Assembly: GCF_003860565.1 (NCBI RefSeq)
Contig: NZ_CP034157.1
Location: 2,294,001 to 2,358,000, forward strand
DNA length: 64,000 bases
Reading direction: 5' to 3'
Source: Cloacibacterium normanense
Lineage (GTDB): Bacteria > Bacteroidota > Bacteroidia > Flavobacteriales > Weeksellaceae
This document shows positions 1 through 64,000 of this stretch, piece by piece; within the stretch, counting starts at the first letter, position 1, and every line of letters begins with the position of its first letter. Below the pieces are notes generated by a model that did not search any database, had not been told where the DNA came from, and saw only the letters and a program-made list of their open reading frames with translations. The translations under genes and the position numbers were made by a program.

Positions 1-76
1 TTCCTAGAACGATATACTCTCCTTTTGGTTGATATCTAGAGTTAAGTTCTTCTATAAATTTTGATTTTTCTGCCAT
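1..76 (-). CDS. N-terminal fragment, possibly HerA-like (DUF853) ATPase
   Basis: Reading the minus strand from an ATG at 74-76 gives 25 residues beginning MAEKSKFIEELNSRYQPKGE and running off the left edge. The opening, with a short helix and then a KGEYIVLG-like stretch, resembles the start of the HerA-like DUF853 ATPases of Flavobacteriia as I remember them, where a Walker A motif follows soon after. No motif of that enzyme is inside the window, so the family name is a guess. The gene is divergent from the next one. Confidence 0.4.
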   Translation of the reverse strand, partial: MAEKSKFIEELNSRYQPKGEYIVLG

Positions 77-208
77 TATTTTCTTTTTTTTCAACCTTTA
101 AATTTAAAAAATTTAGAAATACTTCTGCGAATTATTTTTTAAATGTATTTTTGCCCTGATTAAAATCATTTGCATAATAAGACAAAATTGTCCTATTTTT
201 GTAATGCA

Positions 209-577
209 ATGAAAAGTGCTATTTCTCTCATATTATCTTATATCATATTTCTGGCAAGTTTCCAGAACTCACTTTTCTATGTAGATTATCAAATTAATAC
301 AGAATTCTACGAAACCTACTGTATCAACAAACAAAAACCAGAGTTAGACTGTAACGGTAAATGTCAGGTTAAAAAAGCAACGGAGCAATCTCAAAATCCA
401 GCTTCGCAAATTAAATATGCTTTTGAACTGAACATTCTCCCTTCAAAACCAATAGAAATTGAAATCAAAAATCCTTTTTCTTTGGAACTAAAAACTAAAA
501 AGTTTTCATATAACCCTATTTTCACTTTAGATGGTTATACACATATTCTCCCGGATCCTCCGAAAAATTTAGCTTAA
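209..577 (+). CDS. Small exported Cys-motif protein upstream of copper receptor
   Basis: This gives about 122 aa from ATG 209; an in-frame ATG at 170 would add a non-hydrophobic extension, so 209, which starts directly with a hydrophobic segment (MKSAISLILSYIIFLASF), is preferred. After the signal or anchor come a Y-x-T-x-C stretch and the motif CNGKC-x-V-KK. Short proteins with C-x-GKC-x-x-KK are common beside metal-linked TonB receptors in Bacteroidetes, but no function has been shown that I know of. It lies 92 bp ahead of the OprC-like receptor on the same strand, so co-transcription and a role in copper handling are plausible. The C-terminal half has no recognised domain. Confidence 0.7.
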   Translation: MKSAISLILSYIIFLASFQNSLFYVDYQINTEFYETYCINKQKPELDCNGKCQVKKATEQSQNPASQIKYAFELNILPSKPIEIEIKNPFSLELKTKKFSYNPIFTLDGYTHILPDPPKNLA

Positions 578-669
578 ATCTAATCACTTTTTTCGCTCAG
601 AACATTCTCTTTATCATCTTTTGATGAAGTGTAGTGACACATGATTATTTAATCTAAATTTTAAAAACA

Positions 670-2670
670 ATGAATATTAAACTTTATAGCATTGCTGCAA
701 TATTTTTTGCAACAACACATTCTTTATTCGCTCAACAAGAACAAGACAGCACTTACCGAAATATAGAAGTAGTAAAAATTACCAAAGTTTTACCTAAATC
801 ACAAAACAAACAAAACTTAGAAACAAAACAATCTGATTTACTGAATCACGATGCGGGAAAATTCCTGAATTCTATCCCAGAAATTAACGGAATTAAAAAA
901 GCAGGAAACTATGCTACTGATCCTGTTTTGAGAGGTTTCAAATATGAGCAGTTGAATATTGTTATTGACGGTGCTGCTCATGACGTAAATGCGTGCCCAA
1001 GTAGAATGGATCCTGCAGTTTCTCAAGTGAATATGAACATGGTTCAAGAAGCTGAAATTTACAAGGGACCTTATCATTTTCGATACGGAAATTCTTTCGG
1101 AGGAACTATTAATTTCGTAACCCTTGCTCCAGAATTTACAGAAAAATTAAAACTAGGCGGTAGAATTTCTTCTGGCTACGAAAGCAATGGAAACGTTTTT
1201 AGAAATGAATTGTTTTCTCAACTTTCACACCAAAAAATTGTTTGGAATTTATTCGGTTCTTATCAAAAAGGAGACCGCTACAAAGACGGAAACGGTGACG
1301 AAGTGCGTTCTGCTTTTCTAAGATACAATATGGGAACCAAAGGAAATTTCAAATGGAATGACCAAAATGTAACCACATTACAAATCAACACAAACCAAGG
1401 AAGAGATGTAGAATTTGCTGCACTTAACATGGATTTAATCTATGATAAAACATGGATGTTCCAGTTAAAACATTTGGCAGAATTCAACCAAAAATATTTA
1501 AAACACTTAGATTTTAATTCTTACTACTCTTTCGTAGACCATTCTATGGGAACTCCTGATAGAAAAATGGTTTCTGACGTACAATCTACCACTTATGGAG
1601 CCCGATTAGAATCTAAATTCGCTTTTGGAAAAAACACTTTCTACACTGGTTTAGATTACAAACATGAAGGCGCGGAAAATATCAGAATGATTATGCCTGC
1701 AATGATGCCAATGAGAGATGGAACTTCTTGGCAAGATTCTTCTATTGAACAAATCGGATGGTTTAATGAATATCAAATGAATTTTAAAAATTCAAAATTA
1801 GTCGCTTCTCTTCGTTTAGATTACAATAAAGGTGATGCGAAAGCCCTTTCTAATCTATTCAAAACACTTTACGGAGACGGAAAAGCAGAAAATTTGAACC
1901 ACAGCTTAAGTTTAGGATACAATAAAAACTTGTGCAACCATAATCAGTTGGGAATTTGGCTAGGAAGAGCACAACGCAGCGGAAGTTTAACCGAAAGATA
2001 TATCAATAGATTTGCTGTAGGAATCGATGCTTACGAATTAGTAGGAAATCCTGATTTAAAACCTGAAACCAACAATCAAATCGACCTTATTTTCACCCAT
2101 AAAAAAGATAATATTTTCTTTCAAGCAGATGTTTTCTATTCTTACTTAGAAAATTATATTTCTGGAGTGATTGTTCCCATCAAACCATATTCTATGACGG
2201 CACCAGGAACCAGACAAATCCAAAATATAGAAAAAGCCTTCAAAACAGGAGTCGAAACCAGATTTAATTGGCAATTTTCACCAAAATTCCGCACAGAATT
2301 AGCAGCAGCTTATACCTATGCAGAAGATATTGACACCAATAATCCTTTGCCAGAAATCGCTCCGCTAGATTTCCGCTGGAATGTGTTAGCAGATTTTTCG
2401 CCAGTAAGTTTAGGACTTCATTATAGATATTCAGCAAAACAAAGCAGAATCAATCCTACTTTTGGTGAATTTACTACTCCAGAATTTTCTGTGTTTGATT
2501 TCACCTCAAAATACAATGTTTTCAAAAATGCTACTTTAAGCTTTGATGTTTTAAACATTTTTGACCGTGCTTATGCAGAACATTTAAACAGAACACTTTC
2601 TACCAACAAAAAACAAAGAATTTTAGCTGTTGGTAGAAGCTTCAACATTGGTTTTAGCTATAATTTTTAA
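670..2670 (+). CDS. TonB-dependent copper receptor, OprC/NosA-like
   Basis: A 666-aa outer-membrane receptor. Residues 1-21 form a signal peptide ending in SLFAQ. A plug domain follows (about 55-160), with the sequence ACPSRMDPAVSQV at 108-120. The C109-x3-M113 arrangement matches the CxxxM copper site of OprC/NosA receptors, which is the main reason for the substrate call. The rest is a 22-strand type barrel ending in an aromatic C-terminus (SFNIGFSYNF). OprC-type receptors import copper through the outer membrane using TonB energy. A strong terminator hairpin follows at 2682. The upstream Cys-motif protein is probably a partner. Substrate is inferred from the motif, not shown. Confidence 0.85.
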   Translation: MNIKLYSIAAIFFATTHSLFAQQEQDSTYRNIEVVKITKVLPKSQNKQNLETKQSDLLNHDAGKFLNSIPEINGIKKAGNYATDPVLRGFKYEQLNIVIDGAAHDVNACPSRMDPAVSQVNMNMVQEAEIYKGPYHFRYGNSFGGTINFVTLAPEFTEKLKLGGRISSGYESNGNVFRNELFSQLSHQKIVWNLFGSYQKGDRYKDGNGDEVRSAFLRYNMGTKGNFKWNDQNVTTLQINTNQGRDVEFAALNMDLIYDKTWMFQLKHLAEFNQKYLKHLDFNSYYSFVDHSMGTPDRKMVSDVQSTTYGARLESKFAFGKNTFYTGLDYKHEGAENIRMIMPAMMPMRDGTSWQDSSIEQIGWFNEYQMNFKNSKLVASLRLDYNKGDAKALSNLFKTLYGDGKAENLNHSLSLGYNKNLCNHNQLGIWLGRAQRSGSLTERYINRFAVGIDAYELVGNPDLKPETNNQIDLIFTHKKDNIFFQADVFYSYLENYISGVIVPIKPYSMTAPGTRQIQNIEKAFKTGVETRFNWQFSPKFRTELAAAYTYAEDIDTNNPLPEIAPLDFRWNVLADFSPVSLGLHYRYSAKQSRINPTFGEFTTPEFSVFDFTSKYNVFKNATLSFDVLNIFDRAYAEHLNRTLSTNKKQRILAVGRSFNIGFSYNF

Positions 2671-2681
2671 TACTTTTTTAT

Positions 2682-2725
2682 CTTTTGTGTCTAAAACATT
2701 TTAGGCACAAAAGTTTTATTTTTTA
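2682..2725 (+). terminator. Terminator after copper receptor gene
   Basis: A 15-bp hairpin (2682-2696 with 2699-2713, one G-U pair) is followed by a T-rich run. A second smaller hairpin, AGCCTAG/CTAGGCT, lies at 2735-2757. Confidence 0.8.
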
Positions 2726-2852
2726 GTCTAAGAGAGCCTAGCGAATTTCCCTAGGCTTTACTTTTAGAAGATTGACAAACCTCATCTCTTTTCACACATA
2801 GGAATGTCAATATTTTTGCTTAAATTTGTTAATCATCAAAAATAAAAAAATC

Positions 2853-3296
2853 ATGGATAAAGCATTTATTTTATCTAGCATTATAGATGAGTATCAAAAA
2901 GTTATTGATAACCTAAAAGCTTCTGTGGAACGTTATAAGCATGAATCTGATATTGACGAAGATAACACGTTAGACCCAGAAGATTACGCCAGACAAACAG
3001 AAGCTAAAGACATGCAACTTCGCTTTGAAAAAATGCTGAACGAGGCCAAACAAAATCTGAAATTCTTAGAAGATTCTAAATCAGAAAATAAGGAAATTAC
3101 AGAAGCTGGTGCTGTATTAGAGACCGATAAGAATTATCTATTCATAGGAGTTTCTGTTCCAGCATTTAAATTGGGAGACAAGGATGTAATTTCGTTCTCA
3201 GAAGAGGCTCCTATTTACCAAAATGTAAAAGGCAAAACATCAGGCGAAACCATAGAAATGGGAAGTAATAACTTTGAAATTAAAAATATTTTTTAA
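2853..3296 (+). CDS. GreA/GreB-like transcription factor family protein
   Basis: 147 aa from ATG 2853; an ATG at 2826 is in frame, but it sits inside the likely promoter (TAAATTTG at 2821-2828), so the later start is preferred. Residues 1-85 are charged and helical, as in the coiled-coil arm of Gre factors. The C-terminus ends in a GETIEMGSNNFEIKNIF-type strand pattern like the Gre C-terminal domain. Gre factors rescue backtracked RNA polymerase; this shorter Bacteroidetes type may instead be a Gre-like regulator. Its stop codon abuts the ATG of the Crp/Fnr gene, so the two are surely co-transcribed. Confidence 0.6.
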   Translation: MDKAFILSSIIDEYQKVIDNLKASVERYKHESDIDEDNTLDPEDYARQTEAKDMQLRFEKMLNEAKQNLKFLEDSKSENKEITEAGAVLETDKNYLFIGVSVPAFKLGDKDVISFSEEAPIYQNVKGKTSGETIEMGSNNFEIKNIF

Positions 3297-3914
3297 ATGT
3301 CAAAAACTACAGAATTTAGCGCAACACCAGAACTTTTAAAACAGTTATACGAATACAGCATTATAAAAAATTACGAAGCTGGCGATGTTATTTTAGACGA
3401 AAACGCAAGAATTCGTTCTATTCCTATCGTTACCAAAGGGAGTATAAAAGTAATGCGTACCGAAGAAGATGGTAGAGAAATTTTACTTTATTATATAAAA
3501 GCTGGCGAAAGTTGCGTAATGTCTTTCCTTGGCGGTTTACACGGAGAAACCTCTAAAGTAAAAGCCGAAGTAGAAGAAGATGCAGAAATATTGTTCTTGC
3601 CCACAGAAAAAGTTGCGCAACTCATCAAAACGCATCCAGAATGGTTGGATTATATTTTCAAATTATACCATAAACGTTTTGAAGAATTGCTAGAAATGGT
3701 AAATGAAGTAACTTTCAAAAAAGTGGATGATAGACTGCTCTCTTTGCTTCAAAAAAAATCAGAACTTACCGATTCTAAAATTATTCATAGCACACACGAA
3801 CAATTAGCCAATGAATTAGGAACAGCCAGAGTAGTGGTTTCCAGACTACTAAAATCGCTGGAAGAAGATGGCAAACTAAAATTAGGAAGAAATAAAATTG
3901 AACTTTTATCATAA
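3297..3914 (+). CDS. Crp/Fnr family transcriptional regulator
   Basis: 205 aa. The N-terminal half (about 15-125) is a cyclic-nucleotide-binding-type beta roll with the characteristic KGSIKV and SFLGGL turns. The C-terminal half (about 145-205) is a winged helix with the recognition helix region STHEQLANELGTARVVVSRLLKSLE. No Fnr-type N-terminal cysteine cluster is present, so it is not a classical Fe-S oxygen sensor. It starts directly after the Gre-like gene and ends at a terminator. The genes that follow handle sulfur, and a CRP-type dyad lies ahead of the MBL-rhodanese gene, so it is the obvious candidate regulator of that island (inference). Confidence 0.9.
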   Translation: MSKTTEFSATPELLKQLYEYSIIKNYEAGDVILDENARIRSIPIVTKGSIKVMRTEEDGREILLYYIKAGESCVMSFLGGLHGETSKVKAEVEEDAEILFLPTEKVAQLIKTHPEWLDYIFKLYHKRFEELLEMVNEVTFKKVDDRLLSLLQKKSELTDSKIIHSTHEQLANELGTARVVVSRLLKSLEEDGKLKLGRNKIELLS

Positions 3915-3941
3915 AAATGCAACTTAAGTTGCATTTTTTTA
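3913..3941 (+). terminator. Terminator after Crp/Fnr gene
   Basis: A perfect 26-nt palindrome at 3913-3938, centred on CTTAAG, runs into a T tract. It contains an ATG at 3917 that would otherwise look like a start for the next gene. Confidence 0.75.
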
Positions 3942-3976
3942 TTTTTACAAAACAGAACTTTGCAAAAATTTCATTA

Positions 3977-4762
3977 ATGGAAATCTTAGGATACTTTTTC
4001 GCACTTATCATCGGGTTAATTATGGGAATAATTGGCGGTGGTGGCAGTATTTTAGGCGTTCCTATTTTTGTCTATCTGTTTGACATGAACGCTCTAACCG
4101 CAACTACTCTTTCTCTTTTTGTAGTGGGAGTTGCGAGTGCAGTTGGCGCTACAGGAAACGCCAAACAAGGAAATGTAGATTTTAAAACTGCTCTATTATT
4201 CGGGATTCCTTCTGTATTGTCTGTGATTTTTGTTCGCAAAATCATTTTACCTCATCTTCCTGACCCTCTTTTTAGCATAGGAACATTTCCTATTGAAAAA
4301 AATCTATTCATTTTAGTTCTATTTGCTGCTTTAATGCTTATTTCTTCCATTAAAATGATTGTGGGAAACCAAAAAATAGAAACTACTAATCAAAGTCCGC
4401 ATTATCCAATGTTGGTTACCCAAGGAATTGCTGTAGGAATGATTACAGGAATGATTGGAGCTGGCGGTGGTTTTCTCATTGTTCCTGCTTTAGTTATGCT
4501 GCTTAATTTAGAAATGAAAAAAGCCATCGGAACTTCTATGATGATTATTTCTATGAATTCTCTTTTAGGTTTTTTAAGTTCTCAAAAAACAGAAATCAAT
4601 TGGCAATTTCTTTTGATTTTCACTTCAATTGCTGTCATTGGAATGCTCATTGGAATTCAGTTAGCCAAAAAAATAGATGGCAAAAAACTTAAACCTATTT
4701 TCGGTTGGTTTGTTTTGATGATGGGAATTTATATCATCATCAAAGAAGTCTTTTTTCACTAA
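3977..4762 (+). CDS. TSUP family permease (sulfite exporter TauE/SafE type)
   Basis: 261 aa from ATG 3977. An earlier in-frame ATG at 3917 lies in the terminator hairpin of the preceding gene and is rejected. About eight membrane segments form two repeats, each with the family's glycine-rich loop (GIIGGGGSILGVP near residue 17 and GMIGAGGGFLIVP near 165). TSUP proteins move sulfite, sulfoacetate, thiosulfate or related small organosulfur anions across the inner membrane. Here it precedes a persulfide-type MBL-rhodanese enzyme, so export or import of a sulfur oxyanion is likely. The exact substrate cannot be read from the sequence. Confidence 0.9.
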   Translation: MEILGYFFALIIGLIMGIIGGGGSILGVPIFVYLFDMNALTATTLSLFVVGVASAVGATGNAKQGNVDFKTALLFGIPSVLSVIFVRKIILPHLPDPLFSIGTFPIEKNLFILVLFAALMLISSIKMIVGNQKIETTNQSPHYPMLVTQGIAVGMITGMIGAGGGFLIVPALVMLLNLEMKKAIGTSMMIISMNSLLGFLSSQKTEINWQFLLIFTSIAVIGMLIGIQLAKKIDGKKLKPIFGWFVLMMGIYIIIKEVFFH

Positions 4763-4793
4763 ATCTCTTTAATAGTGATTCTCTATCGAACTA

Positions 4794-4809
4794 TGTGATT
4801 TTTGTTACA
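4794..4809 (+). promoter_or_regulatory. Candidate CRP/FNR-type operator
   Basis: TGTGATTTTTGTTACA is a dyad of TGTGA and TTACA with a 6-nt spacer, the layout of CRP-family sites. It lies in the 154-bp gap ahead of the MBL-rhodanese gene, one gene downstream of a Crp/Fnr regulator. Confidence 0.5.
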
Positions 4810-4916
4810 GAAATCTATTAAAATTTACCCCATTTTTGTACTACAAATTGCGAAGAAAAAAAGTCATAGATTTTTTGTTGTAACTTCGTAGTGTAATAAC
4901 ATATAAAAATATTAAA

Positions 4917-6329
4917 ATGAAAATAGAACAAATTTATACCGGTTGTTTAGCTCAAGGAGCTTATTACATTGTTTCTGAAGGAGAAGCAGCCATCATTGAT
5001 CCATTAAGAGAGGTACAACCTTATCTTGATCGATTGGAAAAAGATAATGTAAAACTCAAGTACATTTTTGAGACCCATTTTCATGCAGATTTTGTATCTG
5101 GTCACGTAGATTTATCTAAAAAAACTGGAGCTCCTATTATATATGGACCAACTGCTGCGCCAGAATTTGAAGCCATCGTAGCAGAAGACAATCAAGTTTT
5201 CGAAATTGGAAAAATAAAAATCAAAGTTCTTCACACTCCAGGTCATACCATGGAAAGTTCTACTTATTTATTGATAGACGAAAATGGAAAAAACCATGCA
5301 ATCTTCTCTGGTGACACTTTATTTTTAGGAGATGTAGGAAGACCTGATTTAGCTCAAAAAGCAGCAAATCTTACACAAGAAGAATTAGCAGGTTTGCTTT
5401 ATGATTCACTGTACCACAAAATTCTTCCTTTAGAAGATGATATTACCGTTTATCCAGCTCATGGTGCTGGTTCTGCATGTGGAAAAAACATGCAAAAAGA
5501 AACAGTAGACACTTTAGGAAATCAAAAACAAACCAATTACGCTCTAAAACAAACCTCTAAAGAAAGTTTTATTGCTGCAGTTTTAGACGGTTTAACCGCT
5601 CCACCGAAATATTTCGGTATGAATGTAGCAATGAACAAAAAAGGCTATACCAGTTTTGATGAAGTTTTAGCAAAAGGTAAAACCGCACTTTCAGTAGATG
5701 AATTTGAAACTGCTGCCGAAGAAACTGGAGCACTCATTTTAGACACCAGAAATGCTGCAGAATTTTATAAAGGATTTATTCCTCAATCGATTAATATCGG
5801 GTTGAAAGGAGATTTTGCACCTTGGGTTGGAAGCATGATTGTAGATGTTCAACAGCCTATTCTTTTGGTTTGTGATGATTGCACCGAAGAAGAAACCATT
5901 ACTAGACTTTCTAGAGTGGGATTTGATAATGTTTTAGGATACTTAAAAGGTGGCTTTGAAAGTTGGAAAAATTCAGGAAAAGAAATTGATACCGTTCATA
6001 GAATTTCGCCAGAAGAATTTGCAGAAAAATTCAATGAAAATAGTAAGGTTATAGACGTAAGAAAAGAAGGAGAATATGCCGCAGAACACGTAAATGATGC
6101 TTATAGTAAACCTTTAGCATACATTAATGATTGGGTAGGAAACATCAATCCAGATGAACATTTCTTCTTGCATTGTGCAGGTGGCTACAGAAGCATGATT
6201 GCTGCAAGTATTTTACAAGCAAGAGGTTATAGAAATTTCACAGAAGTAGAAGGTGGTTTTAACGGAATTAAAAAAACAGAAAAAGTTCCTACTACAGATT
6301 TTGTGTGTCAAAGTAAAACTGCATTATAA
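4917..6329 (+). CDS. MBL-fold metallohydrolase fused to two rhodanese domains (persulfide dioxygenase-like)
   Basis: 470 aa. Residues 1-210 are a metallo-beta-lactamase fold with THFHADFVSGH (H54, H56, D58, H63), TPGH (H110) and SGDTLFLGDVGRPDL (D133), the pattern of ETHE1-like persulfide dioxygenases. Two rhodanese domains follow, about 255-355 with LLVCDDC (C319, C322) and about 362-460 with the active loop HCAGGYRS (C420). ETHE1-type enzymes oxidise glutathione or protein persulfide to sulfite, and rhodaneses pass sulfane sulfur between carriers. The sulfite could leave through the neighbouring TSUP permease. A CRP-type dyad lies upstream. The family is clear; the exact substrate is inferred. 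Confidence 0.92.
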   Translation: MKIEQIYTGCLAQGAYYIVSEGEAAIIDPLREVQPYLDRLEKDNVKLKYIFETHFHADFVSGHVDLSKKTGAPIIYGPTAAPEFEAIVAEDNQVFEIGKIKIKVLHTPGHTMESSTYLLIDENGKNHAIFSGDTLFLGDVGRPDLAQKAANLTQEELAGLLYDSLYHKILPLEDDITVYPAHGAGSACGKNMQKETVDTLGNQKQTNYALKQTSKESFIAAVLDGLTAPPKYFGMNVAMNKKGYTSFDEVLAKGKTALSVDEFETAAEETGALILDTRNAAEFYKGFIPQSINIGLKGDFAPWVGSMIVDVQQPILLVCDDCTEEETITRLSRVGFDNVLGYLKGGFESWKNSGKEIDTVHRISPEEFAEKFNENSKVIDVRKEGEYAAEHVNDAYSKPLAYINDWVGNINPDEHFFLHCAGGYRSMIAASILQARGYRNFTEVEGGFNGIKKTEKVPTTDFVCQSKTAL

Positions 6330-6625
6330 TGAATATTTTCGAAAAAACAGACTTCACAGGAGATAAACCTTCTGTGGTAAGCATCAAAAAATCTGAAAAA
6401 GTCAACCTTTTTACCGTAGGCTTATCAGAAAAGCAAGTGTTAGCTAAGCATATCACAACTATTCCTGCGACTTTAGTTTTGCTAAGAGGAAAAGTAGACT
6501 TTAACATCTCTGGAGAAACGGTTGTTTTAAGAGAAGGAGATGTTTACGAAATCCCAGTAAATGTAGAACATGAAGTGGTAGGAAGAGATATAGAAAATGT
6601 ATTCTTAATTGTAAAAGAGTTATAA
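6329..6625 (+). CDS. Cupin-domain protein
   Basis: 98 aa, one small cupin beta barrel. The start overlaps the previous stop by one base (TAATG), a sign of translational coupling. The typical cupin strands are visible (ATLVLLRGKVDFNISGE, then LREGDVYEIPVNVEHEV), but the usual metal-binding His pair of motif 1 is not intact, with only the HEV histidine of motif 2 obvious, so metal-dependent catalysis is doubtful. Position inside the sulfur operon suggests an accessory or sensing role. No specific function is known to me. Confidence 0.8.
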   Translation: MNIFEKTDFTGDKPSVVSIKKSEKVNLFTVGLSEKQVLAKHITTIPATLVLLRGKVDFNISGETVVLREGDVYEIPVNVEHEVVGRDIENVFLIVKEL

Positions 6626-6627
6626 AA

Positions 6628-7209
6628 TTGAATCAATTCGATCAAAATTTTTGGAATTCTCGTTGGGAAAATGGCGAAACAGGTTGGGACATAGGCGAAG
6701 CCTCTTCACCTATTGCAGAGTATTTTTTGCAAGTAGAAGATAAAGAGGTAAAAATATTAATTCCCGGCTGCGGAAATGCTCACGAAGCAGAATTGCTTTT
6801 AGAAGAAGGTTTTACAAACATCATGCTTCTAGACATTGCTCAGAAAGCTTGTGAAGTGATTTCTCAGAAGTTTTCTCATCATGAAGTAGAAGTCATCTGC
6901 GAAGATTTTTTCGAACACCAAGGAAAATATGACATCATTGTAGAACAAACTTTTTTCTGCGCACTTGATCCAATTCTAAGAGCAAAATATGTAGAAAAAA
7001 TGCACGATTTACTTACCGAAAATGGCAAAATCATTGGTGTAATGTTCAATAAAGATTTTGGGAATCCATTCCCACCATTTGGTGGAAATATTGAGGAATA
7101 TAAATCACTTTTTAGCGAAAAATTCGAGATTAAAACATTAGAAAACTGCTACAACAGTATAAAACCGAGACAAAACACCGAAGTTTTTATTAACTTCACT
7201 AAAAAATAA
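6628..7209 (+). CDS. TPMT-family SAM-dependent methyltransferase
   Basis: 193 aa. The start is TTG at 6628, two bases after the previous stop; no suitable ATG exists upstream, and the family's opening (NFWNSRWENGETGWDIGEASSP) begins immediately. The SAM-binding motif is ILIPGCGNAHEAELL (about 44-58), with the family's EQTFFCALDP later on. Thiopurine methyltransferase relatives methylate small thiols, selenite or tellurite derivatives. In a persulfide and sulfide operon, S-methylation of sulfide or a small thiol is a reasonable guess but not proven. Confidence 0.85.
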   Translation: MNQFDQNFWNSRWENGETGWDIGEASSPIAEYFLQVEDKEVKILIPGCGNAHEAELLLEEGFTNIMLLDIAQKACEVISQKFSHHEVEVICEDFFEHQGKYDIIVEQTFFCALDPILRAKYVEKMHDLLTENGKIIGVMFNKDFGNPFPPFGGNIEEYKSLFSEKFEIKTLENCYNSIKPRQNTEVFINFTKK

Positions 7210-7231
7210 AACTCACCATAAAACAAAAAAT

Positions 7232-7435
7232 ATGAAAAAAAACATGGGACCAACAGACAAGTACATCAGACTTTTCGTTGCATTAATTTTAGCCGTTTTG
7301 GTTTACCTTAAAGTAATAGAAGGAACTTGGGGAATCGCAGCAACTGCAGTTGCATTCGTTTTTCTATTAACTGGAGCCATCGGCTTTTGTCCGCTTTATA
7401 CTTTATTTGGCATTAACACTTGCAAAAAAGAGTAA
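7232..7435 (+). CDS. DUF2892 (YgaP-type) membrane protein
   Basis: 67 aa with two membrane helices and the family's signature ending GFCPLYTLFGINTCKK. DUF2892 segments are often fused to or next to rhodaneses (as in YgaP) and are linked with sulfane-sulfur handling at the membrane. The two cysteines (in FCPLY and NTC) are conserved in the family and may carry sulfur or a metal. It begins 22 bp after the methyltransferase. A 15-bp hairpin follows at 7443-7483. Confidence 0.85.
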   Translation: MKKNMGPTDKYIRLFVALILAVLVYLKVIEGTWGIAATAVAFVFLLTGAIGFCPLYTLFGINTCKKE

Positions 7436-7442
7436 AAATTAA

Positions 7443-7483
7443 AATTTTGCCAAAGTTGAGTTTCTAAAAACTTTGGCAAAATT
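7443..7483 (+). other. Strong intergenic hairpin inside the sulfur operon
   Basis: A perfect 15-bp inverted repeat, AATTTTGCCAAAGTT with AACTTTGGCAAAATT, encloses an 11-nt loop. There is no T tract after it, and the next ATG (7495) is only 11 nt away. It could act as a partial terminator, an mRNA stability element or a translational block. Confidence 0.6.
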
Positions 7484-7494
7484 CATCAAAAATT

Positions 7495-7698
7495 ATGGAA
7501 ATTTTTATCAAAAAATACAAATTAGGACTCATCGGAATCGTATTAGGCGGAATTTTAGGTTACGCTTATTACCATTTTATTGGGTGCAATACAGGAACTT
7601 GTGCCATTACGTCTAAACCTATCAACAGTTCGGTTTATGGTATGGTGATGGGTTACCTTATTCTTTCAACTTTCGAAAAAACAAAAGAAAATAAATAA
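7495..7698 (+). CDS. Small DUF6132-like membrane protein
   Basis: 67 aa with one or two membrane helices (LGLIGIVLGGILGYAYYHF, then MVMGYLILSTF) flanking a Cys pair in GCNTGTCAITSKP. The same C-x4-C arrangement ahead of a small polar tail recurs in the protein at 8016 (GCASGNCTVT). It probably belongs to the small membrane family often seen in Bacteroidetes sulfur clusters. No biochemical role is known to me; a sulfur-carrier or metal-binding role of the Cys pair is a guess. Confidence 0.7.
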   Translation: MEIFIKKYKLGLIGIVLGGILGYAYYHFIGCNTGTCAITSKPINSSVYGMVMGYLILSTFEKTKENK

Positions 7699-7702
7699 AA
7701 AC

Positions 7703-8014
7703 ATGTTAGGATTTTTAAAAAACTTATTTGGCGGTAAAAGTGTAGATTACGCAGAATTGGTAAAAAATGGAGCTCAAATTATAGACGTAAGAACGCCTGC
7801 AGAATTTAATGGTGGTCATGTAAAAGGTGCTAAAAACATTCCGCTACAATCGCTAAGTCAAAATTTAGGAAAAATCAATAAAAACAAACCTGTAATCACA
7901 TGTTGTGCAAGTGGCGCAAGAAGTGCTGCCGCAAAAAGCATTTTACAAAACAGTGGATTTACAGAAGTTTATAACGGCGGCGGTTGGATGAGTCTTAAAA
8001 ACAAATTATCATAA
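7703..8014 (+). CDS. Single-domain rhodanese
   Basis: 103 aa. A short hydrophobic start is followed by one rhodanese domain: DVRTPAEFNGGHVKGAKNIP (about 27-46), the active-site segment TCCASGARSAAAK (about 75-87) and the closing YNGGGW. The catalytic cysteine sits in CCASGARS, with an extra adjacent Cys. Rhodaneses carry sulfane sulfur as a cysteine persulfide, and this one likely feeds or drains the MBL-rhodanese fusion upstream. It starts 4 bp after the preceding gene and is followed one base later by another small membrane gene. Confidence 0.9.
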   Translation: MLGFLKNLFGGKSVDYAELVKNGAQIIDVRTPAEFNGGHVKGAKNIPLQSLSQNLGKINKNKPVITCCASGARSAAAKSILQNSGFTEVYNGGGWMSLKNKLS

Positions 8015-8015
8015 A

Positions 8016-8213
8016 ATGAGAAATTTCTTTAGTGATTGGAATTTGAGAAGAATCGTCTATTTGATTGGTGGAATATGGATTGTAGCGCAATCTGTAATGG
8101 ATAAAATGTGGATTCTCATTCCATTTGGGTTGTATTTTGTTGCCATGTCTGTGTTTAAATTTGGTTGCGCTTCAGGAAATTGTACTGTCACAAATCATAA
8201 AAACCTACCATAG
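8016..8213 (+). CDS. Small Cys-pair membrane protein of the sulfur island
   Basis: 65 aa. Two hydrophobic stretches (RIVYLIGGIWIVAQSVM and MWILIPFGLYFVAMSVF) are followed by FGCASGNC and a short polar tail. It resembles YgaP/DUF2892-like membrane helices that travel with rhodaneses. The C-x4-C motif matches that of the 7495 protein. It begins one base after the rhodanese stop and is therefore in the same transcript. Function is not known; an interaction with the rhodanese at the membrane is plausible. Confidence 0.75.
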   Translation: MRNFFSDWNLRRIVYLIGGIWIVAQSVMDKMWILIPFGLYFVAMSVFKFGCASGNCTVTNHKNLP

Positions 8214-8267
8214 TTTCTCTGTCTTTTTTTAGTAAATTTGTTTTAACTTTTTATAAAACAAAGAGAT

Positions 8268-8567
8268 ATGTCACAAAAATTTCAAGAAATCATCAGTTCT
8301 GAAAAACCAGTATTAATAGACTTTTTTGCAGTGTGGTGTCAACCGTGCAGAGTACAATCTTCTGTATTAGTCACTGTAAAAGAACAAGTAGGAGACAATG
8401 CCAGAATTATAAAAATAGATGTAGACCAATATCCTGATATTGCAGCTCAATATAACGTGAGAGGCGTTCCTACCCTTGCTCTTTTCAAAAAAGGTGAAAT
8501 GCTTTGGAGAGAAAGTGGCGTACATGATGTAAATACTTTGGTGAATCTCATCAATCAACACAAATAA
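8268..8567 (+). CDS. Thioredoxin
   Basis: 99 aa, the usual length for a cytosolic thioredoxin, with no signal peptide. The active site is VWCQPCR (C24, C27), a slight change from the classical WCGPC, and the cis-proline segment is GVPTLALF. It reduces disulfides or persulfides. At the end of the sulfur cluster it probably regenerates rhodanese or peroxide-type partners. A separate promoter may lie in the 54-bp gap in front of it. Confidence 0.9.
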   Translation: MSQKFQEIISSEKPVLIDFFAVWCQPCRVQSSVLVTVKEQVGDNARIIKIDVDQYPDIAAQYNVRGVPTLALFKKGEMLWRESGVHDVNTLVNLINQHK

Positions 8568-8575
8568 TCTCATTC

Positions 8576-9457
8576 ATGAGTAATTTTCCTGTTTATAGCG
8601 CTTGCGATTTAATTTCTACTGAAAATTCAGAAAGTGAAATCGTAGTTCATGAATTGCAAGATTTATTGACAGAAAAAAGTTTTATTCCAGAAAAACCTCA
8701 TCGTCACACTTTTCACCAGATTCTGTACGTAGAAGAAGGCGCTGGAATTCATAAAATAGATTTTGAAGATTATTCTATAGATTCGCCCATCATCTATTTC
8801 ATTTCTGCGGGACAAGTACATGATTTGAATTTCAAAAAACAAGTGACCAAAGGTTATTTGATTAATTTCAATGCAGAATTTTTTACTTCATTTCTCGCAA
8901 AATCTCATTGTATAGATAAATTGCCATTTTTCAGAATTAATGGAAACTTCACTTCATACCAAATCAAAAAAGACAAAGCTGAAGAACTCAAAGAAATTTT
9001 TGACAAAATTAATTTCGAATACAAACAACAAAAAAGAAAATCCGAAGATTTAATCAGAATTTATCTTCTCGAATTGTTTTACTTCATTTTAAACGACGAA
9101 GAAAACACAGACGAAAACATAAATATTACCAATCAAAGAATTTTAATCAATAAATTCCAAAAGCTGGTAGAAGAAAACTATACCGCTGAACATTATCCCA
9201 AATTTTATGCAGATAAGCTCGCGATTACTGCTAATTACCTCAATTTCGTATGTAGAACTTTTGCAGGCAAAAAGGCTGGAGAAATCATTAGAAACAGGAT
9301 TATTTTAGAAGCCAAAAGATTGCTCATCAACTCAGAATTAAGCATTTCTCAGATTTCATTTCATTTAGGTTTTGAAGACAATTCGTATTTTACCAAGTTT
9401 TTCAAAACCCACGCTAGAATTTCGCCTTCTGAATTCAGACAACATCTTAATAAATAA
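8576..9457 (+). CDS. AraC family transcriptional regulator
   Basis: 293 aa. The N-terminal cupin-like sensing domain contains KPHRHTFHQILYVEEGAG (about 40-57). The C-terminal double helix-turn-helix (about 190-293) has the AraC hallmark LSISQISFHLGFEDNSYFTKFFKTHARISPSEFR. It starts 8 bp after thioredoxin and may be in the same transcript. Its ligand is unknown, and it may control the island or an unlinked target. A terminator hairpin lies about 110 bp downstream. Confidence 0.9.
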   Translation: MSNFPVYSACDLISTENSESEIVVHELQDLLTEKSFIPEKPHRHTFHQILYVEEGAGIHKIDFEDYSIDSPIIYFISAGQVHDLNFKKQVTKGYLINFNAEFFTSFLAKSHCIDKLPFFRINGNFTSYQIKKDKAEELKEIFDKINFEYKQQKRKSEDLIRIYLLELFYFILNDEENTDENINITNQRILINKFQKLVEENYTAEHYPKFYADKLAITANYLNFVCRTFAGKKAGEIIRNRIILEAKRLLINSELSISQISFHLGFEDNSYFTKFFKTHARISPSEFRQHLNK

Positions 9458-9568
9458 AAACTACCATTTCCCGAAGATTTTTTACAAGAATTTATTGCAA
9501 TTCTTAGCATACCTTTGTATTGTAAAATTACATACAGAACAAACGCAAAACTTTTCATATTTTTTATA

Positions 9569-9608
9569 AAAAACGCAACTAAAATCATAAAATTTTGTTG
9601 CGTTTTTC
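9569..9608 (+). terminator. Terminator downstream of AraC-type gene
   Basis: Inverted repeat AAAAACGCAAC (9569-9579) with GTTGCGTTTTT (9597-9607), 17-nt loop, ending in a T run. Confidence 0.75.
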
Positions 9609-9644
9609 CTTTATAAAGCCTTTCCAGAAAGCGTTTTCTGACTT

Positions 9645-9660
9645 TGGCACGGAAATAGAA
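9645..9660 (+). promoter_or_regulatory. Possible sigma-54-type promoter
   Basis: TGGCACGGAAATAGAA matches the -24 element TGGCACG exactly. The -12 part (TAGAA) keeps only part of TTGCA, with G present but C replaced by A. An imperfect dyad CAGAAA-GCGT-TTTCTG lies just upstream at 9625-9640. The gene at 9741 follows. Confidence 0.35.
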
Positions 9661-9740
9661 TATCTCACAAGAGCAACCCTAAGTTTTTCGAGGCAAGACT
9701 TTAGAAGCAGCCAAGAAAAACTTATTTAAATAAATATAAT

Positions 9741-10646
9741 ATGAGAAAATTTTATTTTTTATTAGCCGCATTCATCGCATTAGAATTTAGTGCACAAGAA
9801 GCAGGAAAAGCTGGAGAATTATTAAAAAACGAAGCGAGCAAAACCGAAACTTCTGCAAAAAAAGAAGTTTTTGGCAGAAATAACTCTCAAGATAAATCTT
9901 CAGTTTTTAGAAACGATAATGGTTTTAGAAATTCTACAGAAAAATCAAGACCTAATTATAATTGGAACCAAAACTACGCTTATGGTTACGCCGAAGTTTT
10001 CTTAAGAATTCCAGAGCAAGGTTACTTTAGCATAGAAATTGGCGACCAAAAAATTTCTAACGCGTCAGGTAAATTTAGATTTTTTGACTTGACGCCAGGA
10101 AACAACGTTATTTCTATCTATGAAAGAAATTTCCTAGTGTACAGAACTAGAATCAACATTAAAAACAACACCAGATTGGTTTTAGACTATTTTACACATC
10201 AAGGTTTATATCTTCTAGGAACTTACAACCTAAGAAACAACTACGGAAATGTATGGAATGACACTTGGAACAGCCCTTACGGAAATGGAAACGGAAATTC
10301 TTGGGATCCTTATGATGATTATCAAAACGATTACGGATACGGAGATGCTTACGGAAATGTAATGAGCGACAGAGAATTCTCTTCTTTCTTACAAATGCTA
10401 AAAAAACAGAGTTTTGATGACAGAAGATTAGATTTCTTAAAAAGCCAACTCAATAGAACTGATTTCAACACGAGACAAATCAAATCTATTATGAAAGAGT
10501 TTAGTTTTGACAAAAACAGATTAGAATTTGCTAAGATGGCGTATAGAAATTGTGTAGACAAAAGAAACTATTTCGAATTGTATGACGCATTTGACTTCGA
10601 AAGTTACGCCAGAGAATTGAACAAATTTGTTCAAAACCAAAGATAA
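9741..10646 (+). CDS. Exported DUF4476-domain protein
   Basis: 301 aa. A signal peptide (1-18, ending EFSAQ) is followed by a charged low-complexity stretch, then a beta-rich domain (about 80-150; VFLRIPEQGYFSIEIGDQ, with a PEGA-like feel). Next comes a Gly/Asn/Tyr-rich linker (about 165-205) and a helical C-terminal DUF4476 domain (about 210-300; MSDREFSSFLQMLKKQSFDDRRLDFLK). DUF4476 proteins are widespread secreted Bacteroidetes proteins of unknown function. The 283-bp gap ahead holds a terminator and a sigma-54-like promoter. Confidence 0.8.
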   Translation: MRKFYFLLAAFIALEFSAQEAGKAGELLKNEASKTETSAKKEVFGRNNSQDKSSVFRNDNGFRNSTEKSRPNYNWNQNYAYGYAEVFLRIPEQGYFSIEIGDQKISNASGKFRFFDLTPGNNVISIYERNFLVYRTRINIKNNTRLVLDYFTHQGLYLLGTYNLRNNYGNVWNDTWNSPYGNGNGNSWDPYDDYQNDYGYGDAYGNVMSDREFSSFLQMLKKQSFDDRRLDFLKSQLNRTDFNTRQIKSIMKEFSFDKNRLEFAKMAYRNCVDKRNYFELYDAFDFESYARELNKFVQNQR

Positions 10647-10671
10647 CCCAATCATTCATTTATATATACAA

Positions 10672-10710
10672 AAAGTCGGCTTCAGGATTTCTGAAACCGA
10701 CTTTCTATTT
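10672..10710 (+). terminator. Terminator after DUF4476 gene
   Basis: A 14-bp hairpin (10672-10685 with 10691-10704, one mismatch) followed by a T-rich stretch. Confidence 0.8.
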
Positions 10711-10744
10711 TGTGGAAATTTCTTATTTTTAACAAAAATATATC

Positions 10745-11157
10745 ATGAAAAAATCGTCATCCTTATTTATATTTTAATTTTTGGAGTTTCTTTCGCTCAA
10801 GAAAAAGATATTTTGAAAGTTTTGCATGAACAACAAACCGCTTGGAATAATGGCGATATTGAAAATTTCATGAAAGGATACTGGAAAGATGATTCACTTC
10901 TTTTTATCGGTTCAAAAGGACCAACTTACGGTTGGCAAAAAACGCTAGACAATTATAAAAAAACTTATCCCAACAAAGAAATGATGGGCATTCTAGAATT
11001 TTCTGACATTCAAGTGAAAATGCTAGGCAAAAAACACGCTTATGTTTTCGGAAAGTGGAAACTTATCCGTGCTAATGACACTCCGAATGGAATTTACACC
11101 TTGGTTTTTCAGAAATTTAATGATGGTTGGAAAATTATTTCAGACCATACAAATTAG
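10745..11157 (+). CDS. Exported SnoaL/NTF2-like (DUF4440-type) protein, start region frameshifted
   Basis: The body (KVLHEQQTAWNNGDIENFMKGYWKDDSLLFIGSKG onward, ending GWKIISDHTN) is a clear NTF2-like fold of about 120 aa. The natural ATG at 10745 is one base out of frame with it: ATG is followed by six A's, and one more A would give MKKIVILIYILIFGVSFAQ, a perfect signal peptide leading into the domain. The in-frame alternative start at 10627 lies inside the previous gene and its terminator. So this is a single-base deletion in a homopolymer, real or a sequencing error. DUF4440 proteins often bind small ligands; no enzyme role is known. Confidence 0.7.
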
Positions 11158-11199
11158 TTGTAGAATGGTACAGTTAAAGAGAAAAAAACATCTGTTATT

Positions 11200-11955
11200 C
11201 TATAATTCTACTATTTTAAAATCATCTGCATCGTTCAAAAAAGGAAACTCTTTTCTGAAAGCTTCTAATTTTTGCAAATCTAATTCTGCAAAGATTAAAT
11301 CTCCATTTTTAATAGAAACATCTGTTCCATCTGCAAAAAAACAATGACTACTTTCTTGATATTTCAAGTTATTCCCGTCTTCGCCAGTTCTATTTAAAGC
11401 AAAAACATAGGCTTGATTTTCGATTGCCCTTGCTCTATTTAATGTTTCCCAAGCCAATACTCTGGCTTCTGGCCAATTTGCGACATTTAGAATGACATCA
11501 TAATCTTTTCTGTTTCTAGCAAAAACTGGAAATCTCGCATCAAAACAAACCTGTAATAAAAATCTGAATCCCAGATATTCCACCACTGCTCTTTCTGTTC
11601 CTGCAGTGTATACTTTATCTTCGCCAGTGTAAGAAAAAAGATGCCTTTTGTCATATTGATGGTAAGTTCCGTCTGGTTTTACAAAATAAAATCGGTTATA
11701 GAATTTGCCATTATCCTTTACAGAAACGCTTCCTCCAATTGCAGCATTTTTAGTTTTGGCAAAATTCTTCATCCAAGACAATGCAAGTTCTTCTTCATCT
11801 GCTACTTCCTGAGCTTTCATATAGAAACCTGTAGTAAACATCTCAGGAAGTAAAAACAAATCTGCTTCTAAATCCTTGAATTTTTCTTCTATCAAAAGAA
11901 AATTTTCATGTTTTTCTTTCCAAATAATATTTTGACTTAAACCGATGATTTTCAT
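11200..11955 (-). CDS. Nitrilase-family amidohydrolase (omega-amidase, YafV-like)
   Basis: 251 aa with the nitrilase triad: Glu38 in LLPEMFTTG, Lys103 in YDKRHLFSY and Cys137 in LQVCFDARFP. The KRHLF and CYDLRFP-type surroundings place it with omega-amidases (YafV/Nit2), which hydrolyse alpha-ketoglutaramate or alpha-ketosuccinamate to repair by-products of glutamine transaminases. It is cytosolic, with no signal peptide, and transcribed alone on the minus strand. Substrate is inferred from the subfamily look. Confidence 0.88.
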   Translation of the reverse strand: MKIIGLSQNIIWKEKHENFLLIEEKFKDLEADLFLLPEMFTTGFYMKAQEVADEEELALSWMKNFAKTKNAAIGGSVSVKDNGKFYNRFYFVKPDGTYHQYDKRHLFSYTGEDKVYTAGTERAVVEYLGFRFLLQVCFDARFPVFARNRKDYDVILNVANWPEARVLAWETLNRARAIENQAYVFALNRTGEDGNNLKYQESSHCFFADGTDVSIKNGDLIFAELDLQKLEAFRKEFPFLNDADDFKIVEL

Positions 11956-12086
11956 AATGCTTAGGTTTCAGAATTTTTAAAATGTTTTACAAAATTACCA
12001 CAAAAGTCTCTTGGTTAGGCAACATTAGTATAAATTTGTCGTTAGAAAAACAGAAATTCAAATAAAACTTAAAAATAAATATTCTT

Positions 12087-12527
12087 ATGAAAAAATTAGT
12101 ATTAGCATGCACAATGTTGTTCGCAGGACAATTAGCATTTGCACAAGCATGGCAAGGTAAAGGCGACCAAAAATTACAAGTAGGTTTTAACGGTTACGGA
12201 AACGGAACTGGTGTTACAGCAACGTACGATTATGGAGTTTCTAATGTAGTTTCTTTAGGAGCAGGAGCAAATTTCTATTTCGACGGGTACAGAGACAATA
12301 ATGAAGACAATAACGTTTTTGTTTTTGGTAGAGTTAATTTCCACCTTCAAGATGCACTTAACATGCCGAGCAAATGGGATTTATATCCTGGTTTAGACGT
12401 AGGTTTATTAGGAAATACATTCGGATTAGGTGCACACTTAGGTGTAAGATATTTCTTCAACAATAATGTAGGTGCATTTATAGAAGCTGGTAACAATGGT
12501 AGCATAGGTTTATCATTTAACTTCTAA
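12087..12527 (+). CDS. DUF6646-like small outer-membrane barrel protein
   Basis: 146 aa. A signal peptide (1-19, ending LAFAQ) is followed by alternating beta strands with Gly-rich turns and a final FNF, as in an 8-strand barrel. It shares layout and motifs (KGDQKLQVGFN, DLYPGLDVGL, GAHLGVRYFF) with the protein at 27846, so the two are paralogs. The family is common in Flavobacteriia; its function is not known. A terminator at 12553 closes the gene. Confidence 0.8.
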   Translation: MKKLVLACTMLFAGQLAFAQAWQGKGDQKLQVGFNGYGNGTGVTATYDYGVSNVVSLGAGANFYFDGYRDNNEDNNVFVFGRVNFHLQDALNMPSKWDLYPGLDVGLLGNTFGLGAHLGVRYFFNNNVGAFIEAGNNGSIGLSFNF

Positions 12528-12552
12528 TAAAAAAATCAACAATATTTAATGG

Positions 12553-12579
12553 AAAAGACGCTTTTTGGCGTCTTTTTTT
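12553..12579 (+). terminator. Terminator after DUF6646-like gene
   Basis: AAAAGACGC (12553-12561) pairs with GCGTCTTTT (12568-12576) and runs into more T's. Confidence 0.85.
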
Positions 12580-12645
12580 GTTTGGTTTCGTTTTAGTGGA
12601 GCAGAATTATTACATTTGCATAACTTTAAAAAAAATTAAAATTTA

Positions 12646-13989
12646 ATGGAATTAGCAACACAGATATTTCAGTTTGTATTAAGTATATCTATTCTGGTAA
12701 CATTACATGAATTGGGACATTATTTACCAGCAAAATGGTTTAAATGTAGAGTAGAAAAATTTTACCTTTTCTTTGATCCTTGGTTTTCTCTAGCCAAGAA
12801 AAAAATAGGAGAAACAGAATACGGAATTGGCTGGATTCCTTTTGGTGGTTATGTAAAAATTGCTGGAATGGTAGACGAAAGTATGGATACAGAACAACTG
12901 AAACAACCAGCTCAACCGTGGGAATTCCGAAGTAAACCAGCTTGGCAAAGACTCATCATTATGTTGGGTGGTATTTTTGTAAATGTTCTTTTAGCTTGGG
13001 GAATATATACCTGTCTTAATTTATTTACTGGCGAAAAATACCATGATTTAGCAAAATTCGAGAATGGAATTGCAGTTTCTGAAGAAGGTGCAAAAATGGG
13101 ATTGATGAACGGCGACAAAATCTTAAAAATCGATGGAAAACCTGCCGTAAGAATGGAAAATTCTATGATTAATATGCTTCTTGCCAATGAAATCACGGTA
13201 CTTAGAAACGGTAAAGAAGTTTCTTTCGCACCAAAAGAAGACGGAATTGCTCATATTTTAGGCTCAAAAACGGCTAAATTATACATCACCAATAGATTTG
13301 CACCAGTAGTAGATTCTTTAACAGAAGGGCCTGCAAAAAAAACTGGATTACAAAAAGGAGATAAAATTGTAGCTCTTAATGGTAAAACGATTAGATTTTT
13401 TGATGAATTTTCTGATGGACTAGCTGGAAAGAAAAACCAACCGATTACTGTAGACGTTTTTCGAAATAATGAATTAAAAAGATTTACTTTCAATACAAAC
13501 AAAGAAGGAAAAATAGGTTTCAGACCAGATTTTAAAGAAGCTGAAGCTGCTTTCAACAATACAGTAACCAATCAAGAATACAGCTTTTTACCAGCAATTG
13601 GCAGAGGTTTTGAGAGAACTGTAGAATCTCTTACCATGCAGATTAAGCAGTTTAAATTAATGTTCAACAAAAAAATCAAAGGTTACAAAAATGTTGGCGG
13701 ACCAATTGCAATTGTGAAAATGATGCCTAAAGAAATCGACTGGGTTGCATTTTGGAGTTTTACGGCTATGTTTTCTGCTTGGTTAGCGTTCCTTAACTTG
13801 TTACCAATTCCAGGATTAGATGGAGGTCATGCCTTATTTACGACTTGGGAACTCATCACAGGCAAGCCAGTTCCGCAAAAAGTTTTAGAAAATGCACAAA
13901 TGATTGGAGTAATCTTTTTAATGGGATTAATGCTATTAATCTTTGGATCAGATATTTACAAATTTATCATTTCACCATTTTTAAAATAA
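12646..13989 (+). CDS. rseP: RIP metalloprotease RseP
   Basis: 447 aa site-2 protease of the inner membrane. The zinc motif HELGH is at 21-25 in the first helix; a PDZ region lies about 190-280 (two PDZ-like segments, the first degenerate); the third metal ligand is in NLLPIPGLDGGH near 385; and C-terminal helices follow. It cleaves anti-sigma factors or remnant signal peptides within the membrane. The promoter box TACATTTG is at 12611. A tRNA gene with its own promoter follows. Confidence 0.93.
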   Translation: MELATQIFQFVLSISILVTLHELGHYLPAKWFKCRVEKFYLFFDPWFSLAKKKIGETEYGIGWIPFGGYVKIAGMVDESMDTEQLKQPAQPWEFRSKPAWQRLIIMLGGIFVNVLLAWGIYTCLNLFTGEKYHDLAKFENGIAVSEEGAKMGLMNGDKILKIDGKPAVRMENSMINMLLANEITVLRNGKEVSFAPKEDGIAHILGSKTAKLYITNRFAPVVDSLTEGPAKKTGLQKGDKIVALNGKTIRFFDEFSDGLAGKKNQPITVDVFRNNELKRFTFNTNKEGKIGFRPDFKEAEAAFNNTVTNQEYSFLPAIGRGFERTVESLTMQIKQFKLMFNKKIKGYKNVGGPIAIVKMMPKEIDWVAFWSFTAMFSAWLAFLNLLPIPGLDGGHALFTTWELITGKPVPQKVLENAQMIGVIFLMGLMLLIFGSDIYKFIISPFLK

Positions 13990-14011
13990 TGTAAATTTTT
14001 TCAAAAAATAT

Positions 14012-14043
14012 TTTGCGCAAATAGAAAAAACGTATTATATTTG
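14012..14043 (+). promoter_or_regulatory. Flavobacterial sigma-A promoter of tRNA-Asn
   Basis: TTTG at 14012-14015, a 20-nt spacer and TATATTTG at 14036-14043 fit the Bacteroidetes TTTG/TAnnTTTG consensus. The tRNA begins 24 nt later. Confidence 0.8.
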
Positions 14044-14066
14044 CACCACTCAAAACAACAAGAGTA

Positions 14067-14143
14067 GCCTTTTTAGCTCAGTCGGTTAGAGCATCTGACT
14101 GTTAATCAGAGGGTCGCTGGTTCGAGCCCAGCAAAAGGCGCCA
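14067..14143 (+). tRNA. tRNA-Asn (GTT)
   Basis: Cloverleaf with acceptor arms GCCTTTT and AAAAGGC, D arm AGCTCAGTCGGTTAGAGC, anticodon loop CTGTTAA (anticodon GTT), T arm with GGTTCGAGCC, and an encoded CCA at 14141-14143. A terminator hairpin begins within the final A of CCA. Confidence 0.95.
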
Positions 14144-14178
14144 AAACCATCACAGTAATGTGGTGGTTTTTTGTTTTT
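14143..14178 (+). terminator. Terminator of tRNA-Asn
   Basis: A 12-bp hairpin (14143-14154 with 14159-14170, one G-U pair, loop GTAA) followed by T's. It overlaps the last base of the tRNA CCA, so no separate 3' trailer is needed. The rest of the gap to 14400 shows nothing clear except the menD promoter box. Confidence 0.75.
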
Positions 14179-14400
14179 ATTTCATTCTCAATATTTTATA
14201 AAAGTTATTCCACTAGAATTTCTCAAGTAAGTGGTCTTTTTGGTTAAAAAAGGCATACTTTTCGGCAAACTCTATATAGTTTTTAAAAATCATATTCCTT
14301 TCTAGAATTTGATGAAATTAAAATGAGATATATCAAATATCATCTCCCGAACTTATTCTGAAATTTAAAAAACTCCAAAAAATCTCATACCTTTGTATTT

Positions 14401-16068
14401 ATGAAACAATTCTCATCAAAACGCAGTATTCAGATTTTAGGACACGTTCTTCAGCAATATGGAATAGACAAAATGGTGATTTCACCAGGAAGCAGAAATG
14501 CTCCACTTGCTATTCATTTTTCAGAGCTAGATTCTTTTGAATGTTTCAGCATCATAGATGAAAGAAGCGCTGCTTTTGTAGCGATGGGAATGGCAAAATC
14601 TCTTAAGCAACCCGTTGCGATTTCTTGTACCTCTGGTTCTGCTGCTACCAATTATTATCCAGCTGTAGTAGAAGCGTTTTATCAAAACGTTCCGCTTTTG
14701 GTACTTACCGCAGACAGACCTACAGATTTTGTAGATTTATTTGACGGACAAACCATTCGTCAAAAAGACTTGTTTCAACAGCATTCCTACGGAGATTTTC
14801 AACTTTTGGAAGACGACAAAGAAAATGCAGAAGAAGAGAACTTAAAAATCGTAAAAACAGCGATAGAATTGTGTTTCGAGAAACAAGGTCCAGTTCATAT
14901 CAATATTCCGCTTACAGAACCTTTATACCAATACGCTACGGAATTGCCAGTTTTCCCTAGCATTGAGAAAACCATTCAGAAAAGAGATTTCGAGATTTCT
15001 TCTACTCTAGTTTCTGAATTTAACGTGGCTAAAAGAATTTTGATTTTAGCAGGAACGCTAGACAAAAATCCTGAACTCCTAAGTTTATTGTCGCAATTCG
15101 TGAAAAATCATTCGGTGGTTGTGCTTACAGAAGCGAATTCTAACCTCTATCACGACAAGTTTTTCAATCATATTGACCGATATGTTTTTAATTTCACCGA
15201 AGAAGATTTTAGAACCTACGCTCCAGATTTACTCATCACGATTGGTCAAAACGTAGTTTCTAAAAAAGTGAAAGAATTTTTGAGAAAAGCAAAACCTCAA
15301 AATCATTGGCATATTGATGAATTTTGGCAACCCAACACTTATTTTGCATTAACTCAAGAAATCAAAACAAAACCAGAGATTTTCTTTAGTCAATTGTTGA
15401 AATTTGCCAAATTAGAACCATCAGCTTATTTTAATCTTTGGGATATTCTTCGTGATAAAAAAGACGCAAAACACGATGAATATTGTAAGACAATAGATTT
15501 TTCGGATTTTAAAATTTTCCAGATTTTAGAACAAAAAATTCCGAGTAACTATAACATTCATATTTCTAATTCTTCGGCGATTCGCTATGCAGAATTGTTC
15601 CCATATTCACAAAATCACAACATTTATTGCAACCGTGGAACCAGCGGAATAGACGGCTCTACTTCTACTGCGATGGGTTTTGCGATGATGAACGAAAATC
15701 CTACAATTTTGATTTCTGGCGAACTTGGATTTTTCTATGACATTAATGGACTTTGGAACAATTACATTCCGCCGTACACTAGAATTATCGTGATGAATAA
15801 CGGTGAAGGAAATATTTTTAGAATTATTCCTGGACCTACCACTTCTAATGCAATAGACGAATTTATCGCGACCAAACATCAGAAAAACTGCGAAAATCTA
15901 GCCAAACATTTCGGTTTTGGATATTTTAAAGTGGAAGACGAAGATACGCTGTTAAGAGTTTTAGACAATTTCTTCAAGCCAGAAGCTAAACCCAAAATTT
16001 TAGAAATCAACACGGCTGACATTCAAAACGCAGAAGTTTTGAAAGAATACTTTAAGTTTTTGAAGTAG
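14401..16068 (+). CDS. menD: MenD, SEPHCHC synthase
   Basis: 555 aa thiamine-diphosphate enzyme of menaquinone synthesis, joining isochorismate and 2-oxoglutarate with loss of CO2. Visible hallmarks are SPGSRNAPLAIHF near 29, the catalytic Glu in SIIDERSAAFVAMGMA, SCTSGSAATNYYPAVVEA, LTADRP, and the later diphosphate and Mg-binding region NRGTSGIDGSTSTAMGF and MNNGEGNIFRIIPGP. Length is normal. The -7 box TACCTTTG ends only 5 nt before the ATG, so the mRNA is probably leaderless. It stands alone, with a repeat-bearing gap after it. Confidence 0.95.
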   Translation: MKQFSSKRSIQILGHVLQQYGIDKMVISPGSRNAPLAIHFSELDSFECFSIIDERSAAFVAMGMAKSLKQPVAISCTSGSAATNYYPAVVEAFYQNVPLLVLTADRPTDFVDLFDGQTIRQKDLFQQHSYGDFQLLEDDKENAEEENLKIVKTAIELCFEKQGPVHINIPLTEPLYQYATELPVFPSIEKTIQKRDFEISSTLVSEFNVAKRILILAGTLDKNPELLSLLSQFVKNHSVVVLTEANSNLYHDKFFNHIDRYVFNFTEEDFRTYAPDLLITIGQNVVSKKVKEFLRKAKPQNHWHIDEFWQPNTYFALTQEIKTKPEIFFSQLLKFAKLEPSAYFNLWDILRDKKDAKHDEYCKTIDFSDFKIFQILEQKIPSNYNIHISNSSAIRYAELFPYSQNHNIYCNRGTSGIDGSTSTAMGFAMMNENPTILISGELGFFYDINGLWNNYIPPYTRIIVMNNGEGNIFRIIPGPTTSNAIDEFIATKHQKNCENLAKHFGFGYFKVEDEDTLLRVLDNFFKPEAKPKILEINTADIQNAEVLKEYFKFLK

Positions 16069-16089
16069 ATATTTTTTAAAAATTTTTCT

Positions 16090-16120
16090 CGCAGATTTTG
16101 CTGATTGAGCAGATTTTGTG
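16090..16120 (+). repeat. Dispersed intergenic repeat, copy 1
   Basis: The 31-nt stretch beginning CGCAGATTTTGCTGATTGAG is about 80% identical to 41605-41635. Similar words are frequent between Bacteroidetes genes in my experience; here both copies are intergenic. Confidence 0.5.
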
Positions 16121-16218
16121 ACAATTTAAAATTTTACGCTCAGTTTATCATTCTCTAATCTTTGATTTTCAAAAAAACAAAGATTTTATAACAACAAAAA
16201 ACGTATAAAAACATTGTG

Positions 16219-16363
16219 CTCCTACGGAATGATGTTTTTAGATTACTTCTAATTCTACACACATGAAATTCCCACGGAATAAAGTTTACTATAAAAGGTT
16301 CCGTAGGAACCCAATATGTGTAGTAATATTTCGTCATAAAAAAAGGCGTTCCGTAGGAACGCT
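16219..16363. repeat. Cluster of TTCCGTAGGAA palindromes
   Basis: Within the 384-bp non-coding gap after menD there are four related units: CTCCTACGGAAT (16219-16230), TTCCCACGGAAT (16269-16280), GGTTCCGTAGGAACC (16298-16312) and GCGTTCCGTAGGAACGC (16346-16362). Another, ATTCCTACGGAAAT, lies at 16691-16704 beyond the small gene. Imperfect outer repeats (CTACACA near 16254 and TGTGTAG near 16316) frame part of the cluster. It resembles REP-type palindromes mobilised by RAYT transposases, but no such gene is in this window. Confidence 0.6.
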
Positions 16364-16452
16364 ATCTGAAAAATTGCTTTATTAAGTTTACTCTCAAAGT
16401 TTATAATTTACATTTTCTAATCTTTGACTGCAGATGAAATCTAAATTTATTA

Positions 16453-16680
16453 TTAATCTCTTTTATAAAAAATTAATCTTAAAAGAAGATAAAAAACGTT
16501 TATAATCAAAACTGTCATTAAAAAATTAAAATTCACCCAAATACTCTTTTTCAATAAATCAATATTCTTAAGCGTCAATGAATATTCATATGATTTATAA
16601 AAATTGAACATTGAAAATAAATCTATCAGTAAAACTAAGATAGTTAAAATAGGAAAAAGGTATTTTTTAAATTTATTCAT
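16453..16680 (-). CDS. Small two-helix membrane protein
   Basis: 75 aa with two predicted membrane helices (YLFPILTILVLLIDLFSMF and FLMTVLIINVFYLLLRLIF) and a lysine-rich start and end. I do not recognise it. It lies between two palindromic-repeat areas and just downstream of pabC on the same strand. Coding use looks like its neighbours, but the low-complexity AT-rich content makes a chance reading frame possible. Confidence 0.45.
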   Translation of the reverse strand: MNKFKKYLFPILTILVLLIDLFSMFNFYKSYEYSLTLKNIDLLKKSIWVNFNFLMTVLIINVFYLLLRLIFYKRD

Positions 16681-16756
16681 ATTAGTTTAGATTCCTACGG
16701 AAATCGAAGATTCGACGAAGTCAATGACAAAGTTTATGCTTATTATTTTCCAGTAA

Positions 16757-17383
16757 CTAAACTCCCAAATAATCAGAACTTTCTGGTAAATTTACAATTC
16801 TCTCGATAGGATAAATAAACATATCATCGAAATCATTCATGGCATTAATTAACTGAAAATGAGAAAAATCCTTAATATTTTGAAGCGTAATTTCGGTTTC
16901 TTTTATTTTCTTTTCGTGAAGCAAATATTGGCGCATCACACCGTTTAACAGATAAGTAGTCGGCGTAAACCATTCTTTGCCTTTCAAGAATAGAATATTG
17001 GTATAAGAAGTATCCGTAATGTGATTGTTTTTCACCACAATGATTTCTTCTGTTTTGGCTTTGGTTTTCATGCGTTCAAATTCCTTTCTATCCTCGAACT
17101 TAAAAGAATAATCGTAAGAATTATTTTCCACCAACTGAAAATTTTCAATTTCTGGAATCGCATAAGGAATGAGTTGTGTAGTGAATTTTTTATCTAAATC
17201 ATACACGATGCGCAGTTTGTACAAACCATCTTCATCATGCTCTAAATTTTTAAAAATTTTAGCCAAATCTATAGAACCTTCTTTGCCAAAATGAGCAAAA
17301 GTTTGGTTCACTCGTTTTTGATGTAAGTCTAGCAAAAAGGCTTTTTGGTCTTCTATTTTAATGCTTTCAATGAATCGGGACAT
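16757..17383 (-). CDS. pabC: Aminotransferase class IV, probable aminodeoxychorismate lyase
   Basis: 208 aa PLP fold-type IV protein. It carries KNNHITDTSYTNILFLKGKEWFTP, the class-IV segment for the cofactor phosphate, and DFDDMFIYPIERI near the end. The usual PLP lysine position near the N-terminal third is in the KRVNQTF or LRIVYDL region. It overlaps pabB by 17 bp, so it most likely makes 4-aminobenzoate from aminodeoxychorismate for folate synthesis. It is shorter than typical PabC (about 270 aa), as is common for the Bacteroidetes form. Confidence 0.8.
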   Translation of the reverse strand: MSRFIESIKIEDQKAFLLDLHQKRVNQTFAHFGKEGSIDLAKIFKNLEHDEDGLYKLRIVYDLDKKFTTQLIPYAIPEIENFQLVENNSYDYSFKFEDRKEFERMKTKAKTEEIIVVKNNHITDTSYTNILFLKGKEWFTPTTYLLNGVMRQYLLHEKKIKETEITLQNIKDFSHFQLINAMNDFDDMFIYPIERIVNLPESSDYLGV

Positions 17384-18344
17384 AAATTTTGTTTTTCATT
17401 TCTTGGTATTCATCTGCTAATTTACTCAAATGTGTAATTCCACCGCCACTTCGGAATGTTAAATTTTCACCGTTTTGTTGAATAAACCGAATCATCACAC
17501 AAGAATCTAAATTTTCTCCATCAAAATAACCGCAAACTCCTGTATAAAAGCCTCTTTCATAAGTTTCCGCTTCTAAGATAATTTCTAAGGTTTTGGGTTT
17601 TGGAGCGCCCAAAATACTTCCTGCAGGAAGCAAAGTTTTCATTAATCTTCCTATTTTATTTTGAAACTCTGGTTTTACTTTTCCTGAAATTTCAGAACTC
17701 ATCGCATAGAGATTTTTGTTTCGGGTTTTTAAGAAATCTATTCTTTGGAATTCATCTAATTTTACCCAATCTGCAACCATGCTCAAGTCATTTCTGAGCA
17801 AATCTACTACCGTGTAATGTTCTGCTTTTTCCTTCACCGAATTTTTTAGTTCATCTATCGCATTTGGAACAGACGCTTCGATAGTTCCTTTCATAGGATG
17901 CGTAAAAATCTCTTGATTTTTAATTTCTACAAAAGTTTCTGGTGAAAAAAAAGTAAAATTCTCTGGGAGTAAAACTTTATATTTTGCTTCAGATTGATAA
18001 AAAATTTCTTCTAAAGAAAGATTAGTTTCTATGAGCGTTTCGCAAGTGTAATTGATTAAATAAGAATCTCCCAATTTCAAATGATTTTGCACGATTTCAA
18101 AACCTTTTTGGTAATCTTCTTTGGATTGAGGGAAAGATTTCCAAGTTACTCCTTTCGTTTCAAACGTAAATGGTTGAACATTTTTAAAATTTGGAAAATC
18201 AACCAATATTTTTTGCGCTTCTAAATCTTCTTGACTGAAAATGAGCACATTTTCCATTAAAAAATCAATCACAAAAAAGAAAGGAACTTTCTGCAGAGAA
18301 AGCTCGTCCATTTCTAAAAATTTCTGTTCGTTGATTTTTAACAT
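17367..18344 (-). CDS. pabB: Aminodeoxychorismate synthase component I
   Basis: 325 aa chorismate-binding enzyme lacking the N-terminal TrpE-like domain of longer PabB. Motifs include THPMKGTIEASVPNA (about 165-179), DLLRNDLSMVADWV, LLPAGSILGAPKPKTLEII and GFYTGVCGYFDGENLDSCVMIRF. The PMKGT sequence, with Lys, is the PabB-type version of the motif that contains Ala in anthranilate synthase (PIAGT), so the aminodeoxychorismate assignment is well supported. It uses ammonia or glutamine amidotransferase PabA encoded elsewhere. Confidence 0.9.
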   Translation of the reverse strand: MLKINEQKFLEMDELSLQKVPFFFVIDFLMENVLIFSQEDLEAQKILVDFPNFKNVQPFTFETKGVTWKSFPQSKEDYQKGFEIVQNHLKLGDSYLINYTCETLIETNLSLEEIFYQSEAKYKVLLPENFTFFSPETFVEIKNQEIFTHPMKGTIEASVPNAIDELKNSVKEKAEHYTVVDLLRNDLSMVADWVKLDEFQRIDFLKTRNKNLYAMSSEISGKVKPEFQNKIGRLMKTLLPAGSILGAPKPKTLEIILEAETYERGFYTGVCGYFDGENLDSCVMIRFIQQNGENLTFRSGGGITHLSKLADEYQEMKNKIYVPIH

Positions 18345-18462
18345 CGCGTAAATTTACAAATTTAGATGAGAGTTTCACATCGCAAAATCCTACTGTGATT
18401 TATAAAACAAATCACTATCTTACGGTTTAGTAAATTAGCATTAAAAACATTACTTTTGCAGC

Positions 18463-19194
18463 ATGAATCAAGAAAATTTACCAAAGGCAAAAATTACTTT
18501 AGACGAAGTAATCAATCAGTCTTTTAAATATTGGAAAGCTACGCTTTCGTTTCAGTTTGTGGTGACCGTTTTATATTTTGGGATAATTTTTATTTCAGGA
18601 TTTCAGTTAGTGCAGTATTATTTTGGAGATAAATTATATATTTTCACGCCAGAGCTTTTACAAGATCCGATAAAATTTAATTTAAAAATAAGAGAACTTC
18701 TCGCTACGGAGAACGGAAGTTATTTCCAAATTGTTTTGTCATTATTAAAAGCATCACTTTTTCCTTTATTCATTGGTCTTTTCAGAGTTTATACTTTAAT
18801 TGATGAAGGCAAAAAACCTAACCTGTCAGAAGTTTTAGATGGATATAAAGGAAGTAACTTCTTCAAACTTTGGGGTTATGCAATTTTCTGGAATGTAATT
18901 TTCAGTTTCGGGATGTCATTCTTTTTCATCCCAGGTGTTTTATGGGTGTTTCTTACTGTTTTTGTAGGTCCGTTATTGTATTTCACCCCTATGAGAATGC
19001 TAGAAGCCATCAATATCAGCGCAAAAGTAGCTTGGGCAAATTGGAAAATTGTTTTACCATGTGCTATCATCGCATTTTTATTCAGTTATAGCGGATTTAT
19101 CTTATTTTTTGTAGGATTTTTATTCACTTATCCTTTTTGGAATGCTATTATTTATACGCTGTTCAAAAAATTCTTCAGCATTAAATTTGTATAA
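18463..19194 (+). CDS. Polytopic membrane protein, unknown function
   Basis: 243 aa with about five or six membrane helices and a short N-terminal cytosolic segment (ITLDEVINQSFKYWKATLSF). The pattern of a long helix pair, an amphipathic loop and then ARMLEAINISAKVAWANWK resembles the integral membrane proteins grouped with YciC or DUF975. The 19254 gene has the same plan and follows after 59 bp, so the two look like diverged tandem copies. The promoter TACTTTTG ends 4 nt before the ATG, suggesting a leaderless mRNA. Function unknown. Confidence 0.75.
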   Translation: MNQENLPKAKITLDEVINQSFKYWKATLSFQFVVTVLYFGIIFISGFQLVQYYFGDKLYIFTPELLQDPIKFNLKIRELLATENGSYFQIVLSLLKASLFPLFIGLFRVYTLIDEGKKPNLSEVLDGYKGSNFFKLWGYAIFWNVIFSFGMSFFFIPGVLWVFLTVFVGPLLYFTPMRMLEAINISAKVAWANWKIVLPCAIIAFLFSYSGFILFFVGFLFTYPFWNAIIYTLFKKFFSIKFV

Positions 19195-19253
19195 AATGTA
19201 ACGAAACTTTGAGAAAAAATAACTAATTTTGGTAGAACTCAATTGAAAAAATT

Positions 19254-20039
19254 ATGGAAAATTTTACCGAAGTAAACCAACCTATTACACCCAAAAAGGA
19301 AATAGGAAGTATTCTTTCTCATGCATTCGAAAATTTTACGGGAACTTTTTTATATGCATTAGTCTTTGTAGTCATTTACCTTTTAGCGTATTTCATCTTT
19401 AATGGTCTGTTGTCTTTCTTGATTCCAGGCGGTGGAGATTATCAAAATGAAGTCATGAGAGTCATGAATGATTTTGTAGAAGACAAAAAGTATGACCTTA
19501 ATGCTATTACAGAATTACAAAACAGTTTAGAAGCGGCCAGAACTACTGCCGTAATGATTTCTGAAGTGATTTCTAAAAGTATTACTTCGGCGTTATTGGC
19601 TCCATTAGTGGTAGGAATTATTTACATTTCTTATCAGTTCAGCGCTAAGAAAGAGGTAGAATTCGGTGATTTATTCATTGGTTTCAGACAAAATACCGCA
19701 CAAATCATTATTTACGGATTCATTACTACAGTGCTTATTCAAGCTGGCTTAGAAATCAATATGCTGATTGGCATGTATCTTTCTTTTGCTTTTTTTATAG
19801 GATTACCGATTGTATTTTTTGAAAATACCTCAGCAATAGAAGGCATTAGAAAATCATTTTCTTTGGTTCATGCTAATTTTATCACGGTATTAGTATTGTG
19901 GCTTTTAGCAGGAATTATTGCTTGTGCAGGATTTTTATTTTGCTTAGTTGGAGTTCTATTTACCTTTCCGTTTTTCTTTACCGCAAGATATTCTATCTAT
20001 TCGGCGATTTGCGGAGCACCTTACGAAGTAAAATCTTAA
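19254..20039 (+). CDS. Polytopic membrane protein, tandem relative of 18463
   Basis: 261 aa with six membrane helices. It opens with a cytosolic N-terminus (PKKEIGSILSHAFENFTGTF), and near the end SAIEGIRKSFSLVHANFITVLVLWLLAGI parallels the equivalent part of the preceding protein. A glycine-zipper-like pattern is absent. I do not recognise a defined family beyond YciC/DUF975-like proteins. A TAATTTTG box at 19224 may give it its own promoter, and a good terminator lies at 20061. Confidence 0.75.
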   Translation: MENFTEVNQPITPKKEIGSILSHAFENFTGTFLYALVFVVIYLLAYFIFNGLLSFLIPGGGDYQNEVMRVMNDFVEDKKYDLNAITELQNSLEAARTTAVMISEVISKSITSALLAPLVVGIIYISYQFSAKKEVEFGDLFIGFRQNTAQIIIYGFITTVLIQAGLEINMLIGMYLSFAFFIGLPIVFFENTSAIEGIRKSFSLVHANFITVLVLWLLAGIIACAGFLFCLVGVLFTFPFFFTARYSIYSAICGAPYEVKS

Positions 20040-20060
20040 AATTTTATAAACAATTTACAG

Positions 20061-20091
20061 AAAGCAACAGATTTTACTGTTGCTTTTTTTA
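20061..20091 (+). terminator. Terminator after tandem membrane genes
   Basis: AAAGCAACAG (20061-20070) pairs with CTGTTGCTTT (20077-20086), then T's. Confidence 0.85.
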
Positions 20092-20116
20092 TTAAATTCG
20101 CATTAAAACAAAACAG

Positions 20117-21208
20117 ATGCACCCAGACCAAATCAGCAATAACAAAATCCGTCAAGTTTTGATGTTGGCGGTTATTATCATTCTTTCAGCGATAATATTA
20201 TACAATCTCAGTGATTTTTTGCCTTCCTTGTTGGGAGCCATCACGTTATATATTATTTCTAGAAGTTGGAATTTTAAACTCGTCGAAGAAAAAGGCTGGA
20301 AACCTTGGGTTGCAGCATTGGTCATTATTTTAATTTGTCTGGTCATCATTGTGATTCCCACGTATTTCACCATTGAAGTTTTAGTCAATAAAATAAGTGA
20401 TGCTAAAGCTTATACAGAGAGTATTACTCAATTTTTTGAAAAAATAGAAACTTATATTCGTGCCAAAACAGGGTTTGAAATTTTAAGTAACGGAAATTTA
20501 GAAAAAATCACAGGATTTGCAACACAAGCTTCCACTGCTATTCTGAATACTACAGTGAATATGATTAGTGTAATTGTGGGCATGTTTTTTATCTTGTACT
20601 TTATGCTTACCAAAGGAAGATTATTCGAAAGAATTCTTACTTCAATTTCTCCTCTAAAGAAAGCGAATGACCAAAAAATTGGAGAAAAATTCAGAAAAAT
20701 GGTTATTGCCAATGCAGTAGGAATTCCCGTAGTTGCTCTTGGGCAAGCGATTATTGCGGTAATTGGTTATTTTATTTTCGGTGCACCAAGTCCTTTATTA
20801 TTGTTTATCCTTACTTTTATTGGCAGTATGATTCCAATTGTCGGAGCTGCTATCATTTATGTTCCGGTTGGTTTATTTATGCTCGCAAGTGGCGACACTT
20901 TTGGTGGATTAGGTGTTCTAGGCTTCGGATTTATTATTGTAGGATTGGTAGACAATATTTTTAGGTTTACTTTTTTGAAAAAATTAGAAAACATCCATCC
21001 TCTTAATACTGTTTTTGGAATTATTTTAGGGTTAAAGATTTTTGGATTTTTAGGTTTAATTTTCGGACCAATTTTAGTTTCTATCACTATTCTGTTGATG
21101 CAAATTTATGGAGACGAATTTTCTGAAGAAACAGAAGATTCTCCGAACGACATTGTTCTTCCCGAAAGTGAAACGCCACTTCAGCCAAAAATTGACATTG
21201 AAATTTAA
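20117..21208 (+). CDS. AI-2E family transporter
   Basis: 363 aa with eight membrane helices and the family's features: a long central periplasmic segment (about 85-140), LPSLLGAITLYIISRS near the start, and GAPSPLLLFILTFIGSMIPIVGAAIIYVPVG with the following GLVDNIFRF...IHPLNTVFGIILGLKIFGFLGLIFGPIL. Family members (YdiK, YhhT, TqsA) are permeases or exporters of unclear substrate, some linked to AI-2 or Na+/H+ exchange. The substrate is not predictable here. Confidence 0.88.
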   Translation: MHPDQISNNKIRQVLMLAVIIILSAIILYNLSDFLPSLLGAITLYIISRSWNFKLVEEKGWKPWVAALVIILICLVIIVIPTYFTIEVLVNKISDAKAYTESITQFFEKIETYIRAKTGFEILSNGNLEKITGFATQASTAILNTTVNMISVIVGMFFILYFMLTKGRLFERILTSISPLKKANDQKIGEKFRKMVIANAVGIPVVALGQAIIAVIGYFIFGAPSPLLLFILTFIGSMIPIVGAAIIYVPVGLFMLASGDTFGGLGVLGFGFIIVGLVDNIFRFTFLKKLENIHPLNTVFGIILGLKIFGFLGLIFGPILVSITILLMQIYGDEFSEETEDSPNDIVLPESETPLQPKIDIEI

Positions 21209-21212
21209 AAAA

Positions 21213-21473
21213 ATGCAAGGAATCAATCCCGAAATACTAAAAGAAATCTGCGAGGTAAAAATGCCTTTCGGAAAACATGCTGGAATTGTTTTAGCAGATT
21301 TGCCTATTTCTTACTTAGAATGGTTTCACCGACAAGGAATGCCAAAAGGAAAACTCGGCATGCAACTTTCTACCATTTATGAAATAAAAATCAATGGTTT
21401 AATGGATTTACTCACTCCAATTCGTGGCGAAGTGAATTATGAAAAACCTAAGAAAAGGGTTTATAAGTTTTAG
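21213..21473 (+). CDS. DUF3820 family protein
   Basis: 86 aa from ATG 21213. An upstream in-frame ATG at 21108 lies within the transporter gene and would add unrelated sequence, so it is rejected. The domain is complete: MPFGKHAGIVLADLPISYLEWFHRQGMPKGKLGMQL, the pattern of DUF3820. This is a small cytosolic family of unknown function, named a putative quorum-sensing-regulated virulence factor in some databases. It starts 4 bp after the AI-2E gene stop. Confidence 0.85.
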   Translation: MQGINPEILKEICEVKMPFGKHAGIVLADLPISYLEWFHRQGMPKGKLGMQLSTIYEIKINGLMDLLTPIRGEVNYEKPKKRVYKF

Positions 21474-21476
21474 GAC

Positions 21477-21968
21477 ATGAAATTATTATTTTTTTTAAGC
21501 AGTACTTTTTTAAGAAAAGAGATTGCATACGTTTTTATATTTCTTTCTATTGTATTTGGAATTTTATATTTAATTAAATTCATTTATAATTCATTCAGAA
21601 CCGTTAAACATAGCAACAATGTTGATTATCTTCTAAAAAATGGTAAAAAAATTGAAATTGATTTAACAACATCTGTGATAAGCATTACAGAGGATAAAAA
21701 AATCACAGAATTTAATGAATCAGCAACTTTTGATAAATTTGTTGAAAATGGTTTTGTTGATATTAAAGAAAAAAGGCAAGAAACGGATTACATTTCTTTT
21801 GTTAAATTAGTCTATACAGTTGATGGGGGAAATTATCTACATGATATAAAATTACCAATGAGCATGAAAAGCGTGGAAATACTTTTCGATTTTCATAAAA
21901 AAACCACACTAATTTATGATCCTAAAAACCCTGAAAATTGTATTATAGATTTGGGATTTATAACCTAG
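21477..21968 (+). CDS. Membrane-anchored hypothetical protein
   Basis: 163 aa. One N-terminal membrane helix (about 15-38, FIFLSIVFGILYLIKFIYN) precedes a soluble beta-rich domain (about 45-163). Its first strand pair (LLKNGKKIEIDLTTSVISI) and end (TLIYDPKNPENCIIDLGFIT) suggest a small DUF3592-like beta domain. I do not recognise it with certainty. It begins 3 bp after the DUF3820 gene, and its stop overlaps the end of the convergent uvrB by 4 bp. Confidence 0.65.
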   Translation: MKLLFFLSSTFLRKEIAYVFIFLSIVFGILYLIKFIYNSFRTVKHSNNVDYLLKNGKKIEIDLTTSVISITEDKKITEFNESATFDKFVENGFVDIKEKRQETDYISFVKLVYTVDGGNYLHDIKLPMSMKSVEILFDFHKKTTLIYDPKNPENCIIDLGFIT

Positions 21969-23956
21969 CCTTTCAATGCTACAATCTCATCTCTCAATTT
22001 TGCAGCGGTGATGAAATCTAGATTTTTCGCAGCGGCTTCCATTGCTTTTTGTTTTTCGGCGATGAGTTTTTCTACATCTACGCTTCCGTAAGTTTCGCGT
22101 TCTTCCGCAACTTGACGCATGATTTCTTTCTGCGTGTATTGAGAATCTGGGAAATCTTTGCTTCTTCCCACTAAATTTTCAGAAATTTTCTTATTGAGCG
22201 GAGTAGGAACTTTATTGTGTTCTAAATTGTACTGCGTTTGTTTTTCGCGACGATAATTGGTTTCATCAATCGCTTTTTGCATAGAATTGGTGATTTTATC
22301 TGCGTACATAATTGCTTTTCCGTTCACGTTTCTCGCAGCTCTACCAATGGTTTGAACCAAAGAACGACGAGAACGCAACATTCCTTCTTTATCTGCGTCA
22401 AGAATTGCTACCAGCGAAACTTCTGGTAAATCTAAACCTTCTCTCAAAAGATTTACACCCACCAAAACATCAAATAATCCCGTTCTTAGATCTTGCATAA
22501 TTTGAATACGCTCCAAAGTTTCTACATCTGAGTGAATATAACGAGTTCTAATACCAAATCTGGTAAAATATTTGGTCAATTCTTCTGCCATTTTTTTGGT
22601 TAAAGTCGTCACCAAAACACGTTCGTCTTCTTCTACCCTTTTTTGAATTTCTTCAATTAAATCATCGATTTGATTCATGGTAGGTCTTACTTCGATAATT
22701 GGGTCAAGAAGTCCAGTTGGTCTGATAATTTGTTCTGTGTAAATTCCGCCAGATTTTTCTAATTCGTAATCAGCTGGAGTCGCCGAAACGTAAATCACTT
22801 GATTTTGCATTTCCTCAAATTCTGGAAATTTCAGCGGTCTGTTATCCATCGCAGCAGGAAGTCTGAAACCGTATTCTACCAAAGCTTCTTTTCTACTTCT
22901 ATCACCACCATACATTGCATGAACTTGCGGAATGGTAACGTGAGATTCATCAATCACCATCAAATAATCTTTCGGAAAATAATCGAGTAAACAGAAAGGT
23001 CTAGAACCAGGCATTCTTCCGTCCATATAACGAGAATAATTCTCAATTCCAGAGCAATAACCGAGTTCTTTTATCATTTCTAAATCTAATTCAGTACGTT
23101 CTTGTAAACGCTTGGCTTCAATTGGTTTTTCAATAGAATTAAAAAAGTCAACTTGTTTCACCAAATCATCTTGAATTTCTCTAATCGCTCCGTTTAAAGT
23201 TTCTTTAGAGGTCACAAATAAATTGGCAGGATAAATATTAATTCGGTCAAAACTAGAAGTTACGTTTCCAGAAATAACATCAAAACTTTGAATTTTTTCA
23301 ATTTCATCTCCGAAAAATTGTACTCTAATTCCGTTATCAGCATAAGCTGGATATACATCTATCACATCTCCTTTTACTCGAAATGCACCTCTCGCAAATT
23401 CGTTTACACTCCTAGAGTACAATGCATTTACCAACTTATGAAGAAAAGCCGTTCTAGAAATTTTAGAATTAACTTCTAGCTCAATCAAAGATTTATTAAA
23501 CTCTGTAGGATTTCCGATACCGTAAATACATGAAACTGAAGCCACAATTAAAACGTCTCTTCTTCCGGAAAGTAAACTTGCCGTAGCCGAAAGTCTTAGT
23601 TTTTCTACTTCTTCATTGATAGACAAATCTTTTTCTATATACGTTCCAGACGAAGCAATGTAAGCTTCTGGCTGATAATAATCGTAATAAGAAACGAAAT
23701 ATTCTACTGCATTATCTGGGAAAAACTCCTTGAATTCCATAAAAAGTTGAGCCGCCAAAGTTTTATTATGCGCTAAAACTAAAGTCGGTTTTTGAACTTT
23801 TTCTACCACATTTGCAATGGTAAAAGTCTTACCAGAACCAGTAACACCTAGCAAAGTCTGATATTTCTCTCCGTTTTGTAAACCTTCTGAGAGTTTTTCT
23901 ATAGCTGTAGGTTGATCACCAGTTGGCGCAAATTCTGAATGGAGTTTGAAATTCAT
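21965..23956 (-). CDS. uvrB: Excinuclease ABC subunit B
   Basis: 663 aa. Walker A GVTGSGKT is near 38-45; the beta-hairpin region with SYYDYYQPEAYI clamps DNA; helicase motifs include VIDESHVTIPQV, VTTLTKKMAEELT and QTIGRAARN; and the C-terminal UVR coiled coil (KAMEAAAKNLDFITAAKLRDEI) binds UvrC. It loads on damaged DNA with UvrA and recruits UvrC for dual incision. Length and motifs are standard. A monocistronic gene on the minus strand. Confidence 0.97.
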   Translation of the reverse strand: MNFKLHSEFAPTGDQPTAIEKLSEGLQNGEKYQTLLGVTGSGKTFTIANVVEKVQKPTLVLAHNKTLAAQLFMEFKEFFPDNAVEYFVSYYDYYQPEAYIASSGTYIEKDLSINEEVEKLRLSATASLLSGRRDVLIVASVSCIYGIGNPTEFNKSLIELEVNSKISRTAFLHKLVNALYSRSVNEFARGAFRVKGDVIDVYPAYADNGIRVQFFGDEIEKIQSFDVISGNVTSSFDRINIYPANLFVTSKETLNGAIREIQDDLVKQVDFFNSIEKPIEAKRLQERTELDLEMIKELGYCSGIENYSRYMDGRMPGSRPFCLLDYFPKDYLMVIDESHVTIPQVHAMYGGDRSRKEALVEYGFRLPAAMDNRPLKFPEFEEMQNQVIYVSATPADYELEKSGGIYTEQIIRPTGLLDPIIEVRPTMNQIDDLIEEIQKRVEEDERVLVTTLTKKMAEELTKYFTRFGIRTRYIHSDVETLERIQIMQDLRTGLFDVLVGVNLLREGLDLPEVSLVAILDADKEGMLRSRRSLVQTIGRAARNVNGKAIMYADKITNSMQKAIDETNYRREKQTQYNLEHNKVPTPLNKKISENLVGRSKDFPDSQYTQKEIMRQVAEERETYGSVDVEKLIAEKQKAMEAAAKNLDFITAAKLRDEIVALKG

Positions 23957-23993
23957 ATTTTAAAATAAAGAACAAAGATAAAAGAATAAAGAC

Positions 23994-24020
23994 AAAAAAA
24001 AGAGCAGAAATTTCTGCTCT
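23994..24020 (-). terminator. Terminator of the M56 gene
   Basis: The perfect palindrome AGAGCAGAAATTTCTGCTCT (24001-24020) is followed on the minus strand by a T run (A's at 23994-24000). Confidence 0.85.
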
Positions 24021-24028
24021 TCAATGAT

Positions 24029-25405
24029 TTAATTAAAATTCATGGTTATTGGCATTTTAAATTGAGATGCGACTGGCTTTCCATTTAGCGTACCTGGCTT
24101 CCACTCGACTCCTTTTAAGGTTTTTTCTAGAGCATCTTTGGCTGCTGTTTTGAAATTTTCATCATCAAATTGATAATTAGCATTATAACTTTTCCCATCT
24201 TCAGAAACAATTATTATAAGGACACCTTTTAATGTTCCTTTAGAATTTTTCATTTTACTCACATCAAAATTTTCAGCTAATTTATTTCTTAATGCTGCAA
24301 GTCCTCCAGGAAATTCTGGTTCTGTTTGTGAAGAAATTTCTTTTACAGGAGGTGGAGGTGGAATCATTTCTGTATTTTCTTCCTTAACTTTTTCTACCTT
24401 TTGCTTTTTAGGTTTAATGGTATCTTTTTTTATTGAGATCATTTCATTTTTAAATGCGCTTTTTTCAATATTTGAAACTTGAGTTCCTGAAAATTGTGTC
24501 TCTTCTTTTTTAACAATTTTTTGAAGAGACTTGTTTACTGTATTTTCAATTTTAGCAGGCACTTTTTCTACAAAAGCAAAAAATAATAATGCTGATATTG
24601 GTAAAGTCAAGTAAGACTTCATTTTGGCTATTTTAGTTAATTTATTGGTCATCATAACGATTCTTTTTTTAGTGTTGTGTAAATTAAATGGATGTGTAAA
24701 TAATATTTTCTCTGAAATAAGTTCGTTCAGTATGAGCTTTTGGTAACTAATTATATCTTTATTTTGGCTTAAAACCGCTTCATCTGCCAGAAATTCATGA
24801 TTGGTAACAATTGCTTTTCTATAAAAAAAGAATGCAGGATTGAACCAAAATACGCAAAGCATAATTTCTATAAAAATTACATCAATGCTGTGTTTTTGAT
24901 TCACATGAGCTTTCTCGTGAAGAATAATTTTATAATCTATTTGCCCTTCTAAAAAATCACTTTTATTAAGAAAAATAGAGTTCCAAAAACTGTAAGGTGT
25001 AAATTTATTTTGCTTTAAAATGAATTGATAATGGTCTTGTTTTATTTTTTCTGAAAATTTAATTTCTTTTATAAGTTTAAAAATTCCCCAAGAAAATTTT
25101 AGAAACAGAAGTGAAAATCCTAAAATATAAATTCCCAAAACTAGGCTTTCTAGGGTAAAAACGGTGGTTTCTACCAATTTGGTTTCTGGTAAAATTAGGA
25201 GTTCAGAATTATTTTGATTAATATTCCCTACCACTTCAATAGTTCCGTAATTAATTGATATTAAGGGAACTAATATAGAAAACAAAGCACTGCTTAAAAG
25301 ATAAAACCTTTTGAAATGATGATTTTTTTCTTTTTCTAAAAAAACAAAATACAGTAAAATGAAAATTGCAGAAAGTGCAATCATTATATAAATATAAGTT
25401 TCCAT
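24029..25405 (-). CDS. M56 family (BlaR1-type) metallopeptidase with TonB C-terminal domain
   Basis: 458 aa. The N-terminal membrane domain has about four helices, with the zinc motif HEKAH in KIILHEKAHVNQKHSIDV near 168. A membrane helix follows around 270, then a Lys/Pro-rich periplasmic linker with IPPPPPV and a TonB-like C-terminal domain (about 365-458, EPEFPGGLAALRNKLAENF onward). It pairs with the BlaI-type repressor directly upstream (1-bp overlap). In BlaR1/BlaI systems the peptidase senses a signal and cleaves the repressor. The signal here is unknown; the TonB-like domain may contact an outer-membrane partner. Confidence 0.88.
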   Translation of the reverse strand: METYIYIMIALSAIFILLYFVFLEKEKNHHFKRFYLLSSALFSILVPLISINYGTIEVVGNINQNNSELLILPETKLVETTVFTLESLVLGIYILGFSLLFLKFSWGIFKLIKEIKFSEKIKQDHYQFILKQNKFTPYSFWNSIFLNKSDFLEGQIDYKIILHEKAHVNQKHSIDVIFIEIMLCVFWFNPAFFFYRKAIVTNHEFLADEAVLSQNKDIISYQKLILNELISEKILFTHPFNLHNTKKRIVMMTNKLTKIAKMKSYLTLPISALLFFAFVEKVPAKIENTVNKSLQKIVKKEETQFSGTQVSNIEKSAFKNEMISIKKDTIKPKKQKVEKVKEENTEMIPPPPPVKEISSQTEPEFPGGLAALRNKLAENFDVSKMKNSKGTLKGVLIIIVSEDGKSYNANYQFDDENFKTAAKDALEKTLKGVEWKPGTLNGKPVASQFKMPITMNFN

Positions 25406-25779
25406 TAGTCTTTCTTTTTCTGAATTTCTGCTTCTATAATTTTCTTTATTTCAATCAGTTCTTTTTCGCTTAATTTAGAATTAGCTGTAAAGAACGACGC
25501 AAATTGCGTTACAGAATTATTGAAAAATTTACCAATCATACCTTGCATTTCATTGGCAAAATAATTTCCTTTTTCTACCAAAGGAAAATATTCTCTAGAG
25601 TTGCCAAAAGTTTTATAATCTATCAAATTTTTATTTTGCATCCTTTTGAGCAAAGTTGCAATGGTAGTTGTCGCAGGTTTTGGTTCTGGGAAAGCTTCTA
25701 TAATATCTTTCATAAAAGCTTTTTCTTTGTCCCAAAGTATTTCCATTAATTCTTTTTCGGCTTCGGTTAACTTATTCAT
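25405..25779 (-). CDS. BlaI/MecI/CopY family repressor
   Basis: 124 aa winged-helix regulator, LTEAEKELMEILWDKEKAFMKDIIEAFPEPKPATTTIATLLKRM being the typical BlaI start, with a C-terminal helical dimer and cleavage region. It is the first gene of a two-gene operon with the M56 peptidase. In this family the peptidase inactivates the repressor to switch on targets; whether it governs beta-lactam response or something else cannot be seen. No beta-lactamase gene is nearby. Confidence 0.92.
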   Translation of the reverse strand: MNKLTEAEKELMEILWDKEKAFMKDIIEAFPEPKPATTTIATLLKRMQNKNLIDYKTFGNSREYFPLVEKGNYFANEMQGMIGKFFNNSVTQFASFFTANSKLSEKELIEIKKIIEAEIQKKKD

Positions 25780-25841
25780 TTATACAAAAATAAAATTTAC
25801 TCTACAAATGTAGAATAAATTTTCAAACACACAAACTTTTC

Positions 25842-25872
25842 ACAAAAAAAATCGCTAAAAATTTTAGCGATT
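25842..25872 (-). terminator. Terminator of the S41 protease gene
   Basis: AATCGCTAAAA (25850-25860) pairs with TTTTAGCGATT (25862-25872). On the minus strand it ends in a T run (A's at 25842-25849). Confidence 0.8.
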
Positions 25873-25905
25873 CTGTATAATCAAATTATTTTTTACTCAA
25901 AAGCT

Positions 25906-27387
25906 CTATCTAAAATTCTGAAAATCTTGAATATAAAGTCCTTTTGCAGCATTCGTAGGATTGAATTTTTGCAGATTTTTATTTTCAAAACTGCTAGTAG
26001 AAGTATTACCCATTCTGAAAGACTGACCTGTAATAAGCTCTAAAGCCTTTTTCAAAAACGGGTCTCTTACATCGCCAAAAGCAGTTAAATTATTGAAAAT
26101 AGAATAAGGATTTATTTCATAATTCGGAGCAATAAATTCTGGATTCACATCTTTATCTTTGTTGTAATAAGAAAAAGTAATCGGTTGTAATTGCCAGTTA
26201 TGCTTCGTATTTCTATTAGTATACGAAGTGTAATCTTGAGCTGGAGAATCATACAAAGTGATAGAACCTACAAATTTCCCTACTGTATCATAACCAATCG
26301 TTACCACATTTACATATTTTTTAAGACACTGAACCGTAAGTTCACTTGCCGAAGCAGTTTGGAAATTTACCAAAACATAAACTTTAGTCAGATTAAGACT
26401 ATTAATGGTTTGTGTTCCAGATTTTTCGGGTCTGTTATTCACTAAACTGTAAGTATTCATTTGATTGCTCAGATAATCAAAGCCGTCTTCACTATTATGT
26501 TTATTATTAAAATCTAAAAAAACATACGGACTTCCGCTATAACTGTCGTTAATCATTCCTGCCAAAGCAACTGCCGTTTCCAGAGAACCACCTCCGTTAT
26601 ATCTTAAATCTAAAACCAATTCATTGATTCCATCTGCTTTCATTTGAGCAAAAGCAGCATTTAACTCATCATTATAATCTGCTTTGAAAGCATTAAATAC
26701 CAAATATCCAATATTTTTAGTTCCGTACACTTTTTTCTCATAATAAGCGATTGGATTTTCGTCTATATCTGCTTGAGTAATCGAAATAGAAGAAGTTTTA
26801 TCTGTGGTAATAAGTCCTGCACTCGTTAATTGTACCGTTGCAGCAAGAGTAACAGTAACTTGATTGTTATACAATAAGTCAGAATTATTAAGCGTCAAAG
26901 GAGAACCATTTACTTTAGTGATTACATCGCCACGTTTTAAACCTGCCAAAGCTGCAGGAGAATTAGGAACCACATAATTTACAAGAGCAACTGCGGTAGT
27001 ATTGGTATTGTCTTTCGGATAAATTCCTATATCAAAACCTCCACTTTTTTCAACTTCGGCAATTTTAGAAGAATATACTACTTCATTATTGTTTTCAATC
27101 CATGAAAATCTATCAATGGTACCTCTTTGATAAAGCAAAGAATAGAAAAGCTTGTCTGGAGTTTTTCCATTTAAAAAATTAGCGTACGTGGTTTGATTAT
27201 CATCAAAAGCATCTGCCAAATTAGGTACATTCGGTTGCCAATAATACCAAGAATTCATGGCCTTCCAAACAAAATTATTGATTTCATCAGGCTTAGTGGT
27301 AGAACCAGAATCATTATTGTCATCTCTAGAACAAGAGATAAATACTAATGTTAAAAATAGTGCGTTAAATAGATATTTAAGTTTCAT
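25906..27387 (-). CDS. S41 family peptidase, lipoprotein
   Basis: 493 aa. The signal peptide ends in the lipobox LVFISC (Cys19). An N-terminal helical domain leads into a PDZ domain (about 110-170, NSPAALAGLKRGDVITKVNGSPL), then the S41 tail-specific protease core with ELVLDLRYNGGGSLETAVALAG and the catalytic Ser in NFQTASASELTVQCLK. C-terminal-processing-type proteases of this group trim or degrade periplasmic proteins. Short polar repeats (NDSGSTTK) link the lipid anchor to the body. It is divergently transcribed from the next gene. Confidence 0.9.
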   Translation of the reverse strand: MKLKYLFNALFLTLVFISCSRDDNNDSGSTTKPDEINNFVWKAMNSWYYWQPNVPNLADAFDDNQTTYANFLNGKTPDKLFYSLLYQRGTIDRFSWIENNNEVVYSSKIAEVEKSGGFDIGIYPKDNTNTTAVALVNYVVPNSPAALAGLKRGDVITKVNGSPLTLNNSDLLYNNQVTVTLAATVQLTSAGLITTDKTSSISITQADIDENPIAYYEKKVYGTKNIGYLVFNAFKADYNDELNAAFAQMKADGINELVLDLRYNGGGSLETAVALAGMINDSYSGSPYVFLDFNNKHNSEDGFDYLSNQMNTYSLVNNRPEKSGTQTINSLNLTKVYVLVNFQTASASELTVQCLKKYVNVVTIGYDTVGKFVGSITLYDSPAQDYTSYTNRNTKHNWQLQPITFSYYNKDKDVNPEFIAPNYEINPYSIFNNLTAFGDVRDPFLKKALELITGQSFRMGNTSTSSFENKNLQKFNPTNAAKGLYIQDFQNFR

Positions 27388-27426
27388 TTTTTTGAATAGA
27401 TTTGTAATAAACTTAACGATAAATTT

Positions 27427-27801
27427 ATGAAAATTAGTATAATAAAATCATTTTTGGGAGCAATCTTTATGGCAAGTTTCGCAATTTCTTGTCAATCAAA
27501 CGTTTTACCAAAGGTAAAAAACGCCACTTATTCTTCTTATTCTAATGCTGACCAAAAAGGATATTGGGTAGAATTTGAACTAAGTCATGATTCTATTGCA
27601 CCAAAATCTGTTGTGCTCAATAATATTTTACAAGAAATTACTCCAGAAAATAAAACCGATAAAAAATATAAAATCAATGTAATAGCTCAATCTACCGCAA
27701 TTTTCGGATTCAAACCGAAGTTGGTAGAGAAAGAAAATGGCATTTATTTTGTTACAGATACGGCAGATGTTTTCAGGGCTGTAGATTTCAAATTAAAATA
27801 A
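27427..27801 (+). CDS. Small lipoprotein, unknown function
   Basis: 124 aa. A signal peptide with lipobox FAISC (Cys22) precedes a beta-rich body (GYWVEFELSHDSIAPKSVVLNNI) with no motif I recognise. It starts 39 bp from the divergent S41 lipoprotein gene, so the two could share a regulatory region. The next gene follows after a promoter with an 18-bp palindrome in its leader. Confidence 0.7.
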   Translation: MKISIIKSFLGAIFMASFAISCQSNVLPKVKNATYSSYSNADQKGYWVEFELSHDSIAPKSVVLNNILQEITPENKTDKKYKINVIAQSTAIFGFKPKLVEKENGIYFVTDTADVFRAVDFKLK

Positions 27802-27819
27802 ATTTTATCTTTGCGCCCG

Positions 27820-27837
27820 TTTTATAACGTTATAAAA
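27820..27837 (+). promoter_or_regulatory. 18-bp perfect palindrome in leader of the second DUF6646-like gene
   Basis: TTTTATAACGTTATAAAA lies 7 nt after the -7 box TATCTTTG (27806-27813) and 8 nt ahead of the ATG at 27846, so it falls at or just after the transcription start. It could be an operator or an mRNA hairpin. Confidence 0.5.
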
Positions 27838-27845
27838 ATATAATT

Positions 27846-28352
27846 ATGAAAAAAATTTTTGCAAGCGCAATGATATTTGCCGTAGGTTTTGCAAGCGCTC
27901 AAACGGTTGCTTATAAAGGAGCAGGTGATGTAAAAGTAAATTTAGGTGCTAATTTACAAGATGGAGGAACAGGTATTGTTTCTTCTGTAGATTATGGTTT
28001 AGGTGAGAGTTTCTCAATTGGTGCACAAGCTGGATATCTTCTTGGCGTAAAAGAAATTGGTGGAGAAATTCCAAAATTCGGAGATAGATTTGACTTAAAA
28101 GTAAGATTAAATGCTAATCTTGGAAGCGTTTTGAAACTTCCTTCAAATGTAGATGTATATCCTGGATTAAACCTTGGACTTAAAAATTTCGGTGGACATC
28201 TTGGAGCAAGATATTTCTTTGATAAAGGTTTTGGACTCTATACAGAAATGCAATTCCCAATCGCGAAATACAAAAAATCTGAAATTGCTTTTGACGATTT
28301 AAACAATCAATTTGCAGTAAATATTGGAGTGTCTTTTGATATCGACAACTAA
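27846..28352 (+). CDS. DUF6646-like small outer-membrane barrel protein, paralog of 12087
   Basis: 168 aa. The signal peptide (1-18, ending FASAQ) is followed by alternating beta strands. The matching landmarks to the 12087 protein are KGAGDVKVNLGANLQ, SSVDYGLGESFSIGAQAGY, DVYPGLNLGL and GGHLGARYFFDKGFGLYTEM. It is probably an 8-strand barrel or beta-sandwich in the outer membrane, of unknown role. A bidirectional terminator separates it from convergent tryptophanase. Confidence 0.8.
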   Translation: MKKIFASAMIFAVGFASAQTVAYKGAGDVKVNLGANLQDGGTGIVSSVDYGLGESFSIGAQAGYLLGVKEIGGEIPKFGDRFDLKVRLNANLGSVLKLPSNVDVYPGLNLGLKNFGGHLGARYFFDKGFGLYTEMQFPIAKYKKSEIAFDDLNNQFAVNIGVSFDIDN

Positions 28353-28370
28353 AAAACTTTATAAAAAAAT

Positions 28371-28402
28371 AAAAATGCCGAGAAAAATCTCGGCATTTTT
28401 TT
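28371..28402. terminator. Bidirectional terminator
   Basis: AAAAATGCCGAG (28371-28382) pairs with CTCGGCATTTTT (28389-28400), with A and T runs on both sides. It serves the two convergent genes. Confidence 0.88.
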
Positions 28403-29777
28403 ATGCTTGCTCTAACTTTACTGTAAAATGTCTTAAAATTTCTGACTCCCAAGTGATTTTGTAACCTTTTGTAATTTCATCACTTCGGTCAAAAACATTT
28501 TTAAGCGCTGCTGCGATATAGCGAATATGATTATCCGTATAGGTTCTTCTTGGCAAAGCCAATCTCACCAATTCCAGCTTCGGATAACGATTTTCTCTGG
28601 TTTCTGGATCTCTATCTGCCAAAATAGTTCCTATTTCCACCCCTCTAATTCCCGCTTCTTTATAAATTTCTAAAGCCAATGTTTGCGCAGGAAATTCTTC
28701 TCTTTTGATATTGGGTAAAAATTTAAGCGCATCTAAGAAAACAGCGTGACCGCCAATTGGTTTCTGAACAGGAATTCCGTATTCTATCAAGAGATTTCCC
28801 AAAAGTTCTACTTGAGAAATTCTGCTTTCTAAGTAAGGAAATTCGGTTGCTTCGTCTAAACCTTGTGCAAGTGCAGCCATATCTCTTCCAGCCATTCCTC
28901 CGTAAGTGATAAAACCTTCATAAATAATAGTGAAATTAGACGCTTTTCTGAAAATTTTCTCGTCATTTAAAGCGATAAAACCACCAATATTTACCAAACC
29001 ATCTTTTTTAGAACTCATGGTCATCCCGATTCCGTAAGAAAACATTTCTTTACAGATTTCTTTGATGCTCCAATTTTTGTAATTTTCTTCTCTTTGTTTG
29101 ATGAAATAAGCATTTTCGGCAAATCTCGCAGCGTCAAAAATCACTGGAATTCCGTATTGATCCGAAAGATTTTTAACCGCTTTTATATTTTCTAAAGAAA
29201 CAGGTTGTCCACCAGAAGTATTACAAGTAATGGTAATTAAACAAAACGGAATTTGTTTTTTTGGATAAGACTGATAAACTTTTTCTAATTTTTGAATATC
29301 TAAATTTCCTTTGAAAGGATGAAGATTTTCTATATCAAAAGCTTCATCAATCGTACAATCTACTGCATGAGCTTTTCTGAATTCTATATGACCTTTAGTC
29401 GTGTCAAAATGAGAATTTCCGGGAATGATATCATTTTCTTTAATCATCGTAGAAAAAAGCACATTTTCTGCAGCTCTTCCTTGATGAACAGGTAAAAGAA
29501 ACTGAAATCCAGTTAATTTTTCGACTTGTTTTTGGAGTTTTTCGAAGGAGCGAGAACCTGCATAAGATTCATCTCCCATCATAAGTTCTCCCCATTGTTT
29601 ATCACTCATTGCTCCCGTTCCTGAATCGGTAAGCAAATCGATAAAAACCTGAGAGGATTTTAAATTAAATAAGTTATAGTGCGCTTCTTGAAGCCAAATT
29701 TCTCTTTGTTCGCGTGTAGATTGCGAAATTTCTTCCACCATTTTTATGCGGAAGGGTTCTGCGTAAGGAAGTTTCAC
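28401..29777 (-). CDS. tnaA: Tryptophanase
   Basis: 458 aa PLP enzyme that splits tryptophan into indole, pyruvate and ammonia. Landmarks match E. coli TnaA along the length: EPFRIKMVE, FIDLLTDSGTGAMS, GDESYAGSRS, PVHQGRAAENVLF, the PLP lysine in MSSKKDG, DAARFAENAYFIKQRE, GGHAVFLDA and LRHFTVKLE. Tyrosine phenol-lyase is close kin, but the overall wording is nearer to TnaA. No TnaC-like leader is visible; upstream lie four 6-bp units at 29782-29805. Confidence 0.9.
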   Translation of the reverse strand: MKLPYAEPFRIKMVEEISQSTREQREIWLQEAHYNLFNLKSSQVFIDLLTDSGTGAMSDKQWGELMMGDESYAGSRSFEKLQKQVEKLTGFQFLLPVHQGRAAENVLFSTMIKENDIIPGNSHFDTTKGHIEFRKAHAVDCTIDEAFDIENLHPFKGNLDIQKLEKVYQSYPKKQIPFCLITITCNTSGGQPVSLENIKAVKNLSDQYGIPVIFDAARFAENAYFIKQREENYKNWSIKEICKEMFSYGIGMTMSSKKDGLVNIGGFIALNDEKIFRKASNFTIIYEGFITYGGMAGRDMAALAQGLDEATEFPYLESRISQVELLGNLLIEYGIPVQKPIGGHAVFLDALKFLPNIKREEFPAQTLALEIYKEAGIRGVEIGTILADRDPETRENRYPKLELVRLALPRRTYTDNHIRYIAAALKNVFDRSDEITKGYKITWESEILRHFTVKLEQA

Positions 29778-29781
29778 TTTA

Positions 29782-29805
29782 GATTAAGATTAAGGTTAAG
29801 GTTGA
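29782..29805. repeat. Tandem hexamers in the tnaA leader
   Basis: Four consecutive units read GATTAA, GATTAA, GGTTAA, GGTTGA, directly upstream of the tnaA start codon. Similar hexamer runs are common between Bacteroidetes genes. Confidence 0.6.
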
Positions 29806-29869
29806 GTGAATTACACTACCATTTTTTGACAAAATTTTAAATTTCTAAACCTTTGTCTTTACCTAAATC

Positions 29870-30505
29870 TCATTCCGGTGCTTTGAAAACGTTTTTATCA
29901 CTGTGGAAACCTGCTACTCCGCCAGAAACTGCAAATTTCATGGCTTCGGCAGCGTTCATTCCCACTACAGGTTTTATGTTTTTTTCTTCGGTGACAATTA
30001 CCCAACCAGAAATAGCATAAGAATGAGGCAAATACACCGCCGCGAAATTGTGTTTTTCTACTTCGCCCATTTCTTTTTGGGTCAAAAATCCTATTCTCCA
30101 GATTTCTGGATTTTCATTGGTTTTTACCCAAACTGGCGTGTTAAATTTCTTTTTATCTCCTACAAATGAAGACATTACATCTTTAGTAGGTGTGTAAATA
30201 TGTTTTACTCCTGGTGTTTTTTCTAAAAAATGGTCTAAACTCTCGAAAACAACTTTCCCAAAAACAAATTTGTTAAAGAAATAACCTACTCCAGAAATAA
30301 ATAAAATCAAAGACAAAAAACCAACTCCTGTTCTATTGAGGAAAGGAAAGAATTTTTCAAACGGAATAATGTTATCAATGGTGTCAAAAACCAAAAAAAT
30401 GAGATACAAAGTCGCCGCGATAGGACCAATGATAATCAGTCCTTTCAAGAAAGATTTCACGAAAAGATTTAAGTAGTCTTCGGGTTTTGGCTTTTTAATT
30501 CTCAC
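29870..30505 (-). CDS. DUF502 family membrane protein
   Basis: 211 aa. Two N-terminal membrane helices (about 15-38 and 50-72, FLKGLIIIGPIAATLYLIF and GFLSLILFISGVGYFF) precede the conserved DUF502 soluble part with TPGVKHIYTPTKDVMSSF, VYLPHSYAISGWVIVTEE and MNAAEAMKFAVSGGVAGF. The family occurs across bacteria and plants (COV proteins); its function is uncertain, possibly in trafficking or envelope upkeep. Monocistronic on the minus strand. Confidence 0.9.
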   Translation of the reverse strand: MRIKKPKPEDYLNLFVKSFLKGLIIIGPIAATLYLIFLVFDTIDNIIPFEKFFPFLNRTGVGFLSLILFISGVGYFFNKFVFGKVVFESLDHFLEKTPGVKHIYTPTKDVMSSFVGDKKKFNTPVWVKTNENPEIWRIGFLTQKEMGEVEKHNFAAVYLPHSYAISGWVIVTEEKNIKPVVGMNAAEAMKFAVSGGVAGFHSDKNVFKAPE

Positions 30506-30634
30506 TTTCTTAAAAATATCGCAGTAAAGATAATAATTTCATAAACTTTCTGATAAAAAATGTAAACTAAATTTTAATGTTTCATTCTACTTTTACCACA
30601 CCAAAATATTAACAACTATTAAATCACAAGACCT

Positions 30635-30841
30635 ATGAAAAATTTACAGAAAATGAGTGCAAGTTTATTTGCATTTTTGGTAAGCTTTTTAGCATTTGCA
30701 CAAGAAAAAGCAGTAGAAGTAACCACTTCTACTACTACCACCACAGAAGAATGGTACACTAATCCGCTTTATTGGGTTATAGGAGCAGTAGCTCTTATTG
30801 CAATTATTGCGATTGTATCAAGAAGTGGCAACAAAGATTAA
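30635..30841 (+). CDS. Small Thr-rich single-pass membrane protein
   Basis: 68 aa. A signal peptide (1-22, ending LAFAQ) is followed by a Thr-rich stretch (VEVTTSTTTTTEEW) and a C-terminal membrane helix (WVIGAVALIAIIAIVS) with a short basic tail. No family is recognised; short proteins of this plan are frequent in Flavobacteriia. A strong bidirectional terminator follows. Confidence 0.75.
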   Translation: MKNLQKMSASLFAFLVSFLAFAQEKAVEVTTSTTTTTEEWYTNPLYWVIGAVALIAIIAIVSRSGNKD

Positions 30842-30858
30842 CCCCCTTTAATTTTACC

Positions 30859-30897
30859 AAAAAGCTCATCAAAATTTGATGAGCTTTTTTATTTTTA
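30859..30897. terminator. Bidirectional terminator
   Basis: A near-palindromic 15-bp stem (30859-30873 with 30875-30889, AAGCTCATC/GATGAGCTT core) with a T run on the plus side. It also marks the 3' end of the convergent miaE. Confidence 0.85.
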
Positions 30898-31473
30898 ACC
30901 ATGAATGGTTTCTTTATTTCCGTAAGATTTTATGATTTCGCCTTCATATTCTAACCATTCTTCCCAGCGTTTGTTTACTTTTTCTGGGTCTCCTAATTGT
31001 CTTGCGAAACCTATGAAAGTAGTGTAATGATTGGCTTCAGAAATCATGAGCTCTTTGTAGAATTCTTTGAGTTCTTCGTCTTTTATGTTTTCTGTCAAAA
31101 CTTTAAAACGCTCACAACTTCTCGCTTCAATCATCGCTGCAAAAAGCATTTTGTCTATAATTAAATCTTCTCTACTTCCTTGAATAATGAATTTAAAAAG
31201 TTGATTTACATAATCGTCTTTTCTGGTTCTCCCTAAAATATAACCTCTCTTTTTGATGATTTCGTGAACTTGATTGAAATGGTCCATTTCTTCTTGTGCT
31301 ATTGCCAAAAGTTCGGTCACAATTTCTGTATGTTCAGGAATCATAGTGATTAAACCAATCGCATTAGTGGCAGCTTTTTGTTCGCACCAAGCGTGATCTG
31401 TAAGGATTTCTTCTAAATTTCCTTCTGCTATATTTGCCCAACGTGGATCTGTAGGTAATTTTAATTTGAACAT
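30895..31473 (-). CDS. miaE: tRNA-(ms2io6A) hydroxylase family (MiaE)
   Basis: 192 aa from ATG at 31471-31473 (start FKLKLPTDPRW). An ATG 21 bp upstream would add MQKIRNK in a stretch that looks like leader. Di-iron ferritin-like helices carry the ligands: E in DHAWCEQKA, E-x2-H in QEEMDHFNQVH, E in IEARSCERF and E-x2-H in SEANHYTTF. MiaE hydroxylates the isopentenyl side chain of modified A37 in tRNA. The family call is firm; the in vivo substrate in this group is less studied. Confidence 0.9.
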   Translation of the reverse strand: MFKLKLPTDPRWANIAEGNLEEILTDHAWCEQKAATNAIGLITMIPEHTEIVTELLAIAQEEMDHFNQVHEIIKKRGYILGRTRKDDYVNQLFKFIIQGSREDLIIDKMLFAAMIEARSCERFKVLTENIKDEELKEFYKELMISEANHYTTFIGFARQLGDPEKVNKRWEEWLEYEGEIIKSYGNKETIHG

Positions 31474-31501
31474 TTTATTTCTAATTTTTTGCAAATTTAC
31501 A

Positions 31502-32614
31502 TTAATTCTCGGCAGTTTTCTTTCTTAGAAATTCTAAAATTTTCCAGCCGTAATCGTCTACTTTTTTCAAAACTTCTGCGAAAAGGATGGCTAAAATCAC
31601 ATTCAAAACATATACAATCACCATCAAAACCCAAATATTTATGCTGTCTTTAAGAGGCGGAATTAAAAAATACACTACTGAAGAGCTCATTCCTTGCGCA
31701 AAATAATAGAAAATGGCGTTTTTCCCGATGTAGTTAATGAAATTGTCTTTGGTGATTTTCAATCGGTTATACAATACAAAAATGGTCACCAAAGAAAGTA
31801 AACTCCAAACGATGTAAGGAATTTTTGGCGGAAATTTTTGCTTATTAAATTTATAGAAAACTTCGTTACCGAAATACCAGAAAACCAAAACCAAACTCAA
31901 AGCTACCAATCCATACAAAACAGGAACAAAAACATTTTTAATTCTTTTTCCTTTTAATTGAGTGGCGATTAAGAAAATGGCAAGATAAAAAGCAACATAA
32001 CCAACTTGTCCGCTCGGATAATATGGTGCAAAGTTTTTCATTACATCATTATCAATATTGAAATAAATCGTGAGCGCTAAACAAACTCCTATTAACCATT
32101 TGATGTGTTTTGGGAAAAATTTCAAAGCTAAAACTCCAAAAACAGTTACGATGTAATAGACTTTAAGATACCAAAAACTTCCCATCACTACAGGAAAACT
32201 ATCACAATTGCTATAACTGTGAAGCCACCAATTCCCGAGCATATCCCAATTAAATGCTGAGTCTAGATTAGGTACACCATATTTAGTTCCGAAAACCGTA
32301 TAATAGGATTGCATTCCTTCTTCTCCAAAAATATTGAAGATACCGAGTTTCATAAATCCATCAAGGAAAAACAAGAACGTCACGAAAATCATATACGTCA
32401 CTTGAAGTTTCAGCAATCTATACAGGGTTTTCTCTACATTATTCCCAGAAGTTAAGCCACTTAAAGCAAAAAACACAGGAACATCTATGAGTAAACTCAA
32501 CGTTCTCACTTCCGAAGGAAGATAAAGTTGACCACTCCAAAAAGCGGTATGAATAAAAATAATAGAAAGAGTAGCCAAGCCTTTGGCAAAATCAATGTAG
32601 AGGTCTCGTTTCAT
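31502..32614 (-). CDS. Acyltransferase 3 family membrane protein
   Basis: 370 aa with about ten membrane helices. It starts DLYIDFAKGLATLSIIFIHTAF, the R/D-x-D and catalytic-type His segment of OafA/acyltransferase 3 proteins, and continues with VFFALSGLTSG. Such enzymes O-acetylate surface sugars or move acyl groups to envelope molecules. It ends 28 bp before miaE on the same strand and could share its transcript. Substrate unknown. Confidence 0.87.
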   Translation of the reverse strand: MKRDLYIDFAKGLATLSIIFIHTAFWSGQLYLPSEVRTLSLLIDVPVFFALSGLTSGNNVEKTLYRLLKLQVTYMIFVTFLFFLDGFMKLGIFNIFGEEGMQSYYTVFGTKYGVPNLDSAFNWDMLGNWWLHSYSNCDSFPVVMGSFWYLKVYYIVTVFGVLALKFFPKHIKWLIGVCLALTIYFNIDNDVMKNFAPYYPSGQVGYVAFYLAIFLIATQLKGKRIKNVFVPVLYGLVALSLVLVFWYFGNEVFYKFNKQKFPPKIPYIVWSLLSLVTIFVLYNRLKITKDNFINYIGKNAIFYYFAQGMSSSVVYFLIPPLKDSINIWVLMVIVYVLNVILAILFAEVLKKVDDYGWKILEFLRKKTAEN

Positions 32615-32701
32615 ATAGTTTATTAAGTAATTTCAAAAGTACAGATTTTCAGTTCAAATAAAAAATTTTAGCATTATTGTGGATAACTCAAAAATATTTC
32701 T

Positions 32702-32709
32702 TACTTTTG
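32702..32709 (+). promoter_or_regulatory. -7 box of rplU-rpmA
   Basis: TACTTTTG matches TAnnTTTG, with a TTG-containing stretch about 22 nt upstream (32677-32679). The rplU ATG is at 32741. Confidence 0.6.
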
Positions 32710-32740
32710 CACCCTGAATTAACTAAAAAAATTATAAACA

Positions 32741-33169
32741 ATGTTAGCAATCGTAGAGATAGCAGGGCTTCAATACAAAGTTGAGCAAAACCAAAAGTTG
32801 TTTGTAAACCGTTTAAAAGGAGAAAAAGGAGATAAAGTTTCTTTTGAAAAAGTTCTTCTTACTATTGACGGAGCAATCACTGTAGGTGCCCCAGCTGTAG
32901 AGGGTGTTTCTGTACAAGCAGAAATCCTAGACCATGTACAAGCAGATAAAGTAATCGTTTTCAAAAAGAAAAGAAGAAAAGGTTACAAAGTGAAAAATGG
33001 TCACAGACAACAATTAACTCAAATTCAAATTGTATCAATTGGTGGTGCAGATGCTCCAAAAGCTAAAAAAGCTACCAAAAAAGAAACAACTGAAGAAGTA
33101 GTAGCAGAAGAAAAAACAGCTAAAAAACCAGCTGCTAAAAAAACTGCAAAAAAAGACACTGAAGATTAA
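32741..33169 (+). CDS. rplU: Ribosomal protein L21 with histone-like tail
   Basis: 142 aa. Residues 1-103 are standard L21 (MLAIVEIAGLQYKVEQNQKLFVNRL to the KRRKGYKVKNGHRQQLTQIQI signature). The last 40 are a Lys/Ala/Glu-rich extension (KKATKKETTEE, then KKPAAKKTAKKD) that resembles histone H1 tails. L21 binds 23S rRNA in the large subunit. Such tails are seen in other Bacteroidetes L21 proteins. It is first in a two-gene operon with rpmA, 29 bp apart. Confidence 0.95.
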   Translation: MLAIVEIAGLQYKVEQNQKLFVNRLKGEKGDKVSFEKVLLTIDGAITVGAPAVEGVSVQAEILDHVQADKVIVFKKKRRKGYKVKNGHRQQLTQIQIVSIGGADAPKAKKATKKETTEEVVAEEKTAKKPAAKKTAKKDTED

Positions 33170-33198
33170 TTTTAAAAACCAAAAAACCTTAAAATAAA

Positions 33199-33456
33199 AT
33201 GGCACACAAGAAAGGAGTTGGTAGTTCCAAAAACGGTAGAGAATCTCACTCTAAAAGATTAGGTGTGAAGATTTTCGGTGGACAAAGCGCTATTGCTGGT
33301 AATATTATTGTAAGACAAAGAGGTACACAACACCACCCAGGTGAAAACGTGGGAATGGGTAAAGACCACACTTTGCATGCATTAGTAGACGGTAAAGTAG
33401 TTTTTACTAAGAAAGCAAACAACAGATCTTTTGTATCTGTAGAACCAAACGCATAA
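33199..33456 (+). CDS. rpmA: Ribosomal protein L27
   Basis: 85 aa. The N-terminus [20 protein letters not shown] is the classical L27 arm that reaches toward the peptidyl transferase centre, and [26 protein letters not shown] follows. No cleaved N-terminal extension as in Firmicutes is present. A terminator lies 20 bp downstream. Confidence 0.97.
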
Positions 33457-33476
33457 TTTAAGCGTTATAAAATCTT

Positions 33477-33506
33477 AAAACCTCAGCTTTTCGCTGAGGT
33501 TTTTTA
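33477..33506 (+). terminator. Terminator of rplU-rpmA
   Basis: AAAACCTCAGC (33477-33487) pairs with GCTGAGGTTTT (33493-33503), followed by T's. Confidence 0.88.
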
Positions 33507-33587
33507 TGTTATTATTCATCAAAAAAATTCTTTGTCATTGCCTTGAAAATCTGTAACTTCGCTTCCCTTTTTATAGCAAGTTTATTT

Positions 33588-34766
33588 ATGAAAAAAATAT
33601 TATCCGTTTTTACCTTAATTTTATTTTTATCAAGCAATGCCCAAACCAAAATTTTATTTGATGCCACAAAAGCCGAAATGGCAGGAAACGCAGATTGGGT
33701 AATTGATGCAGATTCTAAATCTGGTGGAGAATCTAATCCACAAAGAATTCCTACTCCCGCACAAAGCGGAATTACCGCTTCTACCTCAGAAACTTATTGG
33801 AACGGTGGAATAAGTGCGTGGGCAATTGATTTAGTAAAACAAGGATACTACGTAGAAACACTCCCAAGAACAGGAGGTGTAATTTCTTATGGAAATCCAA
33901 ATAACGACCAAGATTTATCTAATTACAAAGTATTTATCGTTACCGAGCCAAATAGCCAATTTACGATGGCAGAAAAAGACGCTATTATTAATTTCGTGAA
34001 AAACGGAGGCGGACTTTATATGATTGCCGACCATGACAATAGCGATAGAAATGGTGACGGTTGGGATTCTCCAGCTATTTGGAATGATTTAGTTTCTACC
34101 AATTCTGTAGTTGCCAATCCTTTCGGAATTACCTTTGACGTAGTGACTTTTTCACAAACCACTACTAATTTTGCAAATATTCCTTCTAATACTATTTTAA
34201 ATGGAAGCGCTGGAACTCCTAGAGCTATGCAGTTTTCTGCGGGCGCAAGTATGACGCTTAATAAAACCGCTAATCCTTCTGTTCAAGGTTTGGTTTTTAA
34301 AACGGGAGCTTCAACCACAGGAACCACTAATGTAATGTTTGCTACTGCAACTTACGGAGCTGGAAAAGTTTGTGCATTAGGAGACAGTTCCGTTCCTGAT
34401 GATGGAACAGGAGACACTGGAGACAATTTATATGATGGCTATTTTGCAGATGCTTCGGGAAATCATAGACCTCTTTTAATTAATTCTGTAATTTGGTTGG
34501 CTACCTCTTCAGGATTAGCCACAGATGACATTATGAAACCAGAACTTTCGGTAAATATTTACCCTAATCCAAGTAGTGATTTTGTGTATGTACAGAGCAA
34601 AACCTCAGAAAAATATCACTTAACCTTAATGGACTCCTCTGGAAAAGTTTTGCAAAGTATTCCTAATACAGACAAGATTAGCATAACTTCTTATCCTAAA
34701 GGAATTTACTACTTGGTCATCAAAAACGATAAAGGTTTTAAAAACTTTAAAGTCGAAAAAAAATAA
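33588..34766 (+). CDS. T9SS-secreted protein with GATase/DUF4350-like domain
   Basis: 392 aa from ATG 33588; an in-frame start at 33543 would put extra residues before a complete signal peptide (MKKILSVFTLILFLSSNAQ) and is rejected. The body carries YKVFIVTEPNSQFTMAEKDAIINFVKNGGGLYMIADHD, reminiscent of ThuA/GATase1 or DUF4350 folds, and a Asp/Gly-rich metal-like loop (DNSDRNGDGWDS). The C-terminal 75 residues (LSVNIYPNPSSDFVYV to GFKNFKVEKK) are a type-A sorting domain for the type IX secretion system. It is exported; the enzyme activity is unknown. Confidence 0.85.
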   Translation: MKKILSVFTLILFLSSNAQTKILFDATKAEMAGNADWVIDADSKSGGESNPQRIPTPAQSGITASTSETYWNGGISAWAIDLVKQGYYVETLPRTGGVISYGNPNNDQDLSNYKVFIVTEPNSQFTMAEKDAIINFVKNGGGLYMIADHDNSDRNGDGWDSPAIWNDLVSTNSVVANPFGITFDVVTFSQTTTNFANIPSNTILNGSAGTPRAMQFSAGASMTLNKTANPSVQGLVFKTGASTTGTTNVMFATATYGAGKVCALGDSSVPDDGTGDTGDNLYDGYFADASGNHRPLLINSVIWLATSSGLATDDIMKPELSVNIYPNPSSDFVYVQSKTSEKYHLTLMDSSGKVLQSIPNTDKISITSYPKGIYYLVIKNDKGFKNFKVEKK

Positions 34767-34775
34767 TTCCACTCC

Positions 34776-34803
34776 AACCGAAGAACTTCTTCGGTTTTTT
34801 TTA
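34776..34803 (+). terminator. Terminator of the T9SS cargo gene
   Basis: AACCGAAGAA (34776-34785) pairs with TTCTTCGGTT (34787-34796), then a T run. Confidence 0.82.
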
Positions 34804-34829
34804 TTTATTTTTGAGGAAATTCTCAACAA

Positions 34830-34902
34830 ATGAAAATCAATACATTCACTATGGCATTAGCAGGATTATTCCTTGCCTCGTGCTCATCACAAGTTATGAA
34901 AA
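34830..34902 (+). pseudogene. 5' fragment of the S9 prolyl oligopeptidase gene, cut by the IS
   Basis: ATG 34830 opens a lipoprotein signal sequence (MKINTFTMALAGLFLASCSS, lipobox LASC) that stops making sense after 24 codons, where the insertion sequence begins. Joining base 34902 to 36475, that is removing the element and one copy of the AAA duplication, restores one frame: SSQVMK then NSLNYPETKKV, a 704-aa protein. So this is the original N-terminus of the peptidase that continues at 36475-38516. Confidence 0.9.
34900..34902. repeat. Left target-site duplication (AAA)
   Basis: AAA here and at 36472-36474 flank the insertion sequence. Removing one copy is the only junction I found that keeps the interrupted frame intact. 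Confidence 0.75.
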
Positions 34903-34984
34903 TGTGTCGTCCTAAAATAACTATACAGGTTATTTAATAAATCCTATTTTAGTTATACAAATATAATTCTTAATCCTAAATTTA

Positions 34985-35887
34985 CTATACCATTGTTTTT
35001 TTATCATTAAATTTTTTATTGTATTTTTTCCATCTTTTCTTTAATTGTTCAGATTTTAGATGGGCTTGATGAGGGGTTAAATAATCACAACTTGCATGAG
35101 GCCTGAGTTGGTTATATGACAAAATGCTTGCATTCACCTGTCTCTTCGTTTGTTCAAAACCTAATGCGCTTGTATAAAGATTAAATTCTTTCTTTATAAT
35201 GCCATTTACTCTTTCTGCTAATGCGTTTTCATAAGGATTACCATTTTCTGTCATACTGATGGCAATATTATTTTTTAATAATAAATCTACATAATTCTGG
35301 GAACAGTATTGCGAACCTCTATCGGAATGATGTATGAGAGGATGATGATACAATCGATTATGAAGTGCCATTTTCAAAGCATCAATACATCCTTCTGCCG
35401 ATAGGTCTTGACGAAAACTGTAGCCCATAATTTTTCGAGAATAGGCATCGGTAATTAAACTCAAATAGCCCCATTGATGGGTTAATCGGATATAGGTAAT
35501 ATCACTTACCCATACTTGTTCTGGCCGATTTATGACCATTCCTTTGATGAGATTACTGTATTTTCGCATCCAATGTCTTGAATCTGTTGTTATGACTTTA
35601 CGTTTCCGTTTTCTAATCAACAATTGATGCGCTGCCAATAAATCAAATAAATAGTCTCTGCCAAAACTGATGGCATGAGATTTTAGTTGATTTTGAAGCA
35701 TATAGTGTAGTTTACGGGTCCCTACTTGTGGCAGATCCCGACGAATAGTACGAACTTCTTGAAGGATTATGTCTTCTTTTATCAGACTGTTTTCTTTTCG
35801 CCAAAGCCCATCGTAATAGGCATGTCTTGTTTTGCCAAACAATCTACACAAGAACCCTATTCCCAATTTAGGATAGAATTCTTTCAT
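34985..35887 (-). CDS. IS3-family transposase OrfB
   Basis: 300 aa integrase-type catalytic protein. An N-terminal HTH_21-like region (KLGIGFLCRLFGKTRHAYYDG) is followed by the DDE core: VWVSDITYIRL (D), IHHSDRGSQYCS (D) and NGNPYENALAERVNGIIKKE (E). It can start at its own ATG (35885-35887), 2 nt after the orfA stop, or be made as an OrfAB fusion by -1 frameshifting at the slippery site 35911-35917. Together with OrfA it cuts and joins the element ends. Confidence 0.93.
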   Translation of the reverse strand: MKEFYPKLGIGFLCRLFGKTRHAYYDGLWRKENSLIKEDIILQEVRTIRRDLPQVGTRKLHYMLQNQLKSHAISFGRDYLFDLLAAHQLLIRKRKRKVITTDSRHWMRKYSNLIKGMVINRPEQVWVSDITYIRLTHQWGYLSLITDAYSRKIMGYSFRQDLSAEGCIDALKMALHNRLYHHPLIHHSDRGSQYCSQNYVDLLLKNNIAISMTENGNPYENALAERVNGIIKKEFNLYTSALGFEQTKRQVNASILSYNQLRPHASCDYLTPHQAHLKSEQLKKRWKKYNKKFNDKKTMV

Positions 35888-35889
35888 TG

Positions 35890-36432
35890 TTATGACTGCT
35901 TGGCACCAGACTTTTTTCTAATATCTATTTTGAGCTGTTCTTCGGCTACATCAATAAGCGTATTGAGGGCTTTAATTTTAAGCTCCGCTTCTTTTAATGC
36001 TTTCTCCAAAGACTCTTTTTCTGGTTCTTTCCTAGGTGTGGTTTTATTTCCCATTATAGAACTATTTCCAATACAAAGTTCGACTTTTTCTGATTTGTAC
36101 TGTGTTATCCAATTACGAATTACTTTGTCTGTCTTTATGTTATAGGCTATCTTGGCTTCTTGTATCGTTAATAGACCTTGTTCTATCGCTGTAACTATTG
36201 TACGTTTTTCTAGTCCTGTGTACGTTCGACGTTTCAAATTTTCTAGGTAGTTAGGCGAACCAAAATCTCGCATCCAACTATCTAAGGTGGATTGGCCTAA
36301 ATTATAGAGCCGAATCGCCTCCTTTCTCGGTAATCCTGATTCTACCTCTTGAACAATTTGTTTTTTTAATCGTTTGTCGTAATGACTCTGTTTACTCTCG
36401 CGAGCTAAAAATCTCTCTTCTTTTGATTGCAT
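35890..36432 (-). CDS. IS3-family transposase OrfA
   Basis: 180 aa helix-turn-helix DNA-binding subunit with two HTH-type repeats (EAIRLYNLGQSTLDSWMRDFG and EAKIAYNIKTDKVIRNWITQYK) and a C-terminal leucine-zipper-like coil (SLEKALKEAELKIKALNTLIDVAEEQL). It recognises the element ends. The heptamer A AAA AAG near its stop is in the right phase for -1 frameshifting into orfB. The start lies about 40 bp inside the element end, so the promoter must overlap the inverted repeat or use flanking DNA. Confidence 0.92.
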   Translation of the reverse strand: MQSKEERFLARESKQSHYDKRLKKQIVQEVESGLPRKEAIRLYNLGQSTLDSWMRDFGSPNYLENLKRRTYTGLEKRTIVTAIEQGLLTIQEAKIAYNIKTDKVIRNWITQYKSEKVELCIGNSSIMGNKTTPRKEPEKESLEKALKEAELKIKALNTLIDVAEEQLKIDIRKKSGAKQS

Positions 36433-38516
36433 ATACTCTATTTTTGTGTATAGCTATTTCAGGACAAGACAAAAATTCATTGAACTATCCTGAAACCAAA
36501 AAAGTAGAACATACGGACGAATATTTTGGGACTAAAGTAGCAGATCCTTATCGTTGGTTAGAAGACGATCGTGCTGAAGATACTAAAGATTGGGTTCAGC
36601 GTGAAGTGGCTTTTACACAAAATTATCTTAATCAAATTCCGTTTCGTGAAGAAATTCGTGCACAGTTAAAAAACATTTGGAACTACGAGAAAATTTCTGC
36701 TCCATTTAAAGAAGGAGACTACACCTATTTCTACAAAAATGACGGCTTACAAGCACAATCTGTACTCTACAGAACAGATAAAAATGGCAACACCGAAGTT
36801 TTCCTTGACCCGAATAAATTTTCAGAAAAAGGAACTACTTCTATGTCTGGCTTGTCTTTTAACAAAAAAGGAACGCTTGCTGCCTACAATATTTCTGAAG
36901 GAGGAAGTGATTGGCAAAAAATTGTCATCATCAATGCAATTACCAAACAAAAAATAGACGAAACCATTACCGATGTTAAATTCTCTGGCGCTTCTTGGTT
37001 GGGAGACGAAGGTTTTTTCTACTCTAGTTACGGAAAAGTACAAGGTTCAGAACTTTCTGTAAAAACAGACATGCACAAAGTTTATTTCCATAAATTAGGA
37101 ACCAAGCAATCCGAAGACAAACATATCATCGGAGATGAAAATTTCAAACGCAGATACATGAACATTGGCGTTTCAGACGACGAAAGATTTTTGATTCTAA
37201 GTGCTGCAACTGCAACCAACGGAAATGAATTGTACGTGAAAGACCTTAAAAACAATACCGATTGGATTGCTATTCAAAAAGGATATGATTACAATACCGA
37301 TGTTTTAGACACCAAAGGAGATTTTATCTACATCATGACCGATAAAAATGCTCCAAACATGAAATTGCAGAAATTTGACATTAAAAACCCTTCTGTTTGG
37401 ACAGACGTTATTCCAGAAACTGAAAACGTGTTAAGCGCTTCAACTGGTGGTGGTTATATCTTCGCAAAATACATGAAAGATGCTGTCTCTTACATGAAAC
37501 AGTTCGATTACAACGGTAAATTAATCAGAGAAATCACTCTTCCTGGAATTGGAACCGCTTCTAATATTGGTGGTAAAGAAACTGCAAAAGAATTGTATTA
37601 CTCTTTCAGCAATTATATCACGCCGGGAACTACTTATAAATTTAATGTAGAAACTGGAACTTCTGAAATTTACCAAAAACCAAACGTAAAATTCAATCCA
37701 GAAGATTATGTTTCTGAGCAAGTATTTTTCACTTCAAAAGATGGAACAAAAGTGCCGATGATGATTTCTTATAAAAAAGGACTTAAACTAAACGGTAAAA
37801 ATCCAACTATTTTATATGGTTACGGCGGTTTCAATATTTCTGTAACCCCAAATTTCTCCGTAGTGAATGCAATCTGGATGGAAAACGGCGGAATTTATGC
37901 CGTTCCGAATCTTAGAGGAGGCGGTGAATACGGCAAAAAATGGCATGTTGCAGGAACACAAATGCAAAAGAAAAACGTTTTTGAAGATTTTATAGCTGCA
38001 GGTGAATATTTACAGAAAAACGGTTACACTTCGCCAGAATTTATGGCACTTTCTGGCCGTTCAAACGGTGGTTTATTAGTTGGCGCAACCATGACGATGA
38101 GACCTGACTTAGCGAAAGTAGCTTTTCCCGGAGTTGGTGTTCTTGATATGTTGAGATACAATAAATTTACTGCAGGAGCTGGTTGGTCATTCGATTACGG
38201 AACAGCGGAAGATTCAAAAGAAATGTTCGAATATTTGAAATCATACTCACCAGTTCACAATGTGAGAAAAGGCGTTTGTTATCCTTCTACGATGATTATC
38301 ACAAGTGATCATGATGATAGAGTAGTTCCGGCGCACTCTTTTAAATTCGGGGCAGAATTACAAGAAAAACAAAGTTGTAACAACCCTGCTTTAATCAGAA
38401 TCGAAGTAAATGCAGGACATGGAGCTGGTAGAAGTACAGACCAAGTCATCGGAGAAAACACAGATTTGATGAGTTTTGCACTCTATGAAATGGGAATTAA
38501 AGAATTGAAAAAATAA
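36423..38516 (+). CDS. S9A prolyl oligopeptidase, N-terminus replaced by IS sequence
   Basis: From residue 18 on this is a normal prolyl oligopeptidase: YPETKKVEHTDEYFGTKVADPYRWLEDDR, seven-bladed propeller, then the alpha/beta hydrolase domain with the nucleophile in ALSGRSNGGLLVGA, Asp in SDHDDRVVP and His in NAGHGAGRS. It cuts short peptides after proline. The first 17 residues are read from the IS terminal repeat, starting at TTG 36423 (IAYTLFLCIAISGQ), a hydrophobic stretch that could mimic a signal peptide. The original signal sequence is at 34830-34902. Whether the hybrid is expressed is unknown. Confidence 0.85.
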   Translation: MIAYTLFLCIAISGQDKNSLNYPETKKVEHTDEYFGTKVADPYRWLEDDRAEDTKDWVQREVAFTQNYLNQIPFREEIRAQLKNIWNYEKISAPFKEGDYTYFYKNDGLQAQSVLYRTDKNGNTEVFLDPNKFSEKGTTSMSGLSFNKKGTLAAYNISEGGSDWQKIVIINAITKQKIDETITDVKFSGASWLGDEGFFYSSYGKVQGSELSVKTDMHKVYFHKLGTKQSEDKHIIGDENFKRRYMNIGVSDDERFLILSAATATNGNELYVKDLKNNTDWIAIQKGYDYNTDVLDTKGDFIYIMTDKNAPNMKLQKFDIKNPSVWTDVIPETENVLSASTGGGYIFAKYMKDAVSYMKQFDYNGKLIREITLPGIGTASNIGGKETAKELYYSFSNYITPGTTYKFNVETGTSEIYQKPNVKFNPEDYVSEQVFFTSKDGTKVPMMISYKKGLKLNGKNPTILYGYGGFNISVTPNFSVVNAIWMENGGIYAVPNLRGGGEYGKKWHVAGTQMQKKNVFEDFIAAGEYLQKNGYTSPEFMALSGRSNGGLLVGATMTMRPDLAKVAFPGVGVLDMLRYNKFTAGAGWSFDYGTAEDSKEMFEYLKSYSPVHNVRKGVCYPSTMIITSDHDDRVVPAHSFKFGAELQEKQSCNNPALIRIEVNAGHGAGRSTDQVIGENTDLMSFALYEMGIKELKK
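36472..36474. repeat. Right target-site duplication (AAA)
   Basis: Partner of 34900-34902. A run of A's continues for one base, so the exact phase rests on restoring the peptidase frame. Confidence 0.7.
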
Positions 38517-38536
38517 TTACTAATCTATCATAAATC

Positions 38537-38561
38537 AAACCGCAGAAATTTCTGCGGTTTA
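38537..38561. terminator. Bidirectional terminator
   Basis: The perfect palindrome AAACCGCAGAAATTTCTGCGGTTT at 38537-38560, written here as arms AAACCGCAGAAA and TTTCTGCGGTTT, lies between convergent genes and covers the stop codon of the AsmA-like gene. Confidence 0.8.
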
Positions 38562-40676
38562 TTTTTTGAATAAATTTTTAAAAAATCCTTTTTCTTTTTT
38601 AGGCTTTTCTTTTTGATCTACAGAATTTTGCAAGCCTAAATTTTGCTTTACCTGTTTTACCGTTTTCTCAGTTTTTTCTACATTTTTACCCACCAAAGTT
38701 TTCTTCAAACCTTCTTCTACTCCTCTCCAAAGCAAATTAAAAAATGATTTCGTAGGATTTCTAGTGGTGTGAACTACTACATTTTCTGTTTCGGATTTAG
38801 AATTGGTTCGGACGATTAAATTTGTAACGGCACTCATCAATTTCTTCTCTTTTTTTGTTTTTTCATCTAAAACTTTCACTTTCACATTTTCATGTTTCAT
38901 CGTGTAATTTCCAGAAATTTCATTTCTGTTTCCTTTGAAATTAAATCGCAGTTCGTGAATATTCCCTTCTACTTTTTTATGAGAATAGGGCGTAACAAAA
39001 GCGTTAATACTTTCGGCTGGTAAATCATTAATTTGCCCTGAAATCGAAAAGTCATCCTGAAGATTTGCCGTATCAAAACTCCAGTTTACTTTCATAGGCG
39101 CTACATTCATAAATTGTGTGTGAATTTTAATCGGAACAACCGTTTTTTTGAAACCTTTATTTGAATTAAGATTCTGTGCATTTAAATTAAATTGGCTGAA
39201 AGTTAGTTTCCCAGGTTTATTTCCATTCGGTAAATCCTCTTCATAAATTAAATTTGAATTTCTGATGTTCAAATTTTTCACCAAAAGAGGAAATTTTATG
39301 GAACGGAGCAATTCACTGTAAAGTTTTTTCCTAGTCAAATCATCTTTAGGACTTTTACTTCTATAAATTTGAACTTGCAAATTGTTAATCAACACATTAC
39401 CAATATTAATTTTCGGTTGACTATCTTTTAATTTCCAATGAAAATCAGTAATTCTCGTTTGTGCAATTTTCACATTATACCAATCTTTTTCGGTAGAAAT
39501 TTTGGAAGTAAACTGCGTTTTAGTAAACTTGGGTTGCAAATGTAATCCTCTTAAATCCATAGAATTTTTCTGAAAATCAGCATTCTTAATGAAAAACTGA
39601 TAGAATTTTCCAGCATCTAAAAAAATATTTCTTCCCGAAATTTGGTAATTTTTATACTGAAAAGGCAATTCGTTTTTGGGATTTTTTTCATCTAAAACCA
39701 ATTGTTCAAAATGTGCATTCACATTGTCTACGGAAAATTTGTTTTGTCCGTTTTTGATAATATTTGCTTTTCCATTTTCAAAGAAAACATTTTGTAATTC
39801 AACAATATAAATAAAAGGTTTATTTTTGTTTTTATTCTGATTTTCAGAAGAATACACCGTTAAATGAGGCTCAGAAAACCGAACTTCAGACAAACTAATC
39901 TTGTTCTTTTTCAGCACAATATCTTTGAATTTCATTTTTTGAGAAGAAATATCAAGAAGTGATTTTCTAGGGAATTTTCTTGAAAATTCAGAAAAATTCA
40001 TCAAAGGTTTCATTGAAAAATCTGTAACAGACATTTGTCCATTTTCTGTATTAATTTCGGCAGCTGAAATGTGATACACTTCATCTGGATAAAAATGAAA
40101 TGCTTTACTTTTTATAGAATATTGATCAAAAACTATTGGCAATTTACGCGTAACATTTTTCTCTGTAAGTTTCAGATTTTCAACATTTAGACTTAAATTT
40201 TCAATTGACAAAAATTTACTTTTATCAAATCTTAAGATTTCAACATTTCCGTCTTTAATGATCAAATTTTTAGTAATCAAAGGTTGCTTATTGTTCTTAT
40301 GAGCATCTTGATTTTCTGGCAGAATAATCTGAAGATTTGGGCGAAAAAGCTTTACATATTTAGCATTGATTTTCTTATTTAGAATGGCATCATAAATCCC
40401 AAGATTTGAAATAAAAAGAGAATCTATAGTTCCGTTAAGCTGTAAAACGTTTTGATTATCTATATGTTTTGGAGTAATTTTAACTTTACTTGCAGAAATA
40501 TTTCCGCTTACAAATTCTATGTTTAAATTCTGATAATGAATATGATACGGAGATTTATTTTCGATGTACTGCGGCAAATGATGCCGCAACCAATAATGGA
40601 AATACAGATTTGCCGAAACCAAAAGCACAGCAAACCCAAAAATAACGGAAAATAGAATTCGTAAAGCTCTCTTCAT
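38559..40676 (-). CDS. AsmA-like (DUF748-type) envelope protein
   Basis: 705 aa. One N-terminal membrane anchor (about 5-25, LRILFSVIFGFAVLLVSANLYF) precedes a long beta-strand-rich periplasmic body with repeating short strands, and a Lys-rich tail (KEKPKKEKGFFKNLFKK). The layout fits AsmA/TamB-type proteins (DUF748), which bridge the periplasm and are thought to move phospholipids to the outer membrane. The tail carries a short amphipathic end. A role in outer-membrane lipid balance is inferred. Confidence 0.75.
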   Translation of the reverse strand: MKRALRILFSVIFGFAVLLVSANLYFHYWLRHHLPQYIENKSPYHIHYQNLNIEFVSGNISASKVKITPKHIDNQNVLQLNGTIDSLFISNLGIYDAILNKKINAKYVKLFRPNLQIILPENQDAHKNNKQPLITKNLIIKDGNVEILRFDKSKFLSIENLSLNVENLKLTEKNVTRKLPIVFDQYSIKSKAFHFYPDEVYHISAAEINTENGQMSVTDFSMKPLMNFSEFSRKFPRKSLLDISSQKMKFKDIVLKKNKISLSEVRFSEPHLTVYSSENQNKNKNKPFIYIVELQNVFFENGKANIIKNGQNKFSVDNVNAHFEQLVLDEKNPKNELPFQYKNYQISGRNIFLDAGKFYQFFIKNADFQKNSMDLRGLHLQPKFTKTQFTSKISTEKDWYNVKIAQTRITDFHWKLKDSQPKINIGNVLINNLQVQIYRSKSPKDDLTRKKLYSELLRSIKFPLLVKNLNIRNSNLIYEEDLPNGNKPGKLTFSQFNLNAQNLNSNKGFKKTVVPIKIHTQFMNVAPMKVNWSFDTANLQDDFSISGQINDLPAESINAFVTPYSHKKVEGNIHELRFNFKGNRNEISGNYTMKHENVKVKVLDEKTKKEKKLMSAVTNLIVRTNSKSETENVVVHTTRNPTKSFFNLLWRGVEEGLKKTLVGKNVEKTEKTVKQVKQNLGLQNSVDQKEKPKKEKGFFKNLFKK

Positions 40677-40763
40677 AGAGCAAAAGTATTTGGTTATTAG
40701 CTATTTGGGTTACAAGATTACAGCATTTTCTTGTTTTATTTTAAGTTTTATAATTCAGTTATA

Positions 40764-41558
40764 TTATTGAATATCAAGTTCAATCACATAACCTTCGTGG
40801 CTTCTCACATTGATAAAATCTCCTTCATTGAAATACAAATACTGTCCTTTAATTCCTTTTAAAACCCCTTCAAACTCTGGTTTAGAATCTAGTGTGAATG
40901 AATTAATTTTCGCAGGTGCTTCATACGGAAAGTCTAAACGCACCATTTCTTGACCATCAATCGCAAAATTTTTAAAATCTTTAGGAAAAAGTTCTGCAAT
41001 CTTGTTGCGAAAATCCAATAAATCTACATCGCTTTCTCTGTCGTCTTGAAGCATTTTTCTCCAATTGGTTTTATCTGCTATATGTTTTTTGAGCTCTACT
41101 TCTATCATTCCCGCTTCATAGCGGTTTTCAGTTTTTGCAATCGGCAAGGCAAAAGTCGCTCCTTGATCAATCCAACGTGTAGGAACTTGACTTTCACGAG
41201 TTACCCCAACTTTTACATCACCTGTGTATGCCAAATAAACAATGTGCGGCTGCAATTGTATCTCTTTTTCTATTTCTAAATCACGCTCTTCAATGCCGAG
41301 ATGCGCTGTAGAAAGTTCTGGCTTCAAAATCGTATCACTTGCATAAGGACTTTCGAAAAAACATTTTTTACAAAATCCCATTCTATAGATTTTTTCATCT
41401 TTACCACATTCTACACACTGATAACCAACATGTTTTATGTTGAAATTTTTACCAAATAGCTGATTCATAGAAATTAAATCTCCTGAAAGATTGAGGTAAT
41501 ACTGAATTGGATTTCCGAGAACGGAAGACATTTTAAGAATTTGTCCTTTAAATTGCAT
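40764..41558 (-). CDS. DUF2797 family protein with zinc-ribbon
   Basis: 264 aa cytosolic protein. Two CxxC pairs (YQCVECG near 48-54 and MGFCKKCFF near 65-71) probably bind zinc. HIVYLAYTGDVKVGVTRESQVPTRWIDQGATFALPIAKTENRYEAGMIEVELK is the DUF2797 core, which resembles a GIY-YIG-like fold in part. No function is assigned to this family. It faces the divergent epimerase gene with 178 bp in between that holds a structured repeat. Confidence 0.85.
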   Translation of the reverse strand: MQFKGQILKMSSVLGNPIQYYLNLSGDLISMNQLFGKNFNIKHVGYQCVECGKDEKIYRMGFCKKCFFESPYASDTILKPELSTAHLGIEERDLEIEKEIQLQPHIVYLAYTGDVKVGVTRESQVPTRWIDQGATFALPIAKTENRYEAGMIEVELKKHIADKTNWRKMLQDDRESDVDLLDFRNKIAELFPKDFKNFAIDGQEMVRLDFPYEAPAKINSFTLDSKPEFEGVLKGIKGQYLYFNEGDFINVRSHEGYVIELDIQ

Positions 41559-41604
41559 TGCGAAAAATTTTGAGTAAAAATAAGGAAAAAGATATTAAAT
41601 GTTT

Positions 41605-41659
41605 CGCTGATTTTATTGATTGAGCATATTTATAAGGAATCAGCCTAATTTGCTCAATC
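41605..41659 (+). repeat. Dispersed intergenic repeat, copy 2, with interleaved arms
   Basis: The first 31 nt are about 80% identical to 16090-16120. Arms GCTGATT (41606-41612) and AATCAGC (41638-41644) interleave with GATTGAGCA (41618-41626) and TGCTCAATC (41651-41659), so an RNA from here could form a pseudoknot. Confidence 0.5.
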
Positions 41660-41736
41660 TGCACGAAAATTTATTTTATATTTGACCATAATCATTTCCA
41701 AATTCTTAAATTTGCTATTCTTTGTAAAACGCACAA

Positions 41737-42762
41737 ATGAATTATTTAGTAACAGGCGGTTCTGGATTTATTGGTTCACATTTGGTAGAACATTTGTTGA
41801 AAGATGGACATTTTGTCATTAACGTTGACAATTTTGATGATTTCTATGATTATCAGGTTAAAATCAAAAATACTCTAGAATCGGTTCAACAATCTACTGA
41901 TTTTGAATTTTCCGATAAAGAAAATGACATTAAAAAACTTGTAAATCAAACTAAATCAGAAAATTACATTCTTTACTATACCGACATTCGTGACAAAGAA
42001 GCTTTAGCTCAAATTTTTAAAAATCAGAAAATAGATGTTTTAGTTCATCTTGCAGCTTTGGCTGGAGTTCGTCCTTCTATAGAAAGACCTATAGATTATG
42101 AAGAAGTGAATATAAAAGGTACCATGCATCTTTGGGAATTGTGCAAAGAATTTGGCGTAAAGAAAAACGTAATCGCATCATCATCAAGTGTTTATGGCAA
42201 CAATGAGAAAATTCCCTTTTCTGAAACCGATAATGTAGACAGACCTATTTCGCCTTATGCTGCCACTAAAAAATGTACAGAAATTCTAGGTCATGTTTAT
42301 CATCATTTATACGGAATAGACATGATTTTCTTGAGATTTTTCACGGTTTTCGGTCCAAGACAAAGACCAGATTTAGCCATTCATAAATTCACAAAATTGA
42401 TTTCTGAAAACCAAGAAATTCCTTTCTACGGCGATGGTTCTACCGCTAGAGATTATACTTTTATAGAAGACATCATCGATGGCGTGGTAAAATCTGTAAA
42501 ATATGTAGAAGACCATCATAACATATACGAAACCATCAACTTAGGCGAAAGCGAAGTGGTAAATCTAAACGAAATGGTGACAGGAATAGAGCAAGAACTC
42601 GGAAAATCTGCCATCAAAAAAAATCTTCCAATGCAGCCTGGAGATGTAGAAAAAACCAACGCAGATATACAAAAAGCGAAAAACCTCATCAACTATTCCC
42701 CAAAAACAAAATACCAAAATGGCATAAAAATTTTTGTGGAATGGTTTTTGAGAAACAGATAA
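41737..42762 (+). CDS. NAD-dependent UDP-sugar epimerase (UDP-glucuronate 4-epimerase-like)
   Basis: 341 aa extended SDR. The Rossmann start is TGGSGFIGSHLVEHL, followed by AALAGVRPSIERP, SSSSVYGNNEKIPFSE, catalytic Y-x3-K in YAATKKCTE, RFFTVFGPRQRPDLAIHKF and the late ETINLGES. RQRPDLAI and the AGVR segment are typical of UDP-glucuronate 4-epimerases, which supply UDP-galacturonate for surface polysaccharide. GalE activity cannot be excluded. It stands alone, with a TAAATTTG box at 41707. Confidence 0.88.
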   Translation: MNYLVTGGSGFIGSHLVEHLLKDGHFVINVDNFDDFYDYQVKIKNTLESVQQSTDFEFSDKENDIKKLVNQTKSENYILYYTDIRDKEALAQIFKNQKIDVLVHLAALAGVRPSIERPIDYEEVNIKGTMHLWELCKEFGVKKNVIASSSSVYGNNEKIPFSETDNVDRPISPYAATKKCTEILGHVYHHLYGIDMIFLRFFTVFGPRQRPDLAIHKFTKLISENQEIPFYGDGSTARDYTFIEDIIDGVVKSVKYVEDHHNIYETINLGESEVVNLNEMVTGIEQELGKSAIKKNLPMQPGDVEKTNADIQKAKNLINYSPKTKYQNGIKIFVEWFLRNR

Positions 42763-42882
42763 AACAATTATATTAGAACATTATTAAAAATTAAGTTTAG
42801 ATTTTATAAATCTGTTGAAAATCAGATAGAAAAATTTTGAAATCTCACCTAATTTTATACTTTTGCAAAAAATTTAAATATT

Positions 42883-43104
42883 ATGTATTGGACATTAGAA
42901 TTAGCTTCATATTTAAGCGACGCACCTTGGCCGATGACTAAAGCAGAGCTTATCGATTATGCTATTAGAACAGGTGCACCAATGGAAGTAGTAGAAAATC
43001 TTCAAGCCATTGAAGACGAAGGAGAAATCTATGAAAGCATAGAAGAAGTCTGGAGTGATTATCCTACAGACGAAGACTTCCTCTGGAACGAAGACGAATA
43101 CTAA
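42883..43104 (+). CDS. DUF2795 family protein
   Basis: 73 aa, very acidic. It opens MYWTLELASYLSDAPWPMTKAELIDYAIRTGAP, the DUF2795 pattern, with an Asp/Glu-rich end (DYPTDEDFLWNEDEY). Small DUF2795 proteins are widespread in Bacteroidetes with no known function. The promoter TACTTTTG is at 42858. It lies just ahead of secA, but a T-rich stretch after CGGCAAT repeats (43110-43147) may end its transcript. Confidence 0.85.
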   Translation: MYWTLELASYLSDAPWPMTKAELIDYAIRTGAPMEVVENLQAIEDEGEIYESIEEVWSDYPTDEDFLWNEDEY

Positions 43105-43109
43105 AAAAT

Positions 43110-43136
43110 GCAGTCGGCTGTCGGCAATCGGCAATC
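43110..43136 (+). repeat. Short GTCGGC/AATCGGC tandem repeat
   Basis: GTCGGCT-GTCGGCA-ATCGGCA-ATCGGCT runs into seven T's. GC-rich against an AT-rich background. Confidence 0.5.
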
Positions 43137-43173
43137 GGCTTTTTTTTGAATTTTTATAAATTTAACGTTAATA

Positions 43174-43199
43174 TGGCTGAAGCATTATGCTACTAGCCA
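43174..43199 (+). promoter_or_regulatory. Hairpin in the secA leader
   Basis: TGGCT (43174-43178) pairs with AGCCA (43195-43199), and AGCAT (43181-43185) with ATGCT (43187-43191), in one nested hairpin ending 12 nt before the secA ATG. Confidence 0.45.
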
Positions 43200-43211
43200 A
43201 AAGCAATTATT

Positions 43212-46200
43212 ATGAGTTTTTTAAATAAAGTTCTTCAAGGATTCTTGGGCGACAAAAACGCTAAAGACCTCAAAGAAATCAAAAAGGTTGTAGACAAAAT
43301 TAAGAAAGTAGAGCCAGCAATTGCCGAGCTTTCGGATGATGAATTGAGAGCAAAAACTCAAGAATTCAAAGATAAAATTGATGCAGCTACAGAACACATT
43401 ACCAATCAAGTAGTAGAAGTTCATGAGCAAATTGCAAAATCTTCTGACGTAGACGAAAAAGAAAAACTTTTTGGGCAAATTGAAACGCTGAAAAAGGATT
43501 CTTATCAAATTGAAGAAAAAGTTTTAAATGACATTCTTCCAGAAGCTTTTGCGGTTATCAAAGAAACTGCAAGAAGATTGGCTCAAAATGGTGGACTTAC
43601 TGTTACCGCAACTGAGCATGACCAAGAATTAGCTGCTGCTAAAGATTTTGTAGAAATTAAAGGAGACAAAGCTTTCTGGAAAAATAAATGGGATGCTGCT
43701 GGTAAAGAAGTAGTTTGGGACATGGTTCACTATGACACCCAATTTATCGGTGGGGTTGTACTTCACAGTGGTAGAATCGCCGAAATGGCAACTGGAGAAG
43801 GTAAAACTTTAGTAGGAACGCTACCTATTTACTTAAATGCACTTCCTGGTCGTGGTGTTCACGTAGTTACGGTAAATGATTATTTGGCAAAAAGAGACTC
43901 GGCTTGGATGGGCCCAATTTATCAGTTCCACGGTTTAAGCATCGATTGTATCGATTTGCATCAACCGAATACTGATGCGAGAAGAAAAGCTTATCAAGCA
44001 GATATCACTTATGGAACCAATAATGAGTTCGGTTTTGACTATTTAAGAGACAACATGGTTTCTTCGCCTGAAGAATTAGTTCAAGGTGAATTAAATTTTG
44101 CAATTGTAGACGAAGTAGACTCAGTATTAATCGATGATGCTAGAACTCCACTCATTATTTCTGGACCAATTCCTCAAGGTGACAGACAAGAATTCGATGT
44201 TTTAAAGCCATCTGTAGACAGAATTGTAGCCGTTCAGAAACAAATCGTTTCTAATTTATTAACCGAAGCGAAGAAATTAATCGCAGCAGGTAATAAAACA
44301 GACGGTGGTTTTAAACTTTTGCAAGCTTACAGAGGTTTACCTAAAAACAAACACCTCATCAAATTCCTTTCAGAAGAAGGAATAAGAGTGCTTTTACAAA
44401 AAACAGAAGGGGAATATATGCAAGACAATAGCAAGAGAATGCGTATTGTAGACAAAGACCTTTATTTTGTAATCGACGAGAAAAATAATCAAATAGACCT
44501 TACAGACAAAGGTGTAGAATATATGTCTCAAGGTAACCAAGATTCTAACTTCTTCGTTTTAGAAGACATCGGAACCTTGATTGCTGAATTAGAGGCAAAA
44601 AATCTTACTAAAGAAGAAGAATTTGCTCAAAAAGAAGAGCTTTTCAGAAATTATGCTGTAAAATCTGAAAGAATTCACACTTTAAATCAACTATTAAAAG
44701 CATATACATTATTTGAAAAAGATGATGAATATGTAGTCATCGACGGTGAAGTAAAAATTGTAGACGAGCAAACTGGACGTATCATGGAAGGAAGACGTTA
44801 TTCTGACGGACTTCACCAAGCGATTGAAGCTAAAGAAAATGTAAAAATCGAAGCTGCTACTCAAACTTTCGCTACCATTACGTTACAGAACTACTTCAGA
44901 ATGTATAATAAATTAGCTGGGATGACAGGTACTGCAGAAACGGAAGCAGGAGAATTCTGGCAAATTTATAAATTAGACGTAGTAGTAATTCCTACCAACA
45001 GACCTATCATCAGAGACGACAGACAAGATTTAGTTTATAAAACCAACAGAGAAAAATTCAATGCAGTAATTGACGAAATCGAAAGACTTACCGCGGCAGG
45101 AAGACCCGTACTCGTTGGTACAACTTCTGTAGAAATATCTCAGTTCTTGTCAAAAGCGCTTCAATTAAGAAAAATTCCGCATAATGTATTGAATGCGAAA
45201 TTGCACAAAAAAGAAGCAGACATCGTAGCTGAAGCTGGTAGAGCTGGTGTAGTAACCATTGCTACCAACATGGCTGGTCGTGGTACCGATATTAAATTGC
45301 AAGGTGATGTAAAAGCAAACGGAGGTTTAGCAATTATAGGTACAGAAAGACACGATTCTAGACGTGTAGACAGACAGTTAAGAGGTAGAGCTGGTAGACA
45401 AGGAGACCCAGGAAGTTCGCAATTCTATGTTTCTCTGGAAGATAACTTAATGAGACTTTTCGGTTCTGAAAGAATCGCAAAAATGATGGATAAAATGGGA
45501 CACAAAGAAGGCGAAGTTATTCAGCACTCTATGATTACCAAATCTATCGAAAGAGCTCAGAAAAAAGTAGAAGAAAACAACTTCGGTATCAGAAAAAGAT
45601 TGCTAGAATATGATGATGTAATGAACAAACAACGTGATGTAATCTACAAACGTAGAAAAAATGCATTGTTTGGCGACCATTTAAAATATGACATCATTAA
45701 TACCATTTATGATGTAGCAGCATCTATCGTAAGCAATACAAAAGGAGGCAACCAATTCAAAGAATTTGAATACGAAATCATCAAATTCTTCACGATGGAA
45801 GCTCCACTTACTGAAGCTGAATTCAAAGCAAAAACTGAAAGAGAAATCACAGATATCGTTTTCAAAAAAGCAGAAGAAGATTATAAAAACAGATTGGTTT
45901 TATTGAAAGAAAACTCTTTCCCAATCATAGAAAATGTGTTCAAACAACAAGGTCACATGTTCAAAAACGTACAAGTACCTTTCTCTGACGGAACCAAAAC
46001 ACTTACCATCGTTACTGATCTTAAGCAAGCTTATGAAACTCAGTGCGAATCTATGATTAATGATTTTGAGAAGAATATCTGTTTAACCATTATAGACGAA
46101 AACTGGAAACATCACCTTAAAGAAATGGATGACTTACGTAAATCTTCACAAGGTGCAGTTTATGAGCAAAAAGACCCATTGGTAATTTACAAACAAGAGT

Positions 46201-46286
46201 CTTTCCATTTGTTCAGCGAAATGATGGATAAAGTAAACAAAGAAATTATTTCTTTCTTATTCAAAGGAGAAATTCCTACTTCTTAA
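43212..46286 (+). CDS. secA: Preprotein translocase ATPase SecA
   Basis: 1024 aa. Nucleotide-binding folds carry [11 protein letters not shown] (Walker A), the [24 protein letters not shown] motif region, and [11 protein letters not shown] with [24 protein letters not shown]. An insertion after the first domain is the usual Bacteroidetes type. The C-terminus ends [15 protein letters not shown] without the Cys-rich zinc linker that binds SecB in Proteobacteria, which is normal for this group. SecA drives secretory proteins through SecYEG. Confidence 0.97.
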
Positions 46287-46310
46287 GACTTAAAATCCTT
46301 ATATTTATAA

Positions 46311-46338
46311 AAAACCGAAGAAATTCTTCGGATTTTTT
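46311..46338 (+). terminator. Terminator of secA
   Basis: CCGAAG (46315-46320) and CTTCGG (46326-46331) form the stem, flanked by A and T runs. Confidence 0.8.
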
Positions 46339-46413
46339 TAGTTAAATAATGTTAATCATTAGTCTAGATGATGATAAAAGTAATATTTTTGTTTTAATCA
46401 AAATCAATAAAAC

Positions 46414-46917
46414 ATGAAAAAACTAACAACTATTTTTGCGCTCGCTATATGCGCTCTTGCGTTCTCTCAATCACAAAAAAATGAAATCAAACTCAATCTT
46501 TTAAACTCTATTATTGGTGCTCCTGAAATTACGTACGAAAGATTACTTCAAAACAATCAATCAGTAGGTATTTCTGCAGCAGTTTCTCTTGATTCTAAGG
46601 AAAACCTTTATTTCAATTATGGTTTTGCACCTTATTACAGAATTTATTTTGGCAAAAAAGAAAATGCAGGGTTCTTTGTAGAAGCCAATACTTCTCTTAC
46701 CAATTATCATTACGAGAATTATGATAACAATAATTACCAAATACTTGGTTGGAAAAACGAAACCAATTTTGGTTTTGGAGCAGCCATTGGTTTTAAATTA
46801 TTGACCAGCAATAATTTAGTTGGCGAAGTTTTTGGCGGTTTAGGAAGAAGATTTAGTGTAAAAAATACAGATGATGCCTTCCCAAGAATTGGCATCTCTA
46901 TTGGTAAAAGATTTTAA
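46414..46917 (+). CDS. DUF3575-like outer-membrane barrel protein
   Basis: 167 aa. The signal peptide (1-18, ending LAFSQ) is followed by NEIKLNLLNSIIGAPEITYERLL, the DUF3575 opening, then strand-turn-strand repeats ending in ISIGKRF with a terminal Phe, as in a small barrel. DUF3575 proteins are common outer-membrane proteins of unknown role in Bacteroidetes. Its terminator-like hairpin at 46937 overlaps the start of msrA. Confidence 0.75.
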   Translation: MKKLTTIFALAICALAFSQSQKNEIKLNLLNSIIGAPEITYERLLQNNQSVGISAAVSLDSKENLYFNYGFAPYYRIYFGKKENAGFFVEANTSLTNYHYENYDNNNYQILGWKNETNFGFGAAIGFKLLTSNNLVGEVFGGLGRRFSVKNTDDAFPRIGISIGKRF

Positions 46918-46936
46918 CTATTACTGTAATAAAAAT

Positions 46937-46976
46937 AAAAACTTCTTCGTTATTAGTAAATGAAGAAGTTTTTTTT
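46937..46976 (+). terminator. Terminator-like hairpin overlapping the msrA start
   Basis: AAAAACTTCTTC (46937-46948) pairs with GAAGAAGTTTTT (46962-46973), followed by T's. The proposed msrA ATG is at 46960-46962, so the stem and T run encode the first residues (KKFF). Confidence 0.65.
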
Positions 46977-47598
46977 ATTTTTGATGAGTATTTTACTGAT
47001 TTCTTGTAACGGACAAGAAAATAAAGTTTCAAAGAAAAAAAATCTTAAAATGGAAAACAAAAATCTAGAATATGCTACGTTTGGTGGCGGTTGTTTTTGG
47101 TGTGTAGAAGCATGTTTTGATATGCTGAAAGGTGTAGAATCTGTAACTTCTGGCTATTCTGGCGGTCATAAAGAAAACCCTACTTACGAAGAAGTTTGCA
47201 CAGGAGAAACTGGTCATGCAGAAGTGGTACAAATCGCCTTTGATCCTTCTGTCATTTCTTTTTCGCAATTGTTAGAATCTTTTTGGTTCTTGCACGATCC
47301 TACCCAATTAAACAGACAAGGTGAAGACATCGGCACACAATACCGTTCAGTAATTTTCTATCATTCTGAAAAACAAAAAGAAGAAGCACAAATATCTATG
47401 GAAAATTCAGAAAAATCTGGGAAATGGAACGGAAAATATGTTACTCAAATCGTTCCTTTTGAAAAATTCTGGGGCGCAGAAAAATATCACCAAAACTATT
47501 TTGAAATCAATCCTAATCAGCCTTATTGCAGCGCTGTAGTAGGTCCAAAAGTAGCCAAATTCAAAAAACATTTCGGCGAACTTGGGTTATTGAAATAA
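46960..47598 (+). CDS. msrA: Peptide-methionine (S)-S-oxide reductase MsrA, lipoprotein form
   Basis: 212 aa. The catalytic segment is GGGCFWCVEACFD with the active Cys, then SGYSGGHKENPTYEEVCTGETGHAEVVQI and DPTQLNRQGEDIGTQYRS. The N-terminal extension MKKFFLFLMSILLISC ends in a lipobox, so this MsrA is likely anchored in the envelope to repair oxidised methionines. An ATG at 47050 (ENKNLEYATFGG) could give a cytosolic form. The first ATG lies in a terminator-like hairpin of the preceding gene. Confidence 0.9.
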   Translation: MKKFFLFLMSILLISCNGQENKVSKKKNLKMENKNLEYATFGGGCFWCVEACFDMLKGVESVTSGYSGGHKENPTYEEVCTGETGHAEVVQIAFDPSVISFSQLLESFWFLHDPTQLNRQGEDIGTQYRSVIFYHSEKQKEEAQISMENSEKSGKWNGKYVTQIVPFEKFWGAEKYHQNYFEINPNQPYCSAVVGPKVAKFKKHFGELGLLK

Positions 47599-47603
47599 AA
47601 AAT

Positions 47604-47633
47604 AAACCTCAGCGAAAGTTGAGGTTATTTTTT
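47604..47633. terminator. Bidirectional terminator
   Basis: AACCTCA (47605-47611) pairs with TGAGGTT (47620-47626), with a GAAA-capped inner pair. It lies between msrA and the convergent unknown gene. Confidence 0.75.
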
Positions 47634-48539
47634 TGCATACTTTTCTAATATATGAGATGTCACTTCTTTGAGTGTCTTACCATTTTCAGGATGTTTACCG
47701 TAATGTGTAAAAAATTCTACATGATTATTAGATTTATCATACCAAACTTTTCCTTGTGAATTTTCTTCGGTTAAAGTATCTGGTCTAGTAATTTTTCTCA
47801 ACAATTTCGCTTCTTCATTTAATCCTAATACCTCAGCTCCTTCAATCTTTTCACCACAAAAAACCTCTACATAAATTTCTCCATTCCAATACATACATTC
47901 TTTTTTCCTTTCTAGATTTTTTTCTTCAGGAATAGCCAAAATTTGTTTTGGAACATTTACAAATTGGGCTGGAGTTGGTTCTAGTTTTGATAGATTATTT
48001 TTCTGAACAATCACTGAATCTATCTCTTGAATTCTCTTTTCTTCTTTTTCTCCTGAAAAAAAATCACCTTTCTTAAGAATAAATCCTGAGACTAAAAAAA
48101 TCCCTATTAAACCAAAACTATTACTGTGCTTGGTAATAAATTCCGGCAAAGTAAAAACGGGACTATTGGTAATATTGATGATTATATCCGAAAAACTTTT
48201 GGTTTCTTTTACAGATTCTTTTCCATCAATGCTTATTTTGATTTTAGAATTTTTAATTGGATTTTGGCCTGTAAAATCTTTGAAATCTGCATATCCTAAA
48301 TATGTACTCAAATCATTAAGAATAGTTGTTTTAATTTTATAATCCTCATTATTCTCAACCAAAATTTTATAATAGGTTTCAAATGTCTTATAACTTAATG
48401 GGATTCCAAAATCTTCGAGCAATACTAATTCTAAATTTTTCGAAATTCCACTAAATGAACTTTCTGTAGTAGACTTTTTAGCTTTCTCATAAACTTGAAA
48501 AACCAATTCTCTTTTTTGTAAAAAAAATTCTGACATCAT
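47625..48539 (-). CDS. Single-pass membrane protein of unknown function, part of the TACGG regulon
   Basis: 304 aa. A helical cytosolic N-terminal domain (about 1-100, KAKKSTTESSFSGISKNLELVLLEDFGIPLSYKTFE, resembling a DNA-binding or adaptor helix bundle) is followed by a membrane helix (about 140-157, SFGLIGIFLVSGFILKK) and an extracytoplasmic C-terminal domain with KECMYWNGEIYVEVFCGE (two Cys) and a YGKHPENGKTLKEVTSHIL end. I do not recognise it. A TACGG-type dyad lies 62 bp upstream at 48601-48614. The layout suggests signal transfer across the membrane, but this is a guess. Confidence 0.65.
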   Translation of the reverse strand: MMSEFFLQKRELVFQVYEKAKKSTTESSFSGISKNLELVLLEDFGIPLSYKTFETYYKILVENNEDYKIKTTILNDLSTYLGYADFKDFTGQNPIKNSKIKISIDGKESVKETKSFSDIIINITNSPVFTLPEFITKHSNSFGLIGIFLVSGFILKKGDFFSGEKEEKRIQEIDSVIVQKNNLSKLEPTPAQFVNVPKQILAIPEEKNLERKKECMYWNGEIYVEVFCGEKIEGAEVLGLNEEAKLLRKITRPDTLTEENSQGKVWYDKSNNHVEFFTHYGKHPENGKTLKEVTSHILEKYAKK

Positions 48540-48600
48540 TCTGGGAAACTTAAATGATTAAAATAAGGCATGAAGATAACTGCTTTTTTACGATAAAAAT

Positions 48601-48614
48601 TATGGTTTTCCGTA
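48601..48614 (-). promoter_or_regulatory. TACGG-N4-CCGTA dyad, copy 1 (one mismatch)
   Basis: The plus strand reads TATGGTTTTCCGTA. On the minus strand it starts at 48614, exactly 36 nt ahead of TATCTTCA (48578-48571), a weak -7 box for the 47625 gene. Two CCAAAAACTTT repeats lie just beyond (48636-48657). Confidence 0.6.
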
Positions 48615-48752
48615 AAATCATAAAACTAATTTTTTCCAAAAACTTTCCAAAAACTTTCTAACACCTTCATCATAATTCGTAGTTAATTTGCCTCATAAAT
48701 CAGTGATTAATAAATCATTACTAAACAAATTTACAAAACTGATTTTAATTAA

Positions 48753-48898
48753 TAGCGAAATGAAACGTTGATTTTTTTGAACTGGGAAGCAAAATTATTC
48801 TTCGTTTCTTTTTCGCTAATACTTCCCAAAATTTAAGAAGCGCTTCTTTTCTAAAAACGTGTAACACCACTTGCAATCGGTTTTGCAAGGAAGAACAC
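48753..48898 (+). ncRNA. Hairpin-rich leader ahead of the 56-aa ORF
   Basis: TAGCGAAA (48753-48760) with TTTCGCTA (48811-48818) and GAAACG (48762-48767) with CGTTTC (48803-48808) make a long stem. GGGAAG (48784-48789) in its loop matches CTTCCC (48822-48827) outside, a possible pseudoknot. Then come AAGAA-GCGC-TTCTT (48835-48848) and CTTGCAA-TCGGTT-TTGCAAG (48870-48889) closed by GTGT/ACAC (48859-48862, 48895-48898). It may be a regulatory 5' leader or a separate RNA. Promoter position is unclear. Confidence 0.45.
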
Positions 48899-48926
48899 TA
48901 TTGTCCATTTTTTTAAAATTATAACA

Positions 48927-49097
48927 ATGTTAGAAATTATTCTTATGCTTTTGGGATTAGCATTTCCTAATAGTGACACCAATACAGTAACCAGTGATGA
49001 CCCAAACCAAACAACTATAGAAAATACACAGTCAGTAGATGATGGTTCTGGTGGAACAGGAGGAAACGGTGCTCAAAATCCACCTAAAACTCCTTAA
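48927..49097 (+). CDS. 56-aa small protein, hydrophobic start and Gly-rich tail
   Basis: ATG 48927 to TAA 49097 encodes MLEIILMLLGLAFPNSDTN followed by a Thr/Asp/Asn-rich stretch and a C-terminal DDGSGGTGGNGAQNPPKTP. It sits between a structured leader and a clean terminator (49104-49131), just upstream of the TPR kinase gene. The N-terminal hydrophobic segment lacks basic residues, so it is not a classical Sec signal. It may be a membrane-tethered or exported peptide, possibly a signal for the kinase; this is speculation. Clear ORF limits and a terminator support it being a real gene. Confidence 0.55.
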   Translation: MLEIILMLLGLAFPNSDTNTVTSDDPNQTTIENTQSVDDGSGGTGGNGAQNPPKTP

Positions 49098-49103
49098 TTT
49101 TTT

Positions 49104-49131
49104 AAAAGAGCAGATTTTCTGCTCTTTTTTT
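49104..49131 (+). terminator. Terminator between the small ORF and the kinase gene
   Basis: AAAAGAGCAG (49104-49113) pairs with CTGCTCTTTT (49119-49128), then T's. Confidence 0.88.
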
Positions 49132-49157
49132 GTAATTTAGAGTAAAAATTTTTCCCG

Positions 49158-50801
49158 TTGAAAAAACTAATTCCACTTTTATTTTTAACCATTATATTTT
49201 CGTGCACTAAAAACGCTGTAGAATCTGATTCTGCAAAAAATAAAACATATTTAAAAGCCGCAAACTATAGAGATGCAGGCGAAAAAGACTCGGCTTATAT
49301 TTATTATGCATTAGCAAAAGATGAATTTTTAAAAATTAACGATTCACTTTTCATGGCAAAATGCCTGATTAACATGGCAATTATCCAGACCGATCAAGGT
49401 GATCATTTTGGAGGAATAGAAACTTCATTAGAAGCCGAAAAAATGCTGAAAAAAAATGACAGCATCACTAAACAACTGAAATCATCAAATTATAACAACT
49501 TGGCATTAGCAAGTGCAAAACAAGAAAACTATAAAAATGCCGAAAAATATTATGATTTAGCTCTTCAAAATTCATCAGAGCCAGAATCTCAATACATTTA
49601 TTATAATAATATTGCGAATAACTATTTAGATTTAAAAGATTTCGGTAAAGCAAAAGAATTTTACAAAAAAGCCCTAAAAACTGAAGACAGTATTGCATAT
49701 GCAAGAACATTGAATAATTTTGGGAGATGCTTATTTGCCGAAAATAAAAACATAAATGTTTTAAATTATTTTCTGCAATCTCTCAAAATCAGAGAATCAA
49801 AACAAGATTATTGGGGACTGAATTCTAGTTATGCTACTCTCGCTGATTATTACAAAGAAAAAGAGCCTCAAAAAGCACTGTTCTATGCAGGAAAAATGTA
49901 TAACATCGCTCAAAAAATAGAAAGTCCAGACGATAGATTAGAAGCGCTAGAAAAATTAATCACTTTAGAAAAATCAGACCATTCTAAAAAATATTTTTCC
50001 GAATATCAAAAGCTGAATGACAGCTTGCAAACAGCAAGAGCAAAAGCCAGAAACCAATTTGCACTGATTCGCTACGAAACCGAAAAAGCCAAAACCGAAA
50101 ACATAGAAAAGGAAAATTATATCTTTAGACAAAAAGTAGCGATTGCATTTCTATTTACTGGTTTATTGGTTGGTTTATTTTGGTATTTAAGAAGAAAAAA
50201 AAGACTGGAACAAGAAAAAGAAATTGAGGTAAAAAACACTCAAATTAAATATTCTAAAAAAATACATGATGTAGTAGCCAATGGTTTATACCAAACTATG
50301 GTAGAAGTAGAAAATCAAGAAGAACTGGACAAAGAAAAACTCCTTGATAAACTCGAAAAAATGTATGAAGAATCAAGAGACATTGCTCATGAAGACCTTA
50401 ATGAACAATTAGAAAAAGAATTTTCGGTTAAGCTTTTTGAAATGATTTCTTCTTATTCTTCACCTCAGCAAAAAGTTTTAGTCATAGGAAACGAGCAGAA
50501 TATTTGGCAAAATGTATCTCAGAATATACAATCAGAAATTTTCTATGCGCTTAGAGAACTCATGATTAACATGAAAAAACACAGTCAAGCTACATTGGTT
50601 TTGGTAAAATTTGAAAAAATTGAAAATATTTTAAAAATAAAATACACCGATAATGGCCTTGGAATGGGCAATGCAGAAAATAAAAAACTTTCTGGAATCA
50701 AAAATACGGAAAACCGTATTGAGAACATTGGCGGAGATATTAATTTTGAAAAAAATCTACAAAAAGGATTACAAGTAAACATGTCTATTCCAATTCATTA
50801 A
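49158..50801 (+). CDS. TPR-domain lipoprotein sensor histidine kinase
   Basis: 547 aa starting at TTG 49158. The signal peptide KKLIPLLFLTIIFSC with lipobox Cys16 begins at once, which supports this start. About five TPR-like helix pairs (about 30-280, e.g. NYKNAEKYYDLALQNSS and DFGKAKEFYKKALK) lie outside the inner membrane. A membrane helix (about 328-345, VAIAFLFTGLLVGLFWYL) and a coiled coil lead to the kinase: H-box YSKKIHDVVANGLYQTM, N-box ELMINMKKHS, G-box DNGLGMG. The response regulator follows 4 bp later. Its gene contains copy 2 of the TACGG dyad with a -7 box. Confidence 0.9.
   Translation: MKKLIPLLFLTIIFSCTKNAVESDSAKNKTYLKAANYRDAGEKDSAYIYYALAKDEFLKINDSLFMAKCLINMAIIQTDQGDHFGGIETSLEAEKMLKKNDSITKQLKSSNYNNLALASAKQENYKNAEKYYDLALQNSSEPESQYIYYNNIANNYLDLKDFGKAKEFYKKALKTEDSIAYARTLNNFGRCLFAENKNINVLNYFLQSLKIRESKQDYWGLNSSYATLADYYKEKEPQKALFYAGKMYNIAQKIESPDDRLEALEKLITLEKSDHSKKYFSEYQKLNDSLQTARAKARNQFALIRYETEKAKTENIEKENYIFRQKVAIAFLFTGLLVGLFWYLRRKKRLEQEKEIEVKNTQIKYSKKIHDVVANGLYQTMVEVENQEELDKEKLLDKLEKMYEESRDIAHEDLNEQLEKEFSVKLFEMISSYSSPQQKVLVIGNEQNIWQNVSQNIQSEIFYALRELMINMKKHSQATLVLVKFEKIENILKIKYTDNGLGMGNAENKKLSGIKNTENRIENIGGDINFEKNLQKGLQVNMSIPIH
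50705..50748 (+). promoter_or_regulatory. TACGG dyad, copy 2, with intragenic -7 box
   Basis: TACGGAAAACCGTA (50705-50718) lies inside the kinase coding sequence, and TAATTTTG (50741-50748), a perfect TAnnTTTG, starts 36 nt after the dyad start. It would drive the response regulator from a start near 50754. The dyad codes for the conserved NTENRI of the kinase, so coincidence remains possible. Confidence 0.55.
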
Positions 50802-50804
50802 AAA

Positions 50805-51470
50805 ATGATGTTTAATAAAGTACTAATAGCCGAAGACCACGAAATCAGAAATCTAGGAGTCATCAAAACTCTAGAAGAATTGCAAATTACAGATTATGAG
50901 TTTGTAAGTTATTGTGATGATGCCGTTTCTAAACTAAAAACTGCCATTTCAGAAGAAAAACCTTATGATTTACTCATTACGGATTTATCTTTTGACACCG
51001 ATTTCCGTGAGCAAAAATTGAGTTCTGGACAAGAACTCATCGCAGAAGTGAGACAATTGCAACCCAATATTAAAATCATCGCTTTTTCTATTGAGAAAAA
51101 ACCTTCTATTATTGATGAACTTTTTAAAAAACATCACATCAATGGTTTTGTAAGCAAAGGCAGAAATGATGGGAAAGAACTGAAAAGTGCCATCAAAAAA
51201 GTTTTTGAAAACAAAATTGTGATTCCTCAAGAAATCATTAATTCCATCAGAAATAACTCATTTGAATTTACCAATTATGATGTGTATTTGGTAGAACTTT
51301 TGGCTAAAGGTTGGCGTCAACAAGAAATAGAAGACCATTTTAAAAACACCAATATAAAACCAGACAGCAGAAGTTCTATAGAAAAGAGATTAAGTGAACT
51401 CCGCGAAAGTTTAAGCGCCAAAAACAATACGGAAATGGTGGTGCTTTGTAAAGATTTGGGGATTATTTAA
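50805..51470 (+). CDS. Response regulator with LuxR-like output domain
   Basis: 221 aa. The receiver domain (about 4-125) has the acidic pair in IAEDHE, the phospho-acceptor Asp in LLITDLSFD near 58-63, and Lys in GFVSKGR. The C-terminal domain (about 150-215) is a LuxR-type HTH, with YDVYLVELLAKGWRQQEIEDHFKNTNIKPDSRSSIEKRLSELRE as the recognition region, somewhat diverged from the standard. It follows the kinase by 3 bp. It is the natural candidate to bind the TACGG-N4-CCGTA dyads around this locus. Confidence 0.92.
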   Translation: MMFNKVLIAEDHEIRNLGVIKTLEELQITDYEFVSYCDDAVSKLKTAISEEKPYDLLITDLSFDTDFREQKLSSGQELIAEVRQLQPNIKIIAFSIEKKPSIIDELFKKHHINGFVSKGRNDGKELKSAIKKVFENKIVIPQEIINSIRNNSFEFTNYDVYLVELLAKGWRQQEIEDHFKNTNIKPDSRSSIEKRLSELRESLSAKNNTEMVVLCKDLGII

Positions 51471-51532
51471 AATGAATTAAATCAACTTATAAAAACTCAT
51501 TTGGAATAATTTTTGGAAGAGTTTTCCTGTTT

Positions 51533-51546
51533 TACGGTTTTCCGTA
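51533..51546 (+). promoter_or_regulatory. TACGG-N4-CCGTA dyad, copy 3
   Basis: TACGGTTTTCCGTA, extended to a 16-nt TTACGG...CCGTAA form. It starts 36 nt ahead of TAAATTTA (51569-51576) and lies 53 bp before the 72-aa membrane protein. A TTTTTGGAAGAGTTTTCC stretch lies upstream, similar to that beside copy 1. Confidence 0.7.
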
Positions 51547-51599
51547 AGGAAATGAATTCACCCTATCGTAAATTTACCAAACAGATAAACTAAAAACCA

Positions 51600-51818
51600 A
51601 TGATTATGAATCTTTATAACAAATCTACGCTTAAAACATTGGCAACTTGCAGTTATATTTTATTATTTGCTGCTAATTTCCTTCTGGTAACGGAAATCAT
51701 TTTATATGTGCTGAAAGTTCAGAAAAATTTTCAAGAAAATATTTTGTATTTCTTTTTTATGAGCCTTATTATCACATTTTTTATGATTAAAATGTATTTA
51801 AAATCAGAAGAAATCTAG
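51600..51818 (+). CDS. Small two-helix membrane protein of the TACGG regulon
   Basis: 72 aa (or 70 from the ATG at 51606). It has two membrane helices (LATCSYILLFAANFLLVTEIILYVL and ILYFFFMSLIITFFMIKMYL) joined by a short polar loop (KVQKNFQEN). No family is recognised. Placed under a TACGG dyad and between the response regulator and a structured RNA, it is likely a target of the kinase pathway, perhaps a feedback protein acting on the membrane kinase (guess). Confidence 0.65.
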   Translation: MIMNLYNKSTLKTLATCSYILLFAANFLLVTEIILYVLKVQKNFQENILYFFFMSLIITFFMIKMYLKSEEI

Positions 51819-51866
51819 TCAAATTTCATAAATTTTGTAATATAAAAACAAAAAATAAAACCCAAT

Positions 51867-51910
51867 TACGGAAAACCGTAATGAAACAAATTTTTATCAG
51901 TATACATTTG
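51867..51910 (+). promoter_or_regulatory. TACGG dyad, copy 4, with -7 box of the ncRNA
   Basis: TACGGAAAACCGTA (51867-51880; TTACGG...CCGTAA in full) starts exactly 36 nt ahead of TACATTTG (51903-51910), a perfect -7 box. The dyad centre is about -42 from the expected start near 51916, a usual activator position. Confidence 0.75.
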
Positions 51911-51915
51911 CAGAA

Positions 51916-52064
51916 GTAATCTTCTTCATACTCGATTTTTAGCAGATGCAAGTATAAAAAATTTTTATTAGACTAATAACTTTTTATATAACAACACACT
52001 TGCATCAAGAGTAGAGTAAGTTTTAAACGGGGAATGGTGAGAGAAATCTCACCATTTATTTTTA
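51916..52064 (+). ncRNA. Structured small RNA with its own promoter and terminator
   Basis: From about 51916 the transcript can fold TACTC (51929-51933) with GAGTA (52009-52013), GATGCAAGT (51945-51953) with ACTTGCATC (51998-52006), and the inner TTATTAG-A-CTAATAA (51965-51979), then a terminator AATGGTGAGA-GAAA-TCTCACCATT (52033-52056) with a U-rich tail. No open reading frame of note lies in it. It does not match tmRNA, SRP RNA or RNase P as I know them. This fills the 318-bp gap between the small membrane gene and the GNAT gene. Confidence 0.65.
52033..52064 (+). terminator. Terminator of the structured RNA
   Basis: A perfect 10-bp stem with a GAAA loop (52033-52056) followed by TATTTTTA. 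Confidence 0.85.
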
Positions 52065-52124
52065 TCAGTACTTTTAAAATTATAGATTTTTTAAATCAAA
52101 GAAGAAAACACAAGCGAAAACATG

Positions 52125-52152
52125 AATGGCGAGAAATTATTTTCTCGCCATT
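52125..52152. terminator. Hairpin at the 3' end of the GNAT gene
   Basis: AATGGCGAGAAA (52125-52136) pairs perfectly with TTTCTCGCCATT (52141-52152). It overlaps the GNAT stop codon and lacks a long T run on either side, so its strength is doubtful. Confidence 0.45.
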
Positions 52153-52586
52153 TCTGTATGTGGAATATCATCTTCCAGATATTTTTTCCCAGTGTCTTGA
52201 AACCCAAAATCACTGTAAAATTTAATGAGGTAATCTTGTGCAGAAATTCTACATTCAGTGGTGTTAAATCTGGTTTTTATAGCTTCTAAAGCAAATTGGA
52301 TAAGAGTTTTTCCTAATTTTAAATTTCTAAAATCAGGATGGGTAAGAACTCTTCCGATAGAAGTTTCTGGATATTTTACGCCTTCTGGAAAAATCCTACA
52401 ATACGCTACTACTTTCCCTTCTTTTTCTGCAAAAAGATGAAGGGCTTTCTGATCATAATCATCTGCGTCTAAGTAATAACAAGTTTGCTCTACCACGAAA
52501 ACCTCTTGTCTCACTTTCAAAATCTCATACAATTCATGAATTGATAGCTCTTCGAATGATTTTATTTTCCAGATAATGTCTTTCAT
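52137..52586 (-). CDS. GNAT family acetyltransferase, ElaA-like
   Basis: 149 aa single GNAT domain with the start IWKIKSFEELSIHELYEILKVRQEVFVVEQTCYYLDADDYD typical of ElaA, the acetyl-CoA loop LTHPDFRNLKLGKTLIQFA (about 85-103) and the final YSDFGFQDTGKKYLEDDIPHTEM. ElaA-type proteins acetylate unknown acceptors. Monocistronic, or the tail of the minus-strand group with engB. Confidence 0.9.
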   Translation of the reverse strand: MKDIIWKIKSFEELSIHELYEILKVRQEVFVVEQTCYYLDADDYDQKALHLFAEKEGKVVAYCRIFPEGVKYPETSIGRVLTHPDFRNLKLGKTLIQFALEAIKTRFNTTECRISAQDYLIKFYSDFGFQDTGKKYLEDDIPHTEMARK

Positions 52587-52619
52587 TTTAATAGAAATCT
52601 TTAAGCTTAAAAAAGTTTT

Positions 52620-53240
52620 TTAGGAGAACTTCACTTTATTTTTAACCAAATAAGCATTGGTTTTTTCAATAAATTTCAGAATTTCATTGCCACCCATTTT
52701 CTTTTCGGCAGAAGTAATATAAATATCAGGTAAATCTTCCCAAGTTTCTAGAAGTTTGGTTTTATATACTTCTACATTTCTGTCTGCAGCTCCAGGTTTT
52801 AGTTTATCTTGCTTGGTAAAAACAATAGAAAACGGCACCCCATTTTCTCCGCACCATTCCATAAATTCTAAATCTATTTTTTGAGGAGTGTGTCTTATAT
52901 CAACTAAAACAAAAAGGTTTACCAAATTTTTTCTATTCAGAATATAATTGGTGATGAGTTTTTCAAAATCTTTTCTCAAACTTTTAGAAACCTTAGCATA
53001 ACCATAGCCAGGCAAATCGGTGAGATACCAATTTTCATTCACCAAAAAATGATTAATCAATTGTGTTTTACCAGGAGTTTGCGAAGTTTTTGCCAAATCT
53101 TTATGATTCATAATGGTATTGATTAACGAAGATTTCCCCACGTTACTTCTCCCGATAAAAGCATATTCAGGAATCGTAGGTTCTGGGCATTCTTGCCATT
53201 TCCCACTAGATTTTACAAAGTTTACAGTCTTTACTATCAT
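52620..53240 (-). CDS. engB: Ribosome biogenesis GTPase EngB (YsxC/YihA)
   Basis: 206 aa from ATG at 53238-53240; the ATG 24 bp upstream lies in a terminator hairpin region and is less likely. The G1 motif is [13 protein letters not shown]2/G3 [11 protein letters not shown] and [13 protein letters not shown]4 TKQDK and G5 TSAEK. EngB is an essential GTPase for 50S assembly. The full length fits the family. Confidence 0.95.
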
Positions 53241-53244
53241 ATTC

Positions 53245-53271
53245 AAAAAATGGAAGCTTTTCAACTTCCAT
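53245..53271 (-). terminator. Terminator of the alpha/beta hydrolase gene
   Basis: TGGAAG (53251-53256) pairs with CTTCCA (53265-53270). On the minus strand six T's follow (A's at 53245-53250). Confidence 0.7.
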
Positions 53272-53291
53272 CATTATTTTTCTTCTTAATT

Positions 53292-54053
53292 CTAAATTTT
53301 ATCTTTTAACCAGTTGTAAAGAATTTCATTAAACTCTTCTGGCTTTTCCATCATCGCAGCGTGACCGCATTCATCTAACCAGAACAAATCTGAATTAGGA
53401 ATTTGTCTATCCATTTCTTCTGCTACATCTGGTGGAGTCACTCCGTCTTGTTTCCCCCAAATAATACAAGTTGGTTGTTTTATTTTTTGCAAATCATGCA
53501 ACATGTTATGTTTAATGGCACTTTTCGCTAAAAGCACTGTTTTAATGCCTTTCATTCTATCATTTACCACTGCGAATACCTCATCTACTAATTCATCTGT
53601 AGCTACTTTCGGGTCAAAGAAAACTTCTTCTGTTTTCTTTTTGATATAGTCTCTGTCTCCTCTTCTTGGGAAAGTTTCTCCAAAACTTTTTTCGTACAAA
53701 CCAGAACTTCCTGTTAAAACTAAAGAATGCACTAACTCTGGATTAGCTAATGTTAGAATAAGGCCAATATGACCACCCATAGAATTCCCCATTAAAGTTA
53801 CAGGTTGTCCTATTTTATCTTTTATAAATCTTGCCACATATTTTGCGATGCTGGTAAGATTAGTATTCAGCACTGGCAAATCATAAATAGGAAGTTGCGG
53901 AACATAAACTTTATAGCCTCTTTCTGAGAAATAAGTAATCATTTTATCAAAATTACTTAAGCCTCCCATCAATCCATGTAGAAGTACCATAGGATGACCT
54001 TCTCCGCTTTCTATAAATGTATATTTCTTCTCCTTTTTGGTATTAAAAATCAT
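53292..54053 (-). CDS. Alpha/beta hydrolase
   Basis: 253 aa with HGLMGGLSNFD (oxyanion region), the nucleophile elbow GNSMGG (Ser near 93), Asp in WGKQDGVTPP and His in ECGHAAMMEKPEEF. Cytosolic, with no signal peptide. The family includes esterases, MenH-like and carboxylester hydrolases, and the substrate is not evident. It lies upstream of engB on the same strand but is separated from it by a terminator. Confidence 0.88.
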   Translation of the reverse strand: MIFNTKKEKKYTFIESGEGHPMVLLHGLMGGLSNFDKMITYFSERGYKVYVPQLPIYDLPVLNTNLTSIAKYVARFIKDKIGQPVTLMGNSMGGHIGLILTLANPELVHSLVLTGSSGLYEKSFGETFPRRGDRDYIKKKTEEVFFDPKVATDELVDEVFAVVNDRMKGIKTVLLAKSAIKHNMLHDLQKIKQPTCIIWGKQDGVTPPDVAEEMDRQIPNSDLFWLDECGHAAMMEKPEEFNEILYNWLKDKI

Positions 54054-54250
54054 ATAACGTATCTGTCAAACGCAAAAATACAAAAAAAATGGAATTTTGA
54101 CCGGTTTTTGTTATGTTAATTTCATTTAAAGTATGTCAATTGGGCATACATCTACCCTCATATCACACACATTTATTAACATTTTATTAATCAGCAAGTT
54201 AGCTACATAAAGCTCTACAGGTAAAAAGTTATCAACATTAAGTTAAAAAG

Positions 54251-54292
54251 TGGGAAAAAGTGGGAAATTTTAGAAAATAATAAATAAATTTG
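54251..54292 (+). promoter_or_regulatory. MraZ-type operator and dcw promoter
   Basis: TGGGA repeats at 54251-54255 and 54261-54265, 10 bp apart, match the direct TGGGN repeats bound by MraZ. The -7 box TAAATTTG is at 54285-54292, 6 nt before the mraZ ATG. Confidence 0.75.
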
Positions 54293-54298
54293 CTCCAA

Positions 54299-54763
54299 AT
54301 GATTCATTTCTACGAAACATACGAATGCAAGATTGATGACAAAGGCAGAATAAAGCTTCCTTCGTCATTAGTAAAACTACTGCAAAGTTCTGAGGATAAG
54401 AACTTTGTAATTAAGCGTGCTGTGTTTCAGAATTGCTTAGAAGTTTACCCGATGCAGCCTTGGGAAAAACTGATGAAAAAGATAAACGGACTTAACCGTT
54501 TCGTGAAAAAGAATGCAGATTTCATCAGAATGTTTACCGCCGGTGTAAAAAACGTAGAGCTGGATTCTTCTGAGAGAATTCTTATTCCAAAAGATTTGAA
54601 ACAATTTGCCAATCTTCATAAAGAAATCGTGATTTCTGGAGCGGGTGAACTGTTTGAAATTTGGGACAAAGAAGCGTATGAAAAAGTAATTGCTACTAAC
54701 GAAGTTGATTTCGGGAAACTAACCGAAGAAGTGATGGGCGACATCAATTTTGACAAAGAATAA
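54299..54763 (+). CDS. mraZ: Transcriptional regulator MraZ
   Basis: 154 aa from ATG 54299. An in-frame TTG at 54290 overlaps the -7 box and is rejected. Two AbrB-like halves show the family motifs YECKIDDKGRIKLPSSL (about 6-22) and VKNVELDSSERILIPKDLKQFA (about 82-103). MraZ represses the dcw cluster and itself by binding the TGGGN repeats seen upstream. First gene of the cluster. Confidence 0.95.
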   Translation: MIHFYETYECKIDDKGRIKLPSSLVKLLQSSEDKNFVIKRAVFQNCLEVYPMQPWEKLMKKINGLNRFVKKNADFIRMFTAGVKNVELDSSERILIPKDLKQFANLHKEIVISGAGELFEIWDKEAYEKVIATNEVDFGKLTEEVMGDINFDKE

Positions 54764-54804
54764 TCTTTACACCTCAATTTTTATAATTTTTTAAATCTAA
54801 TAGA

Positions 54805-55698
54805 ATGTATCACAATCCTGTATTATTAAAGGAAAGTATAGACGCTCTCATCACTAATCCTGATGGAGTTTATGTAGATGTAACTTTCGGTGGAGGTGGT
54901 CATTCTCGTGAAATATTAAAAAGACTTTCCAGCAAAGGAAAACTATACAGTTTTGACCAAGATTTAGACGCTCTCAACAACTCTATTGATGATGAGAGAT
55001 TTACATTAATCAATCAGAATTTTAGATTTTTAGAAAATTCTCTTTTGATGTACGGCGTAACTGAAGTAGACGGAATTTTAGGAGATTTAGGCGTTTCTTC
55101 TCATCAATTCGATGCTGCAGAACGTGGCTTTTCCACCAGAAGTGATGCGCCTCTAGACATGAGAATGAACGTGATGCAACATCTAGACGCGAGAAAAGTA
55201 GTGAATGAATATGAAGAAGAACATTTGGCCGATATTTTCTACTACTATGGCGAAATAAGAGAAGCCAGAAAACTGGCTAGAGAAATTGTTCATGCTAGGA
55301 AATCAAAGGAAATTGTAACCACCGAAGATTTGAAAAAAGTCTTTAGTTATATTCCACAATTTAAGCAGAATAAATTTTTTGCACAGTTGTTCCAAGCGAT
55401 TAGAATAGAGGTAAACCAAGAGCTAGAAGTTTTAAAAGAAATGCTGCTACAATCTTATAAAATCTTAAAAAAAGAAGGAAGATTAGTCGTAATTTCTTAT
55501 CATTCTTTAGAAGACAGATTGGTAAAACGTTTCCTAAAAAACGGAATGTTCGAAGGAGAACCAGAACGAGACATTTATGGAAATTATGCTAAAGCTTTTG
55601 AATTGTTAAAAAGCAAAGCCATCATTCCAACAGAAGAAGAAATAGAAGAAAATTCCAGAGCAAGAAGCGCAAAAATGCGTATAGGAATAAAAATATAA
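54805..55698 (+). CDS. rsmH: 16S rRNA m4C1402 methyltransferase RsmH
   Basis: 297 aa. The start YHNPVLLKESIDAL and TFGGGGHSREIL (SAM binding) are followed by GILGDLGVSSHQFDAAERGFSTRSDAPLDMRMN, AIRIEVNQELEVL and ISYHSLEDRLVKRF, all RsmH hallmarks. It methylates N4 of C1402 in 16S rRNA. It starts 41 bp after mraZ. Confidence 0.97.
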   Translation: MYHNPVLLKESIDALITNPDGVYVDVTFGGGGHSREILKRLSSKGKLYSFDQDLDALNNSIDDERFTLINQNFRFLENSLLMYGVTEVDGILGDLGVSSHQFDAAERGFSTRSDAPLDMRMNVMQHLDARKVVNEYEEEHLADIFYYYGEIREARKLAREIVHARKSKEIVTTEDLKKVFSYIPQFKQNKFFAQLFQAIRIEVNQELEVLKEMLLQSYKILKKEGRLVVISYHSLEDRLVKRFLKNGMFEGEPERDIYGNYAKAFELLKSKAIIPTEEEIEENSRARSAKMRIGIKI

Positions 55699-55718
55699 TT
55701 AAAAATCAGACAAAGTCT

Positions 55719-56087
55719 GTGGCAAAAAGAGTAACATATAATAAAAAACCGAAGAAACTTACTTTCATGGATATCATGAAGGGGAATTTCTTAAATCGTG
55801 ATGAAGTAAAAGTTCATTACAAATATTTTTTACTCATTTTTTCCTTGTTGATGATTATGATTTACAGCAATCACTTGGTCAACAAAAAAATAGAAACCGT
55901 AAACCAACTTAAAGAACAGGCAGAAGAATATAAATCTAGAAATGCTTACGCACAGAGCAGGCTGATTAAAGTAAGAATGGAAAGTGAATTGAGCAAAGAA
56001 ATGGAAGGTGATTCTTTGATGTCTTTAGAAAATCATCCACATAAACTTTTAATAAAAGTAGACAGTTTAGAAAATGGCGATAAATAG
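55719..56087 (+). CDS. ftsL: FtsL-like division protein
   Basis: 122 aa, start GTG 55719 (no ATG fits). A basic cytosolic N-terminus is followed by one membrane helix (about 36-54, YFLLIFSLLMIMIYSNHLV) and a coiled-coil periplasmic part (KIETVNQLKEQAEEYKSRN). Position between rsmH and the FtsI-type gene identifies it as FtsL, which bridges FtsQB and FtsWI in the divisome. It overlaps the next gene by 14 bp. Confidence 0.82.
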   Translation: MAKRVTYNKKPKKLTFMDIMKGNFLNRDEVKVHYKYFLLIFSLLMIMIYSNHLVNKKIETVNQLKEQAEEYKSRNAYAQSRLIKVRMESELSKEMEGDSLMSLENHPHKLLIKVDSLENGDK

Positions 56088-58089
56088 TAATGAATATGAT
56101 ATCAAACGCGGTAAAGCGTTAAAATGGGGTTACCTTTTTGCAGGGGTAGCTTTCATCGTATTTATTATGTTTTTGGCGAGAATTCTTTTTCTACAAAATA
56201 CCAATGTAGAAGAATTTGAAGACAATTATATCAGTAAAAATTACAGAGAAGCCACTTTAAAAGCTGCTCGTGGAAACCTTTTTGCATCAGATGGTTCTAT
56301 TTTAGCAACTACCGTAATGAGATACGATGCGTATATCGATTTTAAAACCATCAAAGATTCTGTTTACGACAATAATATTGGCGCATTGACTGATTCATTG
56401 AGCCAAATGTTTGGCAAACCAAGAGTTCATTACAGAAAAATCTTTGACGAACAAAAAAAGAAAAAAAATCAATATTTTTCATTGGTAAGAGGTTTAGACT
56501 TCGACCAATATGACAGAATTAAAAAATTCCCAATTTTCAGTAAAAAAGATAAAAAAACAGGGAAATTTAAGAAAAATAGATGTCTCATTATCGATAGAAA
56601 ATTCCGAAGAGAACTGGCAACAGCTCAAATTGGTGCTGGAACCATAGGAATGGATAACGAGATTGGAAAATCTGGCCTTGAAGGCGCCTTTTCTAAATAT
56701 CTTACCGGAACAGATGGCAAAAGATTAGAGCAAAGAATCAATTCATCTCAGTGGAAACCAATTGATTACTGGAAAGTTCAAGACCCAATTGACGGTCAAG
56801 ACGTATATACTACTATTGATTTAAGAATTCAAGATATTGCCCATTCTGCTTTAGAAAAACAACTGCTACATTTCGAAGCAGATCATGGTTCTGTTCTCGT
56901 GATGGAAACCGCTACAGGAAAAGTAAGAGCTATGGTAAACCTTAGAAGAAATGAAGAAGGAAATTATATAGATGCTTACAATTACGCATTGAAAGATGCT
57001 ACAGAACCAGGCTCTACATTTAAAACGGTTTCGCTTTTAGCTGCAATGGACGATGGCTTCATAGATGAAAATACCAAAATAAACATTGGTGGAATCTCTT
57101 GGACTTATTACAGTCAAAAAATTACAGATTCTCACGCAGGTGGAACGTATGACATCAGTGATATTTTAGCACAATCAAGTAACATTGGTGCAGCAAAAAT
57201 CATTACACAGCATTATGCAGATAAGCCAGATGTTTTCTTAAAGCATCTAAAAAGATGGAAACTTTTTGAAAAATTAGAAATCGAACTTCCAGGTGTTACT
57301 AAACCTTCAATTGTAACGCCAGAAAATAAAAGATGGAACAAAGCTACATTGGCTTCTCTAGGATATGGTTATAGTGTGAGCCTCAATTTATTACAGCTCA
57401 CTACATTCTATAACGGAATTGCCAACAAAGGAAAAATGGTGAAACCGCTTTTCATAGAAAAAATCATGAAAGACGGTAAAACTTCATACGAAGCGGAACC
57501 TCAAGTTTTGGTAGACAAAATGGCTTCAACTGAGGCGATCAATCTAATGACTGCGATGCTTACCAAAGCGGTAGAAAAAGGAACCGCAAAAAGTATTTTT
57601 ACGCCAAACATCAAATTGGCAGGAAAAACTGGAACCGCAAGATTTGAATATTGGAAACCAGGACCTACGAAATATCAGGCGAGTTTTGCAGGATTTTTCC
57701 CTGCAGATAATCCTAAATATACTTGTATTGTGATGGTAAACCAACCAAAAACATCAAAAGGATATTATGGTTCAGTAGTTTCGGCGCCAGTTTTTAAAGA
57801 AATTGCAGGAAAAGTGTTCCTTAAAACACCACTTAATGTAGAAAAAGAGCTTTTAGTTGATAAAAAGGTGAACCTTAATAAAATGCTAGAACCCAATGTA
57901 AAGGTAAACGTGAAAAACGGAGTTCTACCAAATCTAAAAGGTTTAATGGGCAAAAACATTATTCCACAATTAGAAAACCAAGGTTACCGAGTTGATTATA
58001 AAGGTGTTGGAAAAATAAAAAATCAGTTCCCGATGGCTGGAACTGTCATTAATAAAAACCAAAGAATTTATTTGGAATTACAGAATTAA
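56074..58089 (+). CDS. ftsI: Penicillin-binding protein 3 (FtsI), with PASTA domain
   Basis: 671 aa. One N-terminal membrane helix (about 18-42) precedes the PBP dimer domain and the transpeptidase with S-x2-K in EPGSTFKT, S-x-N in AQSSNIGA and LAGKTGTARF. The C-terminal PASTA-like segment (GVLPNLKGLMGKNIIPQLENQGY, about 605-671) is typical of the Bacteroidetes form. It cross-links septal peptidoglycan. The start overlaps ftsL by 14 bp. Confidence 0.95.
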   Translation: MAINSNEYDIKRGKALKWGYLFAGVAFIVFIMFLARILFLQNTNVEEFEDNYISKNYREATLKAARGNLFASDGSILATTVMRYDAYIDFKTIKDSVYDNNIGALTDSLSQMFGKPRVHYRKIFDEQKKKKNQYFSLVRGLDFDQYDRIKKFPIFSKKDKKTGKFKKNRCLIIDRKFRRELATAQIGAGTIGMDNEIGKSGLEGAFSKYLTGTDGKRLEQRINSSQWKPIDYWKVQDPIDGQDVYTTIDLRIQDIAHSALEKQLLHFEADHGSVLVMETATGKVRAMVNLRRNEEGNYIDAYNYALKDATEPGSTFKTVSLLAAMDDGFIDENTKINIGGISWTYYSQKITDSHAGGTYDISDILAQSSNIGAAKIITQHYADKPDVFLKHLKRWKLFEKLEIELPGVTKPSIVTPENKRWNKATLASLGYGYSVSLNLLQLTTFYNGIANKGKMVKPLFIEKIMKDGKTSYEAEPQVLVDKMASTEAINLMTAMLTKAVEKGTAKSIFTPNIKLAGKTGTARFEYWKPGPTKYQASFAGFFPADNPKYTCIVMVNQPKTSKGYYGSVVSAPVFKEIAGKVFLKTPLNVEKELLVDKKVNLNKMLEPNVKVNVKNGVLPNLKGLMGKNIIPQLENQGYRVDYKGVGKIKNQFPMAGTVINKNQRIYLELQN

Positions 58090-58090
58090 A

Positions 58091-59551
58091 ATGATTTTAT
58101 CAGAATTATTACATAAAATTCCCGTTTTAGAAACTTTTGGAAATCTCAGTTCGGAAGTTTCAGAAATCGTTTTCGATAGCAGAAAAGTTACCGAAGGTTC
58201 ACTTTATGTTGCTATAAAAGGAACAGTTTCAGACGGACATTCGTATATTTCTTCGGCAATCGAAAAGGGAGCAAAAACCATTGTTTGTGAAGTTTTACCA
58301 GAAAATTTAGTTGAAGTAATTAATTATATTCAAGTTAAAAATTCATCTAAAACTTTAGGCAAACTCGCTGCTAATTTTTATGGAAATCCTTCTGAAAATC
58401 TGAAATTAATCGGGATTACAGGAACCAACGGAAAAACCACCGCTTCTACTCTACTTTTTGATATTTTCAAAAATTTAGGTTATCAAAGTGCGCTGATTTC
58501 TACCGTAGAATACAGAGTTGGTGATGAAATTATTCATTCAACTCACACCACTCCAGATGTAATCCGATTGAATCAAATGTTGGCAAAAGCTGTAGAAAGC
58601 GGTTGCGAATATGCTTTTATGGAAGTTTCTTCTCACGGAATTCACCAAGACAGAATTGAAGGTTTACACTTTGCTGTAGCGGGTTTCACCAATCTTACGC
58701 ATGATCATTTAGACTATCATAAAACGTTTGAAGAATACCTGAAAACCAAAAAAAGATTCTTTGACGAACTACCAGAAACTGCGGTAGCTATTACCAATGC
58801 TGATGATAAAAATGGTGATGTAATGCTACAAAATACCAAAGCGAAAAAGAAAGATTACGCTTTGAAAACTTTGGCAGATTATCACGGGAAAATATTAGAA
58901 GTAGACTTCAATGGAATGCTTCTGAATTTTAATGGAAAAGAATTCTGGACGACTTTAACTGGGAAATTCAATGTTTACAATTTGCTTTTGGCTTTTGCAA
59001 TTGCGGTAGAATTAGGATTTAATGAAGAAGAAGTTTTACAAGCGATTTCAACGCTAAAAAGAGTGAAAGGCAGATTTGAAACCATAAAATCTGATGGCGG
59101 AATTTTCTTCATCGTAGATTATGCGCACACTCCAGATGCATTGGAAAATGTATTGGATTCCATCAACGAAATTAGAACCAAAAACGAAAGATTAATCACT
59201 GTTTTCGGTTGTGGTGGAGACAGAGACCACGCAAAAAGACCAGAAATGGGAAAAATTGCCACCAGAAAATCTACTTTGGCCATCATTACCACAGATAATC
59301 CGAGAACTGAAAATCCTCAAGAGATTATCAAAGAAATTGAAGCAGGTGTAGAACCGCAGAATTTCAGCAAATACACTTCTATTCCAGACAGAAGAGAAGC
59401 GATAAAGATGGCAATAAAATTCGCTGAGCCAAAAGATATTGTTCTCGTTGCAGGAAAAGGTCACGAAACGTATCAGGAAATCAATGGAGTGAGACATCAT
59501 TTTGATGATAAAGAAACGATTATAGAACTATATAAATTGATGAGTAAATAA
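58091..59551 (+). CDS. murE: UDP-MurNAc-L-Ala-D-Glu:meso-DAP ligase MurE
   Basis: 486 aa. The ATP loop is LIGITGTNGKTTASTL (about 110-125), then HTTPDVIRLN, FTNLTHDHLDYHKTFEEY and the specificity loop TDNPRTENP; the DNPR motif marks meso-diaminopimelate as the added amino acid. Starts one base after ftsI's stop. The gap after it (59552-59620) has short ATCTAAAAT repeats. Confidence 0.96.
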   Translation: MILSELLHKIPVLETFGNLSSEVSEIVFDSRKVTEGSLYVAIKGTVSDGHSYISSAIEKGAKTIVCEVLPENLVEVINYIQVKNSSKTLGKLAANFYGNPSENLKLIGITGTNGKTTASTLLFDIFKNLGYQSALISTVEYRVGDEIIHSTHTTPDVIRLNQMLAKAVESGCEYAFMEVSSHGIHQDRIEGLHFAVAGFTNLTHDHLDYHKTFEEYLKTKKRFFDELPETAVAITNADDKNGDVMLQNTKAKKKDYALKTLADYHGKILEVDFNGMLLNFNGKEFWTTLTGKFNVYNLLLAFAIAVELGFNEEEVLQAISTLKRVKGRFETIKSDGGIFFIVDYAHTPDALENVLDSINEIRTKNERLITVFGCGGDRDHAKRPEMGKIATRKSTLAIITTDNPRTENPQEIIKEIEAGVEPQNFSKYTSIPDRREAIKMAIKFAEPKDIVLVAGKGHETYQEINGVRHHFDDKETIIELYKLMSK

Positions 59552-59584
59552 TTTTTGATGAAGATTTTTCTTGTATTAAAACAT

Positions 59585-59617
59585 CTAAAATCCGAAATCT
59601 AAAATCTAAAATTAGAA
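59585..59617. repeat. ATCTAAAAT-type short repeats ahead of mraY
   Basis: The gap reads ATCTAAAATCCG, AAATCTAAA, ATCTAAAATTAG in succession, a simple-sequence run just before the mraY ATG. Confidence 0.5.
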
Positions 59618-59620
59618 AAT

Positions 59621-60859
59621 ATGTTGTACTATCTATACGAATATCTTACCAATCACGGAATTCACATTCCTGGATTAAACTTACTGAAATACATCTCTTT
59701 CAGAGCGGCTTTTGCTGTGCTTTTGTCATTGCTGATTGCTCTGGTTTATGGTAAAAAAATAATCAATTATCTGCGCAACAAACAGATGGGCGAATTGGTA
59801 AGAGATCTCGGGTTAGAAGGACAAAAACAAAAAGAAGGAACGCCAACTATGGGAGGTTTAATCATCATTTTTGCCACCATTATTCCTGTTCTTTTATTTA
59901 CAAAATTTAATATTTATGTTCTTCTGTTAATAGTTTCTATGCTTTGGATGGGCGCCATCGGTTTCATAGACGATTATCTCAAAAAAATAAAGAAAAATAA
60001 AGACGGTTTAAGCGGAATTTTTAAAATTATTGGTCAAGTTGGTTTAGGGCTAATCGTAGGAGTTACCATGTATTTTCACCCAGACATTACCATCAAAAGA
60101 AAATATGCTGATGCTCACGAAATCAATAGAACCAGCGTTTCTCAAAACTTCGCTCCAGCAGAAAGAGAAACAATTTCTACCGTTCCATTTATGAAAAATA
60201 ATGAATTTGACTACAGCAAAATTCTTTTCTGGATGGACGAATCTTCGCAAGAAGAATGGGCTTGGATTATTTTTATTCCACTGGTAATTTTCATTGTGAC
60301 CGCTGTTTCTAATGGAGCCAATATTACAGACGGAATTGATGGACTTGCTGCAGGAACGAGTGTGGTAATTTTAGGAACACTTGCCTTTTTTGCCTACCTC
60401 TCAGGAAACATCATTTTCGCTGATTATCTGAATATTATGTTCCTTCCGAACATGGGAGAAACCACCATTTTCGCAGTTGCTCTAATTGGAGCAACCATAG
60501 GATTTTTTTGGTATAATACTTATCCAGCTCAAGTTTTTATGGGCGACACTGGTAGTTTGATGTTAGGAGGTGTAATTGCTGTTTTGGCAATTATTTTAAG
60601 AAAAGAATTATTGATTCCAGTTTTATGTGGGATTTTCTTAATCGAAAATCTTTCAGTAATGCTGCAAGTAGCAGTTTTTAAATACAGAAAGAAAAAGTAC
60701 GGATTAGAGTACGCTCAGAATAACAGATTGTTTAAAATGTCTCCACTTCATCACCATTATCAGAAAAGTGGTTTCCATGAAAGCAAAATTGTTAACAGAA
60801 TGATTATTATAGGAGTTATGTTGGCGATTGTTTGTTTAATAACACTGAAAATTAGATAA
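59621..60859 (+). CDS. mraY: Phospho-MurNAc-pentapeptide transferase MraY
   Basis: 412 aa with about ten membrane helices. Motifs are [33 protein letters not shown] (the DD pair), [17 protein letters not shown] and [18 protein letters not shown]. It makes lipid I from UDP-MurNAc-pentapeptide. It is longer than E. coli MraY (360) because of an insertion around 150-195, as in other Bacteroidetes. The gap to murD holds two small palindromes. Confidence 0.96.
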
Positions 60860-60865
60860 AAACTA

Positions 60866-60920
60866 AGTTCCAAAGGAACAAAAGATATGAGAACGTTGGT
60901 TTTTAATCCAACAAAATAAA
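60866..60920. repeat. Paired palindrome element between mraY and murD
   Basis: AGTTCC-AAA-GGAAC near 60866-60880 and GTTGG-TTTTTAAT-CCAAC near 60896-60913 are joined by AAAAGATATGAG and followed by AAAATAAATAGG. The build matches the element at 62286-62341. Confidence 0.6.
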
Positions 60921-60942
60921 TAGGTTTGAAATAAAAATCGAA

Positions 60943-62283
60943 ATGGAAAAAATGAAAGTCGTAATTCTAGGAGGAGGAGAAAGTGGAGTGGGCGCTGCAA
61001 TTTTGGCTAAAACTAAAGGTTTGGAAGTTTTTCTTTCAGACAAAGGCGAAATTAAAGAGAATTACAAAAAAGTTTTGGTAGAAAACGGAATCGAGTTTGA
61101 AGAAAAAAACCACGATGAAGAAAGAATTCTTGCTGCAGATTGGGTCATAAAATCTCCAGGAGTTCCTAAGAAAGCTGAAATGGTTCAAAAAATCAAAGCA
61201 AAAGGAATCAGACTATCTTCGGAGATAGAATTCGGTGCAGAATTTACCAATGCCAAAATCATCGCCATCACAGGAAGTAATGGGAAAACCACTACTACAT
61301 CGCTCATTTATCACATTCTGAAAAATGACAATTTAAATGTAGGTTTAGGTGGGAACATCGGCAAAAGTTTCGCAATGCAAGTTGCGCAAGAGAATTTTGA
61401 TTATTATGTACTGGAAGTTAGTAGCTTCCAACTGGATGATATTCAGAATTTTAGACCATATATTTCTTTATTGTTGAATTTGAGTCCAGATCATCTTGAC
61501 CAATACAATTACAACTACGAAGAATATGCTTTGGCAAAATTTAGAATTGCCGAAAATCAAGAAAATGACAATTATTTCATCTACAATAAAGACGATGAAA
61601 TGAGTCAAAAACTGCTTCAAGAATTAGATTTGCGAGTGAAGCAAATTCCTTTCTCTATGAAGGAAAAACTAGAGGAAGGTGGTTTTACAGAAGAGGAAAA
61701 AATTGTGGTAAAACTTCACGATGAGTTTTCTATGAAAATTGAAGATTTATCTCTGATGGGAACGCATAATGTTGCGAATAGTTTAGCTGCCTCTATTGCT
61801 AGTAAACTGTTGAATATCAGCAATGAAAGCATTAGAAATTCTCTGATGACTTTCCAAGCAGTAGAACACAGATTAGAAGGTGTAGCCGAAATTAATGGTG
61901 TAAAATTCATTAACGATTCTAAAGCAACCAATGTAAACGCTACCTACTATGCTTTAGAAAGCATGAAAACACCAACGGTTTGGATTGTTGGTGGAACAGA
62001 CAAAGGAAATGATTATACGGAAATAGAAGATTTAGTAAAAAGAAAAGTAAAAGCGATTGTTTGTCTTGGATTGGATAATTCTAAAATTATAGAATTTTTC
62101 AAAGACAAAAAAGACATTATCGTAGATACTTCTAGCATGGAAGAAGCGGTGAAAACTGCAAAATCTTTAGCAGAAAAAGGCGACACAGTTTTACTTTCTC
62201 CTTGTTGTGCAAGTTTTGATTTATTCAATAACTATGAACATAGAGGACAATTATTTAAAGAAGAAGTTTTAAAAAATAATTAA
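60943..62283 (+). CDS. murD: UDP-MurNAc-L-Ala:D-Glu ligase MurD
   Basis: 446 aa (443 from the ATG at 60952). The N-terminal nucleotide fold is KVVILGGGESGVGAAILA; the ATP loop is AITGSNGKTTTTSLIYHIL; later LLNLSPDHLDQYNYNYEEYALAK, HRLEGVAEINGVKFINDSKATN and SPCCASFDLFNNYEHRG are all MurD features. It adds D-Glu to UDP-MurNAc-L-Ala. Its stop is followed at once by a palindromic element. Confidence 0.96.
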   Translation: MEKMKVVILGGGESGVGAAILAKTKGLEVFLSDKGEIKENYKKVLVENGIEFEEKNHDEERILAADWVIKSPGVPKKAEMVQKIKAKGIRLSSEIEFGAEFTNAKIIAITGSNGKTTTTSLIYHILKNDNLNVGLGGNIGKSFAMQVAQENFDYYVLEVSSFQLDDIQNFRPYISLLLNLSPDHLDQYNYNYEEYALAKFRIAENQENDNYFIYNKDDEMSQKLLQELDLRVKQIPFSMKEKLEEGGFTEEEKIVVKLHDEFSMKIEDLSLMGTHNVANSLAASIASKLLNISNESIRNSLMTFQAVEHRLEGVAEINGVKFINDSKATNVNATYYALESMKTPTVWIVGGTDKGNDYTEIEDLVKRKVKAIVCLGLDNSKIIEFFKDKKDIIVDTSSMEEAVKTAKSLAEKGDTVLLSPCCASFDLFNNYEHRGQLFKEEVLKNN

Positions 62284-62285
62284 AA

Positions 62286-62341
62286 AAGAGCCACGAAGTG
62301 GCGATAAGAAATAAAATAGGATTTCAATCCTATGAAATAAA
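62286..62341. repeat. Paired palindrome element between murD and ftsW
   Basis: GCCAC-GAA-GTGGC (about 62291-62303) and ATAGGATT-TC-AATCCTAT (about 62317-62334) are joined by GATAAGAAATAAA and followed by GAAATAAAGA. Same two-palindrome layout as 60866. Confidence 0.65.
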
Positions 62342-62343
62342 GA

Positions 62344-63573
62344 ATGGAACAACAAGAAAACAAATTTGAACTTTTAAAAGGCGACAAAGTGCTTTGGATG
62401 GTGATTATTTTAATCTCCTTCTTTTCCGTGTTCCCTGTATATTCTGCAAGTTCTAACTTAGAATACATTGTGCAGAATGGTACAACTACGGGACACGTTA
62501 TCAAGCATATGTTTTTTGTTTTCTTAGGTTTAGCCATTATGAGAGCTGTAGGAACAGTAAAATACGAACACATCGGAAAACTGAGCAGTATCCTTCTCGG
62601 AATTATGGTGATTTTACTTTTTGTAACCATGTTTACGGGACAAAAAATCGACGGAGCGTCTGCTTCTCGTTGGTTAAAAATCCCTGGAACCCCTATTTCT
62701 TTTCAGCCTTCAAGTTTTGCATACCTCATGTTAATTATCTATTTGTGCAGATATTTAACTAAAAAAATTAAAAGAGAAAGACTTCCGATAGAAAACATAT
62801 TTTACATTTTCGGACCAGTTTTATTGGTTTTCATTTTGGTTGCAAAAGACAATGGTTCTACTGCTTTGATGATTCTAATAGTTTCATTAGCAGTAATGTT
62901 GGTTGGTCAACTTTCCTCCAAATACATCCTTGGATTTTTAGGAATTTCAGGACTTTTTGTGGGAATTTTCTTGTTTTTGGCTTTAAAAACAGATTTAATT
63001 GGCAGCAATCGTGTTCATACTTGGGTAAGTAGAATAGAAACTTTTGCCAATTCTAAGAAAAATGCCAATGTAGAAGACGAAACTGTAAAAGCAAAAAATT
63101 ACCAAGTCAACCAAGCAAAAGCAGCCATAGTTCATGGCGGAATTACAGGAATGGGACCAGGAAAATCTGCATTGAAACAGATGCTTCCACAGTCTGCTTC
63201 GGATTTTATTTTCGCCATTATTGTAGAAGAATATGGTTTTTTTGGAGCATTCGCACTCATCACTTTATACATGATTATGATGATTAGAATCGTGATGATT
63301 GCCAGTAAAATGCGGGCATTTTTCGGGAGTTTATTGGTGCTGAGTTTAGGAATTATGATTTTCGTGCAACTCGCAGTAAATATTGCTGTAGCGGTAAATC
63401 TTATTCCAGTAACAGGACAACCGTTGCCTTTAATAAGTTACGGTGGAACATCAATGCTCGTAACTTATCTTCAATTAGGAATTATTCTGAATGTAAGTTC
63501 AAGAATTCTCACCTTCGAAGAAGAAGGAATGGGCAAAAAACAGAATGTAGAAGAAATTAATGATATAGCGTAG
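62344..63573 (+). CDS. ftsW: Lipid II polymerase/flippase-type division protein FtsW
   Basis: 409 aa SEDS protein with ten membrane helices. Motifs include GASASRWLKIPGTPISFQPSSFAYLMLIIYL, MGPGKSALKQMLPQSASDFIFAIIVEEYGFFGA and GQPLPLISYGGTSMLVTYLQLGI. With FtsI it builds septal peptidoglycan. The ATG at 62344 follows the palindrome element directly. Confidence 0.95.
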   Translation: MEQQENKFELLKGDKVLWMVIILISFFSVFPVYSASSNLEYIVQNGTTTGHVIKHMFFVFLGLAIMRAVGTVKYEHIGKLSSILLGIMVILLFVTMFTGQKIDGASASRWLKIPGTPISFQPSSFAYLMLIIYLCRYLTKKIKRERLPIENIFYIFGPVLLVFILVAKDNGSTALMILIVSLAVMLVGQLSSKYILGFLGISGLFVGIFLFLALKTDLIGSNRVHTWVSRIETFANSKKNANVEDETVKAKNYQVNQAKAAIVHGGITGMGPGKSALKQMLPQSASDFIFAIIVEEYGFFGAFALITLYMIMMIRIVMIASKMRAFFGSLLVLSLGIMIFVQLAVNIAVAVNLIPVTGQPLPLISYGGTSMLVTYLQLGIILNVSSRILTFEEEGMGKKQNVEEINDIA

Positions 63574-63594
63574 TGACAAGTCGAGACTTGTCAA
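63573..63594. repeat. TGACAAGT-CGAG-ACTTGTCA palindrome between ftsW and murG
   Basis: TGACAAGTCGAGACTTGTCA forms an 8-bp hairpin with a CGAG loop just past the ftsW stop, followed by seven A's. It lacks a T run, so it is not a terminator, and fits the set of palindromes in this operon. Confidence 0.6.
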
Positions 63595-63609
63595 AAAAAT
63601 GATAAAGAT

Positions 63610-64000
63610 ATGAGCAAAAAATTAAAAGTTTTAATGAGTGGTGGTGGAACAGGTGGTCACATCTTTCCTGCTGTTGCCATTGCGCAGGAAATACAAAAAC
63701 GTTTTCCTGATGCAGAATTTTTGTTCATGGGTGCCAATGGAAAAATGGAGATGGAAAAAGTTCCGCAAGCTGGCTTCAAAATTGAAGGATTAAACATTGC
63801 AGGCTTTGACAGAGGTAATCTTTTGGCTAATGTTAATTTGCCATTCAAAGTGATTTCTAGTTTGCTTAAAGCTAGAAAAATCATCAAAGAATTCCAACCA
63901 GATTTTGCGGTAGGAACAGGAGGTTTTGCAAGTGGACCAGCATTATTCATTGCTGCGAGAATGGGAATCCCTACTTTTATTCAAGAGCAGAATTCTCTTC
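63610..64000 (+). CDS. murG: MurG, N-terminal part (cut by window end)
   Basis: 130 residues from ATG 63610. An earlier ATG at about 63599 hits a stop within 5 codons. The GT28 start [44 protein letters not shown] and the second Gly-rich loop GTGGFASGP identify MurG, which adds GlcNAc to lipid I to make lipid II. The gene runs past the right edge. Confidence 0.96.

What the first reader, a model, noticed from the sequence alone, without database searches (positions are those of the whole stretch)
48601..51910. Four TACGG-N4-CCGTA dyads, each exactly 36 nt before a -7-like box, around one two-component system
Seen directly: TACGGAAAACCGTA or its mate TACGGTTTTCCGTA (one copy has TATGG) at 48601-48614 (minus), 50705-50718, 51533-51546 and 51867-51880. 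Start-to-start distance to a box is 36 nt every time: TATCTTCA, TAATTTTG, TAAATTTA and TACATTTG. Two of the four boxes match TAnnTTTG perfectly and one has a single change. The downstream targets are an unknown membrane protein, the response regulator itself, a small membrane protein and a structured RNA. Constant spacing at about -42 is what a LuxR-type activator needs. The binding by the 50805 regulator is inference. I know of no description of this regulon.
Basis: partly seen in the sequence, partly recalled or inferred. Interest (0 to 1): 0.82.

Follow-up and report, generated by a model that had tools for sequence, protein, structure and literature searches.

The report
Shared switch for phage-defence genes
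A short DNA signal at a strictly fixed distance from the promoter recurs across flavobacteria, goes together with one particular sensor-regulator pair, and sits in front of many different anti-phage defence systems, which suggests a single switch for bacterial immunity.

Summary
In detail: all four dyads exist, each exactly 36 nt (start to start) before a -7-like box. In 197 genomes of the family, dyad plus TAnnTTTG occurs 401 times at exactly this spacing, against 69 times over 30 other spacings. The motif is found in 110 of 125 genomes with the 50805 regulator and 3 of 72 without it. The copy inside the kinase gene is kept with at most one mismatch in 40 of 42 distinct ortholog ends, with its DNA letters fixed at synonymous positions. 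Of 167 fetched sites 160 lie outside larger ORFs. Their downstream genes are enriched in anti-phage defence: 12 of a random 30 match PADLOC (Kiwa, Hachiman, Gabija, CBASS, PARIS-like, SIR2 among them) against 2 of 20 nearby controls. In the window's own genome sites precede cas9, cas1-cas2 and a methyltransferase operon, besides unknown genes. Best reading: this TPR-sensor kinase and NarL/LuxR-type regulator form a defence-activating two-component system, autoregulated from inside the kinase gene. Binding and activation are inferred, not shown. A conserved tiny peptide gene and a covarying leader RNA precede the kinase in many loci.

The parts
47625..48539 (-). Gene of a 304-aa protein (no Pfam or NCBIfam match); putative target of site 1. 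A ~300-aa gene that looks related by eye lies divergently upstream of the kinase in six of the other loci displayed.
   Evidence: ORF; no family; neighbours in L116, L286, L290, L297, L303, L306 (not aligned)
48571..48578 (-). -7-like box of site 1 (TATCTTCA, two changes from TAnnTTTG)
   Evidence: sequence
48601..48614 (-). Site 1, imperfect dyad (TACGGAAAACCATA on the minus strand). In A5 the same place holds a dyad with one mismatch in 7 of 8 loci that have the region and three mismatches in L299.
48690..48926 (+). Structured leader in front of the small peptide gene; 7 helices with covariation in 32 aligned loci; no Rfam match reached its threshold
48927..49097 (+). 56-aa conserved peptide gene (MLEIILMLLGLAF...GGNGAQNPPKTP); relatives in 32 of 40 named loci by a regular expression
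   Evidence: no Pfam or NCBIfam match
49158..50801 (+). Sensor histidine kinase with N-terminal TPR domain and LiaS/UhpB/NarX-like C-terminal half
50705..50718 (+). Site 2, exact dyad inside the 3' end of the kinase gene
   Evidence: orthologs
50741..50748 (+). -7 box of site 2, TAATTTTG
50805..51470 (+). Response regulator, canonical receiver plus NarL/LuxR-type helical output domain; proposed binder of the dyad
51533..51546 (+). Site 3, exact dyad
51569..51576 (+). -7-like box of site 3, TAAATTTA
51600..51818 (+). 72-aa protein, membrane protein by eye, putative target of site 3
51867..51880 (+). Site 4, exact dyad
51903..51910 (+). -7 box of site 4, TACATTTG
51912..52065 (+). Candidate small RNA with an intrinsic-terminator-like end; among the loci held, full-length matches only in the three Cloacibacterium-type genomes G000, G080 and G039
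   Evidence: no Rfam match reached its threshold

Best explanation
The TPR-domain sensor kinase (49158-50801) and the NarL/LuxR-type response regulator (50805-51470) form a two-component system. The phosphorylated regulator binds, as a dimer, a palindrome TTACGG-nWWn-CCGTAA placed about 42 bp before the transcription start, where a -33 element would otherwise lie, and recruits RNA polymerase to the -7 box. It activates its own gene from a promoter embedded in the kinase coding sequence, genes flanking the locus, and a species-specific set of anti-phage defence systems elsewhere in the genome (cas9, cas1-cas2 and a methyltransferase operon in this genome). Shown here: the motif, its fixed spacing, its conservation, co-occurrence with the regulator, intergenic placement and defence enrichment of downstream genes. 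Inferred: binding, activation rather than repression, phospho-control and the signal.
For: Spacing: 401 of 470 hits at one of 31 spacings. Reversed control pattern: 0 hits at the exact spacing in 197 genomes, 5 over all spacings. Co-occurrence: 110 of 125 genomes with the regulator against 3 of 72 without, Fisher p=4e-34; by genus, the 12 of 33 genera with the regulator are the same 12 that have the motif, p=2.8e-9. Geometry: dyads before and after the regulator gene in 25 of 30 ortholog loci. Kinase-internal site: of 42 distinct kinase ends from 68 of 70 loci, 22 have an exact dyad, 18 one mismatch, 2 two mismatches; in 38 ends with the protein motif N...RI the codons are AAT 38/38, NNG 38/38 (all Thr = ACG, 26/26), CGT/CGC 38/38 and TTT 38/38, while a neighbouring Ile and Arg use several codons. 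The two central dyad bases, left free in the search, are A or T in all 165 distinct fetched sites, and the flanks are T 76% and A 89%. 160 of 167 dyads lie outside ORFs of 120 aa or more although 70% of that DNA is coding by the same rule. Targets: 12 of 30 randomly drawn match PADLOC against 2 of 20 nearby genes, one-sided p=0.02; 89 targets match 412 PADLOC models, 77 genes 5 kb or more away 173, 83 background genes 10. Own genome: Cas9 2.7e-65, Cas1 2.3e-106, Cas2 1.3e-46, DNA methyltransferase 1.4e-82, helicase of type II/MzaC kind 3.4e-46. Regulator fold: full-length matches to RcsB, VraR and DesR.
Against: No binding, expression or phage data. Fisher tests treat related genomes as independent. 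18 of 30 sampled targets had no PADLOC match, and 22 of 111 target clusters have representatives shorter than 100 aa that were never scanned. Some of the 12 matches are weak or rest on generic domains (HTH_VI 8e-8; PbeA and PDC-S02 partial). Many targets look by eye like small lipoproteins or membrane proteins, and single ones like housekeeping genes (Tex, DAHP synthase). 15 of 125 genomes with the regulator have no exact motif. In four loci (two distinct ends) the kinase-internal dyad has decayed to two mismatches. 5 of 10 own-genome proteins scanned had no PADLOC match. Pfam's LuxR/GerE domain is not detected; the output fold rests on a model with pTM 0.66 and on fold comparison with rmsd mostly above 5 for full-length matches.
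Confidence: 0.78

Rival explanations
1. The dyad is a genuine operator, but the regulon is mainly an envelope-stress or competition response (as FimS-FimR controls fimbriae), and defence genes are a minority recruited to it.
For: In the window the protein targets are unknown or membrane proteins. Many targets look like lipoproteins or small secreted proteins (by eye). 18 of 30 sampled targets lack a PADLOC match. Own-genome sites at 2140292, 357472 and 1274292 precede unknown, not defence, genes. The TPR part of the kinase resembles FimS weakly.
Against: Defence enrichment over background genes (412 against 10 PADLOC models for 89 and 83 genes) and the presence of genes of unrelated defence systems directly behind the site (KwaA, HamA, GajA, cyclase).
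Confidence: 0.3
2. A different, co-inherited regulator binds the dyad, and the 50805 regulator is only one of its targets.
For: Binding was not tested. Three genomes carry the motif without a regulator hit at E<=1e-20.
Against: Dyads flank this regulator on both sides in 25 of 30 loci; 397 of 401 sites are in genomes with it; a palindrome near -42 fits its family (recalled).
Confidence: 0.12
3. The regulator represses these promoters, keeping costly defence systems off until the kinase signal releases it.
For: The dyad occupies the place where a -33 element would be; repressors of defence genes are described (RptR; search listing only).
Against: Strictly fixed spacing to the -7 box and no surplus of TTG just downstream of the dyad (22 in 165 sites over gaps 15-19, about 27 expected) point to promoters that need an activator touching polymerase.
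Confidence: 0.15
4. The motif is simply carried along by mobile islands (for example as part of an integration site) and is not regulatory.
For: Some sites are identical between species, such as the one before a CBASS cyclase shared by G140 and G179, the latter without the regulator.
Against: Targets are mostly unrelated to each other (111 homology clusters for 150 genes), sequence outside dyad, its flanks and box is near background composition, and the kinase-internal copy is under synonymous constraint.
Confidence: 0.03

Closest known systems
Gac/Rsm pathway of Pseudomonas as a coordinator of anti-phage and antibacterial defence (PMC11888443; abstract, outline and discussion read)
   Same: One two-component pathway controls a large, species-variable set of defence functions genome-wide.
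   Different: Gac/Rsm works through RsmA and small RNAs after transcription (recalled). Here a short operator with fixed promoter spacing lies directly at each target, in another phylum, with an unrelated sensor.
FimS-FimR of Porphyromonas gingivalis (PMC11053733, passages read)
   Same: TPR-containing sensor kinase with a paired response regulator in Bacteroidota; that paper suggests FimS may bind a polypeptide.
   Different: Scores only 33.7 bits against a cut-off of 600 for FimS; the targets here are rich in defence genes, not a fimbrial cluster.
CovR control of Cas9 in Streptococcus agalactiae (PMC12216829, search listing only)
   Same: The regulator CovR controls CRISPR-Cas9 immunity (listing); CovR is a response regulator (recalled).
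   Different: One defence system in an unrelated organism; the listing mentions no operator shared by many defence systems.
WYL-domain regulators and RptR of defence islands (PMC9122601, PMC12255303, search listing only)
   Same: Transcriptional control of defence genes.
   Different: From the listings and recall: regulators encoded with or near the island, not one chromosomal two-component system serving scattered systems.
NarL/LuxR-type regulators RcsB, VraR, LiaR, DesR
   Same: Domain layout and fold of the regulator.
   Different: About 16-25% identity in the structural alignments; operator and regulon here are its own.

Membership tests
NarL/LuxR-type two-component response regulators | Receiver domain with acidic pocket, phospho-acceptor Asp, Ser/Thr and Lys | tested here: met
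   Response_reg 1.7e-8; E10, D11, D60, S95 and K118 invariant in 14 orthologs
NarL/LuxR-type two-component response regulators | Helical HTH output domain of the LuxR/GerE type | tested here: met
   No Pfam GerE match, but model helices 157-217 and full-length Foldseek matches to RcsB, VraR and DesR, E down to 3.2e-11, TMq 0.46-0.65; sequence profile matches RcsB and DesR chains into this region
NarL/LuxR-type two-component response regulators | Binds an inverted repeat and activates from about -42 (recalled) | not testable with these tools
   Inverted repeat and fixed spacing shown; binding needs an experiment
FimS (NF053520) | Score above the curated cut-off of 600 bits | tested here: not met
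   33.7 bits
FimS-like TPR sensor kinases (works like) | N-terminal TPR domain joined to a histidine kinase module | tested here: met
   TPR_12 1.3e-13; kinase half matches LiaS 2e-12 and UhpB 3.1e-8 below their cut-offs, HATPase_c only 0.017
Bacteroidota housekeeping promoters | -7 TAnnTTTG box (consensus recalled) | tested here: met
   Two of four window boxes perfect; 401 exact composites in 197 genomes, which were searched with this box
Bacteroidota housekeeping promoters | -33 TTG element about 19-21 nt upstream of the -7 box (recalled) | tested here: not met
   TTG at 19 nt in 1 of 165 sites. At 20-25 nt the zero count is forced by the dyad letters that were searched for, so it says only that the dyad occupies that place
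Gac/Rsm defence regulation | RsmA/CsrA and Rsm small RNAs as effectors | not tested
   No search for RsmA/CsrA was made

The most novel reading that the evidence does not exclude
This is a bacterial alarm system: the conserved 53-77-aa peptide encoded just before the kinase, under a structured leader RNA, is a signal read by the periplasmic TPR domain when cells are infected or lysed, and it switches on all defence systems that have acquired the dyad. Incoming defence islands are domesticated by gaining or carrying a standard 16-bp operator.
Probability: 0.25. Interest if true: 0.95.

Novelty: new variant of a known kind. Interest (0 to 1): 0.88.

Why it matters
How bacteria coordinate their many defence systems is little understood; the Pseudomonas Gac/Rsm study speculates that pathways coordinating defence in other phyla await discovery (PMC11888443, discussion). 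A readable operator makes the question directly testable: regulon members can be predicted in any of these genomes, unknown genes behind the dyad become candidate defence genes, and one deletion could show whether much of an immune repertoire is under a single control.

Tried and rejected
Chance was rejected: shuffles, reversed-pattern controls and the spacing test. Site 2 as a mere coding coincidence of the conserved kinase motif N-T-E-N-R-I was considered and rejected, because spacer amino acids change while the DNA half-sites mostly stay. One search was offered 70 loci, merged identical ends, kept 38 distinct ends with N...RI and printed 8 loci without it; one search recounted: 68 of 70 loci parsed, 42 distinct ends, the 4 extra ends (6 loci) having Met for Ile; two of these 4 ends (L058, L059, L307 and L060) have a dyad with two mismatches. 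L049 and L298 were not parsed.

Rfam: three sub-threshold matches only near the locus. The RNA after site 4 was sought in all loci held: full-length matches only in loci of three genomes, short scattered ones elsewhere; the profile search in that call failed on a format error and was not repeated. A 460-aa ORF beside the site at 1707152 looked to me like a Cas9 remnant (LGIDLGSNS in the sequence before it), but PADLOC did not match it, so it is not counted. My first -33 argument (no TTG at 20-25 nt) was dropped on checking, because the dyad letters force that zero.

Ten literature searches listed no paper that I recognised as describing this motif or regulon; the library holds open-licence PubMed Central papers only, result lists were capped, and most hits were seen as listings. 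Site lists are cut at about 150 rows; the 160 fetched regions came from these lists after I left out sites beside the regulator gene, so they are not a random draw of the 401 sites. The 5-kb control is contaminated: JetD (L153) lies on the same strand as, and in the region of, a target read by eye as JetA-like (Pfam DUF3375 is in the target set), and Vsr (L236) lies in a Hachiman-containing region. The background set was not reduced to one gene per homology cluster, as targets were, so its model count is somewhat low for its size. In one search the peptide expression also hit one unrelated gene (L107).
Full report
What is there. The window lies at 2294001-2358000 of a 2.76-Mb genome. By its near relatives it is a Cloacibacterium: C. 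normanense strain IMET F carries a regulator reported as 100% identical. The four dyads and their boxes are as described. They surround a TPR-domain sensor kinase and a response regulator. The kinase starts with what looks by eye like a lipoprotein signal (LTIIFSC), followed by TPR repeats and a membrane helix by eye.

Is it more than chance? In the window the four dyads are the only matches at up to one mismatch. In 197 genomes of the family I let the gap between dyad and TAnnTTTG vary from 8 to 38 nt. Of 470 hits, 401 have the gap 22 (36 nt start to start) and the 30 other gaps share 69, or 2.3 each. The reversed pattern gave 0 hits at the exact gap and 5 over all gaps. In 165 distinct fetched sites the two central bases, which the search left free, are always A or T, and the flanks are T (76%) and A (89%), so the site is about TTACGG-nWWn-CCGTAA. 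Dyad centres avoid genes: 160 of 167 lie outside ORFs of at least 120 aa in DNA that is 70% coding by the same rule; sites beside the regulator, including the kinase-internal ones, are not in this set.

Link to the regulator. 110 of 125 genomes with a regulator hit at E<=1e-20 have at least one exact composite site, against 3 of 72 without; 397 of 401 sites are in genomes with the regulator. Genomes are not independent, so the p of 4e-34 is too small; counted by genus, the 12 of 33 genera with the regulator are the same 12 that have the motif (p=2.8e-9). At up to one mismatch in the dyad and two in all, the composite occurs both in the 3' end of the kinase gene and behind the regulator gene in 25 of 30 ortholog loci; L045 shows only the internal one, and L049, L058, L059 and L060 only those behind. 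Some Chryseobacterium loci have a second regulator gene with a further dyad. The internal site is not a by-product of the protein motif. Of 42 distinct kinase ends, 22 keep an exact dyad, 18 have one mismatch and 2 have two. In the 38 ends with N...RI the codons that make up dyad and box are fixed (AAT 38/38; NNG 38/38, with all 26 Thr as ACG; CGT/CGC 38/38; ATT 33/33 where Ile supplies the first base of the box; TTT 38/38), while a nearby Ile uses ATT 17, ATC 13 and ATA 4, and a nearby Arg at least four codons. Site 1 is weak, but the promoter of the divergent gene carries a one-mismatch dyad in 7 of 8 aligned loci that have the region (three mismatches in the eighth).

Beyond the family. In 119 genomes of the order, 13 of 14 of this family, 7 of 14 of one other family (f3) and 0 of 91 from the remaining families have the exact composite. 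One f3 site (G282) reads by eye like the kinase-internal site. The regulator itself was not sought in f3.

What is controlled. In the own genome, sites with up to two mismatches precede cas9 (ATG 28 nt after the box), cas1-cas2, a DNA methyltransferase operon with a GHKL-type ATPase (by eye) and an MzaC-like helicase, and an 865-aa unknown beside a DUF2779-like gene (by eye); others precede unknown genes (2140292, 357472, 1274292). PADLOC matched 5 of the 10 own-genome proteins scanned. Family-wide I fetched 160 regions holding 167 exact sites; 150 have a same-strand ORF starting within 500 nt and 17 do not. The 150 form 111 homology clusters, 89 with a representative of at least 100 aa. Of 30 drawn at random from the 89, 12 match PADLOC at E<=1e-6: KwaA 6.5e-75, cytosine methyltransferase 1.3e-90, SngA 2.7e-33, SIR2 2.3e-66, CBASS cyclase 3.7e-110, HamA 5.6e-108, GajA 1.3e-250, PbeA 2e-24, PDC-S02 2.1e-14, AriA 8.4e-42, Ppl 1.4e-21 and a weak HTH_VI 8.1e-8. 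Several of these (PbeA, PDC-S02, AriA) rest on parts of the protein or on common ATPase or helicase domains. Of 20 genes at least 5 kb away, 2 match; one-sided p=0.02. At E<=1e-20 it is 10 of 30 against 1 of 20 (p=0.018). Over whole sets, 89 targets match 412 models, 77 nearby genes 173, and 83 background genes (45 from the window, 38 from the flanks of regulator loci, not thinned for homology) 10. Model counts are not gene counts, because one protein can match many models. Pfam adds, among the 25 families shown of 89, AAA_15 and AAA_21 (4 members each), HSDR_N_2 (2), N6_N4_Mtase (2) and DUF3375 (1), but also Tex and DAHP synthase (1 each) and a secretion tail (2).

How it most likely works. 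The regulator has a canonical receiver (E10, D11, D60, S95, K118 invariant), and its model matches full-length RcsB, VraR and DesR. A palindrome centred about 42 nt before the inferred start and strict spacing to the -7 box fit a class-II activator. The dyad occupies the place of a -33 element; just downstream of it (gaps 15-19 to the box) TTG is no more common than expected (22 in 165 sites, about 27 expected). Transcription starts were not measured; the -7 and -33 consensus is recalled knowledge. The internal promoter would give positive autoregulation of the regulator (inference).

The signal. Before the kinase many loci carry a tiny gene for a 53-77-aa peptide with a hydrophobic start and a Gly/Pro-rich end; a regular expression found it in 32 of 40 named loci, of which some of the other 8 are cut short upstream. 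It is missing from the gene maps of L322 (regulator 100% identical), L113 (88%) and L305, so it cannot be strictly required. Its leader folds into 7 helices: 95.0% of cells pair, 21 pairs have changes on both sides, 0 of 500 shuffles reach this, and slid versions pair in at most 55.6% (32 loci; L294, with the peptide but no such leader, was left out; the structure was derived from the same alignment, which favours it). TPR sensing of a polypeptide has been suggested for FimS (PMC11053733, passages). That the peptide is the ligand here is speculation.

Comparison and novelty. The nearest in concept is Gac/Rsm in Pseudomonas (PMC11888443). The nearest in sensor type is FimS-FimR, whose membership test fails. 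An RR-like/HK-like pair tied to restriction-modification and paraMORC genes (PMC8011034, passages) is a different, local element. In the ten searches listed under Tried and rejected I saw no description of this operator or regulon. I rate it a new variant of a known kind: a two-component regulon by mechanism, but with an unusual content and an operator shared by many unrelated defence systems.

Noticed in passing
window 48690-48926: Leader with seven covarying helices before the small peptide gene; no Rfam family reached its threshold. Looks like a new structured RNA.
   Followed up: partly
window 48927-49097: Conserved tiny peptide gene M[IL][QE]..LMLLGLAF...GG.TGQ.PP upstream of the kinase in 32 of 40 named loci, no match in Pfam or NCBIfam for the window copy.
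   Followed up: partly
window 51912-52065: Terminator-ended candidate small RNA behind site 4, with a GATGCAA/TTGCATC pairing that changes to AATGCAA/TTGCATT in L322; full length only in three Cloacibacterium-type genomes among the loci held.
   Followed up: partly
L285 6732-12037, L297 6733-10906, L306 7523-11415: Behind the regulator in several Chryseobacterium and Epilithonimonas loci a dyad precedes a recurrent operon: small Cys-containing protein, repeated-motif protein (MGKFIITQR...KAGNGEIILTSEGY), HsdR-N-like protein (by eye), Cys-rich protein and further small genes. Possibly an undescribed defence operon.
   Followed up: no
L174 1657-1968: One dyad target is a short protein that looks by eye like the regulator's output domain alone, perhaps a feedback modulator.
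   Followed up: no
G000:C1:1707152 (L107 8618-10196): Dyad between a 460-aa ORF that resembles a Cas9 remnant by eye (not matched by PADLOC) and about 900 nt without an ORF of 60 aa, possibly an RNA gene.
   Followed up: partly
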